Shown: one piece after another, positions 1-64,000 of the stretch
Layout of the letters: each line of letters starts with the position of its first letter
How positions within the stretch are numbered: position 1 is the first letter of the stretch
NCBI RefSeq assembly: GCF_019722725.1
Contig: NZ_CP077941.1
Location: 1,860,001-1,924,000 of the forward strand
Direction of reading: 5' to 3'
Length of the DNA stretch: 64,000 nt
DNA from: Vreelandella profundi
GTDB lineage: Bacteria; Pseudomonadota; Gammaproteobacteria; Pseudomonadales; Halomonadaceae
Notes under the pieces: model-generated
What the model saw: only the letters and a program-made list of their open reading frames with translations
What the model was told of the DNA's origin: nothing
Database searches by the model: none
Made by a program: the position numbers and the translations under genes

Positions 1-48
1 ATGCAGATAACAATGGCATCATCGTTGCTGAGCGCGAGCTGTCACTGT

Positions 49-108
49 CTTAAGTACTATTTTAAGTGCCATCTTAAGTGCCATCTTAAGTGCCATCTTA
101 AGTGCCAT
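49..108. repeat. Tandem array, five 12-bp units
   Basis: Five consecutive 12-bp units lie upstream of the first gene. The last three are identical (CTTAAGTGCCAT); the first two differ at a few positions (CTTAAGTACTAT, TTTAAGTGCCAT). The period is a multiple of three, so the array stays open when translated, but I see no ribosome site or homology that would make it coding. The rest of positions 1-214 shows nothing else I can support. Confidence 0.9.
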
Positions 109-214
109 TTTCTATCATTATTAATCAATGTGGGCTTAACCACATCGCTCGTCAACGCTCCGCTTGCCAGGCGTGGCAGTTGCTGCCACCCTGTTAGTTC
201 ACTCTAACCGTTTA

Positions 215-2107
215 ATGACGATGCAGCCTTTGACCCACCTTGGCTCTGCCTTACTACGTACACTGCGCGATCATCTGCGTCCATTGATCGCCTATCATTT
301 ATTTTTTACTCTGCTCGCCTCGGCCCTGCTGCTGCCCGCCATTACCTGGGTGATACGCGGCCTGCTTGCCCAGTTAAATCGCACCGTAGTGACCAACGAC
401 GAACTGATCGCCCTGCTGTTTAGCCCACTGGGACTTATCGGCATGCTGGTTGGGCTTGGGTTTACGTTTCTAATTATTTACTGGCAGCAAGCCGGCATGC
501 TGCAAGTAGCGGTCAGGCCGCGAGACAACCACTATCGTCTCGCGTTGGAGGCACTCTGGCTGAGTACTCGCCGACTGCCCGCCCTAGCGGGCTTGGTCTT
601 TCTTCAGGTCGGTACGCACCTACTGCTTCTAGCGCCCTTTATGGCAGCCCTCGCTTGGCTCTATAGCGTTTGGCTAAGCGGTATAGACCCTTACTATTTA
701 CAGCGTGTGCGTCCACCCGCGCTATGGTATTTCATTGCCTGCGCCCTGCCGCTGATCGTTGCTTGGGCATGGGCAGCGTCGTGGCTCTATCTTCGCTGGC
801 TGCTGGCCCTTCCATTGGTGGCGCTGGAAAACTGCCCGCCTTGGTTGGCCTTAAAGCGTAGCGTCAGCCTAACTCAAGGCTGGCGGCGTTCTATTGGCGC
901 CGCCGTACTGCTGCTGCTAGTGATCATTATTAGTCTACCTTTCCTGGCTACGTTGCTGTTCGATCGCTTTTTTACCCCAATGCTTTGGTGGCTTCCCGAG
1001 CACAGCGCCGTACTTATTCCCGCCATGCTGGCGTATTTAATTGGCTATGTACTGCTCACCCTAACCATTACCTTTGTGGGTATTGCGACCAACGCGCTGC
1101 TCTCTGCATGCCTTTATATGCAGCTGGCTCATCATGAGCCTCGCCCCGCCTCTCCTGCGGAGGATGCCAACGCAGGCAAGCTTGCCTGGGCGGTTGAGCT
1201 TAGCGTGCTGGTTTTTGCAGGCCTGCAGGCCTGGTGGATACTCAATAGCTTTGAGATACGTGACAATGTTGCCGTCATTGCTCACCGCGGCAGCTCTATG
1301 GTGGCGCCTGAAAACACCCTTGCAGCGGTCGATCAGGCGCTGATCGATGGCGCCGACTATGTCGAAATTGACGTCCGCTTGACTGGCGATCAACAGGTTA
1401 TGCTCTACCATGACCGGAGCTTGGCAAGATTAACCGGCGATAATCGTGAGTTTGGTGATGTAACCCGAGAAGAGCTTAGCCAATATGACATTGGCAGCTG
1501 GTTTGGCGATGCTTATCAGAACGAGACTATACCGGGTTTAGATGAAGCACTTAGCATTGTGCGCGGCCAGGCAGGCTTAATGATCGACATGAAGCCATCG
1601 CCTGGGCAAGAGCAGGCGTTGGCCGATGCCGTGATAGACACCTTAAATGCTGAGAGCGATATACGTTACCGCTGCTGGGCAACCCAGCAGAGCGCCTTCG
1701 ATGGCTACACGGCATGCGGTTTTCCGAATGCGCTTTTAGCAATGCGCGTAGCCACTATGTCGCCTTCCTTACTGACGCATATTCATGAACGAGCGCCGGC
1801 GCTGCGCGTCACGCTGCTGGCACAGCTTATTCTGCCTGGAACGCTAGATAGGCGTGAATTTGATGCGCTTGGGTTGAGACACAACCGTATCACCGAAGGG
1901 GAAATTCGTTTAGCGAGGCTGTACGGTTATGAGATACATGCCTGGACAGTTAACAGCAGCGCCCGTATGTCGACGTTAATTGACCTGGGTGTCGATGCTA
2001 TCATTACCGACTACCCAGATCGTTTAACGGCGCTTATTCACGACCGCCGTGAGTTGAGCGACGGTGCGCTAATGCTGGTGAAATTGCGTAACTGGCTACG
2101 CCAATAA
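215..2107 (+). CDS. Membrane-anchored glycerophosphodiester phosphodiesterase
   Basis: The protein (630 aa from the ATG at 215) has two parts. The first 340 residues or so form a polytopic membrane region with several long hydrophobic segments, resembling the GDPD membrane domain. The C-terminal part is a GDPD/GlpQ TIM barrel: VIAHRG at about residue 354, then PENT, EIDVR and YHD, which supply the metal-binding and catalytic His/Glu/Asp residues of the family. It should hydrolyse glycerophosphodiesters to glycerol-3-phosphate and an alcohol at the inner membrane. A TTG at 164 is also in frame, but neither it nor the ATGs at 215/221 has a convincing ribosome site, so the start is uncertain. 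It converges on ggt with a 4-bp gap. Confidence 0.88.
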   Translation: MTMQPLTHLGSALLRTLRDHLRPLIAYHLFFTLLASALLLPAITWVIRGLLAQLNRTVVTNDELIALLFSPLGLIGMLVGLGFTFLIIYWQQAGMLQVAVRPRDNHYRLALEALWLSTRRLPALAGLVFLQVGTHLLLLAPFMAALAWLYSVWLSGIDPYYLQRVRPPALWYFIACALPLIVAWAWAASWLYLRWLLALPLVALENCPPWLALKRSVSLTQGWRRSIGAAVLLLLVIIISLPFLATLLFDRFFTPMLWWLPEHSAVLIPAMLAYLIGYVLLTLTITFVGIATNALLSACLYMQLAHHEPRPASPAEDANAGKLAWAVELSVLVFAGLQAWWILNSFEIRDNVAVIAHRGSSMVAPENTLAAVDQALIDGADYVEIDVRLTGDQQVMLYHDRSLARLTGDNREFGDVTREELSQYDIGSWFGDAYQNETIPGLDEALSIVRGQAGLMIDMKPSPGQEQALADAVIDTLNAESDIRYRCWATQQSAFDGYTACGFPNALLAMRVATMSPSLLTHIHERAPALRVTLLAQLILPGTLDRREFDALGLRHNRITEGEIRLARLYGYEIHAWTVNSSARMSTLIDLGVDAIITDYPDRLTALIHDRRELSDGALMLVKLRNWLRQ

Positions 2108-2111
2108 ACCG

Positions 2112-3902
2112 CTAATCACCCATCACTACGCCTTCACGCCGCGGGTCAGCGCCACCAAACAGCGTGCCGTCTTTACGGCGCATAATGGCCTGCAGGCCGC
2201 TGGTCAACTCACGCTCGCTCACGGTGTGGCCGCGCTCGCGAAGCGCATCTATAGTGGCCTCAGAAAAACGCCCCTCCTCAACAAACACATCACCGCCTAA
2301 GGTAATCGCATGAGGTAGGTTCAGTGCTTCTTGCGCATTGAGCCCCCAGTCGCGCAGCGCGACCAAGGTACGAGCCGTGTAGTGAATAATCGCTGCACCG
2401 CCCGGAGAGCCTAAGCTTGCCACCAGCTCGCCGCTCTCTTGGTCAAACACGAGCGTTGGGCTCATGCTTGAGCGCGGCCGCTTGCCTGGCTCGACCCGGT
2501 TAGCCACCGGCTCCCCGTCCACCTCAGGCTCAAATGAGAAATCGGTCAGCTCATTATTAAGGAAGAAACCACCGGCTAAGCCTGTCCCGCCGTCGGATAA
2601 TATCCGTGAGCCAAACGCTTGTTCAATGGTGGTGGTCATCGCGACGGCATTGCCGTCTTCGTCAATAATACTAATGTGACTCGTGCCATATTCCGGCTGG
2701 TCTGGCTGAGAAGCCCAGGTTATCGCCAGCTCACCAGGATTACCGGGCTCGGCGCTGTCGCCCATGCTCTTCTCGCCAATCAGCGCGCTGCGCTGCTGAA
2801 GATATTCAGGTGCCAGCATCGACGACCAGGCGCCACCGGGTGCGTCTACAAAGTCGGGGTCGGCAATATAACGGCCACGATCTGCAAAGGCTAAACGCGA
2901 GGCTTCTAAAAACTGATGCAGCCATCCGCTGCTAGCAGCACCATTATCTAACGGCGCTTCCAGTAACGGCTGCTGATCTAACATACCTAGAATCTGCATG
3001 ACGGTAAGATGGCCGGACGAAGGCGGTGGAAAACCGCATACTTCCCACTGCTGCCAAGGCGTGCACAGCGGCTCGCGGTCGACGGCTTCATAGCCGCTCA
3101 TGTCATCAAGGGTCAAGCTGCCGGGACGCTCAGGGTGGTTCTGAACCAGCGCTACGATATCCTCTGCCACCGCGCCTTCATTTAAAGCATCGCTGCCTTC
3201 GGCTGCTACGCGCCGCAATATTTCTGCTAAGGCAGGATTTTTAAGCGTTTCACCCACGGCGATGGGCTCGCCTTCTGCATCGTAGTAAAACTGGCGGGCT
3301 AGAGCGTCTTGGCGCAAGTATTCATCGCTGGCAAGGGTCGTATGCAGGCGATTGCTAACAGCGAACCCTTCCTCGGCCAGAGTAATGGCGGGTTTAAACA
3401 GCTCTGCCCAAGCCAGCTCGCCGTGCTCAGCATGCGCTTTTTCCAGCATCCGCAGCGTACCCGGCACACCGACTGAAAGCCCGCTGGCCACCGCATCCAT
3501 AAACGCTAAGGGCTCGCCATCTTCCATGAATAGCTCGCCGGTTACGCCTTGTGGCGCCGTCTCGCGGCCATCGTAGGCACGGATGTCTGCGCCATCGTAG
3601 TACATCAAAAAAGCACCGCCGCCAATCCCACTAGATTGAGGCTCAACCAAATTCAATACCATCTGCACGGCGATGGCAGCATCTATCGCGTTACCACCGG
3701 CTTTTAAAACCTGGTAGCCCGCGTCAGTCGCTAGCGGGTTGGCTGCAGCGACTGCAAAGGAGTCTGTAGACCAACCCGGCTTTTCTTCATAGCCCGATTC
3801 TACTTCAGGCGAAATTGAAGGGGCTTCATAGCTAAAACCCCAGCTATATAACGGCACTACCAGCAAACTTGGCAGTGCAAATTTCATCTGTTTTGGGGAC
3901 AT
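2112..3902 (-). CDS. ggt: Gamma-glutamyltransferase precursor
   Basis: This encodes a 596-aa gamma-glutamyltranspeptidase that cleaves gamma-glutamyl bonds of glutathione and transfers or hydrolyses the glutamyl group in the periplasm. The family hallmarks are present: DAAIAVQMVLNLVEPQSSG near the N terminus, and a GTSHIS motif near residue 406 whose Thr is the expected self-processing site and nucleophile of the small subunit. GSPGG occurs later. The frame is open further upstream to 4022, but the ATG at 3902 has a GGGAG site 9 bases upstream and starts a plausible signal sequence. The length is normal for the family. The function call is secure; the signal-peptide cleavage site is not obvious. 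Confidence 0.93.
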   Translation of the reverse strand: MSPKQMKFALPSLLVVPLYSWGFSYEAPSISPEVESGYEEKPGWSTDSFAVAAANPLATDAGYQVLKAGGNAIDAAIAVQMVLNLVEPQSSGIGGGAFLMYYDGADIRAYDGRETAPQGVTGELFMEDGEPLAFMDAVASGLSVGVPGTLRMLEKAHAEHGELAWAELFKPAITLAEEGFAVSNRLHTTLASDEYLRQDALARQFYYDAEGEPIAVGETLKNPALAEILRRVAAEGSDALNEGAVAEDIVALVQNHPERPGSLTLDDMSGYEAVDREPLCTPWQQWEVCGFPPPSSGHLTVMQILGMLDQQPLLEAPLDNGAASSGWLHQFLEASRLAFADRGRYIADPDFVDAPGGAWSSMLAPEYLQQRSALIGEKSMGDSAEPGNPGELAITWASQPDQPEYGTSHISIIDEDGNAVAMTTTIEQAFGSRILSDGGTGLAGGFFLNNELTDFSFEPEVDGEPVANRVEPGKRPRSSMSPTLVFDQESGELVASLGSPGGAAIIHYTARTLVALRDWGLNAQEALNLPHAITLGGDVFVEEGRFSEATIDALRERGHTVSERELTSGLQAIMRRKDGTLFGGADPRREGVVMGD

Positions 3903-4059
3903 CACAACGCTCTCCCGCGGTTTTTGAAATGACCAAACTATCGATGGCAGTGTCTTAAAAGCTACTTTTAAAAAACCACTGATGATAGCGATCTTTTGAA
4001 AGGGACTACCAGTCAACGGCAAAAACTACCCGATTCAGAATAGCTTATAAAAACATTAA

Positions 4060-4082
4060 CGCCCGACACACTGGCCGGGCGC
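4060..4082 (-). terminator. Probable ppsA terminator hairpin
   Basis: A CGCCCG/CGGGCG stem with a 10-base loop lies 26 bases beyond the ppsA stop on the minus strand, followed in that direction by a T-rich stretch (about 4049-4058). The stem is short and the T-run is interrupted, so it is a modest candidate. Confidence 0.5.
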
Positions 4083-4107
4083 AACATAAAGACAAACATT
4101 CTCATGA

Positions 4108-6483
4108 TTAATCGATTTTTTGGCCTGCCAGCATAAACCATGTTTCCAATACCGCATCAGGATTGAGCGATACAGAGTCAATGCCTTGCTCCATCAGCCA
4201 TTTCGCTAAATCAGGATGGTCAGAGGGCCCTTGACCGCAAATGCCTACGTACTTGCCCTTGGCTTTACACGCCTGAATCGCCATGGCGAGCAGCTTCTTA
4301 ACCGCTTCATTTCGCTCGTCAAAGAGGTGGGCCACAATGCCCGAATCACGATCTAGCCCCAGCGTTAGCTGAGTGAGGTCATTAGAGCCAATCGAGAAGC
4401 CGTCAAAAAACTCAAGAAACTCATCAGCGAGCAGCGCATTCGCCGGCAGCTCACACATCATGATGACTTTTAGATCGGAAGGGCCGCCGCGCTTCAAGCC
4501 ATTAGCCGCCAGCAGTTCGACGACGTTACGTGCCTCATCGGTGGTACGCACAAAGGGCACCATAATTTCGACATTTTCGAAGCCCATTTCTTCACGAACG
4601 CGCTTCAACGCACGGCACTCAAGCTCAAAGCAGGGGCGGAAGGCCTCTGAAATGTAACGTGAGGCGCCACGAAAGCCCAGCATGGGGTTTTCTTCGCCAG
4701 GCTCATACAGCTTGCCGCCGATCAGATTCTCATATTCGTTGGATTTAAAGTCGGAAAGCCTCACGATCACGCGCTGAGGATAAAACGCGGCGGCGAGCGT
4801 TGAAATTCCTTCGACCAGTTTATCGACGTAAAAACTAACCGGATCAGCATAGCCTGCCGTACGCAGGTCGATCACCTGCTGTAAATCTACGGGTAGCGTG
4901 TCGTACTCAAGTAGCGCCTTAGGATGGACACCGATCATACGGTTAATGATGAACTCTAGACGCGCCAGGCCAACCCCCGCGTGAGGCAAGCTTGCAAACC
5001 CAAAGGCACGGTCCGGATTACCGACGTTCATCATAATTTTAAAGGGAATTTCCGGCATGGCATCGACGCTAGAAACTTTGCAGTCAAAATCCAGCAGCCC
5101 AGCGTAGACATTGCCGGTATCACCTTCTGAGCACGATACGGTGACATCAATCCCCTCTTGCAACTGAGTCGTGGCATCGCCACAGCCAACCACTGCGGGA
5201 ATACCTAGCTCACGGGCAATAATGGCAGCGTGGCAGGTACGCCCGCCACGATTGGTGACGATAGCCGACGCACGCTTCATGATCGGCTCCCAATCAGGGT
5301 CCGTCATGTCCGTAACTAATACGTCGCCATCGTTAATCTTATCCATGTCATCTGGGCTTAAGATGACTTTAACGGCACCGCGCCCAATGCGCTGCCCAAT
5401 CGCCCGTCCGGTGATCAGCGTGCGACCTTTCTCACGCAGCTGAAAGCGCTCAAGCTTGCCGCCCTCCTGCTGAGAGACCACCGTTTCAGGGCGTGCCTGA
5501 ACGATATACAGCTCACCATCATCGCCATCCAGTGCCCACTCAATATCCATAGGCCGCTGGTAGTGCTGCTCAATCGTCATTGCTTGCCGCGCTAGATCCA
5601 TTACCTGCTGATCATTTAGGCAAAAACGAACACGATCTTTGTGCGGGACGTCGATAGTTTCCACCGACTTGCCGGCACTGGCTTCTTTGCCGTAAACCAT
5701 CTTAATCAGCTTTGAGCCCAAATTGCGGCGCAGTACCGCTGGGCGACCTGCCGCTAGCGTCGCTTTATGCACATAGAATTCATCCGGGTTAACCGCACCC
5801 TGTACGACGGTTTCGCCCAGGCCCCATGAGGCCGTGACGAACACGGCATCGCGAAAGCCAGATTCAGTGTCGAGGGTAAACATGACACCGGCTGCGCCGG
5901 TTTCAGAACGCACCATTTTCTGCACACCGGCAGATAGCGCAACGTTCTCATGGGCGTAGCCACGATGTACCCGATAGGAAATCGCGCGGTCATTGAATAA
6001 AGATGCAAACACTTCATGAACAGCGCGCTTAATATTGTCAAAGCCTTCAATATTCAGGAAGGTTTCCTGCTGGCCGGCGAAGGAGGCATCCGGTAAATCT
6101 TCGGCTGTCGCCGAGCTGCGCACCGCCACTTTTAACTGGGGGTGTTTCACCTGCAGCTGTGCGTAAGCATCACGCAGCGCTGCTTCAAACGCTGGGGGCA
6201 GCGGCGTGTCGATAATCCACTGGCGAATATTGCTACCCGCTTCGGACAAGGCCTTAATATCGTCTACGTCTAAGCGAGCAAGGGTCGCATTAATACGCTC
6301 ATTGAGCCCGTCATGAGAGAGAAATTCACGATAAGCGTGGGCCGTGGTGGCAAAGCCGCCGGGCACGGTGACGCCAGCGCCTGATAAATTAGAAATCATT
6401 TCGCCTAGCGAGGCATTTTTACCACCCACGCGCTCTACGTCCGTCATACCCAGCTGATCGAACCACAGAATGTACTCTTCCAC
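4108..6483 (-). CDS. ppsA: Phosphoenolpyruvate synthase
   Basis: A 791-aa protein of normal family length converts pyruvate and ATP to phosphoenolpyruvate, AMP and phosphate for gluconeogenesis. The domain order is an N-terminal ATP-binding domain ([11 protein letters not shown] near residue 20), the swivelling phosphohistidine domain with GGRTCHAA (His418 by my count), and a C-terminal PEP-binding barrel ending in CGQGPSD. The Thr two residues before the catalytic His (Thr416), the site modified by PpsR in E. coli, is conserved. The start codon is GTG, supported by a GAGGGG site about 6 bases upstream. The regulator gene ppsR is divergent across a 324-bp gap. Confidence 0.97.
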
Positions 6484-6666
6484 GTAACCCCCTCGCTCTC
6501 AGACGTCGACATGACCACTACTACAGTCACGAAAACCACGGACCATGAATTATTGACTGAGCTACCCTAGCACCGCGCTAACGTATTCGCCATTGGTCTA
6601 ATAGCGAAGAGAGTGGAGGATTTTTACAACAGCAGGGCTTTTTAGGCCAATTATGTAGTCAGGGCT

Positions 6667-6741
6667 ATTTTAGCCAGGATCTCTTTAGATAGGGCGTTTT
6701 TAGACAGAGCAACTTTAGACAGGCCCATTTTAGGAAGAGCC
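6667..6741. repeat. Degenerate tandem array, five 15-bp units, in ppsA-ppsR spacer
   Basis: Within the 324-bp spacer 6484-6807, the trinucleotide TAG recurs at 6671, 6686, 6701, 6716 and 6731, an exact 15-bp period. Three central units read close to TTTAGACAGRGC; the outer two are more diverged. A further TTTTTAG lies near 6639, out of register. The array sits between the two divergent start codons, so it lies in or next to both promoters. I could not place convincing -35/-10 boxes. Apart from this array I see nothing in the spacer. Confidence 0.85.
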
Positions 6742-6807
6742 ATTGCACGTTGTGCTGTTAAAGCGCTCAGCCCACAATAGATCAATCACTCACAGGCGGA
6801 TTTCATT

Positions 6808-7641
6808 ATGAAGCGTACGGCTTTTTTTATTTCTGATGGCACCGGCATCACGGCGGAAAGTTTAGGGCGCAGCCTGCTAGCCCAGTTCAGCGATGTTGAA
6901 ATCAACATGCTAACAAAGCCCTATATCGATACGCTGGAAAAAGCACAGGCGTTGGCAGAGATTATTGAAGCAACGGCCAGTCGTGACGGCCAACGCCCTA
7001 TCATCATTGACACCATTGTTGATCAACAGATTCGTAACGTTATTCGCCAAGCGTCGGGCTTTAAAGTGGATATTTTTTCGACCTTTTTAGAGCCTTTAGA
7101 GCAAGAGCTGGACACCCACTCCTCGTATAGCGTGGGGCGAACGCACTCGATTGGCAGTGACGATGTGTATATGGATCGCATCCACTCCGTGCACTTCGCG
7201 CTGGACAACGACGATGGTGCACGTACCCATCAATACGACAAAGCAGACATCATTCTGGTGGGGGTTTCACGCTGCGGCAAAACGCCAACCTCGCTGTACT
7301 TAGCGCTACAGTTTGGCATCCGGGCCGCTAACTACCCGCTGACTGAGGATGATTTAGATGAAGACGGCATGCTAAAACTTCCCAAAGCCCTCGCGCCCCA
7401 TCGTCAAAAACTGTTTGGGCTGACCATTGATCCACGTCGTCTGGCTGCCATTCGCAATGAAAGACGCCCTAACAGCCGCTACAGCTCAATCGATCAATGT
7501 TTGCAGGAGGTAGATCAAGCAGAGTCGCTGTATCGCACGATGCATATCCCTTTTATAGATGCGACCCGCTTCTCAGTTGAAGAGATTTCGACGCGAATGA
7601 TTGCCGAAACTGGATTAGCGAGGCGCTTTTCGCCCCGCTAA
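6808..7641 (+). CDS. ppsR: PEP synthase regulatory kinase/phosphorylase
   Basis: A 277-aa DUF299-family protein. In E. coli this family inactivates PpsA by ADP-dependent phosphorylation of a Thr next to the catalytic His and reactivates it by Pi-dependent dephosphorylation. The N terminus [13 protein letters not shown] is typical, and a P-loop-like VGVSRCGKT lies at residues 151-159. The genomic pairing with ppsA, divergently placed, supports the assignment. The start ATG at 6808 has an AGGCGG-like site upstream. It ends 17 bp from the convergent hpt-like gene. Confidence 0.95.
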
Positions 7642-7658
7642 TATTGAATGTCTAACAA

Positions 7659-8237
7659 TTACATGCCTTTGGGTGCAAAAATACCCGGGGCGTTGCGCCA
7701 GTAGCCTTTATAGTCCATGCCAAAGCCAAACACATAGCGGTCAGCCACTTCCAAGCTGCAGTAGTCGGCCTTTAAGCCGGGTACCGCTTTGCGGTTGTGC
7801 TGTTTATCGACCAGCACAGCCGTGGTAACGCTGGCGGCCTTAGCTTCTTGGCAGTAGGCCAAAATACCGGCTAACGTTGCGCCTTCGTCTAAAATGTCAT
7901 CGACAATAACGACATGGCGACCGGCCATGGGGACTTCCGGCGAGACGCGCCAAAAAAGCTCGCCGCCGCGCAGCTCATTGCGATAACGGGTGGCATGCAG
8001 ATAATCCACTTCTAATGGGAAGCCCAGCCGGGTAAGCAGGTGGCCGGTGGTAATCAAACCGCCGTTCATAACGCAGTAAAAAACCGGTAGCTTATCGCCT
8101 AAATCTCGGGTGATCGCTTCCGCCATACGATCAAGCGCCCGCTCTACCTCCTGCTGGGAGATTAAGCAGTCGGCGTTATCCATTAGCTCACGCATTGAGT
8201 CCAGTGACTCCAACGCTTCTTTATCCAACTTCGACAT
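7659..8237 (-). CDS. hpt: Hypoxanthine-guanine phosphoribosyltransferase
   Basis: A 192-aa purine phosphoribosyltransferase of the Pseudomonas/Halomonas type. The PRPP-binding signature VVIVDDILDEGATLAG lies near residues 107-122, and the C-terminal YKGYWRNAPGIFAPKG resembles annotated hypoxanthine-guanine enzymes. It should convert hypoxanthine or guanine plus PRPP to IMP or GMP. The ATG at 8237 has a GGAG site 8 bases upstream. It lies 51 bp after nagZ on the same strand and may be cotranscribed. Base specificity (hypoxanthine versus guanine) cannot be read from the sequence. Confidence 0.88.
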   Translation of the reverse strand: MSKLDKEALESLDSMRELMDNADCLISQQEVERALDRMAEAITRDLGDKLPVFYCVMNGGLITTGHLLTRLGFPLEVDYLHATRYRNELRGGELFWRVSPEVPMAGRHVVIVDDILDEGATLAGILAYCQEAKAASVTTAVLVDKQHNRKAVPGLKADYCSLEVADRYVFGFGMDYKGYWRNAPGIFAPKGM

Positions 8238-8288
8238 CTAACAACTCCGCGGCGGTTTAAAAATCTTGATATAGGTTAGCAAGTGCGC

Positions 8289-9320
8289 TTAGAGGGTGCT
8301 GGCATTCGTCTGACTGGCCAGCGCTTCTAATTTAGCGTGGGTGCGCCGCCAACGCCCTAGCGCACTTAATGCATCTAAGTCCGGCCGTGCGCGGCTGTAA
8401 CGGAGCTTGGCGGCGCGTTTAGCGTCGATATCTTGGCAGGCGCTCATTACCTCAAGTGCCGCGGCGCGGTCATTGCATACCAGCAGCATATCGCAACCTG
8501 CGGCTAACGCTGCACGAGCACGATCCTTAGGCTCACCGGCTTCGTGGGCACCCGCCATGCTTAAATCATCAGAAAAGATGCAGCCCTTAAAGCCCAGCGA
8601 CTCGCGCAGCATGCCTAACCAGCTAGGCGAAAAGCCTGCAGGTCGGGAATCAAAAGCACTGTAAATAACGTGGGCGGGCATGATCCCTTCTAGCTGGCCT
8701 GCCAGATGATAAAAGGGCACTAGATCATGCTGTTTAATCACCTCAAGAGGCCGATCATCCACCGGCAGCGCGACGTGAGAGTCGGCAGCGACACTGCCAT
8801 GACCAGGGAAGTGCTTACCGACAGCGGCCATCCCCGCCTCGTGAAGACCTTGCACAAAAGCACCACCCAGCGCGGCCACATGCTGTGGATCATGACTAAA
8901 ACTGCGGTCACCAATCACGCTTGATATACCGCTTTCAACATCAAGCACCGGCGCAAAGCTTAAGTCCAAACCACAGGCGGCCATTTCCATGCCCAGCAGC
9001 CAGCCAGCATCTTTTGCCAACGCGAGGCCGTCTTCTGCGTTAGCGCTGTAGCACTCACCAATGCGCGCCATGGCAGGAAGGCGTGTTAATCCTTCTTTAA
9101 TGCGCTGAACGCGCCCGCCCTCCTGGTCAACCGCGATCAATAAATCACCCCGCACGCGGCGAATATCGCTACACAGCTTGCGCACCTGGTAGCCGTTTTC
9201 GACATTACGGGCAAATAAAATAACGCCCCCTACCGTGGGTTCAAGCAGCAAGCGCTTTTCGTCGCGAGTTAATGTTGGGCCTTCAAGGTCAAGCATGACC
9301 GGGCCTAGAGGTTGAGTCAT
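8289..9320 (-). CDS. nagZ: Beta-N-acetylglucosaminidase of peptidoglycan recycling
   Basis: A 343-aa GH3 glycosidase that removes GlcNAc from anhydromuropeptides in the cytoplasm. It carries the KHFPGHGS loop near residues 168-175, with the general acid/base His, and [10 protein letters not shown] near residue 248, with the catalytic Asp, both at the spacing of E. coli NagZ. There is no signal peptide, as expected for the cytosolic enzyme. It follows the YkuD gene and psrA, as nagZ follows psrA in Pseudomonas. The ribosome site is weak (GGA). Confidence 0.96.
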
Positions 9321-9420
9321 CGTGAGAAGTCCAATAAGAGGGGCGATGATTTTAGACGATCATTTATCAGTGTCAAAGACGGGGCCATTTGCAGCCTGCC
9401 CCCAATACCGCTCAGCGTCT

Positions 9421-9452
9421 TTTAGTCAAAGCTTCGTTTAGTCAAAGCACTG
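9421..9452. repeat. 16-bp direct duplication spanning a stop codon
   Basis: TTTAGTCAAAGC occurs at 9421 and again at 9437, a 16-bp offset. The second copy (9437-9452) contains the stop codon and last codons of the YkuD gene on the minus strand; the first copy lies just downstream of it. It looks like a tandem duplication of the gene's 3' terminus. Confidence 0.85.
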
Positions 9453-9974
9453 CCTTTCACCGTGCAACCAAACGGGGGTACCGGGCAACGACAATGCAAA
9501 GATAGGCAGCAAATCATTGTTGCGTAGCCGAATGCATCCGTGAGAGGCGGCGACGCCCATCGGCTGGTCAGCGGGCGTACCGTGTAGATAGATATAGCGC
9601 CGCTGGGAGTCAACCTGACCGCCACGGTTCACGCCTCTCTCTAACCCACAAAGCCACAGGATCCGCGTCAAAATCCAATCGCGCTGCGGGTAGGCCTCGT
9701 CTAACGCGGGCGAAAAGACTTCCTCCGTCCAGCGGCGGCCACGAAACACCGCATTCTCCGGCAAGCCATTGCCAATCGCCGCGCGCACGTAGTGCCAGCC
9801 ATGCGGCGTTTTACCGCTACCATTGTGCTCGCCAACACCGGCAACACCTGAAGAAATGGCGCATTCATGCAGCACTTTTGGCCCCCGCCAACAGCGCAGC
9901 CGCTGCTCGGTGGTATCTATCTCAAGCCAGATGTTCTCGGTTGGAGGTAGCTCAGCTAGCCTTGGCGTTTGCAT
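9438..9974 (-). CDS. YkuD-fold protein, probable cytoplasmic L,D-carboxypeptidase
   Basis: A 178-aa protein with a YkuD (L,D-transpeptidase) domain. The active-site motif SHGCIRL has Cys147 and a partner His in YLHGTP near residue 126. There is no signal peptide or membrane segment, unlike periplasmic L,D-transpeptidases. Cytoplasmic YkuD proteins such as Acinetobacter ElsL and Vibrio LdcV act as L,D-carboxypeptidases that trim tetrapeptides during peptidoglycan recycling. The neighbour nagZ works in the same pathway, so that role is my preferred inference. It overlaps the 3' end of psrA by 23 bp. A generic L,D-transpeptidase is the alternative. Confidence 0.82.
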   Translation of the reverse strand: MQTPRLAELPPTENIWLEIDTTEQRLRCWRGPKVLHECAISSGVAGVGEHNGSGKTPHGWHYVRAAIGNGLPENAVFRGRRWTEEVFSPALDEAYPQRDWILTRILWLCGLERGVNRGGQVDSQRRYIYLHGTPADQPMGVAASHGCIRLRNNDLLPIFALSLPGTPVWLHGERQCFD

Positions 9975-10629
9975 GGTGTCCTTCTTCTAAAGCTGGGGGT
10001 AATGGCGCATTCATGGCGGCAACAACGACCGGCCTCAGGCGCCGGACTAAGTCCCGTACCGACACCTGCTCATGATAGTCCTTTTCCGCGATATCACGCA
10101 GGGCATCAAGGCCTGACAGGGTGAATATAACCGTGCCTAGCATGAAGTGTAGCCGCCAAAAGCGCTCGGCGTCTGGCAGCTCCGGGGTTGCTTGGCGCAC
10201 GAGTTCCGTGAAGCGCGTAAACACATCCCCATACTCTTGCTGTATATGTCGCCTTAAATGCCCTTGGGCCTGACTGTAAGCTAAACCTAGCAGGCGCATA
10301 AACACCTTCAAGCTATTACGCTCAGCGGGCACCGCAAGAACCGTCGTTGCCATGGTCTCAAGCAGCGTTTCTAGCGGAATAACCTGCCCATTATGCTGAG
10401 CCTCAAGCTCATCAAGCGCAGTGTGAAATCGCAGCGTAAAAGGATCCAGATAGCGGGAAAAAACAGCCTGGATTAAGGCTTTTTTGGAGCCAAAATGATA
10501 ATTCACAGCAGCAAGATTGACGCGCGCCTTGCTAGTGATGTTGCGCAGCGAGGTTTCAGCGAAACCACGCTCTGCAAAAAGCACTTCAGCGGTATCAAGT
10601 ATACGGGTCACCGTATCAGATTGAGCCAT
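9952..10629 (-). CDS. psrA: TetR-family fatty-acid-responsive regulator PsrA
   Basis: A 225-aa TetR regulator with an N-terminal helix-turn-helix (ILDTAEVLFAERGFAETSLR, then VNLAAVNYHFGSKKALI) and a ligand-binding C-terminal domain. Its place beside lexA and nagZ matches psrA of Pseudomonas, where the protein represses beta-oxidation genes, is relieved by long-chain fatty acids, and activates rpoS. A PsrA-like operator lies just upstream of its start (10643-10656), consistent with autorepression. The ATG at 10629 has a GGAG site 7 bases upstream. Synteny makes this better than a generic TetR call, but targets here are inferred. Confidence 0.85.
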   Translation of the reverse strand: MAQSDTVTRILDTAEVLFAERGFAETSLRNITSKARVNLAAVNYHFGSKKALIQAVFSRYLDPFTLRFHTALDELEAQHNGQVIPLETLLETMATTVLAVPAERNSLKVFMRLLGLAYSQAQGHLRRHIQQEYGDVFTRFTELVRQATPELPDAERFWRLHFMLGTVIFTLSGLDALRDIAEKDYHEQVSVRDLVRRLRPVVVAAMNAPLPPALEEGHHANAKAS

Positions 10630-10642
10630 GATGCTCTCCAGA

Positions 10643-10656
10643 GAAACAGGTGTTTA
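10643..10656. promoter_or_regulatory. Candidate PsrA operator (autoregulatory)
   Basis: GAAAC-AGGT-GTTTA fits the Pseudomonas PsrA consensus G/CAAAC-N2-4-GTTTG/C with one mismatch at the last base. It lies 14 bp upstream of the psrA start codon, within the promoter or leader. Confidence 0.6.
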
Positions 10657-10821
10657 AAACATCGCAAAATACTATGCCATAACCTGGGTAGTCTCAACGC
10701 TTGATTTGTTATCAGACTGCCTGGGTATTCATAAGAAAACGCTTAGTTTCAAACCATTGAAGCACTCTCAGAGCAGGAAATATCGGCATTGACAAGGCCA
10801 TATACTGGACAGAGAGACATA

Positions 10822-10837
10822 CTGTATACTTAAACAC
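10822..10837. promoter_or_regulatory. LexA box upstream of lexA
   Basis: CTGT-N8-ACAC matches the gammaproteobacterial SOS box CTGT-N8-ACAG except for the last base. It lies 57 bp upstream of the lexA start and overlaps a TATACT hexamer (10825-10830) that could be the -10 element. LexA autorepression is the expected function. Confidence 0.7.
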
Positions 10838-10850
10838 TTATCGTTTAAGT
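10828..10850. promoter_or_regulatory. Perfect 8-bp inverted repeat between SOS box and lexA
   Basis: ACTTAAAC-N7-GTTTAAGT is a perfect inverted repeat that partly overlaps the LexA box and extends toward lexA. The inner AAAC/GTTT halves recall a PsrA site, but the 7-base gap is longer than the published 2-4. It may be an additional operator or the start of a leader hairpin. Confidence 0.5.
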
Positions 10851-10894
10851 TACCTTCATTTTATGACCGTCTATTCACAATTTTGGAGCTTGGT

Positions 10895-11572
10895 ATGTCG
10901 CGTCCACTAACCGCTCGCCAACAGCATGTATTTGATTTTATTGTTAAGACCATGGGCGAATTTGGCTACCCTCCGACGCGCGCAGAAATCGCCAAAGCGC
11001 TTGGCTTTCGCTCACCCAACGCCGCTGAAGAGCATCTACGCGCACTTGAACGCAAGGGTGTTATCCGCATTATTCGCAATACGTCACGCGGCATACGCTT
11101 GCCTAACCAGGAGCCTCAAGACGTAGTGGACACGTCTGTCACGGCGCTTTCTGCCACGCTAGAGCCTTCTCAGACGGGCCTGCCTGTCATTGGTGAGGTA
11201 GCCGCCGGCAGTCCTATCTTGGCTGCCGAGCATATTGATCGCTACTGCCCGTTGCCCGCCGAGTATTTCACGCCAAAAGCGGATTACTTGCTGCGCGTTC
11301 GCGGATTATCTATGAAAGATATCGGCATTTTAGAGGGTGACCTGCTGGCCGTTCATCGTACTGAGCGTGTCCGCGATGGTCAGATAGTCGTTGCCCGCTT
11401 AGATGATGAAGTCACGGTGAAACGCTTTAAGCGCCAGGGTCACCAGGTCACTCTGTTCGCAGAGAACGCCGACTTTGCGCCGATTGAAATCGATCTGCGC
11501 TCCCAGTCGCTCGATATAGAAGGCGTTGGCGTTGGCGTGATTCGCGGCGGCAATGGTCAGGCGTTAGGTTAA
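10895..11572 (+). CDS. lexA: SOS repressor LexA
   Basis: A 225-aa repressor of DNA-damage genes. The N-terminal winged helix begins [12 protein letters not shown]. The autocleavage bond is Ala104-Gly105 in EVAAGSP. The catalytic dyad is Ser139 (RGLSMKD) and Lys176 (TVKRF). The ATG at 10895 is preceded by GGAG at 10885-10888; a TTG at 10883 is also in frame but overlaps that site, so I reject it. It is divergent from psrA and preceded by a LexA box. Confidence 0.97.
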
Positions 11573-11615
11573 GCACAGCATAAGCCAGCTATCCGTGCCT
11601 TTACCGCTTCTGATC

Positions 11616-11643
11616 GGGGAAGCCGCAAAGGCGCGGCTTCCCC
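11616..11643. terminator. 11-bp hairpin between lexA and purU
   Basis: GGGGAAGCCGC-N6-GCGGCTTCCCC forms a perfect 11-bp stem between the convergent lexA and purU genes. It lacks a following T-run on either strand, so it is either a non-classical terminator or a 3'-end stabilising hairpin. Confidence 0.5.
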
Positions 11644-11675
11644 GTGGCGATAGCGCTGCCTCACTGATGAGCCGT

Positions 11676-12530
11676 TTAGCTAAACACCACCGTTTTATTG
11701 CCATGGATCAGCACGCGGTCTTCTAGGTGCCAGCGCAAACCGCGTGCCAGTACCGCTTTCTCAACATCGCGCCCAAAACGCACTAAATCAGTGGGCGTAT
11801 GGCAGTGGCTAACACGGTGGATATCTTGCTCAATGATGGGGCCCGCATCAAGCTCCTCGGTGACATAGTGGCAGGTAGCGCCAATCAGCTTAACGCCGCG
11901 CTGGTAGGCCTGGTGATAAGGTTTTGCTCCTGCAAATGAGGGCAAGAAGCTGTGGTGAATATTGATTACCTTGCCTGAATAGCGGGCGCACAGCTCAGGT
12001 GGCAGGATTTGCATATAGCGTGCTAGTACGACGCAGTCCGCGCGTGCGCTATCGATTTCAGCCTGCACTTTGGCAAACGATGACTGCTTATCTGCCGGGT
12101 CTACCGGCACGTGATGATAAGGAATCCCGTACCACTGCGTCAGCGAACGCATATCGTCATGGTTGGAAATAACGCCAACAATATCGCAATCCAATTCACC
12201 CGACTGCCAGCGATACAGCAGGTCTACTAAGCAGTGCGATTCTCGCGACACCATTAGCACCACACGACGACGCTTTTGAGTATCGACCAACGCCCACTGC
12301 ATGCTGAATTCTCGGGCTACCGGCTCAAATGCGGCGCGTAGCGCTTCTACCGACATACCCACTGAATCCGCCAGGATTTCATAACGCATAAAAAAGCGGC
12401 CGGTTTCTAAGTCCGAATGCTGGCTGGCTTCAGTAATCGACCCACCTTGCTGGGCAATAAAACTCGACACGCGTGCAACAATGCCCACTCGATCAGGGCA
12501 AGAAACAACTAAACGATAATAATGCGACAT
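11676..12530 (-). CDS. purU: Formyltetrahydrofolate deformylase
   Basis: A 284-aa enzyme that hydrolyses 10-formyl-THF to formate and THF, balancing one-carbon pools and supplying formate to PurT. Residues 1-80 form an ACT domain (CPDRVGIVARV). The rest is a formyltransferase fold with INIHHSFLPSFAGAKPYHQA and ELDAGPIIEQD, including the conserved His and catalytic Asp. The length matches the family (about 280 aa). It is monocistronic and convergent with lexA. Confidence 0.96.
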   Translation of the reverse strand: MSHYYRLVVSCPDRVGIVARVSSFIAQQGGSITEASQHSDLETGRFFMRYEILADSVGMSVEALRAAFEPVAREFSMQWALVDTQKRRRVVLMVSRESHCLVDLLYRWQSGELDCDIVGVISNHDDMRSLTQWYGIPYHHVPVDPADKQSSFAKVQAEIDSARADCVVLARYMQILPPELCARYSGKVINIHHSFLPSFAGAKPYHQAYQRGVKLIGATCHYVTEELDAGPIIEQDIHRVSHCHTPTDLVRFGRDVEKAVLARGLRWHLEDRVLIHGNKTVVFS

Positions 12531-12715
12531 GGGGGTTACTCTTGACCTATTTCAAACATCACTGATGAAAAACTAGCCGGTTAAACCGACCTAACAAACC
12601 ATCACCTTGGCATGTTAACGAAGCTGCATAGTGTATCGGAAGGACAACGATGATTGTTAGCCGCCCCTGCCTTCCCGTATAGTTAAGTCACTACTTTTTA
12701 GGCTCTTCATAACTA

Positions 12716-14383
12716 ATGCATTCTTCACGCGTTCAAATTCGTCCCCGCCGTCGTCCACCGCTGCGCATATTGCCGCTGGGGGGATGTGGTGAGATCGGAA
12801 TGAATCTGACGCTATACGGCTATGATAATCATTGGATTGCCGTCGACTGCGGCATGATGATTCGTCAAGATCTTCCTAACTCACCGCTTCAGGTACCCAA
12901 CTTAGATACGCCGAAGGCGCTGGGGATCGTACCCAAAGCACTGTTTATCACGCATGGTCATGAAGATCACATCGGCGCGGTTGCCTGGCTCTGGCCCATG
13001 TGGAACTGCCCTATTTATGCCACGCCGCTGGCAGCAGGGCTGCTTAGACTAAAATTTGCTGAGCATCAGCTTAGCAGCGCAGCTATACAGGTCATTGAGC
13101 CTGGCGAAGCCCTCGAAAGCGGCCCATTCACTCTTCGCTATTTGCTTTTAACGCACTCCATCCCCGAAAGCTGTGCTCTGATGATGCTGGCCGGTGGTTA
13201 CCGCGTTTTACATACCGGCGATTGGAAACTTGATCCCGAGCCGCTGATTGGCACGCCGATAAGCCCAGCTCAATTCAAAGCTCTTGCCCCCATCGACTTA
13301 GTCGTGGGCGACTCAACCAACGCTCCTATGCCCGGCCATTCAGGCAGCGAGGGGGACGTCGCTCGGGCGTTAGCAAAAACGCTCAGCCGCTGTGAGGGCC
13401 GCGTCGTGGTCTCGTGCTTTGCAAGCAACTTGGCACGGGTGCTTGCGATAGGCCGCGCCGCGCACCAGTGTGGCCGGCGTATCAGCTTAATGGGCCGCTC
13501 AATGGAGCGCATGGTCAGCGTCGCGCGCGGGCTGGGATACATGGATGACTTACCGCCTCTAGTGCCCAATCACGACTTGGGCTACCTGCCGCCCGATGAA
13601 GTCGTCATCATTGCGACAGGCAGCCAAGGGGAGTCCCGAGCGGCGCTGCAGAGATTAGCTCAGGGCCGCCACCCTTCTGTCGACTTACAGCCGGGCGATA
13701 ACGTTATTTTTTCGGCCAAGGTCATACCCGGCAACGAGCGCCCCATTGATCAGCTTAAAAAGCGCTTAACCCAGCTGGGTGTACGTATTTACGACGAGGT
13801 GAACCACCCTGAGCTGCATGCGACCGGCCACCCTGCACAGGAGGAGTTAATTAAGCTTTACCAGTGGCTGAAGCCTAAATACTTGATGCCTGTTCACGGT
13901 GAAGCAAGGCATCAGAAGGCGCATCAGACGATTGCTGAGCAGCTGGGCATTAGCGCACCGCTAACGCCGGTCAATGGTGATTTGTTATGCTTTGACAATC
14001 ACGGCCTTCACCGTGAAGCGCGCCATGTGCAGCCGCCCTGCATTGTTAATCAGAACAGCGTTGTTCCACATCCAGGATTAGATGCGGCCATTTCCACGGC
14101 TCGACGCGGCAGCCTATATTTAGCGCTGCCCGTGACCATTAGCGACCACGGCTGGGCGCGCATCGGCCGTTTGATGCTGGATGCAACAAACGCCAGCCCG
14201 CTGGATGAAGACAGTTTTATTGATTGGCTTGATGAGCAGCTTGATGAGATTGCCGCCGACACACTCGCCGATCTGCGAAAGGCGCTGCAACCACGTTTGA
14301 TTCATTGGCTGGCAGATCATATGCAGCACATGCCTGACGTGCACCTGCAGATTACGGCGGCTGAAATGCCGGAGACCTCCTAG
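12716..14383 (+). CDS. Ribonuclease J family metallo-beta-lactamase nuclease
   Basis: A 555-aa protein of the beta-CASP metallo-beta-lactamase family. It begins with the RNase J signature LPLGGCGEIGMNLTLYGY and has the metal motif H80-G-H-E-D84-H85, then HTGDWKLD, GDSTN, and VHGEARH in the beta-CASP region. Such enzymes are 5'-3' exo- and endonucleases acting on RNA. It is near the usual RNase J length (about 555 aa). RNase J is patchy in gammaproteobacteria, which normally rely on RNase E, so its role here is uncertain. The ATG at 12716 lacks a strong ribosome site. Confidence 0.85.
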   Translation: MHSSRVQIRPRRRPPLRILPLGGCGEIGMNLTLYGYDNHWIAVDCGMMIRQDLPNSPLQVPNLDTPKALGIVPKALFITHGHEDHIGAVAWLWPMWNCPIYATPLAAGLLRLKFAEHQLSSAAIQVIEPGEALESGPFTLRYLLLTHSIPESCALMMLAGGYRVLHTGDWKLDPEPLIGTPISPAQFKALAPIDLVVGDSTNAPMPGHSGSEGDVARALAKTLSRCEGRVVVSCFASNLARVLAIGRAAHQCGRRISLMGRSMERMVSVARGLGYMDDLPPLVPNHDLGYLPPDEVVIIATGSQGESRAALQRLAQGRHPSVDLQPGDNVIFSAKVIPGNERPIDQLKKRLTQLGVRIYDEVNHPELHATGHPAQEELIKLYQWLKPKYLMPVHGEARHQKAHQTIAEQLGISAPLTPVNGDLLCFDNHGLHREARHVQPPCIVNQNSVVPHPGLDAAISTARRGSLYLALPVTISDHGWARIGRLMLDATNASPLDEDSFIDWLDEQLDEIAADTLADLRKALQPRLIHWLADHMQHMPDVHLQITAAEMPETS

Positions 14384-14410
14384 CAGAACAGCGTATAGCG
14401 TTATTAATCG

Positions 14411-14890
14411 TTAGCTTTTTGCTGGGCCGTTAGAAGCTTCCCAACGCGCCACATCCTGTTGATCAGAGTGACGCTCTGCGACCCAATACTCGCCCTGTGC
14501 GGAATGCTCTTTCTTCCAGAAAGGAGCCTGAGTTTTTAAATAGTCCATAATAAAATCACAGGCTTCAAATGCTTCACGGCGGTGAGCGCTTGCTACGAGC
14601 ACCCGCACAATCGCATCGCCCGGCTGCATATGTCCTACCCGATGAATAATGCGCACAGCGTTTAGCGCCCAGCGCTGCCCTGCCTGCTCACCGATGGCTT
14701 CAAGCGTTCGCTCGGTCATTCCAGGATAGTGCTCAAGTGTTAAACCGGTGACATCGGGCGTTTCATTGAAATCACGCACCAGTCCGGTAAAACTCACCAC
14801 CGCGCCAATATCCGTGCGCTCTGATAACACATCGTCATATCCATAGGCCATTGAGAAAGGCGCGGCTTGAATGGCAACTTTAATATCCAC
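14411..14890 (-). CDS. moaE: Molybdopterin synthase catalytic subunit
   Basis: A 159-aa MoaE. The motifs GAVVSFTGLVRD, LEHYPGM, RIIHRVG, VLVASAHRREAFEAC and the basic FWKKE near the C terminus are all typical; the Lys in the last is part of the active site. With thiocarboxylated MoaD it converts cyclic pyranopterin monophosphate to molybdopterin. It starts 3 bp after the moaC-moaD frame and is probably translated with it. It is convergent with the RNase J gene. Confidence 0.96.
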   Translation of the reverse strand: MDIKVAIQAAPFSMAYGYDDVLSERTDIGAVVSFTGLVRDFNETPDVTGLTLEHYPGMTERTLEAIGEQAGQRWALNAVRIIHRVGHMQPGDAIVRVLVASAHRREAFEACDFIMDYLKTQAPFWKKEHSAQGEYWVAERHSDQQDVARWEASNGPAKS

Positions 14891-14893
14891 GTT

Positions 14894-15691
14894 TCACCCC
14901 CCCGTGACCGGCGGAAAAAATGCCACTTCATCGTTATCGGTCACCAGCGCATCATCATTGGCCATCACTTGATTAATCGCACATAGCGTACGCTGATCGG
15001 CCAGTAGGTTGTAACGCGAATCGCGTGCCGCCAGCGTCGCTTTTAATCCGCGAATATCTCGGCTGGCAAGCTGATCCAGACCCACGACGGTCTCGCTCTC
15101 GCCAACGCGCTCGCGCAGCTCGGCTAAAAACTTAACGCACACGCAGGGTGAAGGACAGCGCTCACCCACGCTGACTTCCCCTGTCGAGCCGTCGCCGGTG
15201 ACAATAGGTGTCTGCTCGCTTAGGCGCTGGTAATCACCACGCTGCCCGCCCTGCTTGCTCTCAAGCTGAATGGCGTCGATACGCATACTTTTATCGACCG
15301 CTTTGCACATATCGTAAAGGGTCAAGCATGCAACGGAAACAGCCGTCAGCGCTTCCATTTCAACCCCTGTACGGCCATTTAAGCGGCACAGCGACGTCAC
15401 GTGAACACAGGACTCTGCCACGTCAATTTCAAACTCAACCGATACCTTAGAGAGCGCCAACGCATGGCAGAGCGGTATTAGCTCATGGGTTCTTTTCGCC
15501 GCCTGAATACCCGCGATACGCGCGGTTGCCAGAACATCACCCTTGGGCAACTGTCCGTCGCTAAGCAATGTTAATGTTGCGGGCTGCATCACAATACGCC
15601 CTGAAGCAACGGCTTCGCGGCGGGTTTCTTGCTTATCGCCAACGTCTACCATATTGGCTTCGCCACGGGTGTTGAGGTGGGTTAGCTGCAT
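14894..15691 (-). CDS. MoaC-MoaD in one reading frame (cPMP synthase and molybdopterin synthase sulfur carrier)
   Basis: One 265-aa frame carries MoaC (residues 1 to about 155: [32 protein letters not shown]) and then MoaD (about 175-265), ending in FFPPVTGG with the C-terminal Gly-Gly that must be free for thiocarboxylation. The two are separate genes in E. coli. The ATG at 15691 has AAAGGTGA 5 bases upstream; an in-frame GTG at 15700 lies inside that site. At the junction, a GTG at 15169 follows GGGGA by 7 bases, so a free MoaD of about 92 aa might also be made. There is no stop between the halves. Confidence 0.92.
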
Positions 15692-15710
15692 AGTAATCAC
15701 CTTTGCTTGT

Positions 15711-15793
15711 GTGAAGGGCGCGTCGTTGAGGGCCGGTTCATTGAAGACTTGATCATTGAAGGCTTGATCATTGAAGATCTGGAGACTGAAGGC
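15711..15793. repeat. Degenerate tandem array with 15-bp period between mobB and moaC
   Basis: GTGAA, TTGAG, TTGAA, TTGAA, TTGAA and CTGAA occur at 15711, 15726, 15741, 15756, 15771 and 15786, an exact 15-bp period. The clearest units are TTGAAGACTTGATCA and TTGAAGGCTTGATCA. The array fills the spacer between the mobB stop and the moaC ribosome site. Confidence 0.88.
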
Positions 15794-15799
15794 AACGCC

Positions 15800-16336
15800 T
15801 TATTTTTTTGCATTAATCCAGGCCACGACCCAGCGCGCGATAGCGTCAATATCATCAAGATCTAGCCGAGGCACGCCTTCAGTCACATCGATTGAAGACA
15901 GCCTGTTCGCGGCGATCGCCGCCACCCATTTCCCCGTCAAAATTGACGCATCGCCAATGCCATCCCGGTACAGCACCAGCTTAGGTATTGGCCAGGTCTT
16001 AAAGCCTTCGACAATCACAAGATCAGGGTGATGTGGTACTAGCATGGCGATCAACTTAGCCAAGTCAGGTTCTTCTTGCCCGGGCGTTTCCTGCATCAGT
16101 GCAAAGCGCTGATGTGAAGCCACCAGCACCGGCGCCGCACCAGCGCTGCGCAGCTGATAGCTGTCCTTGCCGGGCTGATCTACATCAAACGAGTGATGGG
16201 CATGCTTAATCACGGCCACTTGCAAGCCATGCTCATTTAACTGCGGCAATAGCTTTTCTAATAGCGTCGTTTTACCGGTGCCACTCCAAGCAGCAATGCC
16301 CAAAATGGGAAAGGATGCCGTTAGTTCATCTCTCAT
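15800..16336 (-). CDS. mobB: Molybdopterin-guanine dinucleotide biosynthesis protein B
   Basis: A 178-aa GTP-binding adaptor that assists MobA in attaching GMP to molybdopterin. The P-loop AAWSGTGKTTLLEKL is at the N terminus, followed by KHAHHSFDVDQPGKDSYQLR, a typical MobB segment. The ATG at 16336 has an AGGAG site about 10 bases upstream; a TTG at 16378 would add 14 unrelated residues. It lies upstream of moaCD and moaE on the same strand, forming a molybdenum cofactor cluster. No molybdoenzyme is in the window. Confidence 0.93.
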   Translation of the reverse strand: MRDELTASFPILGIAAWSGTGKTTLLEKLLPQLNEHGLQVAVIKHAHHSFDVDQPGKDSYQLRSAGAAPVLVASHQRFALMQETPGQEEPDLAKLIAMLVPHHPDLVIVEGFKTWPIPKLVLYRDGIGDASILTGKWVAAIAANRLSSIDVTEGVPRLDLDDIDAIARWVVAWINAKK

Positions 16337-16408
16337 GCTGCCGACGCTCCTGGTTGCCACTGGCACGATGTCATCCAAGCGATGTACGTGGTGTTCAAAA
16401 CGCTAATG

Positions 16409-17641
16409 TTATTCGCCCTCTTGCTCTTGGGGTAACAGCCAGTTCAGCACAATACCCACTAACGCCGCTAAGCTGACGCCCTGCAGCGTAAACTGGCCAC
16501 CCCCAAACTGCATACCACCAATACCAAACACCAGTATCAATGAAACCACCACTAAATTGCGGGGCGCCGTTAGCGATTGCCCAGCACGGACGAGTGTATT
16601 CATTCCTACCACCGCGATGGAACCAAACAACAGCGTCATAATGCCGCCCATCACAGGGCCCGGAATGGTTTGCAAAAATGCGCCAAGCTTAGCAACAAAA
16701 GCCAACACAATGGCAACAATCGCAGCTACTATCATGTACTTGGGATTAAATGCTCGCGTGAGCGTAACCGCCCCCGTTACTTCTGAATAGGTAGTATTAG
16801 GCGGCCCACCAAATAAAGCGGCTACCGTCGTTGCTAATCCATCGCCGAGCAAGGTGCGATGAAGGCCCGGTTTTTCAAGATAGTCTTTGCCCGTCACCGA
16901 TCCAATCGCCACCATATCACCAATGTGCTCAACTGCCGGCGCAATAGCGACGGGTATCATGAACAAAATAGCGGCCCAGTGGAAACTTGGCGCTGTAAAG
17001 CTAGGTACCGATAGCCACGCGGCCTCGTGAATCGGCGTGAAGTCGACAACTCCCATCAGTAGCGCCAGCACATAGCCTGTAAAAATCCCGCCAATAATCG
17101 GTATTAGTCTTAGCAGCCCGCGTCCAAAAACGGCGAGCAGCAGCGTCACCAGCAGGCTGGTCATTGATAAGAAAATGGCGGCTCCATAGCCAATGTTATC
17201 GCTAGTTTCACCAGTGGCCATACTCACAGCGACGGGCGCCAGCGCAAGACCAATCACCATAATGACCGGCCCGACCACGACCGCAGGCAGTAAACGGTGC
17301 AGCCAAGCGGTACCTTTTACGCGTACGGCTTGTGAAATAACGACATACACCAGTCCAGCCGCCATTAGTCCACCCATCGTAGCTGAAACGCCAAAGCTGG
17401 CTACCGAGCCTTGAATAGGTGCAATAAAGGCAAACGATGAGGCTAAAAATACCGGTACGCTTTGGCTAGTGACCGAATGGAACACCAGCGTACCCACACC
17501 GGCGGTAAACAGTGCAACGCTCGGATCAAGCCCGGTTAAAAGCGGCACTAATACCAAGGCACCAAACGCGACAAAGAGCATTTGCGTACCGGTTAATAGC
17601 ACTTTTGCCCACGACTCAGTTTGACCGGCAACGTCACGCAT
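16409..17641 (-). CDS. uraA: Uracil permease, NCS2 family
   Basis: A 410-aa inner-membrane transporter with about 14 hydrophobic segments. It shows the NCS2 signatures PAVEHIGDMVAIG (transmembrane 8) and GGPPNTTYSEVTGAVTLTR (transmembrane 10), which form the base-binding site in E. coli UraA. It imports uracil with protons. It follows upp, whose product uses the imported base. An intrinsic terminator-like hairpin separates the two, so uraA may be expressed at a lower level than upp. The ATG at 17641 has AGGA 9 bases upstream. Confidence 0.95.
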   Translation of the reverse strand: MRDVAGQTESWAKVLLTGTQMLFVAFGALVLVPLLTGLDPSVALFTAGVGTLVFHSVTSQSVPVFLASSFAFIAPIQGSVASFGVSATMGGLMAAGLVYVVISQAVRVKGTAWLHRLLPAVVVGPVIMVIGLALAPVAVSMATGETSDNIGYGAAIFLSMTSLLVTLLLAVFGRGLLRLIPIIGGIFTGYVLALLMGVVDFTPIHEAAWLSVPSFTAPSFHWAAILFMIPVAIAPAVEHIGDMVAIGSVTGKDYLEKPGLHRTLLGDGLATTVAALFGGPPNTTYSEVTGAVTLTRAFNPKYMIVAAIVAIVLAFVAKLGAFLQTIPGPVMGGIMTLLFGSIAVVGMNTLVRAGQSLTAPRNLVVVSLILVFGIGGMQFGGGQFTLQGVSLAALVGIVLNWLLPQEQEGE

Positions 17642-17677
17642 CGGTGATATCCTAGAGATGATTAAATTGTAATGTGC

Positions 17678-17711
17678 AAAAAAATGCCCCTAACGCAGAG
17701 CGCAAGGGGCA
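17678..17711 (-). terminator. Intrinsic terminator/attenuator between upp and uraA
   Basis: On the minus strand, TGCCCCT-N13-AGGGGCA is followed by seven T residues. It lies downstream of upp and 37 bp before the uraA start, so it should reduce readthrough into uraA. Confidence 0.8.
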
Positions 17712-17727
17712 ATCTAAAGAGGGACGC

Positions 17728-18357
17728 TTAACGCGTTCCGAAAATCTTATCGCCAGCGTCGCCTAGCCCTGGGACGATATAGCCATTTTCATCCAATCGG
17801 TCATCAACGGAAGCGGTATAAATTTCGACATCGGGGTAGGCTTCCTGCACCCGCTTAATGCCTTCCGGGGCGGCGACCAACACAATTACTTTCATGTGCT
17901 CACAGCCGCGCTCGCGCAGCATATCTAGCGTTGCGACCATAGAGCCGCCTGTTGCCAGCATCGGATCAATGACAATCGCCATGCGCTCTTCAATATCGTT
18001 GGCAAATTTGGCGAAATAAGGAACCGGCTGCAGCGATTCTTCATCGCGGTAAAGTCCTACGACGCTGACCCGCGCACTGGGGATAAGGTCCGTTACGCCT
18101 TCCAACATGCCAAGCCCGGCACGTAAAATGGGTACAACGGTGACTTTTTTACCCTTTAACCGACGCGTAGCAATCGGCTCCCCGTTCCAGCCCTGAATCT
18201 CATGATCTTCAAGCTCCAGACCTTTAGTGGCTTCATAGGTCAACAGCTTAGCGACTTCACCTGCTAGTTCACGAAAGCTCTTAGTGCTCAGATCAACTTC
18301 ACGCATCAGCCCCAATTTATGTTGAACAAGCGGATGGTTAATAGCGTAAACACTCAT
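17728..18357 (-). CDS. upp: Uracil phosphoribosyltransferase
   Basis: A 209-aa enzyme of standard length that makes UMP from uracil and PRPP. It has [14 protein letters not shown], the PRPP loop [12 protein letters not shown], and the uracil-binding C terminus [15 protein letters not shown]. The start [16 protein letters not shown] is canonical. It is the first gene of upp-uraA, the same order as in E. coli and Pseudomonas. Confidence 0.97.
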
Positions 18358-18451
18358 GGGACTTCCTCACTGCAGGGGATTCAGAATGGCAACCTGGGAT
18401 CTTTCATTAGGCGCAAAATTGCGCACATTCTACCCGCAACCCGTTTCGAGG

Positions 18452-19135
18452 TTAAGGGGTTTCCGGTAATTGCCACTCAATAGGCGTTCGCCCCTGCGCT
18501 TGCAGGAACTGATTTGCTTGAGAGAAATGCCGTGTGCCGAAGAACCCCCGATACGCTGAAAGCGGTGAAGGGTGTGGTGCTTCGAGTATTAAATGCCGAC
18601 TTTGATCAATTAATGCGATCTTCTGGCGTGCATGGCTCCCCCAAAGGAGAAATACACAGGGAGGCGAATGCTGGCTAACCGTCTCAATAGCGCGATCGGT
18701 AAACGGCTCCCACCCTTTTCCCCGATGCGATGCCGCATTACCCTGCTCAACGGTGAGCGAGGTATTCAATAACAGCACGCCCTGTCTCGCCCACGCTTCC
18801 AGATGACCGTGACGCACCGGCGTAAAGTCGACATCGGTGGCCAACTCTTTATAGATATTAACCAGCGACGGCGGCACGGGAATACCGGCCTGCACAGAGA
18901 AACACAGGCCGTGCGCCTGATGGGGGCCGTGATAAGGATCCTGGCCTAAAATGACCACTTTCACTTCGCTTAACGGGGTCAGTTCAAAGGCACGAAACCA
19001 CTGCGTAGAGTGCGGGTAGATAACTTTTTTGGCCGACTTTTGCTGCGCTAAAAATGCCTTTAGCGCCAGCATATAATCTGCTTCAAACTCATTACCCAGC
19101 CACTGACTCCAATCGTTGGGAAGTGGATTGGTCAT
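18452..19135 (-). CDS. ung: Uracil-DNA glycosylase
   Basis: A 227-aa family-1 enzyme that excises uracil from DNA. The water-activating motif GQDPYHGP includes Asp66, and the minor-groove loop [11 protein letters not shown] is near the C terminus with the catalytic His. It is the usual length. It follows gpt with a 2-bp gap, so the two are probably cotranscribed. Confidence 0.97.
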
Positions 19136-19137
19136 GC

Positions 19138-19617
19138 TTACCTCTTCAGTTGATCAACAAGCGGCTCAACGTAAGCGACGCCCATGTCCCAGGGAAACTG
19201 AATCCAACACTGCTGAGCCACTTCTGTCAGATATTGATCGACCAAAGGGCGGCCGTCCGGCTTGGCATAGATAGTAACGAAGTGCGCCTTGGGTAGCATT
19301 TTACGCACTGCCCGCGCCGTTTTGCCGGTATCGACTAAGTCATCAACCAGCAGCCATCCGTCGCCATCGTGCTCGACACCCTTCATAATATCCAGACCGC
19401 CCTGGTCCATATGGTCATAGCTTTTAATGCACACGGTATCGATCAGCCGGATATCCAACTCCCGCGCAATTAACGCAGCAGGAATTAAACCGCCGCGCGT
19501 AATCGCCACGATGCCTTTGAAATCACGCTCGATCATCTGATGGCAAAGCGCACGCACATCGCGGTGCAGCTGATCCCAGGAAACAGTGAAGTGTTGGTGA
19601 TAACGGTCGCTGCTCAT
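19138..19617 (-). CDS. gpt: Xanthine-guanine phosphoribosyltransferase
   Basis: A 159-aa enzyme close to E. coli Gpt (152 aa): [20 protein letters not shown], the PRPP loop [16 protein letters not shown], and a C terminus ending in [11 protein letters not shown]. It converts xanthine and guanine to XMP and GMP. It lies between apt and ung with gaps of 6 and 2 bp, forming an apt-gpt-ung transcription unit. Confidence 0.94.
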
Positions 19618-19623
19618 GGGGGA

Positions 19624-20169
19624 TTACTCGTCTTCGTTGAAGGAACAAACTGCGAATACGCTGTAACCAGCATCGCGAATTTTCTGTGAACCACCCAGCT
19701 CAGGCAGATCAATAATGGTAGCTGTCTCAACGACATGGCCACCGCTGCGCTGAATGAGATTAGCCGCAGCCATCATCGTGCCACCGGTCGCTATCAAGTC
19801 ATCCATTAACAGAATGCGGTCATCCTTTTGGAAAGCATCGGAATGTAGCTCAACCTCCGAGTGCCCGTACTCAAGCGTGTAGGTTTCACTGATTGTTTTG
19901 AACGGCAGCTTGCCCTTCTTACGCACCGGCACAAAGCTACACCCCAACTCATAGGCCAGCGGCGCGCCAATGATAAACCCACGTGCATCGATAGCCGCGA
20001 TGGCATCCAGATTCATTTCTTGATAACGATGAACAAAGCTATCAATCAGCTTGCGAAAAGCCGCGCTATTTTGTAGCAAAGGAGTGATATCACGAAAATT
20101 CACGCCCTGCTCAGGCCAGTCAGGAACCGTGCGAATAACGGACTTAATGTAGTCGCCGTAGATACTCAT
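19624..20169 (-). CDS. apt: Adenine phosphoribosyltransferase
   Basis: A 181-aa enzyme making AMP from adenine and PRPP. It has the [11 protein letters not shown] start region, [17 protein letters not shown], and the PRPP loop [17 protein letters not shown]. The ATG at 20169 is preceded by GAGAGG about 4 bases upstream; an ATG four codons earlier lies upstream of that site and is unlikely. It heads the apt-gpt-ung unit. Confidence 0.95.
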
Positions 20170-20238
20170 CGCGCCTCTCATCGATTAGTAAAAAAGTGGT
20201 GTAAAACCATGCAAAAGAGTCAAAAAAATCAGGGGCCA

Positions 20239-21537
20239 TCACCCCATAAATAGATATCTCGCGGCAAACAGCAGCGACAAAATAATCACAGCGGGGTTGA
20301 GATCGCTGAAACGGCCTGACAGAGTTTTGATGCCGACATAGCTAATAAAGCCCAGCGCAATCCCTTCAGCAATGGAGAACGTCAGCGGCATCGCCAGGGC
20401 TGCAATCAAAACCGGCGCGGCATCGGTTGGGTCATCCCAGTTGGCGTGCGCTAAGCTACCCGCCATCAATACCGCAACGTATAGAAGCGCACCGGCGGTG
20501 GCGTAGGCAGGGATAGAGCCGGCTAGCGGCGCAAAAAACAGGCTAATAAGGAACATCACGCCAACCACTACTGCGGTCAAACCGGTACGGCCGCCCGAGG
20601 CGATACCGGCAGTTGATTCAATATAGCTTGTCGTGGTTGAAGTACCCAGCGCTGCACCCGCCATAGACGCGGTACTGTCGGCCATCATGGCGCGACCAAT
20701 GCGAGGCAGCTTGCCGTCTTTATCTAACAGCTTACCCCGATGAGCAACGCCCACTAAAGTGCCCGAAGTATCAAATAGGTCTACAAACAGGAAAGCAAAA
20801 ATCACGCTGAGCATCGCGACATCTAACGCTCCCATCAAATCCATCGCCATGAAGGTGGGTGCAATGGAGGGCGGCATCGACATTAATCCACCGTACTGGT
20901 TATGCCCAAGCAGCATTGCCAATACAGTGATGCCCAAAATACCGATCATCACCGCGCCGGTGACCCGCAGATAAGACAAAGCGGTAATTACAAAAAAGCC
21001 CAGCAAGGCATAAATAGCCGGCGGCTGAGATAGGTCCCCAAGCGAAACGAAGGTGGCCGGATTAGCAACGACAATCCCTGCGTTTTTAAGCGCAATCATC
21101 GCCAGGAACAGCCCGATACCGGCTGCAATGCCCAGCCGCAACGACATTGGAATGGCATTAATAATCCATTCACGAATCTTGAAAATACTGAGTAAAAAGA
21201 ACGTCAGACCAGAAAGGAACACCGCTCCCAACGCAGCTTCCCAGGTGTAGCCCATTCCAAGCACTACGCCATAGGTAAAGAAAGCGTTTAACCCCATACC
21301 TGGCGCCTGGGCGATGGGGTAATTGGCCCATAGACCCATCACGAAACAACCTATAGCCGCGGCTAAGCAGGTGGCCACAAACACTGCGCCGTAGTCCATT
21401 CCCGCTTCGGAAAGGATGCTTGGGTTGACAAAAATAATGTAGGCCATCGTCAGGAACGTTGTAATCCCGGCGATAACTTCTGTCTTCACATTGGTTTTGT
21501 GCTCGGAGAGCTTGAAGTAGTTATCCAGACGTTTCAT
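20239..21537 (-). CDS. Purine (adenine or guanine/hypoxanthine) permease, AzgA-like
   Basis: A 432-aa polytopic membrane protein of the COG2252/AzgA group: N-terminal VIAGITTFLTMAYIIFVNP, QAPGMGLNAFFTY (first substrate loop), LFVDLFDTSGTLVGV and TSTTTSYIESTAGIASGGRTGLTAV in the second half, as in E. coli GhxP and PurP. The exact base cannot be assigned. It lies 69 bp upstream of apt on the same strand, fitting import of a purine for salvage. The 246 bp upstream (21538-21783) contain no gene or known purine riboswitch that I can see. Confidence 0.9.
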   Translation of the reverse strand: MKRLDNYFKLSEHKTNVKTEVIAGITTFLTMAYIIFVNPSILSEAGMDYGAVFVATCLAAAIGCFVMGLWANYPIAQAPGMGLNAFFTYGVVLGMGYTWEAALGAVFLSGLTFFLLSIFKIREWIINAIPMSLRLGIAAGIGLFLAMIALKNAGIVVANPATFVSLGDLSQPPAIYALLGFFVITALSYLRVTGAVMIGILGITVLAMLLGHNQYGGLMSMPPSIAPTFMAMDLMGALDVAMLSVIFAFLFVDLFDTSGTLVGVAHRGKLLDKDGKLPRIGRAMMADSTASMAGAALGTSTTTSYIESTAGIASGGRTGLTAVVVGVMFLISLFFAPLAGSIPAYATAGALLYVAVLMAGSLAHANWDDPTDAAPVLIAALAMPLTFSIAEGIALGFISYVGIKTLSGRFSDLNPAVIILSLLFAARYLFMG

Positions 21538-21783
21538 GAGTCTTGTTGTCCTTAGCGCTAACGCCGCATAAGCATGCGTTCCGGTGCCCAGAAAAGCCGC
21601 ACATACTACCGAAACGCTCAGCGTGATGCGAGCGCCCCGACATAGCGGCTCATAAACGCGAGAAAGTCCCGCGGCTTAATGCCAAGCAATCTTCAGGCCA
21701 TGAGCTAACCGATTGGTCAATCCCACAGCGCACAAACACAATAAGCAACGCGGCTATAGGCCTTACTATGGAGGACCTAGCGG

Positions 21784-22410
21784 TTAAACCCGCTGCTGCG
21801 TTGCCAAAATGCGCTCAACGGTCTCAACGATAACCTGCGTTTGTGGATCGACTTCAATATTGACCTGATCCCCAGGCGCCCGGTCTTGAAGCGTAGTGCG
21901 TGCCAGCGTTTCAGGAATTAAATTAACGCTAAACTCAACGCCAGTTTCCGTTTGGCGCACATCACCTATCGTCAAGCTAATGCCATCGACACCGATATAG
22001 CCTTTCTCGAATACGAAGCGGCCAAGCCTTTCGGGCAGAGAAAACCACAGGCGACGGTTGTTAGGTGCCTCTTCGATCGCCACCACGTCTGCCATAGAAA
22101 TAATATGACCCGACATCGAGTGCCCGCCTATTTCATCGCCAAAGCGCGCCGCGCGCTCTATATTGATGCACTGCCCTGGCGTGACGGCACCAAGATTGGT
22201 CAACCGCAGCGTTTCGCGCATTAAATCAAAGCTTACGTTATCGCCCTCGATCGACGTTACCGTCAAACACACCCCGTTATGGGACACCGATGCGCCGATC
22301 TCAAGGCCCGCTCGCATTGAGAGAGGCATTTCAATTACGTGTACGCGAAACTCATCAAGCTCACGCACTGCTACAACCTTCGCAACCCCTTGCACAATGC
22401 CGGTAAACAT
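21784..22410 (-). CDS. ribE: Riboflavin synthase alpha subunit
   Basis: A 208-aa enzyme that dismutates two molecules of 6,7-dimethyl-8-ribityllumazine to riboflavin. It starts with the invariant MFTGIVQG and has two tandem lumazine-binding repeats, each with a GxSVxxNGVCLTV or GVDGISLTI type core. The length is standard. It is monocistronic here. I looked for an FMN riboswitch upstream and did not find its conserved sequence. Confidence 0.95.
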   Translation of the reverse strand: MFTGIVQGVAKVVAVRELDEFRVHVIEMPLSMRAGLEIGASVSHNGVCLTVTSIEGDNVSFDLMRETLRLTNLGAVTPGQCINIERAARFGDEIGGHSMSGHIISMADVVAIEEAPNNRRLWFSLPERLGRFVFEKGYIGVDGISLTIGDVRQTETGVEFSVNLIPETLARTTLQDRAPGDQVNIEVDPQTQVIVETVERILATQQRV

Positions 22411-22665
22411 AAAACTCTTATCTCCTGAATGTCAGCGCTAGCGAAATGATGGTCATAATCTTACTACTGGTGCCTCGTGCTTGCGCACTCTTCTCCACTA
22501 TATTGCGTATCGATCCGATAATACTGGATGGCTAAGTAAACCCTCACCCAGTCAAACCAAGCACATGCCCAAGCATGTTGATTAGTAAAAAATACACAAA
22601 AAGCGATAAATATCAGGAAATATCGCTATTTTAACAGCTTAAAACATACAATCGGACGGATGTGA
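22411..22665. other. Intergenic region upstream of ribE, no gene seen
   Basis: This AT-rich stretch between ribE and the metN leader has no supported gene. It holds one hairpin, AGCGATA-N12-TATCGCT (22602-22627), flanked by A-rich and T-rich sequence, which could terminate transcription in either direction or isolate the two divergent promoters. Confidence 0.4.
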
Positions 22666-22694
22666 TTGACAGGCCATGTCGGCATATTTAAACT
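22666..22694 (+). promoter_or_regulatory. Sigma-70 promoter for metNIQ leader
   Basis: TTGACA (22666-22671), a 17-bp spacer and TAAACT (22689-22694) form a good sigma-70 promoter. Transcription should start near 22701, about 215 bases upstream of metN. Confidence 0.65.
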
Positions 22695-22700
22695 TTGGTC

Positions 22701-22843
22701 GCAAATTTAATGACGCCGATTTGTACCCATATTGCGGGCGTCCACCCATACTTTGGCCGGGCTTAGCCACTGTTTAGGTGAAGTGCAGCTAATAAGGGTG
22801 TGTCCAGCGCTGATGGCCACCCAAGAGGGTGGCTTTTTTATTT
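22701..22843 (+). ncRNA. Candidate regulatory leader RNA of metNIQ, ending in terminator
   Basis: The promoter at 22666-22694 and the terminator at 22816-22843 define a transcript of about 140 nt with no convincing coding content, upstream of a methionine transport operon. A CCACCC at about 22741 is the same as the 5' arm of the terminator stem, and GGGTG at about 22797 could pair with either, so alternative foldings are possible. No SAM riboswitch core I know is recognisable. It could be a riboswitch-like attenuator, an sRNA, or an ordinary leader. Confidence 0.4.
22816..22843 (+). terminator. Intrinsic terminator upstream of metN
   Basis: GCCACCC-AAGA-GGGTGGC is followed by TTTTTTATTTT on the plus strand. 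No plus-strand gene lies upstream for more than 600 bp, so it must act on the metN leader transcript. metN starts 73 bp further on. Confidence 0.85.
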
Positions 22844-22915
22844 TCAGCCCTACCCTTGGTCACTTGAAATTTGCACCCCCGCACCCGTCTTCGGCCTACC
22901 GTTAAGGCAGACGCT

Positions 22916-23989
22916 ATGATTGAACTTAGCAACGTCAGTAAAACCTACTTCAGTAACACCTCTGTCGGCAAAAGAAAGGGCAACGACAAAAACGCTGTCC
23001 ATGCACTCAAAAACGCCAGCCTCAGCGTCCCCAAAGGCACTATCCATGGCGTGATTGGACTTTCCGGCGCGGGCAAGTCCACGCTGATTCGCTGCGTCAA
23101 CCTGCTTGAGCGGCCCACGAGCGGCAGCGTTACGGTAGACGGTCAAGAAATGACGCGCCTGAGCAATGCAGAGCTTAATCGGGCACGCCACCGAATTGGA
23201 ATGATCTTTCAGCATTTCAATTTGCTCACCACGCGTACGGTCTTCGACAACGTCGCGCTTCCCCTTGAGCTAATGGGCCAAAAACGTCACGCCGTGCGTG
23301 AGCGCGTTATTTCGCTGCTGGAAATGGTGGGCCTAGCGGACAAAGCCAATCAATACCCGGCCCAGCTTTCTGGCGGGCAAAAACAACGCGTGGCCATTGC
23401 TCGCGCGCTGGCCAGCAAGCCGCAGATTCTGCTTTGCGATGAAGCAACTTCAGCGCTTGATCCACAAACCACCAGCTCAATTCTGGAGCTGCTGCGTGAT
23501 ATTAATCGTCAGCTGGGCATTACCATTCTACTGATTACTCACGAGATGGAGGTGGTGAAATCAATTTGCCATCGAGTCAGCCTGATTTCAGACGGGGAAC
23601 TGGTTGAAGACGCAGAAGTGGGCGACTTTTTCACCGCGCCGCGCACACAGCTGGGCCGAGAGTTTCTCAATGATTTTCTGCAGCTAACGCCGCCTAAAGA
23701 GCTGATTGAGCGGCTTATGGACGCGCCCGGCAACAATACTCACCCCGTCGTCCGGCTCACCTTTTCGGGCGATGCGGTCTCAACGCCACTCATTTCACGC
23801 CTTGCCCGTGAGTGCGGTGTCGACGTCAGCATTTTGCAGGCGAAAGTAGAATCTATTCAGGAACGCACCCTAGGCTTAATGATTGCAGAGCTATTAGGCA
23901 CGCCGGCGCAGACGCAGCAGGCCATGACGTATCTTGAATCTCATCAACTGCAGGTAGAGGTACTTGGCCATGTCCAGCGCAATGATTGA
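22916..23989 (+). CDS. metN: Methionine ABC transporter ATP-binding protein
   Basis: A 357-aa ATPase. It has Walker A GLSGAGKST, signature LSGGQKQRVAIARAL and Walker B ILLCDEATSALD. The C-terminal 90 residues form the NIL/ACT-type domain that binds methionine and inhibits the E. coli transporter when methionine is plentiful. The frame is open from a TTG at 22871, but the ATG at 22916 gives the normal N terminus MIELSNVSKTY, with AAGG about 8 bases upstream. It overlaps metI. A terminated leader lies upstream. Confidence 0.95.
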   Translation: MIELSNVSKTYFSNTSVGKRKGNDKNAVHALKNASLSVPKGTIHGVIGLSGAGKSTLIRCVNLLERPTSGSVTVDGQEMTRLSNAELNRARHRIGMIFQHFNLLTTRTVFDNVALPLELMGQKRHAVRERVISLLEMVGLADKANQYPAQLSGGQKQRVAIARALASKPQILLCDEATSALDPQTTSSILELLRDINRQLGITILLITHEMEVVKSICHRVSLISDGELVEDAEVGDFFTAPRTQLGREFLNDFLQLTPPKELIERLMDAPGNNTHPVVRLTFSGDAVSTPLISRLARECGVDVSILQAKVESIQERTLGLMIAELLGTPAQTQQAMTYLESHQLQVEVLGHVQRND

Positions 23990-24623
23990 TCTTATTTTAC
24001 AAGCCACGCTGGACACTCTTTATATGGTGGCCGTATCAGGACTGATTTCGACCCTGGTTGGTCTGCCGCTGGGCGTATTGCTATACGTTACGCGCCCTCG
24101 CCAAATATTAGCCAAGCCCGTGCTAAACCAAGCGCTCAGTCTCATTACTAACATTGGCCGCTCAATTCCTTTTATCATTTTGATGGTAGCCATCATTCCT
24201 TTTACGCGGATGCTCGTCGGCACGTCGATTGGCATCAATGCCGCGTCGGTACCGCTAACGATTGCTGCCATTCCGTTTATTGCGCGACTGGTTGAAGCGG
24301 CGCTCAATGAGCTTTCACCGGGACTCATTGAAGCAGCACAGGCGATGGGCGCCACCCCTTGGCAAATCATTTGCAAAGTGCTGATTCCAGAGGCTCGCGG
24401 CGGCATCATGACGGGCTTAACAATTACCGTCGTGACGCTGGTCAGCTACTCGGCCATGGCAGGCGCAGTCGGCGGCGGCGGGCTAGGCGATTTAGGCATT
24501 CGTTATGGTTATAACCGCTTCAATCCGACCATTATGCTCATTACGGTCGTGATCTTGGTCGTCATGGTGCAGGGCTTCCAGAGTCTGGGCGACTACCTGG
24601 TTCGCAAAAGTGATCGTAAATAG
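23970..24623 (+). CDS. metI: Methionine ABC transporter permease
   Basis: A 217-aa inner-membrane protein with about five transmembrane segments. The EAA loop, which contacts MetN, is EAAQAMGATPWQIICKVLIP. GGLGDLGIRYGYNRF near the C terminus is diagnostic of MetI. The start ATG at 23970 overlaps metN by 20 bp; an ATG at 23982 is also possible. Translation is probably coupled to metN. Confidence 0.94.
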   Translation: MSSAMIDLILQATLDTLYMVAVSGLISTLVGLPLGVLLYVTRPRQILAKPVLNQALSLITNIGRSIPFIILMVAIIPFTRMLVGTSIGINAASVPLTIAAIPFIARLVEAALNELSPGLIEAAQAMGATPWQIICKVLIPEARGGIMTGLTITVVTLVSYSAMAGAVGGGGLGDLGIRYGYNRFNPTIMLITVVILVVMVQGFQSLGDYLVRKSDRK

Positions 24624-24720
24624 TTAGTCACCTGCCTCTTTATGCCAAAAACGAATTAGACACACGCTTCTTATTCCCGCATCATTGCACCATTATGTAC
24701 AACGTGATTGGAGAAATGCC

Positions 24721-25512
24721 ATGCAAAAGCTCATTATCGGTAGCCTGACAGCCCTAGCCCTTGCGGTTAATGTCGCCAACGCAGAGACACGCAGCATCAA
24801 AATGGGCACCGTCGCCGGCCCTGAAACAGAAGTAATGGAAGTCGCGGCCCGCATCGCTAAAGAAGAATACGACCTTGATGTCGAAATCATTGAGTTTACT
24901 GACTTCGTCACACCTAACGTTGCCCTCGCGGACGGCAGCTTAGATGCTAACGCCTACCAGCACGAACCCTACCTAGACACCATGATTAACGACCGCGGTT
25001 ACGAGCTCGCGGTGGCTGGCTACACCTTCGTTTATCCGATTGGCGCTTACTCGGAGAAGTACGACAGCATTGATGATCTGCCTGACGGCGCACAAATTGC
25101 CCTACCCAACGATCCGACCAACGAGGGTCGTGCGTTGATCTTGATGCACAACGAAGGCCTGATCACCCTTAACGATCCTGAATTCCTTGAAGCAACGCCT
25201 ATCGATATTGCTGAAAATCCGCGCAACTTCCGCTTCCGTGAAATTGAAGCGGCTCAGCTGCCGCGTGTACTGCCCGATGTCGACATGGCGTTCATCAATA
25301 ACACCTTTGCACAGCCGGCGGGCTTAAGCCTTGACGATGCGTTGATTAAAGAAGGCCCTGAGTCGCCTTACGTCAATCTGATCGCCGTGCGTGCGGGTGA
25401 CGAAGAGCGCGAAGAAATCCGCCAACTGGTCGATGCCTATCAGCGTGACGAAGTCATTGAAAAAGCGGAAGAGCTATTCAAAGGCGCGGCCGTCCCAGGC
25501 TGGACCAAGTAA
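24721..25512 (+). CDS. metQ: Methionine-binding periplasmic protein
   Basis: A 263-aa solute-binding protein of the NlpA family, with LDANAYQHEPYLD and FINNTFAQPAGL typical of MetQ. It has a cleavable signal peptide (MQKLIIGSLTALALAVNVANA) and no lipobox Cys, so it should be a soluble periplasmic protein rather than a lipoprotein as in E. coli. The ATG at 24721 has GGAG 9 bases upstream. It is the last gene of metNIQ. Confidence 0.94.
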   Translation: MQKLIIGSLTALALAVNVANAETRSIKMGTVAGPETEVMEVAARIAKEEYDLDVEIIEFTDFVTPNVALADGSLDANAYQHEPYLDTMINDRGYELAVAGYTFVYPIGAYSEKYDSIDDLPDGAQIALPNDPTNEGRALILMHNEGLITLNDPEFLEATPIDIAENPRNFRFREIEAAQLPRVLPDVDMAFINNTFAQPAGLSLDDALIKEGPESPYVNLIAVRAGDEEREEIRQLVDAYQRDEVIEKAEELFKGAAVPGWTK

Positions 25513-25551
25513 CGCCTAGGACTGCCTCCTTCGAAGTAAAAACGATATGCT

Positions 25552-25573
25552 AAGCCGGCCCTGCGCCGGCTTT
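25552..25573 (+). terminator. Hairpin after metQ
   Basis: AAGCCGGC-N5-GCCGGCTT is followed by only a short T stretch (TTTGTG). It is a weak intrinsic terminator, so some transcription may continue into the next gene. Confidence 0.6.
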
Positions 25574-25626
25574 GTGCGCTTTGTAAAAACACCTGTCTTA
25601 TGCGATTTTTAAACTAAGGAAGCCAA

Positions 25627-26112
25627 ATGCAAACCACTGTCGATTTTTCGATGCTTAACCGCCAGCTGGAAGCGCTGCTGGACACACGGGACTGGCTAAC
25701 CAATAGCGCACAGACAGGCGCATTTATCGCTCAACAGCTTAGCGACTTAAACTGGGTGGGATTTTACCTTCAGCGTCAATCCGACGTACTCAGCCTGGGA
25801 CCCTTCCAAGGCCAGCCTGCATGCCATCCGATCCCTTTCAGCAAAGGTGTCTGCGGTGCCGCTGCGCGCCAGCAAACCACTCAGCGAGTCGACGACGTGC
25901 ATGCAGTTGAAGACCATATTGCCTGCGACACCAACTCACGCTCTGAGCTGGTGGTTCCTGTCGTGGCCAATGGCCACCTATGGGGCGTGCTTGATTTAGA
26001 CAGCCCACTGCACGGGCGTTTCACGCAGCAAGATCAGGCTGGCATTGAAGCACTGGTTGCCACCTTTATTCAGCAAACTGATTTACCCAATTTCATCGCG
26101 AAAGCTAACTAG
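25627..26112 (+). CDS. msrC: Free methionine-(R)-sulfoxide reductase (GAF domain)
   Basis: A 161-aa single-GAF-domain enzyme. Cys66, Cys76 and Cys100 have the same 10- and 24-residue spacing as Cys84, Cys94 and Cys118 of E. coli fRMsr (YebR/MsrC). The surrounding HPIPFSKGVCG and RSELVVPV also fit. It reduces free methionine-R-sulfoxide using thioredoxin. Its position directly after metNIQ suggests that imported methionine or its sulfoxide is repaired by this enzyme. The start has an AAGGA site (taaggaagccaaATG). Confidence 0.94.
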   Translation: MQTTVDFSMLNRQLEALLDTRDWLTNSAQTGAFIAQQLSDLNWVGFYLQRQSDVLSLGPFQGQPACHPIPFSKGVCGAAARQQTTQRVDDVHAVEDHIACDTNSRSELVVPVVANGHLWGVLDLDSPLHGRFTQQDQAGIEALVATFIQQTDLPNFIAKAN

Positions 26113-26121
26113 CACACATAC

Positions 26122-26156
26122 AAAACACCTCGCACGATAACGCACGAGGTGTTTTT
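26122..26156. terminator. Bidirectional terminator after msrC
   Basis: AAAACACCTCG-N12-CGAGGTGTTTT, flanked by A-run and T-run, ends msrC on the plus strand and the tRNA-Val transcript on the minus strand. Confidence 0.85.
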
Positions 26157-26163
26157 AGCTATT

Positions 26164-26240
26164 TGGTAGGACCAGGCGGATTTGAACCGCCGACCTCCAC
26201 GATGTCAACGTGGCGCTCTAACCAACTGAGCTATGGTCCT
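26164..26240 (-). tRNA. tRNA-Val(GAC)
   Basis: A 77-nt cloverleaf on the minus strand. The acceptor stem pairs AGGACCA with TGGTCCT. The D-arm is AGCTCAGTTGGTTAGAGC. The anticodon stem CCACG/CGTGG encloses TTGACAT with anticodon GAC. The T-arm is GGCGG-TTCAAAT-CCGCC. CCA is encoded at the 3' end. It reads valine GUC/GUU codons. Confidence 0.96.
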
Positions 26241-26449
26241 ACTGACGCTGCACTCAGACACAATCGTGCCAAGCAACGGATGCGAATTGTACGTTCTTAC
26301 CACTGAATTGCAAGCTTTTTCCCTGTTGTGCTTCGCCTCTTTGCACGAACCACTCGATAACAAATTGTCGTTAAACTCTTACACTTATATTATTACATCG
26401 CAGGCTAATTATTTTAGTATGATGGCCATTATCTATAGGGAGGTAAGCC

Positions 26450-27520
26450 ATGCTCGGTATTTTGCTAGGAAGCATCGCCATCGCGCTGTTATTAGCCACG
26501 CTCATTGCGCGCATCGAATTGCACTGGTGGTGGATCCGCAGTTTTGAATTTCCACGCTTACAGCTTGCATGCGTAGCGCTCGCTGACTTTTTATTAGCGG
26601 CTATCTTTGTTGATGCGGGACGCTGGCAGTGGATTGCCCTCGGCGCAGCAGGTGTTACCTTTCTGGTTCAGGCCTACTACATCTTGCCTTGGACACCGCT
26701 TTGGCCTGTGCAGGTTCAAGCGGCAGAAAATCCAGATAAAAGCCGCACCATTACGCTGCTAATCGCTAACGTCTTAACGCCGAATCGGCAGGCCCAATCG
26801 CTTATCGACATGATAAACAAACATAAGCCTGACATTGTACTGACGCTTGAGTCTGACCAATGGTGGGAAGACCAGTTAGACCCGGCGCTGAAAGAATACT
26901 GGCCCCACAGCGTTAAAATCCCGCTCGACAATCTTTACGGCATGCATCTTTACTCGCATTTGGAGCTGACCAACACCTCCATTGAGTGGCTGATTCAAGA
27001 CGACATTCCGTCTATTCATACCGGGGTCACGCTAGAAAACGGCGAAACGCTTTGCTTCTACGCACTTCACCCTCGCCCGCCTGCGCCTAGCGAGAGTGAA
27101 AAGTCTTTATGGCGTGACGCTGAGCTTTTACTCGTCGGCAAAAAAATTCATGACGATCCACAGCCAACGCTAGTAGCTGGCGATCTTAATGACGTGGCGT
27201 GGTCAAGAACAACACGGCTTTTTTGTCGCGTGGGCGGCATGCTCGATCCACGCCGAGGCCGCGGGCTATTCAGCACCTTCCACGCTAAATATCCAATGTT
27301 ACGCTGGCCTCTTGACCATATTTTCGTAACCGAGCACTTCACCCTGGTAGGCATGCAGCGCCTAAGCTATTTCGGCTCAGATCACTATCCTATCTTAGCG
27401 ACCTTTTGCTATCGCCCCTCGCGCAAAGACGAGCATGAAACGCCCAAAGCCAGCACAGAAGAGCATGAGGAGGCCAGCGAAACGATTCAAGAAGGAAAAA
27501 CCGAACACCAAGAAACCTAA
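26450..27520 (+). CDS. Membrane-anchored endonuclease/exonuclease/phosphatase-family protein
   Basis: A 356-aa protein. The first 90 residues hold about three membrane segments. The rest is an EEP-fold domain: LLIANVLTPN, TLESDQWW, VAGDLNDVAWS and GSDHYPILATF supply the metal-binding Asn, Glu, Asp and His residues of this superfamily. The last 40 residues are highly charged, acidic and low-complexity. The substrate is unknown; members cleave nucleic acids, phospholipids or inositol phosphates. The ATG at 26450 has a strong GGGAGG site. It is convergent with fumC. Confidence 0.82.
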   Translation: MLGILLGSIAIALLLATLIARIELHWWWIRSFEFPRLQLACVALADFLLAAIFVDAGRWQWIALGAAGVTFLVQAYYILPWTPLWPVQVQAAENPDKSRTITLLIANVLTPNRQAQSLIDMINKHKPDIVLTLESDQWWEDQLDPALKEYWPHSVKIPLDNLYGMHLYSHLELTNTSIEWLIQDDIPSIHTGVTLENGETLCFYALHPRPPAPSESEKSLWRDAELLLVGKKIHDDPQPTLVAGDLNDVAWSRTTRLFCRVGGMLDPRRGRGLFSTFHAKYPMLRWPLDHIFVTEHFTLVGMQRLSYFGSDHYPILATFCYRPSRKDEHETPKASTEEHEEASETIQEGKTEHQET

Positions 27521-27545
27521 TCGCTGACGCCCCACACAGGCCGGA

Positions 27546-28922
27546 TTACTCGGGAATACCGCCTTGAGTCAACACGGCCGGATCCAGCAAGCGCTCAAGC
27601 GTTTCACGATCAAGGTCTGTATTCTCCTCAGCCACGTCAATGATCGGCCTACCCGCTTGGTAGGCCTTTTTCGCAATAGCGGCCGCTGCGTTATAGCCAA
27701 TCACACCATTTAACGCCGTTACCAGAATAGGGTTGCGTGCCAGGGGCACTTTCAGATTTTCTTCACGCACCTTAAACGTTGCGATTGCGCGATCAGCCAG
27801 CAGGCGAGAAGTATTGCTCATCAGGTTAATTGAAGTGAGCAAATTGGACGCCACTAGCGGCAGCATGACATTCAATTGGAAGTTTCCGCTTTGGCCCGCA
27901 ACGGTAATCGCCGCATCTAAGCCAATAACCTGTGCAGCAGCCTGAGCGGCTGACTCGGGAATTACAGGGTTTACTTTACCCGGCATGATTGAGCTGCCGG
28001 GCTGCAGCGCCTCAAGCTCAATTTCGCCCAGCCCAGCCAATGGCCCTGAATTCATCCAGCGCAGATCATTGGCAATTTTCATAATCACACAGGCCAAGCC
28101 TTTTAACTGCCCTGATAGCTCGACCGCCGCATCTTGTGAAGAGAGGCTGGCAAAAAAACTATCGTTAGGAGCGAACATTAACCCCGTCTGCTCGCTCAGT
28201 TCCTGGGCAACCTGCTCAGCGAACCCTTCAGGGGCATTAATACCCGTACCCACCGCAGTGCCGCCCTGCGCTAAACGGCAAAGCCTTTGCATTGCGCTAT
28301 CAAATCGCTCGATGGCTTGATTGAGCTGGCTCGACCAAGCGCCTAACTCTTGATCCATGCGCAGCGGCATGGCATCCATTAAATGGGTGCGCCCCGTTTT
28401 AACGATATGGCTTAACTCGCTAGCGCGGCTATCAATCGTGTCACGCAAATGCACCAACGCGGGGCGAAGAGACTCATGTACAGCGATGGCGGCCGAGAGA
28501 TGAATGGCGGTCGGAATCACATCGTTGCTCGACTGCCCCATATTGACGTGATCATTGGGAGTGACGTCGACCCCCTCACGGGACGCCAGGGTGGCCAGCA
28601 CCTCATTGACGTTCATGTTAGAGGAGGTACCTGAGCCGGTTTGAAATACATCAATAGGAAAATGCTGATCATGAATGCCGGTGAGCACTTCACGGGCAGC
28701 TTTCTGAATCGCCTCTGCGCGCTCTTTATCAAGCGCTCCCGATGCCTGATTGACGCGTGCTGCGGCTAACTTGATACGAGCAACCGCATGAATAAAGGCC
28801 GGAGGCATGGGCGTGTGAGAAACCGGAAAATTATTAATGGCTCGCTGCGTTTGTGCGCCGTAAAGGGCATCTGCGGGCACTTCCAACTCACCCATGCTGT
28901 CGCGTTCAATACGTGTTTCCAT
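27546..28922 (-). CDS. fumC: Fumarate hydratase class II
   Basis: A 458-aa iron-independent fumarase that interconverts fumarate and malate. It has MGQSSNDVIPTAIH, the family signature GSSIMPGKVNP near residue 315, and HLMDAMPLRM. The length and N terminus (RIERDSMGELEVPADALYGA) are typical. It is monocistronic and divergent from the phasin gene, with 322 bp between starts. Confidence 0.97.
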   Translation of the reverse strand: METRIERDSMGELEVPADALYGAQTQRAINNFPVSHTPMPPAFIHAVARIKLAAARVNQASGALDKERAEAIQKAAREVLTGIHDQHFPIDVFQTGSGTSSNMNVNEVLATLASREGVDVTPNDHVNMGQSSNDVIPTAIHLSAAIAVHESLRPALVHLRDTIDSRASELSHIVKTGRTHLMDAMPLRMDQELGAWSSQLNQAIERFDSAMQRLCRLAQGGTAVGTGINAPEGFAEQVAQELSEQTGLMFAPNDSFFASLSSQDAAVELSGQLKGLACVIMKIANDLRWMNSGPLAGLGEIELEALQPGSSIMPGKVNPVIPESAAQAAAQVIGLDAAITVAGQSGNFQLNVMLPLVASNLLTSINLMSNTSRLLADRAIATFKVREENLKVPLARNPILVTALNGVIGYNAAAAIAKKAYQAGRPIIDVAEENTDLDRETLERLLDPAVLTQGGIPE

Positions 28923-29088
28923 TGCTGGTTCTCCTATGAATATAACGACTTACTCTGGTCTGAGCGTAAAGCCGCAATATCGTTCGCCAGGGGTTGCCAA
29001 ACTCTTGTTCAAATACAGCCTACCTCAAAAAAAGTCGTCTTCAATCAAGTCTTCACGAACTGCTCAGCACATACTCTTAAAGCTAATG

Positions 29089-29126
29089 TTGCACCGCACA
29101 AAAGCGTTTGCTATGCTGCACTGCAA
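29089..29126 (+). promoter_or_regulatory. Phasin promoter with overlapping CTGC-N3-GCAA element
   Basis: TTGCAC (29089-29094), 17 bp and an extended -10 TGC-TATGCT (29109-29117) form a promoter. CTGC-ACT-GCAA (29116-29126) overlaps the -10 and expected start. This resembles the CTGC-N3-GCAG site bound by the polyhydroxybutyrate-sensing repressor PhaR in Paracoccus, with one mismatch. The rest of 28923-29244 shows nothing I can support. Confidence 0.5.
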
Positions 29127-29244
29127 GATGACACATAAAGATGCCAGTAAGTAAGCAGTACCCACCTCTGGATGGCTGTTTCTGGCAATCTATTTTAGCA
29201 GCGCTGTCTCTGATCGTGCTGTTGCAACCCTAGAGGGAATGAAT

Positions 29245-29619
29245 ATGAATACTGTTAATACTAATGAAATGAATCAGCAATTTGACAACATGTTTATGGC
29301 GCCAGCCCGCGCGTTTATGGCATTAAGCGTCGATTACACTGAAAAAATGATCAATGCTCAGATGGATGCCAGCAAAGCCTATACAGATACCGGCATTGCG
29401 CAGATGCGTCAGATGATGAACGTGAAAGACGCAGAAGGCCTGCGTAGCTACATGGAAAGCCAGCAAAACGTGGCTAAGGAATTAGCCGAACGTGCTAAGG
29501 GTGACGCTGATAAAGTAGTGTCATTGCAGCAGGATTTTATTCAGAAAAGCCAAAAACTGACGGAAGACAACGTCAAGCAAGCGCAAACTGCCGCTAGCAA
29601 AATGAGTAAAACCGCTTAA
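29245..29619 (+). CDS. Phasin family protein
   Basis: A 124-aa, largely helical, amphipathic protein with many Gln, Met and Ala residues, matching small phasins (for example FMAPARAFMALSVDYTEKM and LAERAKGDADKV). Phasins coat polyhydroxyalkanoate granules and control their size. No PHA synthase is nearby. Of the two in-frame ATGs, 29245 has the GAGGGA site at a proper 6-base distance, whereas 29239 directly abuts it. Confidence 0.85.
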   Translation: MNTVNTNEMNQQFDNMFMAPARAFMALSVDYTEKMINAQMDASKAYTDTGIAQMRQMMNVKDAEGLRSYMESQQNVAKELAERAKGDADKVVSLQQDFIQKSQKLTEDNVKQAQTAASKMSKTA

Positions 29620-29656
29620 CGCTTTTCCCATGTTATAGCGAATAAACCAGTTCGTT

Positions 29657-29693
29657 AAAACGCCACCGTTGGCTCTGCCTACGGTGGCGTTTT
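29657..29693. terminator. Bidirectional terminator between phasin and hda
   Basis: AAAACGCCACCG-N13-CGGTGGCGTTTT is a 12-bp stem with A and T tracts, placed between the convergent phasin and hda genes. Confidence 0.88.
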
Positions 29694-29737
29694 AGTGTCT
29701 GTCGAATCATTTTTTGCCCTACTGCTGAACCAATTTT

Positions 29738-30445
29738 TTACCAACCTAGGGCAGACTTCACAAACGGAATCGTCAGCTTGCGCTGAGCCGTCAGCGACGC
29801 CTTATCAAGCGTTTCCACCGCACGGCACAACTCGCCTAGCTCACGCGGGCCGCGATGTAGAATATAGCGACCCACGTCGTCGGGCAGCTGTATTCCTCTC
29901 ACGCTGGCACGTAGCTTTAGGGCAGCCAAACGCTCGCTGTCGTCATCTAGCGTATGAACGTGAAAGGTCACACCCCAGGTTAACCGCGAGGCAAGATCAG
30001 GCAGCTGCACATTCAATTGGCGTGGAGAGGCATTGGCAACAATTAATAGCCGCTTGCCCGCATCCCGCAGCCGATTAAAAGCGTGGAATAGAGCCTCCTC
30101 CCAACGTTTGCGTCCGATCACGCACTCAAGGTCGTCGATCGCCACAAGATCCAACCGCTCGATATCTTCCAGCATCAGCGGCGGAAAGTGGCCTAAGTCG
30201 CCCAGCGGTAAGTACAGCGCGCGCTTATCTGCATCTGAAGCTGCGTGACAGGCCGCTTGAAGCAGATGACTGCGCCCCACCCCAGGCGCCCCCCACAGGT
30301 AGAGAAACGGCTCACCTTGCGCCGTTAGCTGCTGGGTAACATGCTCTACTAGCGAGGCGTTCGCACGTCCCGCATAGTAGTTATTAAACGTGGCATCATC
30401 ACGTAAACCAATGCCCAGAGGAAGCTGTGCCGGTGTTCGGCTCAT
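29738..30445 (-). CDS. hda: DnaA regulatory inactivator Hda
   Basis: A 235-aa AAA+ protein homologous to DnaA domain III. It starts MSRTPAQLPLGIGLRDDATFNNY, in which QLPLGIGL is the short N-terminal clamp-binding type motif. It has the Walker A variant WGAPGVGRSHLLQAA and Walker B VAIDDLECV. With the beta clamp it stimulates ATP hydrolysis by DnaA to prevent re-initiation of replication. It overlaps the perM stop by 4 bp, so translation is probably coupled. Confidence 0.93.
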   Translation of the reverse strand: MSRTPAQLPLGIGLRDDATFNNYYAGRANASLVEHVTQQLTAQGEPFLYLWGAPGVGRSHLLQAACHAASDADKRALYLPLGDLGHFPPLMLEDIERLDLVAIDDLECVIGRKRWEEALFHAFNRLRDAGKRLLIVANASPRQLNVQLPDLASRLTWGVTFHVHTLDDDSERLAALKLRASVRGIQLPDDVGRYILHRGPRELGELCRAVETLDKASLTAQRKLTIPFVKSALGW

Positions 30446-31572
30446 GGTGACTCCCGTTTATCATCACGCGCTGGCTCATCATGATACGACGAACTTACCT
30501 CGATAATCTTTGGCTGGTCGTCGGTATTTGTATCGTCGTAAAGCTCGCTGTGCTGATAGCGTACTTTGACTTCTTTAAGCAGCACCAAAATCACCGCAGC
30601 CACCGGCAGTGCTAACAGCACCCCCGTTAAGCCAAACAGCTTTCCACCCGCCAACACGGCAAAGATGACCGCTACCGGATGTAAGCCAATTTTGTCGCCC
30701 AGCAGCTTAGGCTGAAGCACCACGCTCTCAGCCATTTGACCAATGCTGAAGACTAAAATCACGCCCACCACTGCCCACCACGTGGCGTATTGAAAGAGCG
30801 CTACCACAAGCGCAATCACCAGGCCGACAATAAAACCTAAGAACGGCACAATGCTCACTAGCCCGGACACAAAGCCGATGAGCAGGCCAAAATTAAGCCC
30901 CATCAGCGTCAAACCGACTGCGTAAATAATCCCTAAGCAGAGCATGACCAGCAGCTGCCCGCGTAAGAATGAGGAAAGCACCTCATCGCAGCGGCGCGCT
31001 AAGCGAAAGGTATCATCAGCCCACTGACGGGGAATTAAATTGGCAATATTGTCGAGCAATCGATTCCAGTCTAAAAGCAGATAAAACGTCACCACGGGAA
31101 TCAATGCAACGTAAGTCACCCAGGACGCAAACGCCATTCCAGAACGACCAATTTGGCCCAGTGCCTGCGCTAAATAACCGCCCGCATCACGCCAATTATC
31201 AGCCAGTGTTTCACGGACATTGGTTAACTCTGCGGTCACGTCATAACCTGTCCATTCCTGCACCTGGGGAGCCAGTATATTTTCGACCCAGTTGAAAATA
31301 CTCGGAATCGCTTCCCCCAATTGCTTAAGCTGCTGAACAATCAGCGGTATTAAGATCAGCAGGCTCACCACCAGAATGATTAGCAGGACTAAAAACACGC
31401 TGCTCACCGCCAAAGGCCGGTTCATACCCCAGCGCTGGAAGCGATTCGCTAGCGGGTCGGCTAAATAAGCGAGAATCATCCCAGCAATAAAAGGCATTAG
31501 CACTGAATCGAGCAAATAAATAGAACCGCCTATCACTACCAAAAACAGCACACCCCACCAAGAATTGCGCAT
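30442..31572 (-). CDS. AI-2E family transporter (PerM/YdiK-like)
   Basis: A 376-aa polytopic membrane protein of the PerM/AI-2 exporter-like family. It has hydrophobic segments at the N terminus, a long amphipathic loop (residues 90-150), and the conserved C-terminal run PVAVIFAVLAGGKLFGLTGV. Its substrate is unknown in most bacteria. The order perM-hda, divergent from purM-purN, is conserved in Pseudomonas relatives. The C terminus is hydrophilic and variable. Confidence 0.88.
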   Translation of the reverse strand: MRNSWWGVLFLVVIGGSIYLLDSVLMPFIAGMILAYLADPLANRFQRWGMNRPLAVSSVFLVLLIILVVSLLILIPLIVQQLKQLGEAIPSIFNWVENILAPQVQEWTGYDVTAELTNVRETLADNWRDAGGYLAQALGQIGRSGMAFASWVTYVALIPVVTFYLLLDWNRLLDNIANLIPRQWADDTFRLARRCDEVLSSFLRGQLLVMLCLGIIYAVGLTLMGLNFGLLIGFVSGLVSIVPFLGFIVGLVIALVVALFQYATWWAVVGVILVFSIGQMAESVVLQPKLLGDKIGLHPVAVIFAVLAGGKLFGLTGVLLALPVAAVILVLLKEVKVRYQHSELYDDTNTDDQPKIIEVSSSYHDEPARDDKRESP

Positions 31573-31780
31573 ATATTCCTCTCAAATATGGATTTAAACC
31601 GGCCCTTTTCACTAAGCGTTACTATGCCGTATATCAGCAAAACCTGCTCGTAAGCTTTTCAACATGTTTCACAGCGGTGCGGCTTGCGCCACTGAGTGTT
31701 ACAATTCGCTCCAGTTATCGCCCAGCACTGGCCATGTCGCCAGCACTACCAGCACCGCTATTTGCTTCACAGGATCTGTC

Positions 31781-32848
31781 ATGACCGAGACCTCTTCTTC
31801 TTCGGCTACGCCTTCCCTCAGCTACAAGGACGCAGGCGTCGATATTGATGCCGGTAACGCCCTGGTTGACCGCATTAAACACGTTGCCAAGCGCACTACT
31901 CGCCCAGAAGTGATGGGTGGACTTGGCGGCTTTGGCGCACTGTGTGAAATACCGGCAGGCTATCGGCAGCCCGTTCTGGTCTCAGGCACCGACGGGGTCG
32001 GCACTAAGCTGCGCCTAGCCATGGATCTTGGCAAACACGACACGATTGGGATTGATTTAGTCGCGATGTGTGTCAACGATTTGATCGTCGCCGGCGCCGA
32101 GCCACTGCTATTTCTTGACTACTATGCCACGGGTAAGCTCGATGTGGATATTGCTGCCGACGTTGTCACCGGGATTGGCGCTGGCTGCGAGCTAGCGGGC
32201 TGCGCGTTAGTCGGTGGCGAAACCGCCGAAATGCCCGGCATGTACGAAGGCAGCGACTATGACTTAGCAGGCTTTTGCGTTGGCGTCGTTGAAAAGGCAG
32301 ACATTTTAGATGGCAGCAAAGTGGCTGAAAACGACGTTGTGCTGGGCCTTGCGTCATCAGGCCCGCACTCCAACGGGTACTCGCTAATTCGCAAAATTCT
32401 TGACGTTAGCAACGCCTCGCTAGACACCGACATTGACGGTACGGTCCTTGGCGATGCGCTGATGGCACCGACCCGCATCTATGTTAAATCACTGCTGTCT
32501 TTAATGCGCGAAAGTGATATCGCCGTGCACGCGTTATCGCACATTACTGGCGGTGGGCTGCTGGAAAACATTCCTCGCGTCCTGCCCGACAATCTCGCTG
32601 CCCACATTGATATTAACAGCTGGACGCGCCCCGCCGTGTTTGACTGGCTGCAGGCACACGGCAATGTCAATGAAACCGAAATGCACCGCGTGCTCAACTG
32701 CGGCATTGGTATGGTGGTGGTAGTCTCGCAGCAACAGGCGGATCAGGCAGTCGCTTATCTAGAAACGCAGGGCGAAACCGTGTATCGCCTAGGCAAGATC
32801 GTTAAACGCCAAGAGGAAGCCGTTATTCTGGAGAATCTCTCGGCATGA
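31781..32848 (+). CDS. purM: Phosphoribosylformylglycinamidine cyclo-ligase
   Basis: A 355-aa AIR synthetase, slightly longer than E. coli PurM (345). It has [49 protein letters not shown] and [14 protein letters not shown]. It closes the imidazole ring in purine synthesis. The frame opens at 31664, but the ATG at 31781 has AGGA 8 bases upstream and gives the usual N terminus. It overlaps purN by 4 bp (ATGA). Confidence 0.96.
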
Positions 32849-33594
32849 CCAATACGGATTACCAAAGCGACACCATTAAAGACGTAACGCCAGAACCTGT
32901 CGGTGCTCGACGCATTGTTGTACTGGTTTCCGGCAATGGCAGCAATTTGCAGGCGCTGATTGATGCCCAGTCACATGACCGGTTAGGCGGCGGTGACATC
33001 GTTGCGGTCATTTCCAATATCGCTGATGCCTACGGCTTAAAACGTGCCCACGAAGCAGGTATTGAGGCGGTCGCACTGCCCCATCGTGAATACGACAGCC
33101 GCGAAGCCTATGATGGCGCATTGATTAAAGTCATTGAACGCCACGAACCGGATCTCATCGTTCTGGCAGGCTTTATGCGTATTTTAACGCCTCGCTTTGT
33201 TCAGCGCTTTCTGGGCCGCATGCTCAACATCCACCCCTCGCTGCTGCCCAACTACCCGGGGCTTAATACCCACGCGCGGGCTCTAGCGGACAGCGTGGAA
33301 AGCCACGGCTGCAGCGTTCACTTTGTGACCGAAGAGCTCGACGGCGGCCCGGTGGTACTTCAAGCCGAGCTGCAGGTAAGCGCTGACGACACGGTAGAAA
33401 CGCTTCAAGAGAAGGTACGCTCCCGCGAGCATCTGCTTTATCCGATTGCGGTACAGTGGTTTTTAGAAGGCCGGCTGCAGTTCAGTGAAGATGGCGCCAA
33501 AATGGACGGCCAGCGGCTACCCGAATACGGGATGCGCCTCTCACATGCCGATGCGGCTGAAGAGCTTGATGAAGAGCTTGACGACGAATCGTAG
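32845..33594 (+). CDS. purN: Phosphoribosylglycinamide formyltransferase
   Basis: A 249-aa GAR transformylase using 10-formyl-THF. It has [45 protein letters not shown] and [10 protein letters not shown]. It is longer than E. coli PurN (212 aa), with about 20 extra N-terminal residues and an acidic C-terminal tail that contains a 12-bp tandem repeat (33559-33582, encoding EELD twice). It forms an operon with purM, with start and stop overlapping. Confidence 0.96.
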
Positions 33595-33640
33595 CTGTAA
33601 CGCCGTCTAGCAAACGCACCTGGACTGAGCTTGAAACAAA

Positions 33641-33677
33641 AAAACGCCTGACGGATTAATAGCCCGTCAGGCGTTTT
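33641..33677. terminator. Bidirectional terminator between purN and dcd
   Basis: AAAACGCCTGACGG-N9-CCGTCAGGCGTTTT forms a 14-bp stem with A and T tracts between convergent genes. Confidence 0.92.
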
Positions 33678-33689
33678 GCATGGTTAGCC

Positions 33690-34256
33690 TTAGGTACGCG
33701 GCAACGTCACTCCGCGCTGGCCCATGTACTTACCACCACGGTCCTTATACGAAGTGGCGCATACTTCATCGGACTCTAAGAATAGCATCTGCGCAACGCC
33801 TTCATGGGCGTAGATTTTCGCAGGCAAATTCGTCGTATTCGAGAACTCAAGCGTTACATGGCCTTCCCATTCCGGCTCAAGCGGCGTGACGTTAACAATA
33901 ATGCCGCAACGCGCGTAGGTAGATTTACCTAAGCAAATAGTCAGCACGTTACGCGGAATGCGAAAATATTCTACCGTGCGGGCTAACGCGAATGAGTTTG
34001 GGGGTATAACGCAAACGTCGCCTTTAATATCGACAAAGCTTTTCGCGTCAAACGCTTTAGGATCGACAATCGCCGAGTGAATATTGGTAAACACTTTGAA
34101 TTCATCAGCGCAGCGAACGTCGTATCCGTAGCTTGACGTGCCGTAGGAAATGACCCGCTGATCGTTCACATAGCGCACCTGTTCAGCCTCGAACGGCTCT
34201 ATCATTGCATCGCTTTTGGCCATGCGACGAATCCAGTTATCAGATTTGATACTCAT
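33690..34256 (-). CDS. dcd: dCTP deaminase
   Basis: A 188-aa enzyme converting dCTP to dUTP, the main route to dTTP in many gammaproteobacteria. It has [17 protein letters not shown], the nucleotide-binding [19 protein letters not shown] with the catalytic Glu region, and a C terminus ending [16 protein letters not shown]. It is standard length. It follows mrp by 11 bp and is probably cotranscribed. Confidence 0.97.
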
Positions 34257-34267
34257 CTAGTACGTTA

Positions 34268-35068
34268 TCACTCGCTAAAGGAAATGGTAGGGCCTTCGTT
34301 TTGGCTCATATTGACCGCTTCGGCTACTTTTTTGGCAATCGCTGCAAAGGTTTGACTGACTGTACCCTCCGGCTCAGATACGACGCTCGGCCTGCCTGAG
34401 TCCGTTAACTCACGGATAGAAAGCGTTAATGGCAGCCGCCCAAGCACTTGGGTGTCGTACTCTTGGGCAATGCTATCACCGCCTCCAGTGCCAAAAATAG
34501 CCGCTTCATGGCCACAATTTTCACAGTGGTAGAGGCTCATGTTCTCAACAACGCCCAGCACCGGCACGTTAACTTTGCGGAACATTTCAATCCCTTTGCG
34601 GGCATCTAATAGCGCAATATCTTGCGGCGTTGTGACAATCACGGCGCCTGCTACCGGCACTTTTTGCGCCAGCGTTAGCTGGATATCACCGGTGCCTGGG
34701 GGCATGTCAATCAGCAGAAAATCTAGGTTATCCCACTGGGTTTGCGTCAACATCTGCTGAAAGGCACCCACCACCATCGGACCACGCCATACCATCGGCT
34801 CACGGGTGTTAACCATAAAGGCCATCGACATGGCTTGAATACCATGGGCCTCAAGCGGCAGGAACTTATTATCGGCCGCGGCCTGTGGGCGCACGCCCTC
34901 TTTAACGCCGAGCATTTGTGCTTGGCTGGGTCCGTAAATATCGGCATCAAGAACGCCCACGCGATAATTCTGTGCGGCTAATGCCAGCGCCAGATTCACT
35001 GTAACGGTAGATTTCCCCACACCGCCTTTGCCTGATGCCACTGCAATAATATGCTTAACCCCATCCAT
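34268..35068 (-). CDS. Mrp/ApbC-family iron-sulfur carrier ATPase, short form
   Basis: A 266-aa P-loop ATPase with the deviant Walker A ASGKGGVGKSTVTVNLA, DFLLIDMPPGTGDIQL, and a CENC motif that bridges an Fe-S cluster between two subunits in the family. It lacks the N-terminal DUF59/MIP18 domain found in E. coli Mrp and Pseudomonas ApbC (about 360 aa). The ATG at 35068 has AGGAG 9 bases upstream and no coding extension is visible, so the short form looks genuine. It is followed by dcd. Confidence 0.92.
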   Translation of the reverse strand: MDGVKHIIAVASGKGGVGKSTVTVNLALALAAQNYRVGVLDADIYGPSQAQMLGVKEGVRPQAAADNKFLPLEAHGIQAMSMAFMVNTREPMVWRGPMVVGAFQQMLTQTQWDNLDFLLIDMPPGTGDIQLTLAQKVPVAGAVIVTTPQDIALLDARKGIEMFRKVNVPVLGVVENMSLYHCENCGHEAAIFGTGGGDSIAQEYDTQVLGRLPLTLSIRELTDSGRPSVVSEPEGTVSQTFAAIAKKVAEAVNMSQNEGPTISFSE

Positions 35069-35170
35069 CCAATGGCACTCCTTTCATTGTTAGGCGCTTA
35101 ATTAAAATAGCCCTTAGATTAACGCTGAGTGAATGATACTCCTCAGCGCAACAATCATAAACCAGCAAGC

Positions 35171-35202
35171 AAAAAGCGGACGCCGGCTCCCCGACATCCG
35201 CT
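35171..35202 (-). terminator. Terminator after coiled-coil gene
   Basis: On the minus strand AGCGGA-N16-TCCGCT is followed by five T residues. It lies about 50 bp downstream of the coiled-coil gene's stop and upstream of mrp. Confidence 0.65.
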
Positions 35203-35254
35203 CTTGTTTTCAGCATCAGCGCTTAGCGCAAAAGCTTCAGCACTTAGTTACTTT

Positions 35255-36292
35255 TCAGCCCGCATTCTGCTCTGATTCTTGACTGCCACCGTCGTCATCG
35301 TTGGCACTCTCATCGCTGTTTTCAGGCGCATCCTCTTCAGCCGAGCTGCTTTGTGAGGCCGTAGCGGCTTCGCTGACTGATTTTTCTGCATCCGCTAAGC
35401 GGCTGTCTAGCGTGGAAAGCTCATCACGCCATTCGCCTAGCTGGCCCTCTAAGCGCTGCAGCTGACTTTCACGCTCTTCAAGATTACTCTCGACACTCGC
35501 CACCTCTTCGCGACCCGAGTCTAGAGCGGTCATTAAATCGTCAAGCTCGCCCTGAGCAGTGGAAACGTCCTCATTTAGGCTAGCTTGCTCCTCGGTCATT
35601 TGGCTGATCTGCTCTTCCAGCGCAGACAGCTCCTCTTCTTTAGCGCTTAAATCGTCTACCACCTGCTGGCGCTGCTCTTCAGCCTGCTGGCGTGCAGCTT
35701 CGGCCTCTTGCCGGGCATCTTCAGCACTCTGACGCGCTTCCTCAACCTGCTGCAAATTACTTTCGGCTTCCTCGCGAGTGCTGGCGATTTCATCGCGTTC
35801 TTCGCGCAGTCCCGTCATATCGTTTTCAGCCGTTTCTAACTGCTCATTCAATGCTGAAATTTCTTCTTGCAGGGTATCGCGCTCAGTTTCAAGCTCGTCT
35901 AAGCGCGTCTGAACCTCGCTGACGTCTCCCTGAGCACTCTGGAGCGCGGCGTTAGCCTCATCCTGCTGAGCCTGCAAGGAATCCCTCTCTTCCTGCAGCG
36001 TAGCAAGATTCGTTTCAGCTTCATCAATTTCACTAATGCGCTGCTTCATCTGACTTTTTTCTTGCTCAGCACTCGCTAACTGCTCTTCAAGGCTATCGAC
36101 ACGATCTTGACGTGTGCTCGCATTAGACTGCGCCATAATTGCCCAAACAACCGCAATTGCCGCGATGCCCGCAATGGCTTTTACCCGATTGTCTTGAAAG
36201 AGTCCCTTCATCTCCGCTTTTTTTGCTGGTTCTGGCTTGTTGGCTGGCGGCAGGTTGTCTGAATGATTATCTGAATGATTGTCTTCTGACAT
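35255..36292 (-). CDS. Single-pass membrane protein with long coiled coil, function unknown
   Basis: A 345-aa protein I do not recognise. It has a short hydrophilic N terminus containing a tandem SDNH repeat (12-bp DNA unit), one membrane segment at about residues 35-53 (VKAIAGIAAIAVVWAIMAQ), and a coiled coil of about 250 residues rich in Glu, Gln, Ala and Arg with heptad-like runs such as EAEAARQQAEEQRQQ. The tail is acidic, with Ser, Glu, Asp and Asn. The topology suggests a periplasmic or cytoplasmic rod anchored in the inner membrane. Neighbours give no clue. Matches to other coiled-coil proteins would be compositional. Confidence 0.75.
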   Translation of the reverse strand: MSEDNHSDNHSDNLPPANKPEPAKKAEMKGLFQDNRVKAIAGIAAIAVVWAIMAQSNASTRQDRVDSLEEQLASAEQEKSQMKQRISEIDEAETNLATLQEERDSLQAQQDEANAALQSAQGDVSEVQTRLDELETERDTLQEEISALNEQLETAENDMTGLREERDEIASTREEAESNLQQVEEARQSAEDARQEAEAARQQAEEQRQQVVDDLSAKEEELSALEEQISQMTEEQASLNEDVSTAQGELDDLMTALDSGREEVASVESNLEERESQLQRLEGQLGEWRDELSTLDSRLADAEKSVSEAATASQSSSAEEDAPENSDESANDDDGGSQESEQNAG

Positions 36293-36497
36293 TATGCGTT
36301 CCTCTATGATCTACGCTTAGATTGGCAAGCCAAGGTGTGTTCAAACTGAAGAAAAAAGATAGCAACAGCGATTCCCTTGCGGCGGATGACTACCCTTTCA
36401 GCATACACAGCTCACTGCATCTAGCCAGTTTGTTAGTGAATTCTTATCGCCATGATGCTGTCGAGCTACTGCTTAGTTTAAAAGCTAATGCTGTAGG

Positions 36498-37313
36498 CTA
36501 ACGTGAATGCTTACCTTCATGAAAGCCTGACGCCTGACCCTCAAGCACATCAAACCATGCAAGGGTCGTGTGTAAGGACACCACGCTGCCTACTATTAGC
36601 AGCGTAGGTGGTTTTATGTCGTCCGCCAAGAAAGCATCGGGCAGCGATGAAAGGGTTCCCACGTGCGTACGCTGCTGGCGAGTAGTGCCTTGTTCAATAA
36701 GGGCCAGCGGCGTTTGTGGCGACAGCCCGTGCTTCATCAGCGCCTGGCTAATGACCCTAACGCTGCCTAACCCCATGTAGAAAACCAGCGTTTGCGCGGG
36801 TCGGGCAAGTGCATCCCAGTCGAGCTCGCATTCTCCCTGCTGCAAGTGGCCGGTCACAAAGCGAACCGACTGCGCATGATCTCGATGAGTAAGCGGAATG
36901 CCTGCATAGGCGGCACATCCTGAGGCTGCCGTGACGCCAGGAATGACTTCCACGCTGACCTTAGCGGCTCGCAGAGCTTCTAGCTCTTCACCCCCTCGGC
37001 CAAATATAAAAGGATCACCGCCTTTGAGGCGCACAACGCGCTTACCCTGATGGGCCCATGCCACCAACGCTTGATTGATCTCATTTTGAGGGACGCTGTG
37101 CAGCGAACGAGCCTTGCCAACATAGTAGCGCTGCGCTTCGCTAGGGATGAATGCCAGAATCTCATCACTAACTAAGCGGTCATAGAGCACAACGTCGGCC
37201 GCTTGCAGGCGTTTATAGGCCTTAAGCGTCAGTAATTCTGGGTCACCAGGGCCCGCGCCGACCAAACTCACCCAGCCATATGGCTGATCAACGTGCTGTT
37301 GTCCTGCTTCCAA
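36498..37313 (-). CDS. cobA: Uroporphyrinogen-III C-methyltransferase
   Basis: A 271-aa SUMT that methylates uroporphyrinogen III at C2 and C7 to precorrin-2, for siroheme or cobalamin. It has the family motifs VSLVGAGPGDPELLTLKA, RLKGGDPFIFGRGGEE, VIPGVTAASGCAAYAGIPLT and QTLVFYMG. It is the single-domain form, not the CysG fusion. No other siroheme or cobalamin gene is adjacent. It is divergent from the diguanylate cyclase gene across an AT-rich gap. Confidence 0.95.
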   Translation of the reverse strand: MEAGQQHVDQPYGWVSLVGAGPGDPELLTLKAYKRLQAADVVLYDRLVSDEILAFIPSEAQRYYVGKARSLHSVPQNEINQALVAWAHQGKRVVRLKGGDPFIFGRGGEELEALRAAKVSVEVIPGVTAASGCAAYAGIPLTHRDHAQSVRFVTGHLQQGECELDWDALARPAQTLVFYMGLGSVRVISQALMKHGLSPQTPLALIEQGTTRQQRTHVGTLSSLPDAFLADDIKPPTLLIVGSVVSLHTTLAWFDVLEGQASGFHEGKHSR

Positions 37314-37559
37314 GAAACCACCTCGAGGAATAAAAATTGGATTCTATATATTAAAAAGTAATTAATTTTATCATTAAATCCCGTAAACGCCTCGACTAAA
37401 TTGACGTGTTTCCAACTCGGAAAAACTAAAATGCAATAACTATATTTTAAAAAAGTATAAAAAAGAGACATTTTGTCAGCAATTGATTACATTCTGGTTA
37501 CGTATTTAGGGATAATCTTCGCGATTGAATTTTATTGGCATTTGTATGGAGATTCACGC

Positions 37560-38462
37560 ATGCCCGTGAATGAAATTGATGCACCACAGCAAATTAGTGC
37601 CGACCACTTTATCCCGCATATACCGGGCGTTATTTTTCAACTCCACCGCGCGCATAGCGGGCATATGCGATTTCCGTATTTAAAGGGCGGAGGCGTCGCT
37701 CTCAAGTATATTGACTGCGACCTACTTGCTCTAAATGCCGGACCGCTCGTTGAACAATTAACCGGTAACGATCACCCTAAAATCATGTCCGCTATAGAGC
37801 ACTCAGCACGCCTAATGCTGCCTCTTAAAACGCGCTTTAGGCTATCGCTTCCCAAAGGCGAGCCTCATTGGATTGCCGTTAGCGCCAGCCCCAAACCGGT
37901 CAGCGACGGCGTGCAATGGAACGGCATGATGATGGATATTAGTGATCATGTGGCCGAGGAACAGCGGCTACGCAAGCTATCCGATACAGACCCCCTGACC
38001 GAGTTGCCCAATCGGCGTAGGCTGATGGGACACCTAACCCACGTTGCGTCTCTAAGTGCTCGCCACGGAACCCCGCTTTCGATCATGATGATCGATATCG
38101 ATCACTTTAAACGCATTAACGACCGCTGGGGCCATCTGCATGGGGACGACGTCCTCAGGCAGTTAGCCACGCAGGCACAGACGCTAATGCGCCGTGAAGA
38201 CATGATTGCCCGCCTGGGAGGCGAAGAGTTTATGGTCGTGCTGCCGCTGACGCCGCTGCAGCAGTGCCATGCACTTGCCGACCGGTTACGACAAACTATC
38301 AGTGCGCATGACTTTGGCATGGGTTCAGGCCATGTCACGTTAAGTATAGGTGTTGCCGAATACCGCTGCGGCGAGCCTCTAACGAGCCTAATTGAGCGAG
38401 CGGATCAGGCGCTGTATAGCGCCAAAAGCGTAGGCCGCGACTGCGTTCGTCTTCTACGCTGA
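37560..38462 (+). CDS. Diguanylate cyclase with N-terminal PAS-like domain
   Basis: A 300-aa protein with an N-terminal PAS-like sensor region and a C-terminal GGDEF domain. The active-site loop is GGEEF at residues 220-224. An RRED inhibitory site lies just upstream, so product inhibition by c-di-GMP is likely. DPLTELPNRRRLMGHL and DIDHFKRINDRWGHLHGD also fit an active enzyme. The ATG at 37560 has GGAG 8 bases upstream. A TTG at 37473 would add a 29-residue hydrophobic stretch but has only a weak site. Confidence 0.88.
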   Translation: MPVNEIDAPQQISADHFIPHIPGVIFQLHRAHSGHMRFPYLKGGGVALKYIDCDLLALNAGPLVEQLTGNDHPKIMSAIEHSARLMLPLKTRFRLSLPKGEPHWIAVSASPKPVSDGVQWNGMMMDISDHVAEEQRLRKLSDTDPLTELPNRRRLMGHLTHVASLSARHGTPLSIMMIDIDHFKRINDRWGHLHGDDVLRQLATQAQTLMRREDMIARLGGEEFMVVLPLTPLQQCHALADRLRQTISAHDFGMGSGHVTLSIGVAEYRCGEPLTSLIERADQALYSAKSVGRDCVRLLR

Positions 38463-38534
38463 TAGCTACACTAATATTCGCTAATAAGCCGTACTTATGG
38501 CACATCAGCTCATCACCGCATCAGGAGTCCCCTC

Positions 38535-38873
38535 ATGGAAACGCTCGCCCGCTTAACGTGTGAACCATGCCGTAAAAATGTGACTCCACTGAATTCAAAA
38601 GAGGCATTCACGCGGCTAAAAAGCCTTAGCCAGTGGCAGATTGTTGAGCACGATGGCATCATGAAGCTGTCGCGATGCTTTAAGTTTCGCGATTTTGCTA
38701 GCGCACTGGCATTCACCCAGCGCGTTGGCGATCTTGCAGAGCAGGCCAATCATCACCCCGTTATTATCACGGAGTGGGCCAAAACCACCGTTACGTGGTG
38801 GACGCATGCCATCAAAGGCCTGCATTTAAATGACTTCATTCTTGCCGCCAGAACCGACGAGGTAGCCGACTAA
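38535..38873 (+). CDS. phhB: Pterin-4a-carbinolamine dehydratase
   Basis: A 112-aa PCD/DCoH protein. It contains the EQANHHPVI motif with the catalytic His pair and VTWWTHAIKGLHLNDF. It recycles the pterin cofactor of aromatic amino acid hydroxylases. It ends directly before the start of the aminotransferase gene, as phhB and phhC adjoin in Pseudomonas. The hydroxylase gene phhA is not here. Confidence 0.94.
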   Translation: METLARLTCEPCRKNVTPLNSKEAFTRLKSLSQWQIVEHDGIMKLSRCFKFRDFASALAFTQRVGDLAEQANHHPVIITEWAKTTVTWWTHAIKGLHLNDFILAARTDEVAD

Positions 38874-40064
38874 ATGTTTGAGCATATTGAGCGAGTCCCA
38901 GGAGACGCCATTCTCGGGCTGATCGAAGCTTTCAAAAAAGATACCAATCCGCAAAAAGTGGATCTAGGTGTTGGTGTTTACCGCGATACACAGGGCAATA
39001 CGCCGGTAATGCGCGCCGTGAAGGAAGCAGAAGCTCGCCTGCTCAAAAATGAAACGACGAAAACGTATATTGGCTCTCACGGTGCCCCAAGCTATGGAGA
39101 AGTAGTGCTGCCCATGGTGTTTGGCGCTGACTCCGCCGTATTAAAAGCCAATCGTGCCAGCGCCACCCAGTCTCCAGGCGGTACCGGTGCGCTGCGTCTT
39201 GCGGCTGACTTTATCGCCTCGCAGCTGCCGGGCAAAGGTATTTGGGTCAGCGATCCCACGTGGCCAAATCACCACGGCATTTTCACCGCAGCGGGTATTG
39301 AGCTTCACAAGTATCCCTATGTTGATCCTGATAACCGTCTGGATTTTGACGGTATGCGCGCCGCGCTAAACAGCATTCCACAGGGCGATGTCGTTGTCCT
39401 TCACGCCTGCTGCCACAACCCGACGGGCTTTGATCTTTCCCATGAGCAGTGGCAGGAAGTATTAGAGATTGTTCGCGAGCGCAAGCTGCTACCGCTGATC
39501 GATTTTGCGTATCAAGGATTTGGCGAAGGCTTAGAAGAAGACGCTTATGGCGTTCGCTTACTGGCTGAACAACTTGATGAAGTCATTATCACCAGTTCTT
39601 GCTCGAAAAACTTCGGCATTTACTGTGAGCGCACCGGCTGCTTGATAATGGTGGCGAAAGATAGCGAGCAGATGGAAAACATTCGCTCGCAGGCGGCGAT
39701 CGTTGCTCGGGAAAACTATTCCAACCCCCCGGCTCACGGCGGCTCTATTGTCAGCGAAATTCTACATGACGCAGAGCTTACTGCGCTGTGGCGTGAAGAG
39801 CTGACCGAAATGCGCGACCGCATTAATACACTGCGCCGCGATTTTGTTGAAGCACTGAAGCCTTACGGGCTGGATCAGAAATATGCGTGCGTTGCTGAAC
39901 AGCGCGGTATGTTCTCTTACACCGGCCTAACGCCGGAACAGGTCGATCGCCTACGTGATGAGTTTGGCATTTACATGGTACGTTCAGGCCGTGCCAACGT
40001 AGCGGGGTTTTCTAATGAAAATCTGCCCTACCTTGCCAAAGCTATTGCTGCCGTTAACGACTAG
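38874..40064 (+). CDS. Aromatic amino acid aminotransferase
   Basis: A 396-aa class I PLP-dependent aminotransferase of the AspC/TyrB/PhhC group. The PLP Lys is K245 in SSCSKNFGIYCERTG, and HACCHNPTGFDLS is also conserved. It transaminates Tyr and Phe with 2-oxoglutarate, and may also use Asp. It starts immediately after the phhB stop, so it is translated from the same message. The tyrosine-catabolic context favours a PhhC role, but TyrB and AspC activities cannot be separated by sequence alone. Confidence 0.92.
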   Translation: MFEHIERVPGDAILGLIEAFKKDTNPQKVDLGVGVYRDTQGNTPVMRAVKEAEARLLKNETTKTYIGSHGAPSYGEVVLPMVFGADSAVLKANRASATQSPGGTGALRLAADFIASQLPGKGIWVSDPTWPNHHGIFTAAGIELHKYPYVDPDNRLDFDGMRAALNSIPQGDVVVLHACCHNPTGFDLSHEQWQEVLEIVRERKLLPLIDFAYQGFGEGLEEDAYGVRLLAEQLDEVIITSSCSKNFGIYCERTGCLIMVAKDSEQMENIRSQAAIVARENYSNPPAHGGSIVSEILHDAELTALWREELTEMRDRINTLRRDFVEALKPYGLDQKYACVAEQRGMFSYTGLTPEQVDRLRDEFGIYMVRSGRANVAGFSNENLPYLAKAIAAVND

Positions 40065-40086
40065 CATTACGTTTTGTAATGCGTTA

Positions 40087-40115
40087 AATGCCCAGGCAAT
40101 GCCTGGGCATTTTTG
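40087..40115 (+). terminator. Terminator after the aminotransferase gene
   Basis: AATGCCCAGGC-AAT-GCCTGGGCATT is an 11-bp stem with a 3-base loop followed by TTTT. Confidence 0.93.
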
Positions 40116-40278
40116 TATCTTGGGATGCTATATCGACTTGTGTACAATTACCCGCTTGCCGCCAGAGCCTGGGGCGCCCGTGCGGCGCTCATTGCAACGC
40201 AACGACTGACCGATTAGTCAACTCCTCGGTACACTCAGCGAAGCCTTGTAAACAACCATCACACTTTAGAGGCCTATC

Positions 40279-41763
40279 ATGGCGGCTGCTAGCACCCACT
40301 ATCCGTGGTACAAAAAAGAAGATACCGACGCGTTCTTCGCGCTGTTTCAAAACAATATTGCCAATTTCGTTATCATCGCCATTACTATGCTAAACATGGG
40401 GTTCCCCTCTTCCATTGTTTATGGACAGGTATTGCCAGGCGCCGCAGTCGCCGTGATGGTGGGAAATTTTTACTATGCCTGGAGTGCGACAAGGCTGACG
40501 CGTAAAGAAAATCGTGCTGATGTAACGGCGCTGTCTTACGGCATATCAACCCCCGTTATGTTCGTATTTTTATTCGGTGTTTTGCTGCCCGCCAAGCAGC
40601 TAACTGGCGATGCGGAAATGGCCTGGAAAGTCGCCGTGGCCGCCTGTTTTATTAGTGGTGCCATCGAAGCCGCCATTAGCATTATTGGCCGCTGGGTGCA
40701 GCATCATTTGCCTCGCGCCGCTATGCTTGGAGCCGTTGCGGGTGTCGCGCTCACTTTCATTGCCGGTGAAATGCTGTTTAAGACCCTGGAAATGCCGATC
40801 ATTGGCCTACTGGTGTTAGCGATCATCATCGTCGGCTTAGTCGCGCGGGTCAGCATGCCTTTCAAGCTGCCTGCGTCTCTGTTTGCGATTATTGTCGGCA
40901 CGGCCATGGCCTATTTAATTGGCGATGCTGACACAGAGCGCTTCAGCGATGCTTTTACTCACCTAGGCTTCTACCCACTACTGCCTAACCTGGCATGGTT
41001 TGAAGGGTTGGGACTGCTGCTGACGAGCATGCTCGCCATACTCACGGTAGTGCTGCCCATCACCCTCTATAACGCTATTGAAACAATGAATAACGTAGAG
41101 GCAATGGAAGCGGCCGGCGACAAATATGATGTACGTGAGTGCCAGGCAGTAGACGGTGTAGGCACCATGATTGGAGCACTATTTGGCGGGGTATTCCCTA
41201 CCACGGTATACATTGCAACGGTGGGTGCTAAATGGATGGGCGCAGGGCGCGGCTATAGCCTGCTCAATGGAGCCGTTTATGCGCTTGCGACAATGTTCGG
41301 ATTAATCGCCGCGCTGGCAGCGATTATTCCCGTTTCCGTGGTCGCGCCTATTTTAGTTTTTGTTGGGATATCGATGATTGCGACGGCGTTTCAGGCCAAC
41401 GATACACGCTACTATCCTGCTGTTGCCTTGGCCATGCTGCCCTACTTCGCAAACTATGTGATGACACGCTTCAATCGTGGCGCCGGCGAAGTGGTTAGCG
41501 ATATTTCCAGCGCCATTGTCGTTATGGGCCAAGGCGCTATGTTTATGGCGATCCTGCTGGGCGCCATGACGGTGTCAGTCATCGATCATCACTTCAAACG
41601 CGCGGCAGCCTTTGCGGCTATTGCCGCAGGCTTTTCGTTTATCGGCTTAATGCATGCGCCTAAGCTTAGCTTTAACGCCGCGCCCGAATTTGTAATGGGC
41701 TACTTAGGAATGGCGTTACTGTTTGTATATTTCTCGTTTCAAGAATCAGCCCGAAAACGCTAA
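40279..41763 (+). CDS. Putative nucleobase (NCS2-like) permease
   Basis: A 494-aa protein with about 13-14 hydrophobic segments, resembling the xanthine/uracil permease superfamily (for example NNIANFVIIAITMLNMG, ENRADVTALSYGISTPVMF, and VFPTTVYIATVGAKWMGAGRGYSLLNG). The substrate cannot be assigned. It belongs to a different branch from both uraA and the AzgA-like protein here. The ATG at 40279 follows AGAGG by 7 bases. A TACAAT hexamer near 40142 could be its -10. It converges on the MATE gene, overlapping it by 4 bp at the stop codons. Confidence 0.82.
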   Translation: MAAASTHYPWYKKEDTDAFFALFQNNIANFVIIAITMLNMGFPSSIVYGQVLPGAAVAVMVGNFYYAWSATRLTRKENRADVTALSYGISTPVMFVFLFGVLLPAKQLTGDAEMAWKVAVAACFISGAIEAAISIIGRWVQHHLPRAAMLGAVAGVALTFIAGEMLFKTLEMPIIGLLVLAIIIVGLVARVSMPFKLPASLFAIIVGTAMAYLIGDADTERFSDAFTHLGFYPLLPNLAWFEGLGLLLTSMLAILTVVLPITLYNAIETMNNVEAMEAAGDKYDVRECQAVDGVGTMIGALFGGVFPTTVYIATVGAKWMGAGRGYSLLNGAVYALATMFGLIAALAAIIPVSVVAPILVFVGISMIATAFQANDTRYYPAVALAMLPYFANYVMTRFNRGAGEVVSDISSAIVVMGQGAMFMAILLGAMTVSVIDHHFKRAAAFAAIAAGFSFIGLMHAPKLSFNAAPEFVMGYLGMALLFVYFSFQESARKR

Positions 41764-43106
41764 TTGACGAATCCCGCCTGCCGGTGTGGGCGGGATAAAA
41801 TACGCGTTAGCACGCGCCAAGCCATTAAACCTGCCAGCAGATTTCCCACGGCCCCACCGGCCGCTAGCCCCCACCAGCCGAAGAGCTGAGACCCCACCCA
41901 TAGGCAAGGTAAGTAGCAAATAAATAGCCGCGCACTGGATAATAGCATCGCGCGCAATGGCCAACCCAAGGCATTGCCGGCAGAGACTACTAACATACAA
42001 ATGCCAAGAGCGGCGTAGCTAGGCAGTAAAAAGCGTATCAACAACGTAAGCTCACTTTGCACATCTGGATTGCCTGCTAGCGCCATGGCAAGCCAAGGAG
42101 CGCCAAGCGCCAGCACCACGCCAAGGCCTAGCTGCCAAAACAGCGCCACTTTGATAGCTAATTTCATCAACTGATGGATTTGCCCCCAGTCGCCCGCGCC
42201 ATAGCAGCGTCCCAGCCACGGTGGTAGTGACATCGTCATTGCCAGAATCACCATTAGCGAGAGCGTTTCCAAACGGCTCGCCAACCCCCAGGCGGCTACT
42301 TCGCTTTCACCCAGGCCTGCTACCACAGAAATAGCCAACATGGCCGCTAAGGGCGGCATCAGTTGACTGACCATGGCAGGGGCAGCAATTCCCGTAAACG
42401 GTCGCCATGACTGCTTGGCCTCTAGCCACAGCCCGTCTGTGGATGCCCACTGGCGGCGGGCCAGTTTCAAACCTGTGATCGCCAACCCTACTGAGAAAGC
42501 AATTGCGGTAGCCCAAGCAGCGCCTGGCAACCCCCAGCCCTGCCAATCACCTACACCGAAAATAAACACAGGATCGAGAACAAGATTGATGAGACTGCTG
42601 AGCACCATCATTTTACCCGGTAACCGAGTGTCTCCATGGGCGCGAAATACGCTATAGCTAAAATACAGCAGCGCCCCTAACCATGCAGATAGCAGCTGAG
42701 GCCCCCAGTAGATACGGATATAAGATAGCGTTGCTTCATCCGCCCCCAGCAGTTGAAAAATGGGCACATGAAATAACCACAAAACGATCGCCAATACGCC
42801 GATCACGCCACCGCCGGCCATTAACACTAGGCTGCTTAAGCGCTTTGCGCGCTCTTCTTCTCCAGAGCCCAGCGCCCGGGATATAAGTGCGGCGATAGCG
42901 ATCCCCATTCCCACCTGAATACCAATAATCAAAAATGACAACGGGAAGGTAAACGACTGGGCTGCCAATGGCGCGGTCCCCAAGCGGGCAATGAACGCGC
43001 TATCAACCAGTTGAAAACCCAATAGCGCCAGCACGCCAATAGCCATAGGCCACGTTTGGCGCCATAGGGTTGTCGCCAACTCTTTTTGATGCATAACGGC
43101 TACCAA
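41760..43106 (-). CDS. MATE family efflux transporter
   Basis: A 448-aa protein with 12 hydrophobic segments in two MatE repeats (WPMAIGVLALLGFQLVDSAF at the start of the first, AAPAMVSQLMPPLAAMLAIS in the second). MATE pumps export drugs or metabolites using sodium or protons; the substrate is unknown. The start is TTG at 43106, since a strong AAGGAG site lies 7 bases before it, while the next in-frame ATG (43094) is 19 bases away. A 16-bp repeat lies just upstream. Confidence 0.9.
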   Translation of the reverse strand: MVAVMHQKELATTLWRQTWPMAIGVLALLGFQLVDSAFIARLGTAPLAAQSFTFPLSFLIIGIQVGMGIAIAALISRALGSGEEERAKRLSSLVLMAGGGVIGVLAIVLWLFHVPIFQLLGADEATLSYIRIYWGPQLLSAWLGALLYFSYSVFRAHGDTRLPGKMMVLSSLINLVLDPVFIFGVGDWQGWGLPGAAWATAIAFSVGLAITGLKLARRQWASTDGLWLEAKQSWRPFTGIAAPAMVSQLMPPLAAMLAISVVAGLGESEVAAWGLASRLETLSLMVILAMTMSLPPWLGRCYGAGDWGQIHQLMKLAIKVALFWQLGLGVVLALGAPWLAMALAGNPDVQSELTLLIRFLLPSYAALGICMLVVSAGNALGWPLRAMLLSSARLFICYLPCLWVGSQLFGWWGLAAGGAVGNLLAGLMAWRVLTRILSRPHRQAGFVN

Positions 43107-43122
43107 GCACTCTCTCCTTACG

Positions 43123-43154
43123 ACAGGGGTTAATACATACAGGGCTTAATACAT
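43123..43154. repeat. 16-bp direct repeat upstream of the MATE gene
   Basis: ACAGGGGTTAATACAT and ACAGGGCTTAATACAT are adjacent and differ at one of 16 bases. They lie 17 bp before the MATE start and partly contain its ribosome-site flank. Confidence 0.85.
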
Positions 43155-43168
43155 CATCGGTTTAACGT

Positions 43169-43201
43169 AAAACGCCACCGCCCTTTTAAAGAGCGGTGGC
43201 G
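43169..43201 (-). terminator. Terminator after yceI
   Basis: On the minus strand CGCCACCGC-N11-GCGGTGGCG is followed by TTTT. It ends the cytochrome b561-YceI transcript. Confidence 0.85.
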
Positions 43202-43220
43202 CAAGCACTAAAGCACTGTA

Positions 43221-43808
43221 TTACTGACGAATGCCTTCGAAGGTCACATAGAGCTCAACTTCATGCATTGCCTCAGGGAAATCGCTCATGTCGATTCCAT
43301 AGTCGCTCAGCAGCAGCGTGGTGGTACCTTCGAAGCCTGCGCGAGAATTGCCCCACGGGTCATCGCCTTCACCCAGTAGCGTCACAGGCATTTCGATTTC
43401 TTGAGTTTCACCGTGCAGCGTTAGGTCACCCGTTAGCACGCCTTCGTCATCACCCGTTGACTCGAACCCTGTTGAGGTAAAAGTAGCCGTCGGAAATTCG
43501 CTCGCGTTCAGAAAGTCGCCGCTCAAGATATGACGATCACGCTCAGCGTGATTGCTATTCAAGCTATCAACCTGCACTTCGATTTCAGCAGAGGATGCGT
43601 CAAGGTCTTCAGAGTCATAAGAAAACTGACCGTCAAACGTTTCAAAGCTGCCTAAAAGGTAAGAAAAGCCCAGGTGGCTAATTTTGAACTGCACAAAAGC
43701 ATGCTGACCTTCCGTATCAAGCTGGTAATCAGCTGCCTGTGCTTGGCTCAATGGCACCAGTGCGAGGGCGGCAATAGCAGATGCAAATGCGGTTTTTTTG
43801 AACATCAT
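43221..43808 (-). CDS. YceI family periplasmic protein
   Basis: A 195-aa lipocalin-like protein with a Sec signal (MFKKTAFASAIAALALVPLSQAQA) and the YceI core, for example DTEGQHAFVQFKISHLGFSY and GDLTLHGETQEIEMPVTL. The family has a beta-barrel pocket that binds polyisoprenoid or amide-type ligands and is often linked to stress or pH response. Of two adjacent ATGs, 43808 is better spaced (8 bases) from a GAGGA site. It follows the cytochrome b561 gene, the same pairing as yceJ-yceI in E. coli. Confidence 0.92.
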   Translation of the reverse strand: MMFKKTAFASAIAALALVPLSQAQAADYQLDTEGQHAFVQFKISHLGFSYLLGSFETFDGQFSYDSEDLDASSAEIEVQVDSLNSNHAERDRHILSGDFLNASEFPTATFTSTGFESTGDDEGVLTGDLTLHGETQEIEMPVTLLGEGDDPWGNSRAGFEGTTTLLLSDYGIDMSDFPEAMHEVELYVTFEGIRQ

Positions 43809-43860
43809 TGATAATTCCTCTGTTGACTGAAAAGTCACTACGTTGGCTCAAAAGCGTCGT

Positions 43861-43910
43861 AGTGTTTAGAAAAAGTGCAGTGTTTAGAAAATATAGCGTT
43901 TAGAAAACAT
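43861..43910. repeat. Three tandem units of 16-18 bp between cytochrome b561 and yceI
   Basis: TTTAGAAAA recurs at 43865, 43883 and 43899 (steps of 18 and 16). The units read AGTGTTTAGAAAAAGTGC, AGTGTTTAGAAAATAT and AGCGTTTAGAAAACAT. Two related 20-bp segments lie just before, at 43823-43862. The array is in the leader of yceI or the spacer of the two-gene transcript. Confidence 0.85.
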
Positions 43911-43951
43911 AGCAATCGGTAACGCTTTTATCATGACCTGTGAGCACAGCA

Positions 43952-44521
43952 TCAACGTACGCTGCGATTGCTACGCTGGGCGTGAACAGGATTCACCATA
44001 CGCACCAGCGTCTTATTACGATTCAGCCAATGGTGTTTTAGCGCAGCAAGCGTATGGCCTGCAGCTAAAAACATCAGCGTTAGAGCGCTATACCAGTGGA
44101 CGTCACCTGCAAGGCTTGCCTGATTGGGAAAATTTTGCAGCAACGCCGGGACTTCAAACCAACCAAAAACGCTGACGCCGCGACCATTGGCAGTAGAAAT
44201 TAAGTAGCCACTGACCATTACCAGCAGCACAACCGCATATAGCCCGATATGTCCTAAGTGGGCCGCAATAATTTCTAAGCGGCGGCCTTCCAGTTGGGGT
44301 GTAGGCTGGCATAAGCGCCACACCAAGCGCCCTAGAGTAGCAAACAAGAGTAAAACACCAATTGAGCGGTGTACCCATGGGCCTTGATTATACCAAGGAT
44401 CATAATAGCCCAACCCCGTCATCCACCAGCCCAGTGCAAATAAGCCAATAATAACCAGGGCACTTAACCAGTGAAGCAGAATACTGACGATCCCCCAGCC
44501 ACGCTGCGTGTTACGCCACAT
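43952..44521 (-). CDS. Cytochrome b561
   Basis: A 189-aa, four-helix membrane di-heme protein. His residues in SILLHWLSA, GPWVHRSIG, and the C-terminal HTLAALKHHW are the likely heme ligands; AAHLGHIGLYAVVLLVMVSGYL is also typical. It probably oxidises ubiquinol or passes electrons to a periplasmic partner. It lies upstream of the YceI gene, 113 bp apart, as a YceJ-like partner. Confidence 0.92.
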   Translation of the reverse strand: MWRNTQRGWGIVSILLHWLSALVIIGLFALGWWMTGLGYYDPWYNQGPWVHRSIGVLLLFATLGRLVWRLCQPTPQLEGRRLEIIAAHLGHIGLYAVVLLVMVSGYLISTANGRGVSVFGWFEVPALLQNFPNQASLAGDVHWYSALTLMFLAAGHTLAALKHHWLNRNKTLVRMVNPVHAQRSNRSVR

Positions 44522-44768
44522 TAGTTATTCCTCACTTTATTAACGGCTGTTTGCTGTGACGATTGGCACATACTGAAGGCTAATCATTTATTAGCAGCCA
44601 GCATACCGTTTAGCGCTAGTGGAATCTGCTGAAAAAACCAGAAAAAGTCATTCGTAAAAATCATTGATTAGCGCGCTAGCAATAGCCAATAGCAGCACTG
44701 GTGTCACATTGACCTCGGCTGACATAAAGCTTTACAGCGAAACAAAACAGCAAAACAGGCGCCTCGAT

Positions 44769-44789
44769 TCATTCTAAAATATAGAATGA
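44769..44789. promoter_or_regulatory. Inverted repeat, candidate operator
   Basis: TCATTCTA-N5-TAGAATGA is a perfect 8-bp inverted repeat in AT-rich DNA, about 45 bp upstream of a possible -10 element. It resembles operators bound by winged-helix (ArsR-type) repressors in form only; the protein is unknown. Confidence 0.5.
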
Positions 44790-44844
44790 TAAGTGCAATT
44801 TAAATCAATTTTTATATTTTATTAGCGGGCTTACAATAGTCACA

Positions 44845-44860
44845 TGTTCGAAAACGAACA
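44845..44860. promoter_or_regulatory. Inverted repeat at probable transcription start
   Basis: TGTTCG-AAAA-CGAACA is a perfect 6-bp inverted repeat immediately downstream of a TACAAT hexamer. It could be an operator or the start of a leader hairpin. Confidence 0.45.
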
Positions 44861-44913
44861 CGGCGAAATCGCCACCAATACATAATTGAAGCACGCTAAT
44901 GAGGTTAACTATC

Positions 44914-45192
44914 ATGAACAAATTTACCGCAGCCGCCGCCATTGCCCTGACACTTTTTTCTGGTGCAGCACTGGCAGAAAGAGGCTCGGATGAATTAAAT
45001 GAAGTCGCTCACGCTACTTCTCAGATTCAGCACCCAACAATTGCCGAGCGCAGCATGACGCCAAGCGATTTAACTGCCGTGAATGGCGATGATGCAAAAA
45101 ATGCGGTTAGCCATCCAAAGTCGACGGCCCAATATCAAAGTAATGGCGGACAAGACATCGCACTTACTGAATTAACGTCAAGAAATTCGTAA
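44914..45192 (+). CDS. Small exported protein of unknown function
   Basis: A 92-aa protein with a clear Sec signal (MNKFTAAAAIALTLFSGAALA, cleavage before ERGSDE). The mature part of about 71 residues is hydrophilic, has no Cys, and is rich in Ser, Thr, Asn, Gln and Ala. I recognise no family. The ATG at 44914 has GAGGT 9 bases upstream; an ATG five codons earlier lacks a site. The promoter region contains several palindromes, suggesting regulated expression. It is followed by a terminator shared with metZ. Confidence 0.7.
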   Translation: MNKFTAAAAIALTLFSGAALAERGSDELNEVAHATSQIQHPTIAERSMTPSDLTAVNGDDAKNAVSHPKSTAQYQSNGGQDIALTELTSRNS

Positions 45193-45268
45193 TACGGATA
45201 GCTGTAGGCTCTCATTCAAGCCGATATCCAGCGGCGCTTTTTAAACATTTTAAGTGCCGCTTTAAAAC

Positions 45269-45297
45269 ACACAACCCCACTTCTGGTGGGGTTGTGT
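45269..45297. terminator. Terminator between small exported gene and metZ
   Basis: ACACAACCCCAC-TTCTG-GTGGGGTTGTGT is a 12-bp stem. On the minus strand it is followed by GTTTTAAA, so it best serves metZ. A second weaker hairpin (about 45231-45262, AGCGGCGCTT with AAGTGCCGCT) lies beside it. Confidence 0.8.
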
Positions 45298-45332
45298 CGT
45301 TTCAAAACAATAAAAGTAGAGCCACTGGTCTT

Positions 45333-46538
45333 TTAGACTGTTTTGGCCATTAGCGCATCCAAACCGCGGGCTAAATCGCGCTGAATGTCTTCCTGACTCT
45401 CGAGCCCAACCGCAACACGAATAAGCCCGGGAGCAATACCCGCCGAAGCCTTTTGAACATCTGAAAGACGCCCATGCGTGGTCGTCGCCGGATGCGTAAT
45501 GGTGGTTTTGACATCCCCTAGATTGCCCGTAATGGAAAGCATTCGAGTCGCATCAATAACCTGCCAAGCCCCCTCTTGACCACCCTGCACTTCAAAACCT
45601 AGCACTGCGCCAAAGCCTTTTTGCTGCTGCTTAGCCAACTCATGCTGAGGATGTCCTTCCAAGCCGCTGTAATACACCTTTGTCACCGCCGGATGGGCAT
45701 ATAACCAGCGCGCCAGTACCAAGGCATTTTCACAGTGTGCCTTCATACGCAGTGACAGAGTTTCTAACCCTTTGGTAAAAATCCACGCATTGAAAGGACT
45801 CAAGCAAGGGCCGCAAGTGCGCACCACGCCAAATACCTCTTCGAGCAATGCATGACTACCGACCACCGCGCCGCCAATTGCGCGGCCTTGGCCATCCAGG
45901 TACTTGGTTGCTGAGTGAATGACTAAATCCGCGCCAAGCGCCAACGGCTGCTGAAGTGCCGGGGTTAGAAAGCAGTTATCAATCGCTAACAGCACATCAT
46001 GTCGCTTGGCTAACGCGGCTAGCGCCGAGATATCGGCGATCTCAGACAGCGGGTTAGACGGCGTTTCAGCAAATAATAACCGCGTCTTTGGGGTAATCGC
46101 AGCTTCCCAAGCAGAGAGATTGGAAAGCTCTACATAGCGGGTCGTGATGCCTAGTTTGCCCAGATATTTATCGAACAAGCTCACCGTGGAGCCAAACAGC
46201 GACCGAGACGCTACAATTTCATCTCCCGCAGAGAGCAGCGCCAATGCGGTCGATAAGATGGCAGACATGCCAGAGCTTGTCGCCACGCAGCGCTCTCCAC
46301 CTTCAAGTGCCGCTAAGCGCCGTTCAAAGGTATGTACCGTGGGGTTGGTGAAGCGCGAATAAACGTTGCCGGGCTCTTGTCCACCAAATTTACGCGCGGC
46401 TTCCGCAGCGCTTTCGTAGACAAAGCTCGACGTCGGAAAAATAGGCTCAGAGTGCTCCTGCTCAAAGGTACGCTGATGACCTGCACGGATCGCCAGCGTC
46501 TCTAATGACCACTCATCCTGGTGATTATCGTCATGCAT
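45333..46538 (-). CDS. metZ: O-succinylhomoserine sulfhydrylase
   Basis: A 401-aa PLP enzyme of the cystathionine gamma-synthase family. It makes homocysteine directly from O-succinylhomoserine and sulfide. The PLP Lys is K212 in HSATKYLDGQGR. ETPSNPLSEIADI and TTHGRL near the C terminus fit. The position just after purF matches metZ of Pseudomonas. The ATG at 46538 has AGAGG 9 bases upstream. Distinguishing it from other gamma-family members rests mainly on synteny. Confidence 0.92.
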   Translation of the reverse strand: MHDDNHQDEWSLETLAIRAGHQRTFEQEHSEPIFPTSSFVYESAAEAARKFGGQEPGNVYSRFTNPTVHTFERRLAALEGGERCVATSSGMSAILSTALALLSAGDEIVASRSLFGSTVSLFDKYLGKLGITTRYVELSNLSAWEAAITPKTRLLFAETPSNPLSEIADISALAALAKRHDVLLAIDNCFLTPALQQPLALGADLVIHSATKYLDGQGRAIGGAVVGSHALLEEVFGVVRTCGPCLSPFNAWIFTKGLETLSLRMKAHCENALVLARWLYAHPAVTKVYYSGLEGHPQHELAKQQQKGFGAVLGFEVQGGQEGAWQVIDATRMLSITGNLGDVKTTITHPATTTHGRLSDVQKASAGIAPGLIRVAVGLESQEDIQRDLARGLDALMAKTV

Positions 46539-46550
46539 AGAGCTTACCTC

Positions 46551-46582
46551 TTAATCGTCCAGGTCATTAATCGTCCAGGTCA
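46551..46582. repeat. Perfect 16-bp tandem duplication containing the purF stop codon
   Basis: TTAATCGTCCAGGTCA occurs twice in direct succession (46551-46566 and 46567-46582). On the minus strand the upstream copy holds the last four codons and the TAA of purF; the second copy is a non-coding duplicate in the purF-metZ spacer. Confidence 0.95.
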
Positions 46583-48087
46583 TCGTCCTGATTGTGCATG
46601 CCGACCAGGGCATGATCACCAGCGCTCTGATCTTTCGCCGAATCGTTACGGCTGGCTTCCAACGCCGCCAAATAGGCGTCATCAATATCACCGGTTACGT
46701 AGTTACCGTCAAACACGGAGCAGTCGAAGGCCTCCATTTCAGGATTCACTTCGCGACAGGCCGCCTTTAGATCTTCTAGATTTTGATAGAAAATGCGATC
46801 AGCGCCAATCAGTTCGCCCACTTCCTCTTCGGTACGCCCATGGGCAATGAGTTCAGAAGCGGCCGGCATATCGATGCCGTAAACATTTGGGAAACGCACC
46901 GGCGGAGCCGCCGAGGCAAAATAGACCTTACGTGCCCCCGCGTCGCGGGCCATTTGAATAATTTGCTTACAGGTAGTGCCGCGCACGATCGAATCATCAA
47001 CAAGCAGTACATTCTTACCGTTAAACTCAACGTCAATGGCATTGAGTTTTTGGCGAACCGATTTTTTACGCTGGACCTGCCCCGGCATAATAAAAGTGCG
47101 CCCGATGTAGCGGTTTTTCATAAACCCTTCGCGATAGGTCACTCCCAGGTGCTGCGCCATTTCAAGCGCGGAGGTTCGCGACGTATCAGGAATGGGGATA
47201 ACTACGTCGATATCGTGATCTGGCCACTCATTTAAAATGCGATCACCCAGTTTACGACCCATCTGCATGCGGGTTCCGTAGACATAGGCACCGTCAAGCA
47301 GCGAGTCCGGGCGCGCTAAATAAACATGTTCAAAGATGCAGGAGCGAAGCTGCGGGCGATCCGCACACACCTGGGTATGAATATTGCCTTCGATATCAAC
47401 AAAAATGGCTTCACCTGGCGATAGATCGCGCTCAAGTTCAAAGCCACCTACATCCAGCGCAACGGATTCGGAGGCAATCATGACGGCTTGGCCGCTCTCT
47501 TCTTCACGGGTGCCAAACACAACAGGACGAATCCCGAAAGGATCGCGGAAAGCCACCATGCCGAAGCCATTAATAATCGCCACCGCCGCGTAGCCACCCT
47601 TGCAGCGGCGATGAACTCTACGCACGGCATCAAAGATATCTTCCGCTTCCAGGTGCAGGCCCTGCTTACCCAGCTCATGGGCAAACACGTTAAGCAGCAC
47701 TTCGGAATCAGAACTGGTGTTAATATGGCGAAGATCTGTGGAAAACAACTCTTGCTTCAACTGCTCCGAGTTGGTCAGGTTACCGTTATGCGCTAGGGCG
47801 ATACCGTAGGGGGAGTTGACATAAAACGGCTGAGACTCAGCTTCACTCGAGGAGCCGGCCGTTGGGTAACGTACGTGGCCAATGCCCAGGTTACCTTTTA
47901 AACGAGCCATATGGCGGGTATGAAATACATCACGTACCAAACCATTACTCTTACGCAGCAAGAAGCGTCCTTCGTTCCACGTCATCATGCCGGCAGCGTC
48001 TTGGCCACGATGCTGAAGTACGGTCAAGGCATCGTAGATTCCCTGATTTACCGCCTGCTTGCCCAGAAGGCCCACTATACCGCACAT
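46567..48087 (-). CDS. purF: Amidophosphoribosyltransferase
   Basis: A 506-aa enzyme of the first committed step of purine synthesis, making phosphoribosylamine from PRPP and glutamine. Cys2 (MCGIVG) is the glutaminase nucleophile. The PRPP loop is [13 protein letters not shown] near residue 370. It has normal length and an acidic C-terminal tail. It follows cvpA after 144 bp and precedes metZ. Its stop codon lies within a 16-bp perfect duplication. Confidence 0.97.
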
Positions 48088-48231
48088 TCACGTTACCTCG
48101 CTTAATGCCATGGCTTCACCTAAGTCACTTACCTAGGCAAGCCCGTACGTTCGAAGAATCGACTTCAGTAACAGGTCAATCACCTGCCGGAATAACTTAA
48201 CTACTTATATGCTCGCAGCGAGCCCCAATCA

Positions 48232-48780
48232 TCAAACGCCTTCGCGGAGGCGTAGGTCGGGTAAAGAAATATCGCGTAGCGACGCGGGCGCTTCTGGCAA
48301 TTCGCGATCCCACTGATCTAATTGGCTAACGGCCCAGTCGCGCAGTTGGATAAAGGTCGGGCGCAGCTCAGCCTGCTGCCAGGCCTGCAGCTCTGACAGC
48401 GGAGTGAGCGTAATCAGTACCGTCGCGACCAGCAGGATAACGGCCCCGCGCGCCACGCCAAAGGCGGCGCCCGCGACGCGGTTTAACAACCCCATGCCAA
48501 CCCACTCAACCGCAGCATGCACTAAGCGAATAACAATGCCGCAAAGCAAAATAACCGCGAAGATCACTAACGCAAAGGCTAGAACCAAGCGCGCATCAAA
48601 GCTTTCAATAAATCCGCTCATTAGCTCTGCAACCGGCTCGGCCAGCACTCTTGCCACCATTAGAGCCACTACCCAAGCCGCCAAGCCTAGCGCTTCACGA
48701 ACAAATCCTCTTACGAAACCCGCCAGCATCGAAAGCGCTAGCACGGCCAAAAAAACGGCATCAATCCATGTTAATGCCAT
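48232..48780 (-). CDS. cvpA: CvpA family membrane protein
   Basis: A 182-aa protein with four hydrophobic segments, starting LTWIDAVFLAVLALSMLAGFVRG, the standard CvpA N terminus, followed by EALGLAAWV. It is needed for colicin V production in E. coli and is implicated in envelope stress or biofilm in various bacteria; the molecular role is not settled. The order dedD-cvpA-purF is conserved in gammaproteobacteria. It starts 2 bp after dedD. Confidence 0.92.
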   Translation of the reverse strand: MALTWIDAVFLAVLALSMLAGFVRGFVREALGLAAWVVALMVARVLAEPVAELMSGFIESFDARLVLAFALVIFAVILLCGIVIRLVHAAVEWVGMGLLNRVAGAAFGVARGAVILLVATVLITLTPLSELQAWQQAELRPTFIQLRDWAVSQLDQWDRELPEAPASLRDISLPDLRLREGV

Positions 48781-48782
48781 CG

Positions 48783-49460
48783 TTAGTCTCTTACCCGTAC
48801 AAGCAGTCCCTGCACATTGGCACGCTCTTTAATCGACGTCATCGCAGCTTCACCATCTTCCGACGTCGCGTAAGGTCCCACAAATACGGTCGTCATGTTG
48901 TTATCCCGATCACGCTGATAGACGGTAAAACCTTCGCCGGAAAGCTGCTCGCCCAAGCGCCGGGCATTTCCCGCTTCACCAAAGCTACCAACTTGTACCG
49001 CCCACTCCCCTTGAGCACTAGCGGATGGGCTGGATGAGCTTTGTGACGTGGTATTACTATTGCTGCTGCCACTGCCGGCATTACTGCCGCTGTTATTACT
49101 GGCCATTAAATCAGCGATAGGATCGTTATCAGGCGCAGCCGGTTCAGCGCTACCGGGTGATGGGCTTGCAGCCTCAGCTTGATCGGTTTGTGGCGTGCGA
49201 GGACTGACGTCAATGGGTATATAGCCGTCACTATTCGCACTGCTAGGTGTTGACGACAATGAGGGCTCGCTAACGGTTGAAGGTCGCTCAGGCGCAGGTA
49301 CATCGCGGCGCTCTACCTCAGCCGGCTTTTCAATCACAAAGCTCGGCTGAGGGCGCTCTTCCCTGGGCGCGGGGTCACTCATTAGCCATGGCACAAAAAT
49401 CGCCAGCAGCGCGAGTAAAATCACTATTCCACTGATACGTTCCGTTTTACCGTATTTCAT
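48783..49460 (-). CDS. dedD: SPOR-domain cell-division protein, DedD-like
   Basis: A 225-aa bitopic membrane protein: a short cytoplasmic start, one transmembrane helix (GIVILLALLAIFVPWLM), a low-complexity Ser/Pro/Asn linker, and a C-terminal SPOR domain (WAVQVGSFGEAGNARRLGEQL). SPOR domains bind denuded peptidoglycan at the division septum. The ATG at 49460 has GGAG 7 bases upstream; an ATG at 49472 is also in frame. Its start overlaps the end of folC. The linker contains a Ser/Asn-rich tract coded by repeated codons. Confidence 0.9.
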   Translation of the reverse strand: MKYGKTERISGIVILLALLAIFVPWLMSDPAPREERPQPSFVIEKPAEVERRDVPAPERPSTVSEPSLSSTPSSANSDGYIPIDVSPRTPQTDQAEAASPSPGSAEPAAPDNDPIADLMASNNSGSNAGSGSSNSNTTSQSSSSPSASAQGEWAVQVGSFGEAGNARRLGEQLSGEGFTVYQRDRDNNMTTVFVGPYATSEDGEAAMTSIKERANVQGLLVRVRD

Positions 49461-50811
49461 TTTCGTCTCCATCAAGCGGCACCGCGCCTGTTGGCAGTGG
49501 CCTAGCTAACAACGCCGCTACAGTAAAGAACGACCCGGTGGCCAAGACACGATCATTGGGCGTTAACACCTTCGTAAACCAATCAGCGCCTGCTTGCGGC
49601 GTGTCAGCGCAAAAGTGTACCCGCCCTCCCTGAGCAATTATTCGTTGAGACAACTCTTCCGCTTGGCAGCCACGCTCCCCAGTCAGGGTCACACACACCC
49701 AGTCAGTGATACGGGCCGACAACGCCTTTATGACACCGTCGATATCTTTATCATTCAACATACCGATAAGGCCCCACTGCCGGCCGTTGCTGGGCGGAAG
49801 CGGCAAATAGCTGGCGATATATTCCGCAGCATGAGGGTTATGCCCGACATCTAAACACCACTGTCCCATCCACTGCATGCGTCCTGCTAGCGTGACGCTA
49901 CTTAGCGCCTCTTGCACGCGCCCTTGTTCAAGCGCGAGCCCAGTGAGCGCAAGCGCCTGCAAAGCCGTGGCGGCATTATCAATCGGCAGCCCAGGATCAG
50001 GCAGCCGATCAAGAACGATGTCCGCCTTGTCTGCTTGGCGGCCCTGCCAACGCCACGTCTTAAGCCCGCTAACAACGGCGTCATGCTGAAAATGTTGACC
50101 TAATTGAAATACGGGAGCTGCCAGCGTTTGCGCGTATTCAGCAACGCTTTCGGGCAGCGTTAAGCTACCGAGCACTGCAGGATGTGCGGCACGAAAGATA
50201 CCGGCCTTTTCACGCCCAATCTGGGCTAGATCGGTACCCAGAAAATTCGCATGATCCTGCGCGATCGTGGTCACAACCGCCACATCCGCATCAATAATAT
50301 TAACCGCATCAAGCCGGCCACCCAGCCCCACTTCTAGCACGGCGAGATCAAGCTCTGCACGGGCCAAGCACCACAATCCACACAGCGTGCCCGCTTCAAA
50401 ATACGTCAGGCTTATTTCAGGCTCTTGTAAACGCGCACGCTCAACGTGCTCAAAACCCTCAATAAGCAGCTGATCATCGGCATCCTGACCGGCGATTTTG
50501 ACGCGTTCGTTATAGCGCAGCAAATGGGGCGAAGTATAACTACCCACCCGCTGACCGTGAGCACGGGCTACGCTATCGATCATGGCCAGGGTTGACCCCT
50601 TACCATTCGTGCCGGCGACGGTAATCACACTGGAGGCAATGGGGCGAGAGAGCAGCCCCATACGATTAGCCACCTGCGACACCCGCTCCAGGCCCATATC
50701 AATGCCAACCGGATGCAGCGTTTCCAAGTGCTGAAGCCACTGCTCTAAAGACCACCGTTCTAAGGACAGTCGCTCTGAAGGCAGTGGCGACACGACGTCA
50801 GAATCAGGCAT
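49447..50811 (-). CDS. folC: Dihydrofolate synthase/folylpolyglutamate synthase
   Basis: A 454-aa bifunctional enzyme adding glutamate to dihydropteroate and to folates. It has [24 protein letters not shown] and [10 protein letters not shown]. The ATG at 50811 overlaps the accD stop by 8 bp, suggesting coupled translation. The N-terminal segment holds a 15-bp-period DNA repeat (50731-50789), giving a repeated [10 protein letters not shown] peptide. It is somewhat longer than E. coli FolC (422 aa). Confidence 0.95.
50731..50789. repeat. Intragenic 15-bp-period repeat in folC
   Basis: CTGAAGCCACTGCT, CTAAAGACCACCGTT, CTAAGGACAGTCGCT and CTGAAGGCAGTGGCG lie in tandem. They keep the folC frame open and encode a degenerate five-residue repeat near the N terminus. 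Confidence 0.7.
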
Positions 50812-51802
50812 TGCGCGAATGATCGTCACTCTTAGCCGTATCAAGCTTATTCAACGTTGCGTCTGCATCATCCGCTAAAATAGCTTCCTCAACGATTGGC
50901 TCAGAAACCTCCGCCTCATCGTCTACATTGACAGTTACTGGCGCTGCATCGTGATGCGTTAGCTTACGCAAAACGCTGCCCACGCGTGCGCGCATCTCAT
51001 GACGATGGACAATCATATCTACGGTACCGTGATCGAGTAGAAACTCACTGCGCTGAAAACCTTCCGGCAGCGTTTCACGTACCGTCTGTTCAATAACGCG
51101 AGGCCCCGCAAAGCCAATCAAGGCATTGGGTTCAGCAATATTCAAATCACCGAGCATCGCCAAAGACGCAGAAACACCACCAAACACAGGATCTGTCAGT
51201 ACCGAAATATACGGCACGCCCGCCTGTTTAAGCTTCTCAAGCGCCGCCGACGTTTTTGCCATCTGCATCAGTGAGAAGAGCGCTTCCTGCATGCGCGCAC
51301 CGCCGGAGGCTGCAAAACACACCAGCGGAATATTCTCGTCCAGCGCTAACGTAGCAGCGCGAACAAACTTCTCACCAACGACCGCCCCCATCGAGCCACC
51401 CATAAAGGTAAACTCGAACGCGACAGCCATCACCGGCAGGCCAGCTAACTCACCGCGCATCGCCACCAGAGCATCTTTCTCACCGGTGTCTTTTTGCGCT
51501 GCGGTCAGGCGATCCTTGTACTTTTTAGAATCGCGAAACTTCAACCGATCATTGGGTTCGAGATCAGCTGCAATCTCTTCGCGTCCGTCTTTATCCAAGA
51601 ACCAGTCCAAGCGCTTGCGTGCCGTCAAGCGCAAATGGTGATCGCACTTGGGACAAACGCTGTTATGTTTCTCTAACTCAGGGAGATAGAGAACCGCTTC
51701 GCACTTGGGACATTTACGCCAGAGGCCGTCGGGCACGCTAGCGCGACGGTCTTTACGCTGGATACGACCCATTGAGGGAACGATCTTGTCTAACCAGCTC
51801 AT
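50804..51802 (-). CDS. accD: Acetyl-CoA carboxylase carboxyltransferase subunit beta
   Basis: A 332-aa subunit that with AccA transfers CO2 from biotin to acetyl-CoA for fatty acid synthesis. The N-terminal zinc finger CPKC-x17-CPKC is present (residues about 31-55), followed by the carboxyltransferase core with [15 protein letters not shown] and [17 protein letters not shown]. An extra acidic C-terminal tail of about 40 residues follows. It overlaps folC, as in Pseudomonas. Confidence 0.97.
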
Positions 51803-51896
51803 ATCAAAGAGGCTTCCGTTTTACGTCAATGCTTGGCAAAACCAAGCTCGATGAGTGTCATTAATCTATTTAGTATAGGCGATAAAGCGCTTTACT

Positions 51897-52700
51897 TTAG
51901 GCATCCATCGCCGTGCGCATTTCTGCCAATACACTTTTCAACTGGCCCGCGATAGTTTCCGGGGCATCTAAACTTTCAGCAATGCGATTAACCAAGGCGC
52001 TGCCAACAATCACGCCATCGGCTACTTTAGCCACTTCGGCTGCCGTCGCGCCATCACGAATACCAAAGCCAACGCATAGCGGCAAATCGGTCATTCCACG
52101 CAGCGGCGCCAAGTGTTCAGCTACATCATCTGCGTTTAGCGTGGCGGCACCCGTCACGCCTTTCAGCGAAACATAGTACAAGTAGCCATGACCATGGGCG
52201 CATATTGTAGCGGCACGCTCGTTAGAAGTGGTAGGCGCAACGAGAAAAATCGCGGCTAAATCACGAGACTTTAGCAACGGCCCAAGTTCATCCGCTTCTT
52301 CCGGGGGCATATCGACAATCAGAACGCCGTCTACGCCAACATCGGCTGCTTGATCGGCAAAACTCTCATAGCCAATGCGCTCGATGGGATTTAAATAGCC
52401 CATTAACACCACCGGCGTGTTGGTATCTGCCTGGCGAAACTCTTTGACCATCTGCATTAAATCAATCAGCCGCGTACCTTGCTTCAATGCACGCTCACAG
52501 GCTTTTTGAATCACAGGACCGTCGGCCATAGGATCGGAAAAAGGCACGCCAAGTTCAATAATATCGGCGCCCGCGTCCACCAGTGCATGCATAAAGCCCA
52601 CGGTATACTGCGGCGCTGGGTCCCCGGCGGTAATGAAAGGGATGAGGGCCTTACGGCCCTGCTGTTTAAGTTCACTGAAACGCTGATCAATACGGTTCAT
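51897..52700 (-). CDS. trpA: Tryptophan synthase alpha subunit
   Basis: A 267-aa TIM barrel that cleaves indole-3-glycerol phosphate to indole. It has [18 protein letters not shown], with the catalytic Asp, and [11 protein letters not shown]. The catalytic Glu is in [16 protein letters not shown]. It follows trpB by 39 bp. A 94-bp gap separates it from accD downstream. Confidence 0.97.
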
Positions 52701-52739
52701 GCTTACCCTTAAAAAAGCTGCGCGTAAAATGACTGATTG

Positions 52740-53993
52740 TTAAAACTCAATGCCATCAATTTTGGCCACCGTCATAATGTCTTTGTCGCCACGTCCGGAA
52801 AGATTGACAATAATATGCTGGTCAGGACGCATGGTCGGTGCCAATACTTTGGCATGGGCCAGCGCATGCGCAGACTCAAGGGCCGGCATAATACCTTCCA
52901 TATGCGTTAGCTCGCGAAACGCTTCCAGCACTTCTTTATCATTGGCCGCTACGTAGCTTACGCGCCCGACGTCCTTCCAAAGCGCGTGTTCAGGGCCAAC
53001 ACCAGGGTAATCAAGGCCCGCCGAAATAGAGTGGGTGTCGGACACTTGGCCTGCTTCATCGGACATTAAATAGGTACGGTTGCCGTGCAATACGCCGCGT
53101 GGTGCGTTCGTCGTCAGTGGCGCCGCGTGGCGGCCGGTTTCAACGCCGTCACCCCCGGCTTCAACGCCAAACATAGCCACAGCGTCGTCTTCCACAAACG
53201 GATAGAAAAGCCCCATGGCGTTAGAACCACCGCCAACGCAGGCAATTAGGGCATCAGGTAGGCGGCCAATCTGCTCAAGGGACTGGCGCCGCGCTTCGCG
53301 CCCGACTACCGAGTTGAAATCACGCACCAGCAGTGGATAAGGGTGCGGGCCGGCCACGGTGCCAATGATATAGAAAGTGTTATCGACGTTAGTTACCCAG
53401 TCGCGCAGCGCTTCGTTCATGGCATCTTTAAGCGTGCGGGTGCCTGACTCTACCGGAATCACGCGGGCACCCAGCAGGCGCATGCGGTAAACGTTCAATT
53501 TCTGACGCTCTACGTCTTCAGCGCCCATATAAACGTCGCACTCAAGCCCTAAGCGAGCAGCCACGGTAGCGGAGGCAACGCCATGCTGACCGGCCCCCGT
53601 TTCGGCGATAATACGCGGCTTGCCGGTTTTCTTAGCGAGCAGCGCCTGGCCAATCGTATTATTTACCTTGTGAGCACCGGTGTGATTCAGATCTTCCCGC
53701 TTCAACCAAATCTGCGCACCGCCCAGGCTCTCCGACCAGCGTTTGGCGTGATAAAGCGGTGAAGGGCGGCCGACGTAGTGAGCAAGATCATAGTCAAACT
53801 CGGCTTGGAAGTCGGGGTCATCACGTAAACTTAAGTACGTTTTTTCCAACTCTTCCAGCGCGAAGCTGAGGGTTTCAGACACAAACCGACCACCGTAGGG
53901 GCCAAAATGACCACGGGCATCCGGCATTTGGGTTAGCTCGCTGAACTTCGTTTCAAGTACAGTTTTAGAAACACCAGTCGCAGAAACGGTCAC
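52740..53993 (-). CDS. trpB: Tryptophan synthase beta subunit
   Basis: A 417-aa PLP enzyme joining indole and serine. The PLP Lys is in [17 protein letters not shown] near residue 110. [17 protein letters not shown] and [15 protein letters not shown] are also typical. The first 25 residues precede the usual start [11 protein letters not shown] and are an N-terminal extension. It lies between trpF and trpA in the same direction. Confidence 0.97.
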
Positions 53994-54069
53994 AGAGATA
54001 CCTCACAAGATCGCCAGAACAGGCAAACAATAAATGGATCAACGTAAAACGCAGCTCGATAAACATAGG

Positions 54070-54708
54070 CTAACGAGTATCGGCTAATGCCACATGGCGA
54101 ACAAAAGCAGCCATTTTGGCAGCATCTTTACAGCCGTAGGTAGCTTCAATACCACCTGACACATCAACGGCATAGGGCATAACGTGACGCACAGCATCGG
54201 CAATATTGTCTGGCGTCAGCCCACCGGCGAGGATAACAGGTTTTGCAAGATTTGCGGGGATTCTCGACCAATCGAAGGTCTCCCCGGTGCCTCCCGGGGT
54301 TCCTGGCCGATAGGCATCTAAAAGCAGCGCCTGGGCCTGGTGATAGCGCCTAGCCTGTTGTGCCAAGTCTATTTCATCACGCATACGCAATGCTTTTATC
54401 CACGGCACTCCATACTGCTGGCAGTCTTCAGGCGTTTCGTCACCATGAAACTGGAGCAAATCAAGATGCGGCAAACACCGCTCAATCAACTCCTCAGACT
54501 GATCCACAAACAGTCCAACGCGGGTCACAAAGGCAGGCACGCGAGCAGAAAGTAAAGCTAGCTGCTCAACAGTCACACTGCGCTTACTTTTTGGCCACAT
54601 GACGAAACCTAACGCATCGACGCCTAGCGCGACGGCGCTGTCGATATCATCATGACGGGTAAAGCCGCAAAACTTGATCCGCGTACGCGTTAATGGGTGA
54701 GCATTCAA
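54070..54708 (-). CDS. trpF: Phosphoribosylanthranilate isomerase
   Basis: A 212-aa TIM-barrel enzyme of tryptophan synthesis. It has IKFCGFTRHDD with the catalytic Cys, LLLDAYRPGTPGGTGETFDW with the catalytic Asp, and AVDVSGGIEATYGCKD at the phosphate site. In this lineage it is a separate gene rather than fused to TrpC. The start overlaps the truA stop by 4 bp. Confidence 0.96.
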   Translation of the reverse strand: MNAHPLTRTRIKFCGFTRHDDIDSAVALGVDALGFVMWPKSKRSVTVEQLALLSARVPAFVTRVGLFVDQSEELIERCLPHLDLLQFHGDETPEDCQQYGVPWIKALRMRDEIDLAQQARRYHQAQALLLDAYRPGTPGGTGETFDWSRIPANLAKPVILAGGLTPDNIADAVRHVMPYAVDVSGGIEATYGCKDAAKMAAFVRHVALADTR

Positions 54709-55640
54709 AACGACGCTTCCTGTTCAGAGCTAGGCGCACTGTTTAGCGAGCGGCTGCGGCGATAGGCAACGCGGGGCGTATCCGGCAATTCGCGCTCGCC
54801 CGTCCACTCGCCGGTAAATGAAAGAAGATGCGGCCCCAGGGGCTCTTTAGGCAAATCAAAGCGCTCATCATAAACGGAATCGACAAAATGCAGCCCACAG
54901 GCTGGCGCGGTAACGTCGCCCTTACGTCGATTCTGCAGTGCTAGCAGTTCGCCAATATACGCCTCGCTCTGCGCGCCGCGCCCAACGCTAACCAGCGCGC
55001 CTGCAATGTTACGAATCATATGATGCAAAAATGCGTTGCCCTGGATATCGATCATTACGAGCTGGCCATAGCGTTTGACATCGATAAAATGCATATGTCG
55101 CCAGGGCGTTTTAGACTGGCAGCCAGCGGCACGGAAGCTGGAAAAATCATGTTCTCCCACCAGTGCCTGGGCGGCACGATGCATGGCATCTGCATCTAGC
55201 GGGTCACGGCACCAGGTCACATTGGCTCGTTCTAGCACCGGGCGGCTGATTTGATTTAGCAGCACATAGCGGTAACGACGGCCCAGCGCGCATAGCCGCG
55301 AGTGAAAGTCATCCCCCACCGGCTTTACCCAGCGCACGGCAATATCACGAGGCAGATTGGTATTGGAACCAAATATCCAGGCTTTTTCTGAGCGCCCTAC
55401 CGGCGGGTCGAAATGCACGACTTGACGCGTAGCATGCACGCCGGAGTCGGTGCGCCCGCTGGCGTGAATCTGAATCGGCTCATTGGCCACCTTGCTCAAG
55501 GCGTCTTCTAACGACGCCTGAACAGAGGCAGCATGTTTTAAGCGCTGAAAACCGCAGTAATGGGTACCGTCGTATTCAATACCCATTGCCAAACGGCCAG
55601 TCAGCGGAATTTTCTCATCAAAGGGATAGAACAGCGTCAT
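54705..55640 (-). CDS. truA: tRNA pseudouridine(38-40) synthase
   Basis: A 311-aa pseudouridine synthase modifying positions 38-40 of the tRNA anticodon arm. The catalytic Asp65 is in ASGRTDSGVHA, and GNAFLHHMIRNIAGALV is typical. The ATG at 55640 is preceded by an in-frame TTG at 55643. A C-terminal extension of about 40 residues goes beyond the core. The sequence just upstream encodes an orphan FimV tail (55650-55748). Confidence 0.95.
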   Translation of the reverse strand: MTLFYPFDEKIPLTGRLAMGIEYDGTHYCGFQRLKHAASVQASLEDALSKVANEPIQIHASGRTDSGVHATRQVVHFDPPVGRSEKAWIFGSNTNLPRDIAVRWVKPVGDDFHSRLCALGRRYRYVLLNQISRPVLERANVTWCRDPLDADAMHRAAQALVGEHDFSSFRAAGCQSKTPWRHMHFIDVKRYGQLVMIDIQGNAFLHHMIRNIAGALVSVGRGAQSEAYIGELLALQNRRKGDVTAPACGLHFVDSVYDERFDLPKEPLGPHLLSFTGEWTGERELPDTPRVAYRRSRSLNSAPSSEQEASF

Positions 55641-55649
55641 CAAGCCACG

Positions 55650-55748
55650 TCATTTTGAAGATTTTGAAGGTTCGCTATTATCCAGGCCTCGCGGCCTGAA
55701 TGCTACCTCTTCAATTTCCCACTCTTCCTCAATCGGCCTGCGCAGCTT
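55650..55748 (-). pseudogene. Orphan FimV C-terminal tail fragment
   Basis: Read on the minus strand, this fragment encodes 32 residues after a TAA stop, including EEEWEIEEVAFRPRGLDN, and ends in TGA just before truA. The intact fimV upstream ends with APWEIEEVAFKPVDNR. The shared WEIEEVAF stretch is coded with several synonymous differences, so the two are diverged copies rather than a fresh duplication. There is no start codon or ribosome site. It looks like the old 3' end of fimV left on the truA side of opgD. A 9-bp repeat (55652-55669) overlaps its end. Confidence 0.8.
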
Positions 55749-55796
55749 TTAGCAGAGGCTATTGTTGGGTTCTGGCGCACTGGGCTAAATTCAGCC

Positions 55797-57449
55797 TCAG
55801 CGTGATGGGATGCGCTCCGGGAACTGGCGGTCTTCTGGCATCGGCGGAAAGTACTGAAAGACCCAGGTCTCGCTGATGGTCTCACCCTCGGCGCTCAGCG
55901 TCAGGCGCATGTCGAGCGGGTCGATAGCGTCGCTGGTGGGATACCAATCGAACTGAATACGAAAGCCCTCGAAGTCATCTACCCAAAAAATCTGGATATT
56001 CTTGACCTCGCCGTCGGGCACGTCGAGGTGGGTCTGAAGCCCGATCTCGTTGTCGTGAAAGTGCTTAACGCGACCACCGACGTAATCGATCGCGATACGC
56101 TGCGCCCAGACTTCCGGGAAGTGCTCGCCTGGCGCCCAGCCTTCTGGGAAACCACCAATACCGGTAAACGTTTTACGGACTCGCGCCAGGTCGCTCTGCA
56201 CCGGCGGGAACGCGCTCCAGTGAAGTTTGTAGGCGTAGTGCAGTGCCTGCCCCGCCTCGACCGCTGCTTCCGGCTTCCAGAAGGCCACGATATTATCCAT
56301 GGTCTCACCCGAGGTGGGAATCTCAAGCATCTGAATTTCACCCCGTCCCCAGTCGCCCAGAGGCTCGACCCAAAGACTGGGACGGTTGTGGTAGTTGCCC
56401 ACGATATCTTCGTAGCTGTCGAACTCGTGATCGGTCTGCAGCAGACCAAAGCCCTTTGGGCTGTGATCGCTAAACGAGTTGAACTGCAAGCGTGGCGGAT
56501 TATTCAGGGGCCGGCAGATCCACTCGCCGTTGCCGCGCCAGATCGAGAGCCTGTCGGAGTCGTGAATCTGCGGGTGGAAGGTCAGGCACATGTCGCGCTG
56601 CTGGGTGCCGCAGCTGAACATGCTGGTCATCGGCGACAGCCCGAGCTGGGCAATCGATTCCCGCGGGTAGAGGTGCTTGTCGATCTCCATCACCACTCGG
56701 GCATCTTCACAGTGGATAATGAAGCGGTAGGCGCCAGCCAAGCTCGGCGAGTCAAGCAGCGCATGGGCCACGAAGGTCGTGGCGCCGACTTCCGGCGTTT
56801 CGAACCAGAAGCGAGTAAACGCCGGAAACTGCTCATTGGCTTTATCGGTGTAGGTATTGACGGCAATACCGCGGGCGGAGATGCCGTACTGATAGGTGTC
56901 ATCGACCGCGCGGAAGTAGCTGGCGCCGAGAAAAGAAACGATATCGCGCTCGGTCAGCGAAGGTTCCTTGAACACCCGAAAGCCGGCAAAGCCCAGCTCA
57001 CTCTGCCCTTCGAGCTGCGAGACATCGACGTGAGCGCCCGAATAGTTGAACAAGTTGGGACGAAAGTGAATCTCTTTTGCCTGGCTGGTCTCCGGGTCCA
57101 CCGAATACATCCGCACCGGCTGGTTGAATGCCATCCCCACGTGAAAGAACTGTACATCAAGCGGGCCATTCAGTTGATTCCAGAGAGAGTGATTGGGATC
57201 ATAGCCGATTTCGTTATACCGCTGCGGCGTGAGATTGCTCAGCGTCGGCGGCAACTGCTGAACAGTGCTTTGATAGGGTTTGGCGGCGAGGTTGCGGGCA
57301 TAATCCTGAAGCCAGTCGAAACTGAAGGCTTGGGAGTCGCCATCCGCGATACGACTAGAGGCGCTGGCCGCGGCGAACAGAGAAGCCGATGGCAAGCCAT
57401 ACCAAGCCGCTAGCGCCACCGCGCTCTTGAGCACACTTCTACGATCCAT
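55797..57449 (-). CDS. opgD: Periplasmic glucans biosynthesis protein OpgD/MdoD
   Basis: A 550-aa protein of the OpgG/OpgD family, which shape osmoregulated periplasmic beta-glucans. A twin-arginine signal ([17 protein letters not shown]) favours OpgD (Tat-exported, 551 aa in E. coli) over OpgG (Sec). The family motifs [15 protein letters not shown] and [23 protein letters not shown] are present. The ATG at 57449 has AAAGGA upstream. By eye it has more G/C at third codon positions than its neighbours and it breaks the fimV-truA linkage, so recent acquisition is likely. No opgH is nearby. Confidence 0.9.
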
Positions 57450-57585
57450 GAACACCTATCCTTTGTATGTAGACAGTCAATTCGCAGCATCTCCGATCCG
57501 AGACCTCGTCAGCTGCATGCAAGATGCGAATTTCAGACGCCGTATTCCGGCGGCAGTTCCCTACATCAAGCCTTGAGCGCCCTCG

Positions 57586-58953
57586 TCATCGGTTATCGAC
57601 CGGCTTGAATGCCACTTCCTCAATTTCCCACGGCGCATCGATTGAGCTAGGGACGCGATTAGCGCCAGTTTCACGCTGCGTAGCAAACTGTTCGTTAGGC
57701 TGATGATAATCAACCAGCCAGTGATCGGGGTTTTCTCCCTTTTCACGCTCTCCTAATGGGTGTCTACTGTGATCATCATCGACCTTCTGCTGCGAGGCAG
57801 GCACGCCTGCCGTACTATCCGGCCCGGGCGTTAACGTGGGTGAGAAAGAGGGCTTTATCACGGCCTCCGCCATCGCTGCGTCGTCCCAGGTCTCATCTTG
57901 ATGCTTACGCCGCCAGATCAATAACACAACCAGTAGAACGATGGCCGTTAGCCCAAGCGGCCACTGGTAATCCGCGATGAAAGTGTTCGCACTCTGACCC
58001 TCGCTCGTACTGGCAGCAGGCCGCGTGGGCGGTTGCTCTGCAGCAACCGCTTGGCTAACTAGCGACTCGCTGAGCGCCTCGGCCAGCGAGGCAATATCAC
58101 TGCGCAGCTCACTTAGCTCGGTGCGCATTAGATCGCGCTCGTCACGCATCTGTTGAAGCGCTGCCTGGTTTGAGTGCAGCTGCTCAGCTAGGGCGGCAGG
58201 TAGCAAAGCTTCAGGCGGCTCTAAGCTCTCTTCAATCACCGCGAGCCGGTCTGCTGCGAAATCATCGGCGTTATCAGCACTATGGGGAAGATCAAGCTCA
58301 CTCGCTGGCATAGCTTGCGTAGGCGCTGCTGGAACCTCTGGCATAGCCAAACCTGAGTGCGCCAGTACACGCTCTGCATTCGGCACGCGTAGCGTTTGGC
58401 CTGCTCGCATCTCGTTAGCATTACCTGATGGAAAAACATCAGGATTAACGTCAACAAGCGCCGCCATCATCTGCTGAACGCTAGCAGCGGCGGGCTTAGT
58501 TCGCTCGGCAACGCTCCATAGCGTGTCGCCGCGATTGATATAAGCGTGCGGTTGGCCATCGTAATCTTGCGGATCAAAGAGCAAGGTGACATCGCGGGTC
58601 TTAGACCCCTTGGGATACTCCAAGGTGAGCAGCAGCTCAAGCCAAGGCTCCTCCATGGCCTGCGGCGAACTTAAATACACCTCGCGGCGGCCCTGCCGTT
58701 CCTGAACCCGAGCACTCACGCTAGCGGCTGGCGGCATCCACTCAAGCCCTGCGGCAGCGAATTCGGCCTGATTGGCAATCCTAATATTGATATTTTCCAG
58801 CGGGTAATCACTGCTTCCAAGCAGGGGCATAGAAGCTGTTAGCGGCTCATTTAAATAAGAACTGACGTTCGCGTACCCCAGCTCAACGGCAATGGCGAGA
58901 GGGCTCACCAAATTTAGTGAGGCACACACAGCCCATGCGCATATTTTTTTCAT
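57586..58953 (-). CDS. fimV: FimV/HubP-like polar protein, short
   Basis: A 455-aa protein with a signal peptide (residues 1-22), the conserved FimV periplasmic N-terminal domain (VELGYANVSSYLNEPLTA), a LysM peptidoglycan-binding motif (YINRGDTLWSVAERT, residues about 135-200), a Glu-rich coiled coil (about 240-290), one membrane helix (PLGLTAIVLLVVLLIW) and a cytoplasmic tail of about 120 residues. FimV organises the cell pole and type IV pili. Pseudomonas FimV has about 920 residues with cytoplasmic repeats, which are missing here. It may be shorter by nature in this group or altered by the opgD insertion. Confidence 0.87.
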   Translation of the reverse strand: MKKICAWAVCASLNLVSPLAIAVELGYANVSSYLNEPLTASMPLLGSSDYPLENINIRIANQAEFAAAGLEWMPPAASVSARVQERQGRREVYLSSPQAMEEPWLELLLTLEYPKGSKTRDVTLLFDPQDYDGQPHAYINRGDTLWSVAERTKPAAASVQQMMAALVDVNPDVFPSGNANEMRAGQTLRVPNAERVLAHSGLAMPEVPAAPTQAMPASELDLPHSADNADDFAADRLAVIEESLEPPEALLPAALAEQLHSNQAALQQMRDERDLMRTELSELRSDIASLAEALSESLVSQAVAAEQPPTRPAASTSEGQSANTFIADYQWPLGLTAIVLLVVLLIWRRKHQDETWDDAAMAEAVIKPSFSPTLTPGPDSTAGVPASQQKVDDDHSRHPLGEREKGENPDHWLVDYHQPNEQFATQRETGANRVPSSIDAPWEIEEVAFKPVDNR

Positions 58954-59070
58954 AAAGCTCCCTAGCGTATTGCTTTATTATTCCCACCGGCTAAACCAAA
59001 TAGTGTTACTTCCCTCCCTATAACTTAACTAAATATTGGCTTATTTCCTATTCATGCGCGTTGTTGACAC

Positions 59071-59104
59071 AAAAAAACGGGAAGCTGCGAACAGCTTCCC
59101 GTTT
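59071..59104 (-). terminator. Terminator between asd and fimV
   Basis: On the minus strand AAACGGGAAGCTG-N4-CAGCTTCCCGTTT is a 13-bp stem followed by a seven-T run, ending asd transcription before fimV. Confidence 0.92.
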
Positions 59105-59128
59105 AGATCGATGTACAACCGCAACCAA

Positions 59129-60241
59129 TTACTGCTCGCGTAAAATCTTCAGCATGCGCTTAAGCGGCTCAGCGGCGCCCCAAAGCAGTTGATCGCCAAC
59201 GCTGAACGCTGAAAGATACTCACCGCCCATTTGTAGCTTACGCAGACGCCCTACCGGCACTTGCAGCGTACCCGTTGCGGCAGCAGGCGTTAGCCCAGCA
59301 ATGGTGGCGTCTTTATCATTAGGAATCAATTTAACCCATTCGTTGTGCTTAGCGATGCGGTCTTCAATCTCATCGAGCGGCACGTCGTGCTTCAGCTTAA
59401 TCGTGAACGCCTGGCTATGAGAGCGCATCGCGCCAATACGCACGCACAGACCGTCAATGGGAATCGGATTGTTGTCGAGGCCCAAGATTTTGTTGGTCTC
59501 AACGCTACCCTTCCACTCCTCACGACTCTGGCCGTTATCCAACTTAGTGTCGATCCACGGCAACAGGCTGCCTGCAAGCGGTGCACCAAAGTTATCAGTC
59601 GGGAAGCTACCGCTGCGCATCGCCGCCGTTACTTTACGATCGATCTCTAAAATCGCACTAGAGGTATCCTTCAGTTCATCGCCAACGCTTGCGTGGAGCT
59701 GCCCCATTTGATTGAGCAACTCACGCATATGCTTAGCACCTGAGCCTGACGCGGCTTGGTACGTCATGGACGTCATCCACTCAACCATGTCGGCTTCAAA
59801 CAAACCGCCCAGCCCCATGAGCATGAGGCTGACGGTGCAGTTACCGCCAACAAAGGTTTTAGCCCCTTTGGCGAGCTGGTCATCGATTACCTTGCGGTTA
59901 ACCGGGTCCAGTACGATCGTCGCTTCGTCTTCCATACGCAGCGTGCTAGCGGCATCAATCCAGTAACCTTTCCAGCCAGCGCTACGCAGATCTTTATAGA
60001 CAGGCTTGGTGTAGTCACCACCCTGGCACGTCACAATGACATCCAGCGCTTTGAGCGCCTCAATATCAAAGGCATCTTTCAGCGAAGGCACCTCTACACC
60101 GATGTCGGGGCCGGGCTGGCCAACTTGGGAAGTGGTAAAGAAAACCGGCTCTATGCCGTTGAAATCACCATCTTCTTGCATGCGTTGCATCAGCACCGAG
60201 CCAACCATGCCGCGCCATCCCACGAAACCGACTTTCAACAT
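59129..60241 (-). CDS. asd: Aspartate-semialdehyde dehydrogenase
   Basis: A 370-aa NADPH-dependent enzyme making aspartate semialdehyde for Lys, Met, Thr and diaminopimelate. The Rossmann motif [13 protein letters not shown] is at the N terminus; the catalytic Cys135 is in [27 protein letters not shown] and [12 protein letters not shown] are typical of the Gram-negative type. It lies between leuB and fimV as in Pseudomonas. Confidence 0.97.
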
Positions 60242-60360
60242 ATGAAGTCCTCCTGCAAAGAATGAGTCCTTGCATTATACACAAATCGTTAGGGTAATTT
60301 TGGAACCAGCAGAGAGGTTAAGGGCTGCTCCTTGGCGAAGCATCCCTTATTGGTCGTCAA

Positions 60361-61440
60361 TTACTGCTTGGCAAACGCAGCGAGCACCGCATCGCCCATT
60401 GCATCGGTGCCAATGGTTTGCATGCCGTCAGAAGCAATATCCGCCGTGCGTAAGCCATCATCCAGCACGCTGCCTACGGCGGCCTCTATGCGCTCTGCCA
60501 TCGCGGTCTCATCGAGCGAGTAACGCAGCATCATGGCAACCGAAAGCATCATCGCCAGCGGATTAGCAATATTCTGCCCAGCGATATCCGGCGCGCTGCC
60601 GTGGCAAGGCTCAAACATGCCCTGCCCGCGCTCATTTAACGACGCCGAAGGCAGCATGCCTATAGAGCCGGTCAGCATCGCCGCGGCGTCAGAAAGAATA
60701 TCGCCAAACATATTGCCGGTCACCACCACGTCAAACTGCTTAGGCGCGCGGACCAGCTGCATGGCTGCGTTGTCTACGTACATATGCGAAAGCTCAACGT
60801 CCGGATACTCCGGCGCCAGGCGCTCCATCACTTCGCGCCATAGAATAGTCACTTCTAGCACATTGGCTTTATCCACCGAGCAGAGCTTCTTGCCACGCTT
60901 TTGGGCCATTTCAAACGCCACGCGTCCGATACGCTCAATCTCGCTTTCAGAATAAATATAGGTATTAAAGCCCACGCGCTCGCCGTTGCGCACTTCAATG
61001 CCACGAGGCTGGCCAAAGTAAATACCGCCGGTGAGCTCGCGCACAATCATAATATCGAGCCCAGCGACTAGCTCAGGCTTCAGGCTTGAAGCGCTGGCTA
61101 GCTGCGGATAGAGCATGGCCGGGCGCAGGTTGCCGAACAAACCAAGATTTTTACGCAGCCCCAGTAAGCCTTTTTCAGGGCGCTTAGAGAGATCTTCAAT
61201 TTTATCCCACTTAGGGCCACCCACTGCGGCTAGTAGAATAGCGCTAGCCGCTTTGGCTTTAGCCAGCGTTTCCGCGGGCAGCGGGTCGCCGTGAACGTCG
61301 TAGGCAGAACCGCCCACTAAGGCCTCTTCTACTTCAATATCCAAACCCGCTTCTTGGCACGCCTTTAACAGGCGGGCTGCCTGGGCAGCAATCTCGGGAC
61401 CAATACCATCTCCCGGCAACAATAAGACCTTGTGTGTCAT
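60361..61440 (-). CDS. leuB: 3-isopropylmalate dehydrogenase
   Basis: A 359-aa NAD-dependent oxidative decarboxylase of leucine synthesis. It has [40 protein letters not shown], and [20 protein letters not shown] with the metal-binding Asp residues. It is standard length. It follows leuD by 37 bp, giving a leuC-leuD-leuB order. Confidence 0.97.
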
Positions 61441-61477
61441 GCAGATTCCTTAACAATCAAATCGATAAACGTCAGGC

Positions 61478-62125
61478 TTAGGCGGTATCACGGAATAACC
61501 AGGGCCGCGCAGTCCTATGTTTTTGCTCAAAGGCGCGAATAGCGCCTTCATCTTTCAGCGTTAGGCCAATATCGTCCAAGCCTTCCAGCAGGCAGTGTTT
61601 GCGGAAATCATCCACTTCAAACGCCAGAACCTCGCCGCTGGGCGTAACGACACGCTGGTTTTCTAAATCTACATCCAACTGGTAGCCCTCATTGGCGTCC
61701 AGCTCGGCGAACAGACGATCCACCACATCTTCTGGAAAAGTAATCAACAAAATGCCGTTCTTGAACGAGTTGTTATAAAAGATATCGGCAAAGCTAGGCG
61801 CAATAACCACTTTAAAACCGAAATCTTCCAGTGCCCAAGGCGCATGCTCGCGCGAACTGCCGCAGCCGAAATTGCGCCGTGCCAGCAGCACTTCAGCGCC
61901 TTTAAAGCGAGATTGATTCAGCACGAAATCAGGATTCAGCGGGCGCTGCGAACAGTCTTGACCAGGCTGGCCCTCGTCTAAATAACGCAATTCATCAAAG
62001 AGGTTAACGCCAAAGCCGGTGCGCTTTATCGACTTCAAAAACTGCTTTGGAATAATCAAATCGGTATCGACGTTGGCGCGATCAAGCGGCGCGACCAGGC
62101 CTTCAAAACGGGTAAACTTTTTCAT
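61478..62125 (-). CDS. leuD: 3-isopropylmalate dehydratase small subunit
   Basis: A 215-aa swivelling domain that completes the LeuCD isomerase active site. It has [32 protein letters not shown], and [18 protein letters not shown]. It starts 3 bp after leuC and is probably translationally coupled to it. Confidence 0.97.
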
Positions 62126-62128
62126 GGC

Positions 62129-63580
62129 TTAGGCCTCCTGAGCGTGAGTGGCGTCATTGGCTGGCAAGGTGCGCACGTCAACAAAATGACCGGCGATCGC
62201 CGCTGCAGCAGCCATAGCGGGGCTGACCAAGTGAGTGCGGCCACCGTAGCCCTGGCGGCCTTCAAAGTTGCGGTTAGACGTTGAGGCACAGTGCTCACCG
62301 GCACCCAACTTATCCGCATTCATGGCCAAACACATAGAGCAGCCCGGTTCGCGCCACTCAAAACCTGCTTCAATAAAGATTTTATCTAAGCCTTCGGCTT
62401 CTGCCTGACGCTTCACCAAACCCGAGCCCGGCACGACCATAGCAAGCTTAATCGAGCTAGCCACTTTTTTGCCCTGGGCAACCTTGGCGGCCTCACGCAG
62501 ATCTTCAATGCGCGAGTTAGTGCAGGAACCAATAAAGATTTTATCAAGCTTGATATCGGTGATTTTCTGGTTAGCGTGCAGCCCCATGTATTCGAGCGCG
62601 CGGGTATGGCTGCGCTGTACGGTTTCATCTTGCGCGGCGAATGGGTCAGGCACCTGGCCAGAGATACCGGTGACCATTTCAGGGCTGGTGCCCCAGCTCA
62701 CCTGCGGCTCAATGTCTTCAGCGTTAAGAACAACCACCTTATCGAACGACGCATCCGCATCCGAAACTAATTGGCGCCAGTCTGTCACCGCCGCTTCCCA
62801 CTGTTCGGCGGTGGGCGCAAAGGGGCGCTTGCCAAGGTAGTCAATTGTGGTGTCGTCTACCGCAATCAAACCCACCCGCGCGCCGGCTTCAATCGCCATA
62901 TTACACACGGTCATGCGGCCTTCCATAGAAAGCGATGCAATCGCACTGCCGGCAAATTCAATGGCATAGCCTGTGCCGCCTGCGGTGCCTATTGTGCCAA
63001 TAATCGCTAGCACCACGTCTTTAGCAGTCACGCCTAGACCCAGTTCGCCGTCAACGCGAACCTGCATATTTTTCATTTTTTGCGCCAGCAGGCACTGAGT
63101 CGCCAACACATGCTCAACTTCCGAGGTGCCAATACCGTGAGCAAGGGCGCCAAAGGCACCATGGGTGGCAGTATGGGAGTCGCCGCACACCACGGTCATG
63201 CCCGGCAGTGTTGCGCCCTGCTCAGGGCCGACTACGTGAACGATGCCTTGGCGCGGGTCATTAATTTTGAATTCTTCAATGCCGTACTCAACGCAGTTAT
63301 CGTCCAGTGTTTGCACCTGAATCAGCGACACCGGGTCTTTGATACCGCTATTGCCCTCGGCACGTTCTTTCACCGTGGTTGGCACGTTGTGATCGGGCGT
63401 GGCTAAGTTGGCATCCAAACGCCATGGCTTGCGATTAGCTAAGCGCAGGCCTTCAAACGCCTGGGGCGAGGTCACTTCGTGAAGCAACTGGCGATCAATA
63501 TAAATCAACGCGGTACCGTCATCGCGCTGTTTGACTAAATGCTGGTTCCAGAGTTTGTCGTAAAGCGTTTGACCTGACAT
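62129..63580 (-). CDS. leuC: 3-isopropylmalate dehydratase large subunit
   Basis: A 483-aa aconitase-family subunit with a 4Fe-4S cluster. It has [33 protein letters not shown] and [13 protein letters not shown], which supply the three cluster Cys residues. It is the first gene of leuCDB. A LysR gene is divergent across 155 bp, an arrangement often seen when the regulator controls the neighbouring operon. Confidence 0.97.
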
Positions 63581-63735
63581 GTGATTCTCCCGGGCGGCGC
63601 CCTTTTCTTGCTAGTTGGTCGTGCTAATGGGTCTTGCTGGCATCTCTGTGCCAGTGATGATTAGAGTGTTACGCGGGCTGCGCATAAAAGCAATTCATGT
63701 TATTCATAGTTTAGATTCCAAATAGGAATACCAAA

Positions 63736-64000
63736 ATGGATACTCAAAGCCTACAGGCTTTTCTGGCCGTGGCCGATACGCAAAGTTTCTCGCGCGCGGC
63801 CGAACAGCTCCACCTAACCCAGCCAGCCGTGAGCAAGCGCATTGCGACGCTTGAATCCCAGGTGGGCACGCGTTTATTCGATCGCATAGGACGACGCATT
63901 GCATTGACAGAGGCTGGCAGCGTGCTGCTACCTCAAGCCCGAAGCATTCTATTTACCGTAGAAGATAGCCGCCGTGCGCTAGCCAACCTTTCCGGCCAGG
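63736..64000 (+). CDS. LysR family regulator, cut by window end
   Basis: The first 88 codons of a LysR-type regulator are present; the gene runs past the end of the window. The helix-turn-helix is clear: LQAFLAVADTQSFSRAAEQL, then LTQPAVSKRIATLE and GTRLFDR. Being divergent from leuC, it may regulate the leucine operon, but this is inference; the ligand-binding domain is not visible. The shared 155-bp spacer (63581-63735) is AT-rich near this gene and should contain both promoters. Confidence 0.9.
   Translation, partial: MDTQSLQAFLAVADTQSFSRAAEQLHLTQPAVSKRIATLESQVGTRLFDRIGRRIALTEAGSVLLPQARSILFTVEDSRRALANLSGQ

What the first reader, a model, noticed from the sequence alone, without database searches (positions are those of the whole stretch)
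22666..22915. Terminated leader RNA upstream of metNIQ: candidate methionine-related riboregulator
A clean promoter and a clean terminator define a transcript of about 140 nt with no evident coding role, and it can only precede metNIQ. The repeated CCACCC and the GGGTG segment allow alternative pairing with the terminator arms. I do not recognise a known SAM, SAH or T-box element. A premature terminator before a methionine transporter is the usual layout of a riboswitch or attenuator.
Basis: partly seen in the sequence, partly recalled or inferred. Interest (0 to 1): 0.7.

Follow-up and report, generated by a model that had tools for sequence, protein, structure and literature searches.

The report
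SAM-II-type riboswitch before methionine importer
A short, prematurely ended RNA in front of the methionine-uptake genes of a salt-loving bacterium looks like a disguised form of a known sensor for S-adenosylmethionine, and in one sister genus the same RNA has been kept after losing its gene, which hints at a second job.

Summary
In detail: a promoter (22666-22694), a conserved RNA and an intrinsic terminator (22815-22839) precede metNIQ. BLAST finds the RNA in 80 of 82 genomes of the genus, each time directly upstream of metN; a model finds it in 160 of 201 of the family. No Rfam SAM model matches the window copy, but relatives without its variable hairpin match SAM-II (47.8 and 36.9 bits, cut-off 36), and family-trained models land on SAM-II elements elsewhere in the class. 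It is a SAM-II-type aptamer with an extra covarying hairpin (P3; 8 of 8 pairs with two-sided changes). Most likely SAM stabilises the pseudoknot, blocks the antiterminator and shuts off metNIQ. In one sister genus rut genes separate RNA and metN, yet the RNA is intact in 5 of 9 genomes read, 0.83-0.97 identical where ribE third codon positions are 0.51-0.60 (one near-identical pair left out): a sign of a role apart from metN. SAM binding, termination control and any trans role are untested; the antiterminator and P2 tests were inconclusive.

The parts
22666..22694 (+). promoter, -35 TTGACA and -10 TAAACT, 17-nt spacer
   Evidence: consensus scan; recurs upstream of the RNA in the leaders shown; start site itself inferred
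22701..22839 (+). predicted terminated leader RNA, about 139 nt
   Evidence: promoter plus terminator; 5' end inferred
22712..22742 (+). aptamer hairpin: P1 22712-22717 with 22737-22742, loop GAUUUGUACCCAUAUUGCG holding the 5' strand of P2
   Evidence: P1 99.7% paired over 59 family sequences, 2 of 6 pairs with changes on both sides; corresponds to RF00521 in hairpin-less relatives
22726..22728 (+). 5' strand of pseudoknot P2 (CCC; can extend to UACCC 22724-22728)
   Evidence: CCC/GGG 98.9% paired but 2 of 3 pairs never vary; the window row is offset by one extra base
22743..22780 (+). P3, extra variable hairpin between P1 and the conserved AAGUGCAGCUAAA segment
   Evidence: 8 of 8 modelled pairs with two-sided changes, 85.5% paired; absent in several genera
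22781..22795 (+). conserved aptamer segment AAGUGCAGCUAAUAA; the window has AAUAA where 100 of 109 distinct aptamer strings have AAAA or AAAC
22796..22804 (+). GGGUG(U)GUC: 3' strand of P2 (GGG) and 5' strand of the proposed antiterminator
   Evidence: 8 pairs to the terminator arm, 9 of 1000 shuffles as good in the window
22815..22839 (+). intrinsic terminator, stem 22815-22822 with 22827-22834, T run 22834-22839
   Evidence: seen in most family leaders read
22916..25512 (+). metN (22916-23989), metI (from about 23970), metQ (from about 24721)
   Evidence: NCBIfam: MetI 263.9 bits (cut-off 212); MetQ/NlpA family 278.7 (228.85); MetN TIGR02314 472.8, best hit but under its 499.7 cut-off
21784..22410 (-). 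ribE, divergent neighbour, not part of the switch
   Evidence: NCBIfam riboflavin synthase alpha 283.3 bits, cut-off 180

Best explanation
It is a cis-acting OFF switch of the SAM-II type with a transcription-termination platform. RNA polymerase starts near 22701 and makes P1, then the variable hairpin P3, then the AAGUGCAGCUAA segment. When S-adenosylmethionine is plentiful it is held in the H-type pseudoknot, with the P1 loop CCC paired to GGG at 22796-22798. GGGUG(U)GUC is then unavailable, the terminator 22815-22839 folds, and metNIQ is not transcribed. When SAM is scarce, GGGUG(U)GUC pairs with the terminator arm GGCCACCC (antiterminator), and polymerase reads on into metNIQ to import methionine. 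Shown: homology to SAM-II, P1 and P3 covariation, the terminator as a predicted fold, and the position before metN. Inferred: SAM as ligand (from class membership), P2 in this family, the direction of the switch, the antiterminator and the start site.
For: Hairpin-less relatives in front of metN match RF00521: L139 47.8 and L135 36.9 bits (cut-off 36), L142 29.6, L191 27.8, L143 25.4, L190 23.3, L189 23.1. The bridge to the hairpin-bearing form is direct: model R1, trained on 35 hairpin-bearing sequences of the window's genus only, finds L135 at 3.7e-18, L139 at 1.4e-14, L142 at 1.7e-13 and L143 at 2.0e-13. R1 also finds the SAM-II place in loci of other families: 29 of 48 loci at E <= 1, 15 of them at E <= 0.01 (13 distinct places); among the 30 loci that had been picked by RF00521 alone these are 13 and 5. 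Model R2, trained on 59 family sequences including the hairpin-less ones, matched 180 of 369 genomes of the class at E <= 0.01, two of them of the family itself and about 4 expected by chance. RF00521 matched 117 of the same 369 at E <= 0.001, 30 over the cut-off, and 0 of 14 controls. In 24 of those 30 genomes the listed R2 place overlaps the RF00521 place; the other 6 have R2 matches whose places were not listed. Downstream genes there read as metZ/metY, metX, metK and metN (named by eye). Covariation score 0.320 against 0.107 in shuffles, 0 of 500. metN follows the RNA in 80 of 80 genus loci, also in the 5 where ribE was not found in the fetched stretch, and in the 43 further distinct family loci read outside genus g4. 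Where the platform or the 3' half is gone, metN still follows what is left (L146-L148, L150, L151; L176, L177). Antiterminator in the window: 8 pairs, 9 of 1000 shuffles as good. Over 152 family rows, which repeat some genomes, own pairs average -10.8 kcal/mol against -5.3 and -6.3 for the two family-by-class mixtures and -5.4 for shuffled segments.
Against: The window copy matches no SAM model even in a 151-nt search at E up to 10, and the 7 hairpin-bearing relatives scanned gave none either. P2 hardly varies in the family, and a crude class-wide test found no locus-specific P2 pairing (958 of 2000 permutations as good). Antiterminator-like pairings are at or near chance in most other species tested: terminator-less L147 37, L151 213, L148 278, L146 320, L191 379, L189 419, L190 478 of 1000 shuffles; terminator-bearing L073 114, L079 117, L135 198, L142 298, L075 329, L139 506, L138 633 (L136 40, L144 4). 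Among class loci own segment-arm pairs are no better than cross pairs (-7.51 against -7.52). The antiterminator hairpin folds at -10.6 kcal/mol, no better than many shuffles (28 of 200 as good) and weaker than the terminator at -15.1, so it would have to act kinetically. In genus g4 the RNA persists without metN directly behind it. The window has AAUAA in a segment that is AAAA or AAAC in 100 of 109 strings, which may weaken binding here.
Confidence: 0.88

Rival explanations
1. The terminated RNA is chiefly a trans-acting small RNA, perhaps SAM-responsive, and its place before metN is secondary.
For: In genus g4 rut-type genes separate RNA and metN, yet promoter, P1, GCUAAA segment and terminator stay intact in 5 of 9 genomes read, at 0.83-0.93 identity for the 70-nt 3' part between the non-close pairs where ribE third positions are 0.51-0.60. 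The 3' segment GGGTGTGTCCAGCGTTGATGG is kept in most hairpin-bearing, terminator-bearing members listed. Sinorhizobium SAM-II leaders release stable sRNAs whose trans role is untested (PMC9373788, abstract and passages).
Against: metN adjacency in the other loci read. The RNA has decayed in 4 of the 9 detached cases. Several species keep the 5' half and metN but have lost the terminator. No target was searched for.
Confidence: 0.2
2. A SAM-II-derived leader whose ligand or affinity has changed in this species (AAUAA in the aptamer).
For: The window and its 91%-identical relative L002 alone have U as the third base after GCU among the leaders seen. In the related SAM-V structure A50, the third base after the adenine-pairing U47, contacts the aminoacyl group of SAM (PMC6061858, passages; the mapping to this RNA is mine).
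Against: If U22793 is an inserted, bulged base, the rest is the usual UAAAAGGG. P1, terminator and promoter are intact.
Confidence: 0.2
3. A plain attenuator or constitutive terminator without ligand sensing.
For: Terminator more stable than the antiterminator; P2 unsupported by covariation.
Against: Homology to SAM-II and retention of the aptamer blocks across the family.
Confidence: 0.06
4. A T-box, SAM-I, SAH or leader-peptide element.
For: Methionine gene downstream; weak Phe_leader hit through the terminator (E 0.34).
Against: No such match at gathering, and only that sub-threshold Phe_leader line at E up to 10.
Confidence: 0.01

Closest known systems
SAM-II riboswitch (SAM_alpha, Rfam RF00521)
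   Same: P1 hairpin with GAUUU at its start and UUGC(G) near its end, GCUAAA segment, C-rich loop able to pair with GGG, promoter just upstream, terminator downstream, methionine gene (PMC1273637 passages)
   Different: extra hairpin P3 of variable length between P1 and the GCUAAA segment; stands before metNIQ; the window copy is invisible to RF00521; AAUAA in the window
SAM-V riboswitch
   Same: SAM-II-like core; has a helix called P3, which SAM-II lacks (PMC6061858 passages)
   Different: translational, found in marine alpha-proteobacteria and Bacteroidetes; no match listed for the window by Rfam at E up to 10; whether its P3 sits at the same place was not checked
SAM-II long loops (RF01726)
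   Same: an expansion of the SAM-II collection (PMC2864571, table row and passage)
   Different: listed for Bacteroidetes and marine samples; no match listed for the window or 14 relatives
metXZ element of beta-proteobacteria (Leyn 2014, PMC4239095)
   Same: pseudoknot, alternative fold, terminator, methionine genes (passages)
   Different: its sequence sits in a figure and supplement I could not read; whether it is the same SAM-II-like RNA that I see before metX/metZ is a lead only
Sinorhizobium meliloti metZ/metA SAM-II leaders releasing sRNAs RZ and RA
   Same: SAM-II aptamer plus terminator giving a stable short RNA (abstract and passages)
   Different: alpha-proteobacterial, different genes, still attached to their gene

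Membership tests
SAM-II riboswitch (class) | single stem P1 enclosing a loop | tested here: met
   99.7% paired, two-sided changes at 2 of 6 pairs over 59 sequences
SAM-II riboswitch (class) | pseudoknot P2 between the P1 loop and a downstream strand | tested here: inconclusive
   CCC/GGG complementary in nearly all rows but hardly varying; class-wide test negative
SAM-II riboswitch (class) | conserved core nucleotides GAUUU, UUGC, GCUAAA | tested here: met
   invariant or nearly so in A2; the window deviates at the third A
SAM-II riboswitch (class) | homology to accepted members | tested here: met
   relatives L139 and L135 over the RF00521 cut-off and found by genus-only model R1; R2 lands on RF00521 places in 24 of 30 over-cut-off genomes; R1 finds 13 of 30 RF00521-picked loci at E <= 1, 5 at E <= 0.01
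SAM-II riboswitch (class) | binds SAM and discriminates against related compounds | not testable with these tools
   needs in-line probing or ITC
Rfam RF00521 as an operational model | window copy reaches 36 bits | tested here: not met
   no match at gathering or E up to 10; RF00521 gave no match in G000
SAM-II long loops RF01726 / SAM-V | match to the Rfam model | tested here: not met
   no match listed
metXZ element (Leyn 2014) | six conserved sequence regions | not testable with these tools
   regions shown only in a figure and supplement, not held
riboswitch with transcription-termination platform | intrinsic terminator after the aptamer plus a mutually exclusive antiterminator | tested here: inconclusive
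   terminator met as a fold; antiterminator 9 of 1000 shuffles in the window but near chance in most other species tested

The most novel reading that the evidence does not exclude
In one genus of the family an orphan SAM-II riboswitch has outlived its gene. The unit of promoter, SAM-II aptamer and terminator, cut off from metNIQ by rut-type pyrimidine-degradation genes, is kept under selection as a stand-alone SAM-responsive small RNA, acting in trans or by read-through antisense to the convergent permease gene. The metN-linked copies, including this window's, may then be dual-function: switch and sRNA.
Probability: 0.3. Interest if true: 0.75.

Novelty: new variant of a known kind. Interest (0 to 1): 0.45.

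Why it matters
It gives the Halomonadaceae a likely SAM-sensing control of methionine uptake that the standard RNA library misses in this copy, apparently because of an inserted hairpin. SAM-II in Gammaproteobacteria is not new in itself: older papers mention it there (PMC2258182; PMC2704228; passages). But a 2014 survey of about 200 proteobacterial genomes, 12 of them in the group 'Oceanospirillales and various gamma-proteobacteria', reported SAM_alpha only in Rhizobiales and Rhodobacterales (PMC4239095), while here 117 of 369 genomes of the class match RF00521 at E <= 0.001, 30 of them over its cut-off. The detached but conserved copies make the open question of whether terminated SAM-II leaders act in trans testable in organisms where the cis target is no longer adjacent.

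Tried and rejected
Chance or assembly oddity: rejected by conservation in 80 of 82 genus genomes. Known Rfam leader or sRNA: none at gathering; the sub-threshold lines (RefA9, Phe_leader, DUF3800-I, HCV_5BSL1, Collinsella-1, MicA and others) are judged chance, several resting on the terminator hairpin. RNAalifold's own structure for A1 paired P1's 5' strand with GCGUU downstream; those pairs hardly vary, so it was not adopted, though it may be a ligand-free alternative; R1 was nevertheless built with it. Model R1 in the order: 7 genomes outside the family reach E 0.01 (best 2.8e-4), none beside a metN recognised by tblastn; about three expected by chance. Second R1 matches per genome have E 1e-4 or worse and were not followed. 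The class-wide P2 test failed. The class-wide antiterminator comparison gave no own-versus-cross difference (-7.51 against -7.52 kcal/mol, 32 loci), partly because the arm finder cuts long arms; only the family set stands out.

Genomes without the RNA, or with a broken one. In the genus BLAST missed G051 (66% complete) and G044; G044 keeps promoter, a GCUAAA piece and a weakened terminator but has lost P1. Of the 41 of 201 family genomes without an R1 match, 15 were among the 27 searched for metI and read by eye: G118 has lost the 3' half and keeps metN; in G117 I recognise no RNA; G096, G116 and G097 have divergent hairpin-less aptamers before metN; G095 and G115 have metN without it; G083 and G121 have no leader of this kind; G098 has metN-like genes without it; G085, G104 and G108 gave no metI match; G123 only a weak metI-like one; G084 has metI, but the RNA region was not readable. 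G217 (R1 match only at background score elsewhere) has lost the 3' half of the aptamer and the terminator before metN. The other 26 were not examined. Of the 109 aptamer strings, 3 are artefacts of the text pattern and were kept in the denominator. No search for trans targets was made.

Printed record: five searches for Halomonas-, gamma- or beta-type SAM-II and orphan copies listed no paper whose title or abstract start describes this RNA; one search listed none at all. From these I opened passages of PMC4239095, PMC13414033 (only unrelated mentions), PMC2704228, PMC1273637 and PMC2258182; the other listed papers were not opened. Searches were broader; from them I opened passages of PMC2864571, PMC9373788, PMC5352136 and PMC6061858. 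No paper was read whole. The library holds only open-licence papers.

Full report
What is there. Between ribE (minus strand, starts 22410) and metN (plus strand, starts 22916) lie a promoter (TTGACA 22666, TAAACT 22689-22694), an RNA of about 139 nt and an intrinsic terminator (GGCCACCC-AAGA-GGGTGGCT then T run, ending 22839). The terminator folds at -15.1 kcal/mol with 0 of 200 shuffles as good. The genes behind it are metN, metI and metQ (MetN is the best hit at 472.8 bits, under that model's cut-off of 499.7; MetI and the MetQ/NlpA family are over theirs).

Conservation. BLAST found the leader in 80 of 82 genomes of the genus. All 80 lie directly upstream of metN on its strand; in 5 ribE is not found in the fetched stretch, in some because the contig ends. 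78 distinct leaders were aligned and 35 non-redundant cores modelled. Model R1 matched 160 of 201 genomes of the family in 18 of 24 genera (the list includes matches as weak as E 0.005) and nothing convincing elsewhere in the order. Outside the genus and outside genus g4 I read 43 distinct loci; in all of them metN follows the RNA or what is left of it. Contig lengths equate several genomes of the window's genus with Vreelandella/Halomonas records there (for example G011, G019, G003 and G005), so the window is most likely Vreelandella (formerly Halomonas).

What it is. The core reads G-R-CGCC-GAUUUG-n-nCCC-nnn-UUGCG-GGCG-Y-C, a variable hairpin, AAGUGCAGCUAAA, AGGGUG. The window copy matches no SAM family in Rfam. 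But several genera lack the variable hairpin. Of 14 relatives scanned, the 7 hairpin-less ones give SAM_alpha (SAM-II) lines: L139 47.8 and L135 36.9 bits, over the cut-off of 36; L142 29.6, L191 27.8, L143 25.4, L190 23.3 and L189 23.1 below it. The other 7, which carry the hairpin, give none at E up to 1. Genus-only model R1 recognises hairpin-less L135 (3.7e-18), L139 (1.4e-14), L142 (1.7e-13) and L143 (2.0e-13), which ties the two forms together. In the reverse direction, model R2, built from 59 sequences of this family, hairpin-less ones included, matched 180 of 369 genomes of the class at E <= 0.01 (2 of the 180 are of the family, about 4 expected by chance). RF00521 matched 117 of the same 369 at E <= 0.001, 30 over its cut-off, and none of 14 controls. 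In 24 of those 30 genomes the listed R2 and RF00521 places overlap; for 6 the R2 place was not listed. R1, run on the 48 class loci fetched, finds the SAM-II place in 29 at E <= 1, 15 at E <= 0.01 (13 distinct places); of the 30 picked by RF00521 alone these are 13 and 5. Downstream genes read by eye are mostly metZ/metY, with metX, metK and metN as well. The class is Gammaproteobacteria by inference; the tool does not name it. L211 and L225, outside the family, also carry a hairpin at the P3 site, so the insertion is not unique to this family.

Structure test. On A2 the named structure pairs 94.1% of cells, with a covariation score of 0.320 against 0.107 in shuffles (0 of 500) and at most 0.096 when slid. 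P1 has two-sided changes at 2 of 6 pairs. P3 has them at 8 of 8 pairs with 85.5% paired. P2 (CCC/GGG) is 98.9% paired but nearly constant, so it is not tested. The window row is offset there by an extra base. A crude class-wide test of P2 was negative.

Mechanism. GGGUG(U)GUC (22796-22804) can pair with the whole terminator arm GGCCACCC (22815-22822). This uses the same GGG as P2, giving a simple exclusive choice between pseudoknot plus terminator (SAM present) and antiterminator (SAM absent). For the window 9 of 1000 dinucleotide shuffles do as well. Most other species tested are at or near chance, terminator-less and terminator-bearing alike. Over 152 family rows (some genomes repeated) the mean duplex energy is -10.8 kcal/mol against -5.4 for shuffled segments. 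Folded alone the antiterminator stretch gives a slightly different 9-pair hairpin of the same strands at -10.6 kcal/mol, with 28 of 200 shuffles as good, weaker than the terminator at -15.1, so a kinetic switch is implied. Many class relatives show CUAAAG...CUUUAG complementarity between aptamer tail and terminator arm (by eye). [quoted passage not shown] passages). Ligand and direction are inferred from the class.

The window copy itself. After GCU it has AAUAA. Of 109 distinct aptamer strings, 91 have AAAA, 9 AAAC, 2 AAA and 2 AAAAA; the window and L002 alone have a U; 3 strings are pattern artefacts. The SAM-V paper reports that A50 contacts the aminoacyl group of SAM and U47 pairs with its adenine; by my mapping the base changed here is the A50 equivalent, unless U22793 is a bulged insertion. 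So this species may carry a weakened or retuned copy.

The orphan copies. In genus g4, metI lies about 8 kb from the RNA match on the same strand in 8 genomes and about 2.2 kb away in G153. In G189 the stretch between holds an NCS1 permease, RutA and other genes I read as rut-type, mostly on the opposite strand (RutA is over its cut-off, the other rut names are recalled). The permease gene is found beside the RNA in 8 of the 9 genomes whose intergenic region was read. I judge the RNA intact in G189, G169, G162, G192 and G122 (the last with an insert of roughly 150 nt inside P3) and decayed in G107, G183, G133 and G153. Among intact copies other than the close pair G162/G192, the P1 hairpin is 0.88-0.97 identical and the 70-nt GCUAAA-to-terminator part 0.83-0.93, where third positions of the neighbouring ribE are 0.51-0.60. 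If the insertion is ancestral, as the shared permease suggests, the RNA has been under selection without metN behind it. Decay in three lineages of the ribE tree shows that this is not universal. Candidate reasons are a trans-acting sRNA or SAM-controlled read-through antisense to the permease gene; neither was tested.

Limits. I read a subset of the family hits. No experiment, no target search and no tree-based rate test was made.

Noticed in passing
window 25627-26112 (+): A GAF-domain protein directly behind metQ (Pfam GAF 48.1 bits); by recall it resembles free methionine-(R)-sulfoxide reductase, which would fit a methionine operon. No NCBIfam hit at 1e-10.
   Followed up: partly
L205 922-7944 and loci L206, L259, L261-L265: Rut-type pyrimidine degradation genes between the RNA and metN in genus g4, leaving a conserved detached SAM-II unit in 5 of 9 genomes read.
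   Followed up: partly
L262 (G122), within P3: Roughly 150 nt inserted inside the P3 hairpin while the rest of the RNA stays conserved.
   Followed up: no
L146, L147, L148, L150, L151: Species that keep the aptamer half and metN but have lost the terminator; GGG of P2 can still pair with a downstream C-rich stretch, though mostly not above chance.
   Followed up: partly
L211, L225: SAM-II-like leaders outside the family, before metZ-like genes, with a hairpin at the same P3 site.
   Followed up: no
G758, G870 (class genomes): Five R2 matches in each of two genomes; RF00521 gives 5 in G758 and 1 in G870. Several SAM-II copies per genome are possible.
   Followed up: no
class loci before metX/metZ: The metXZ element described as new in beta-proteobacteria (PMC4239095) may be the same SAM-II-like RNA; its sequence could not be read.
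   Followed up: no
window 26167-26240 (-): tRNA gene, 73.2 bits to RF00005, the only Rfam gathering match in the window.
   Followed up: no
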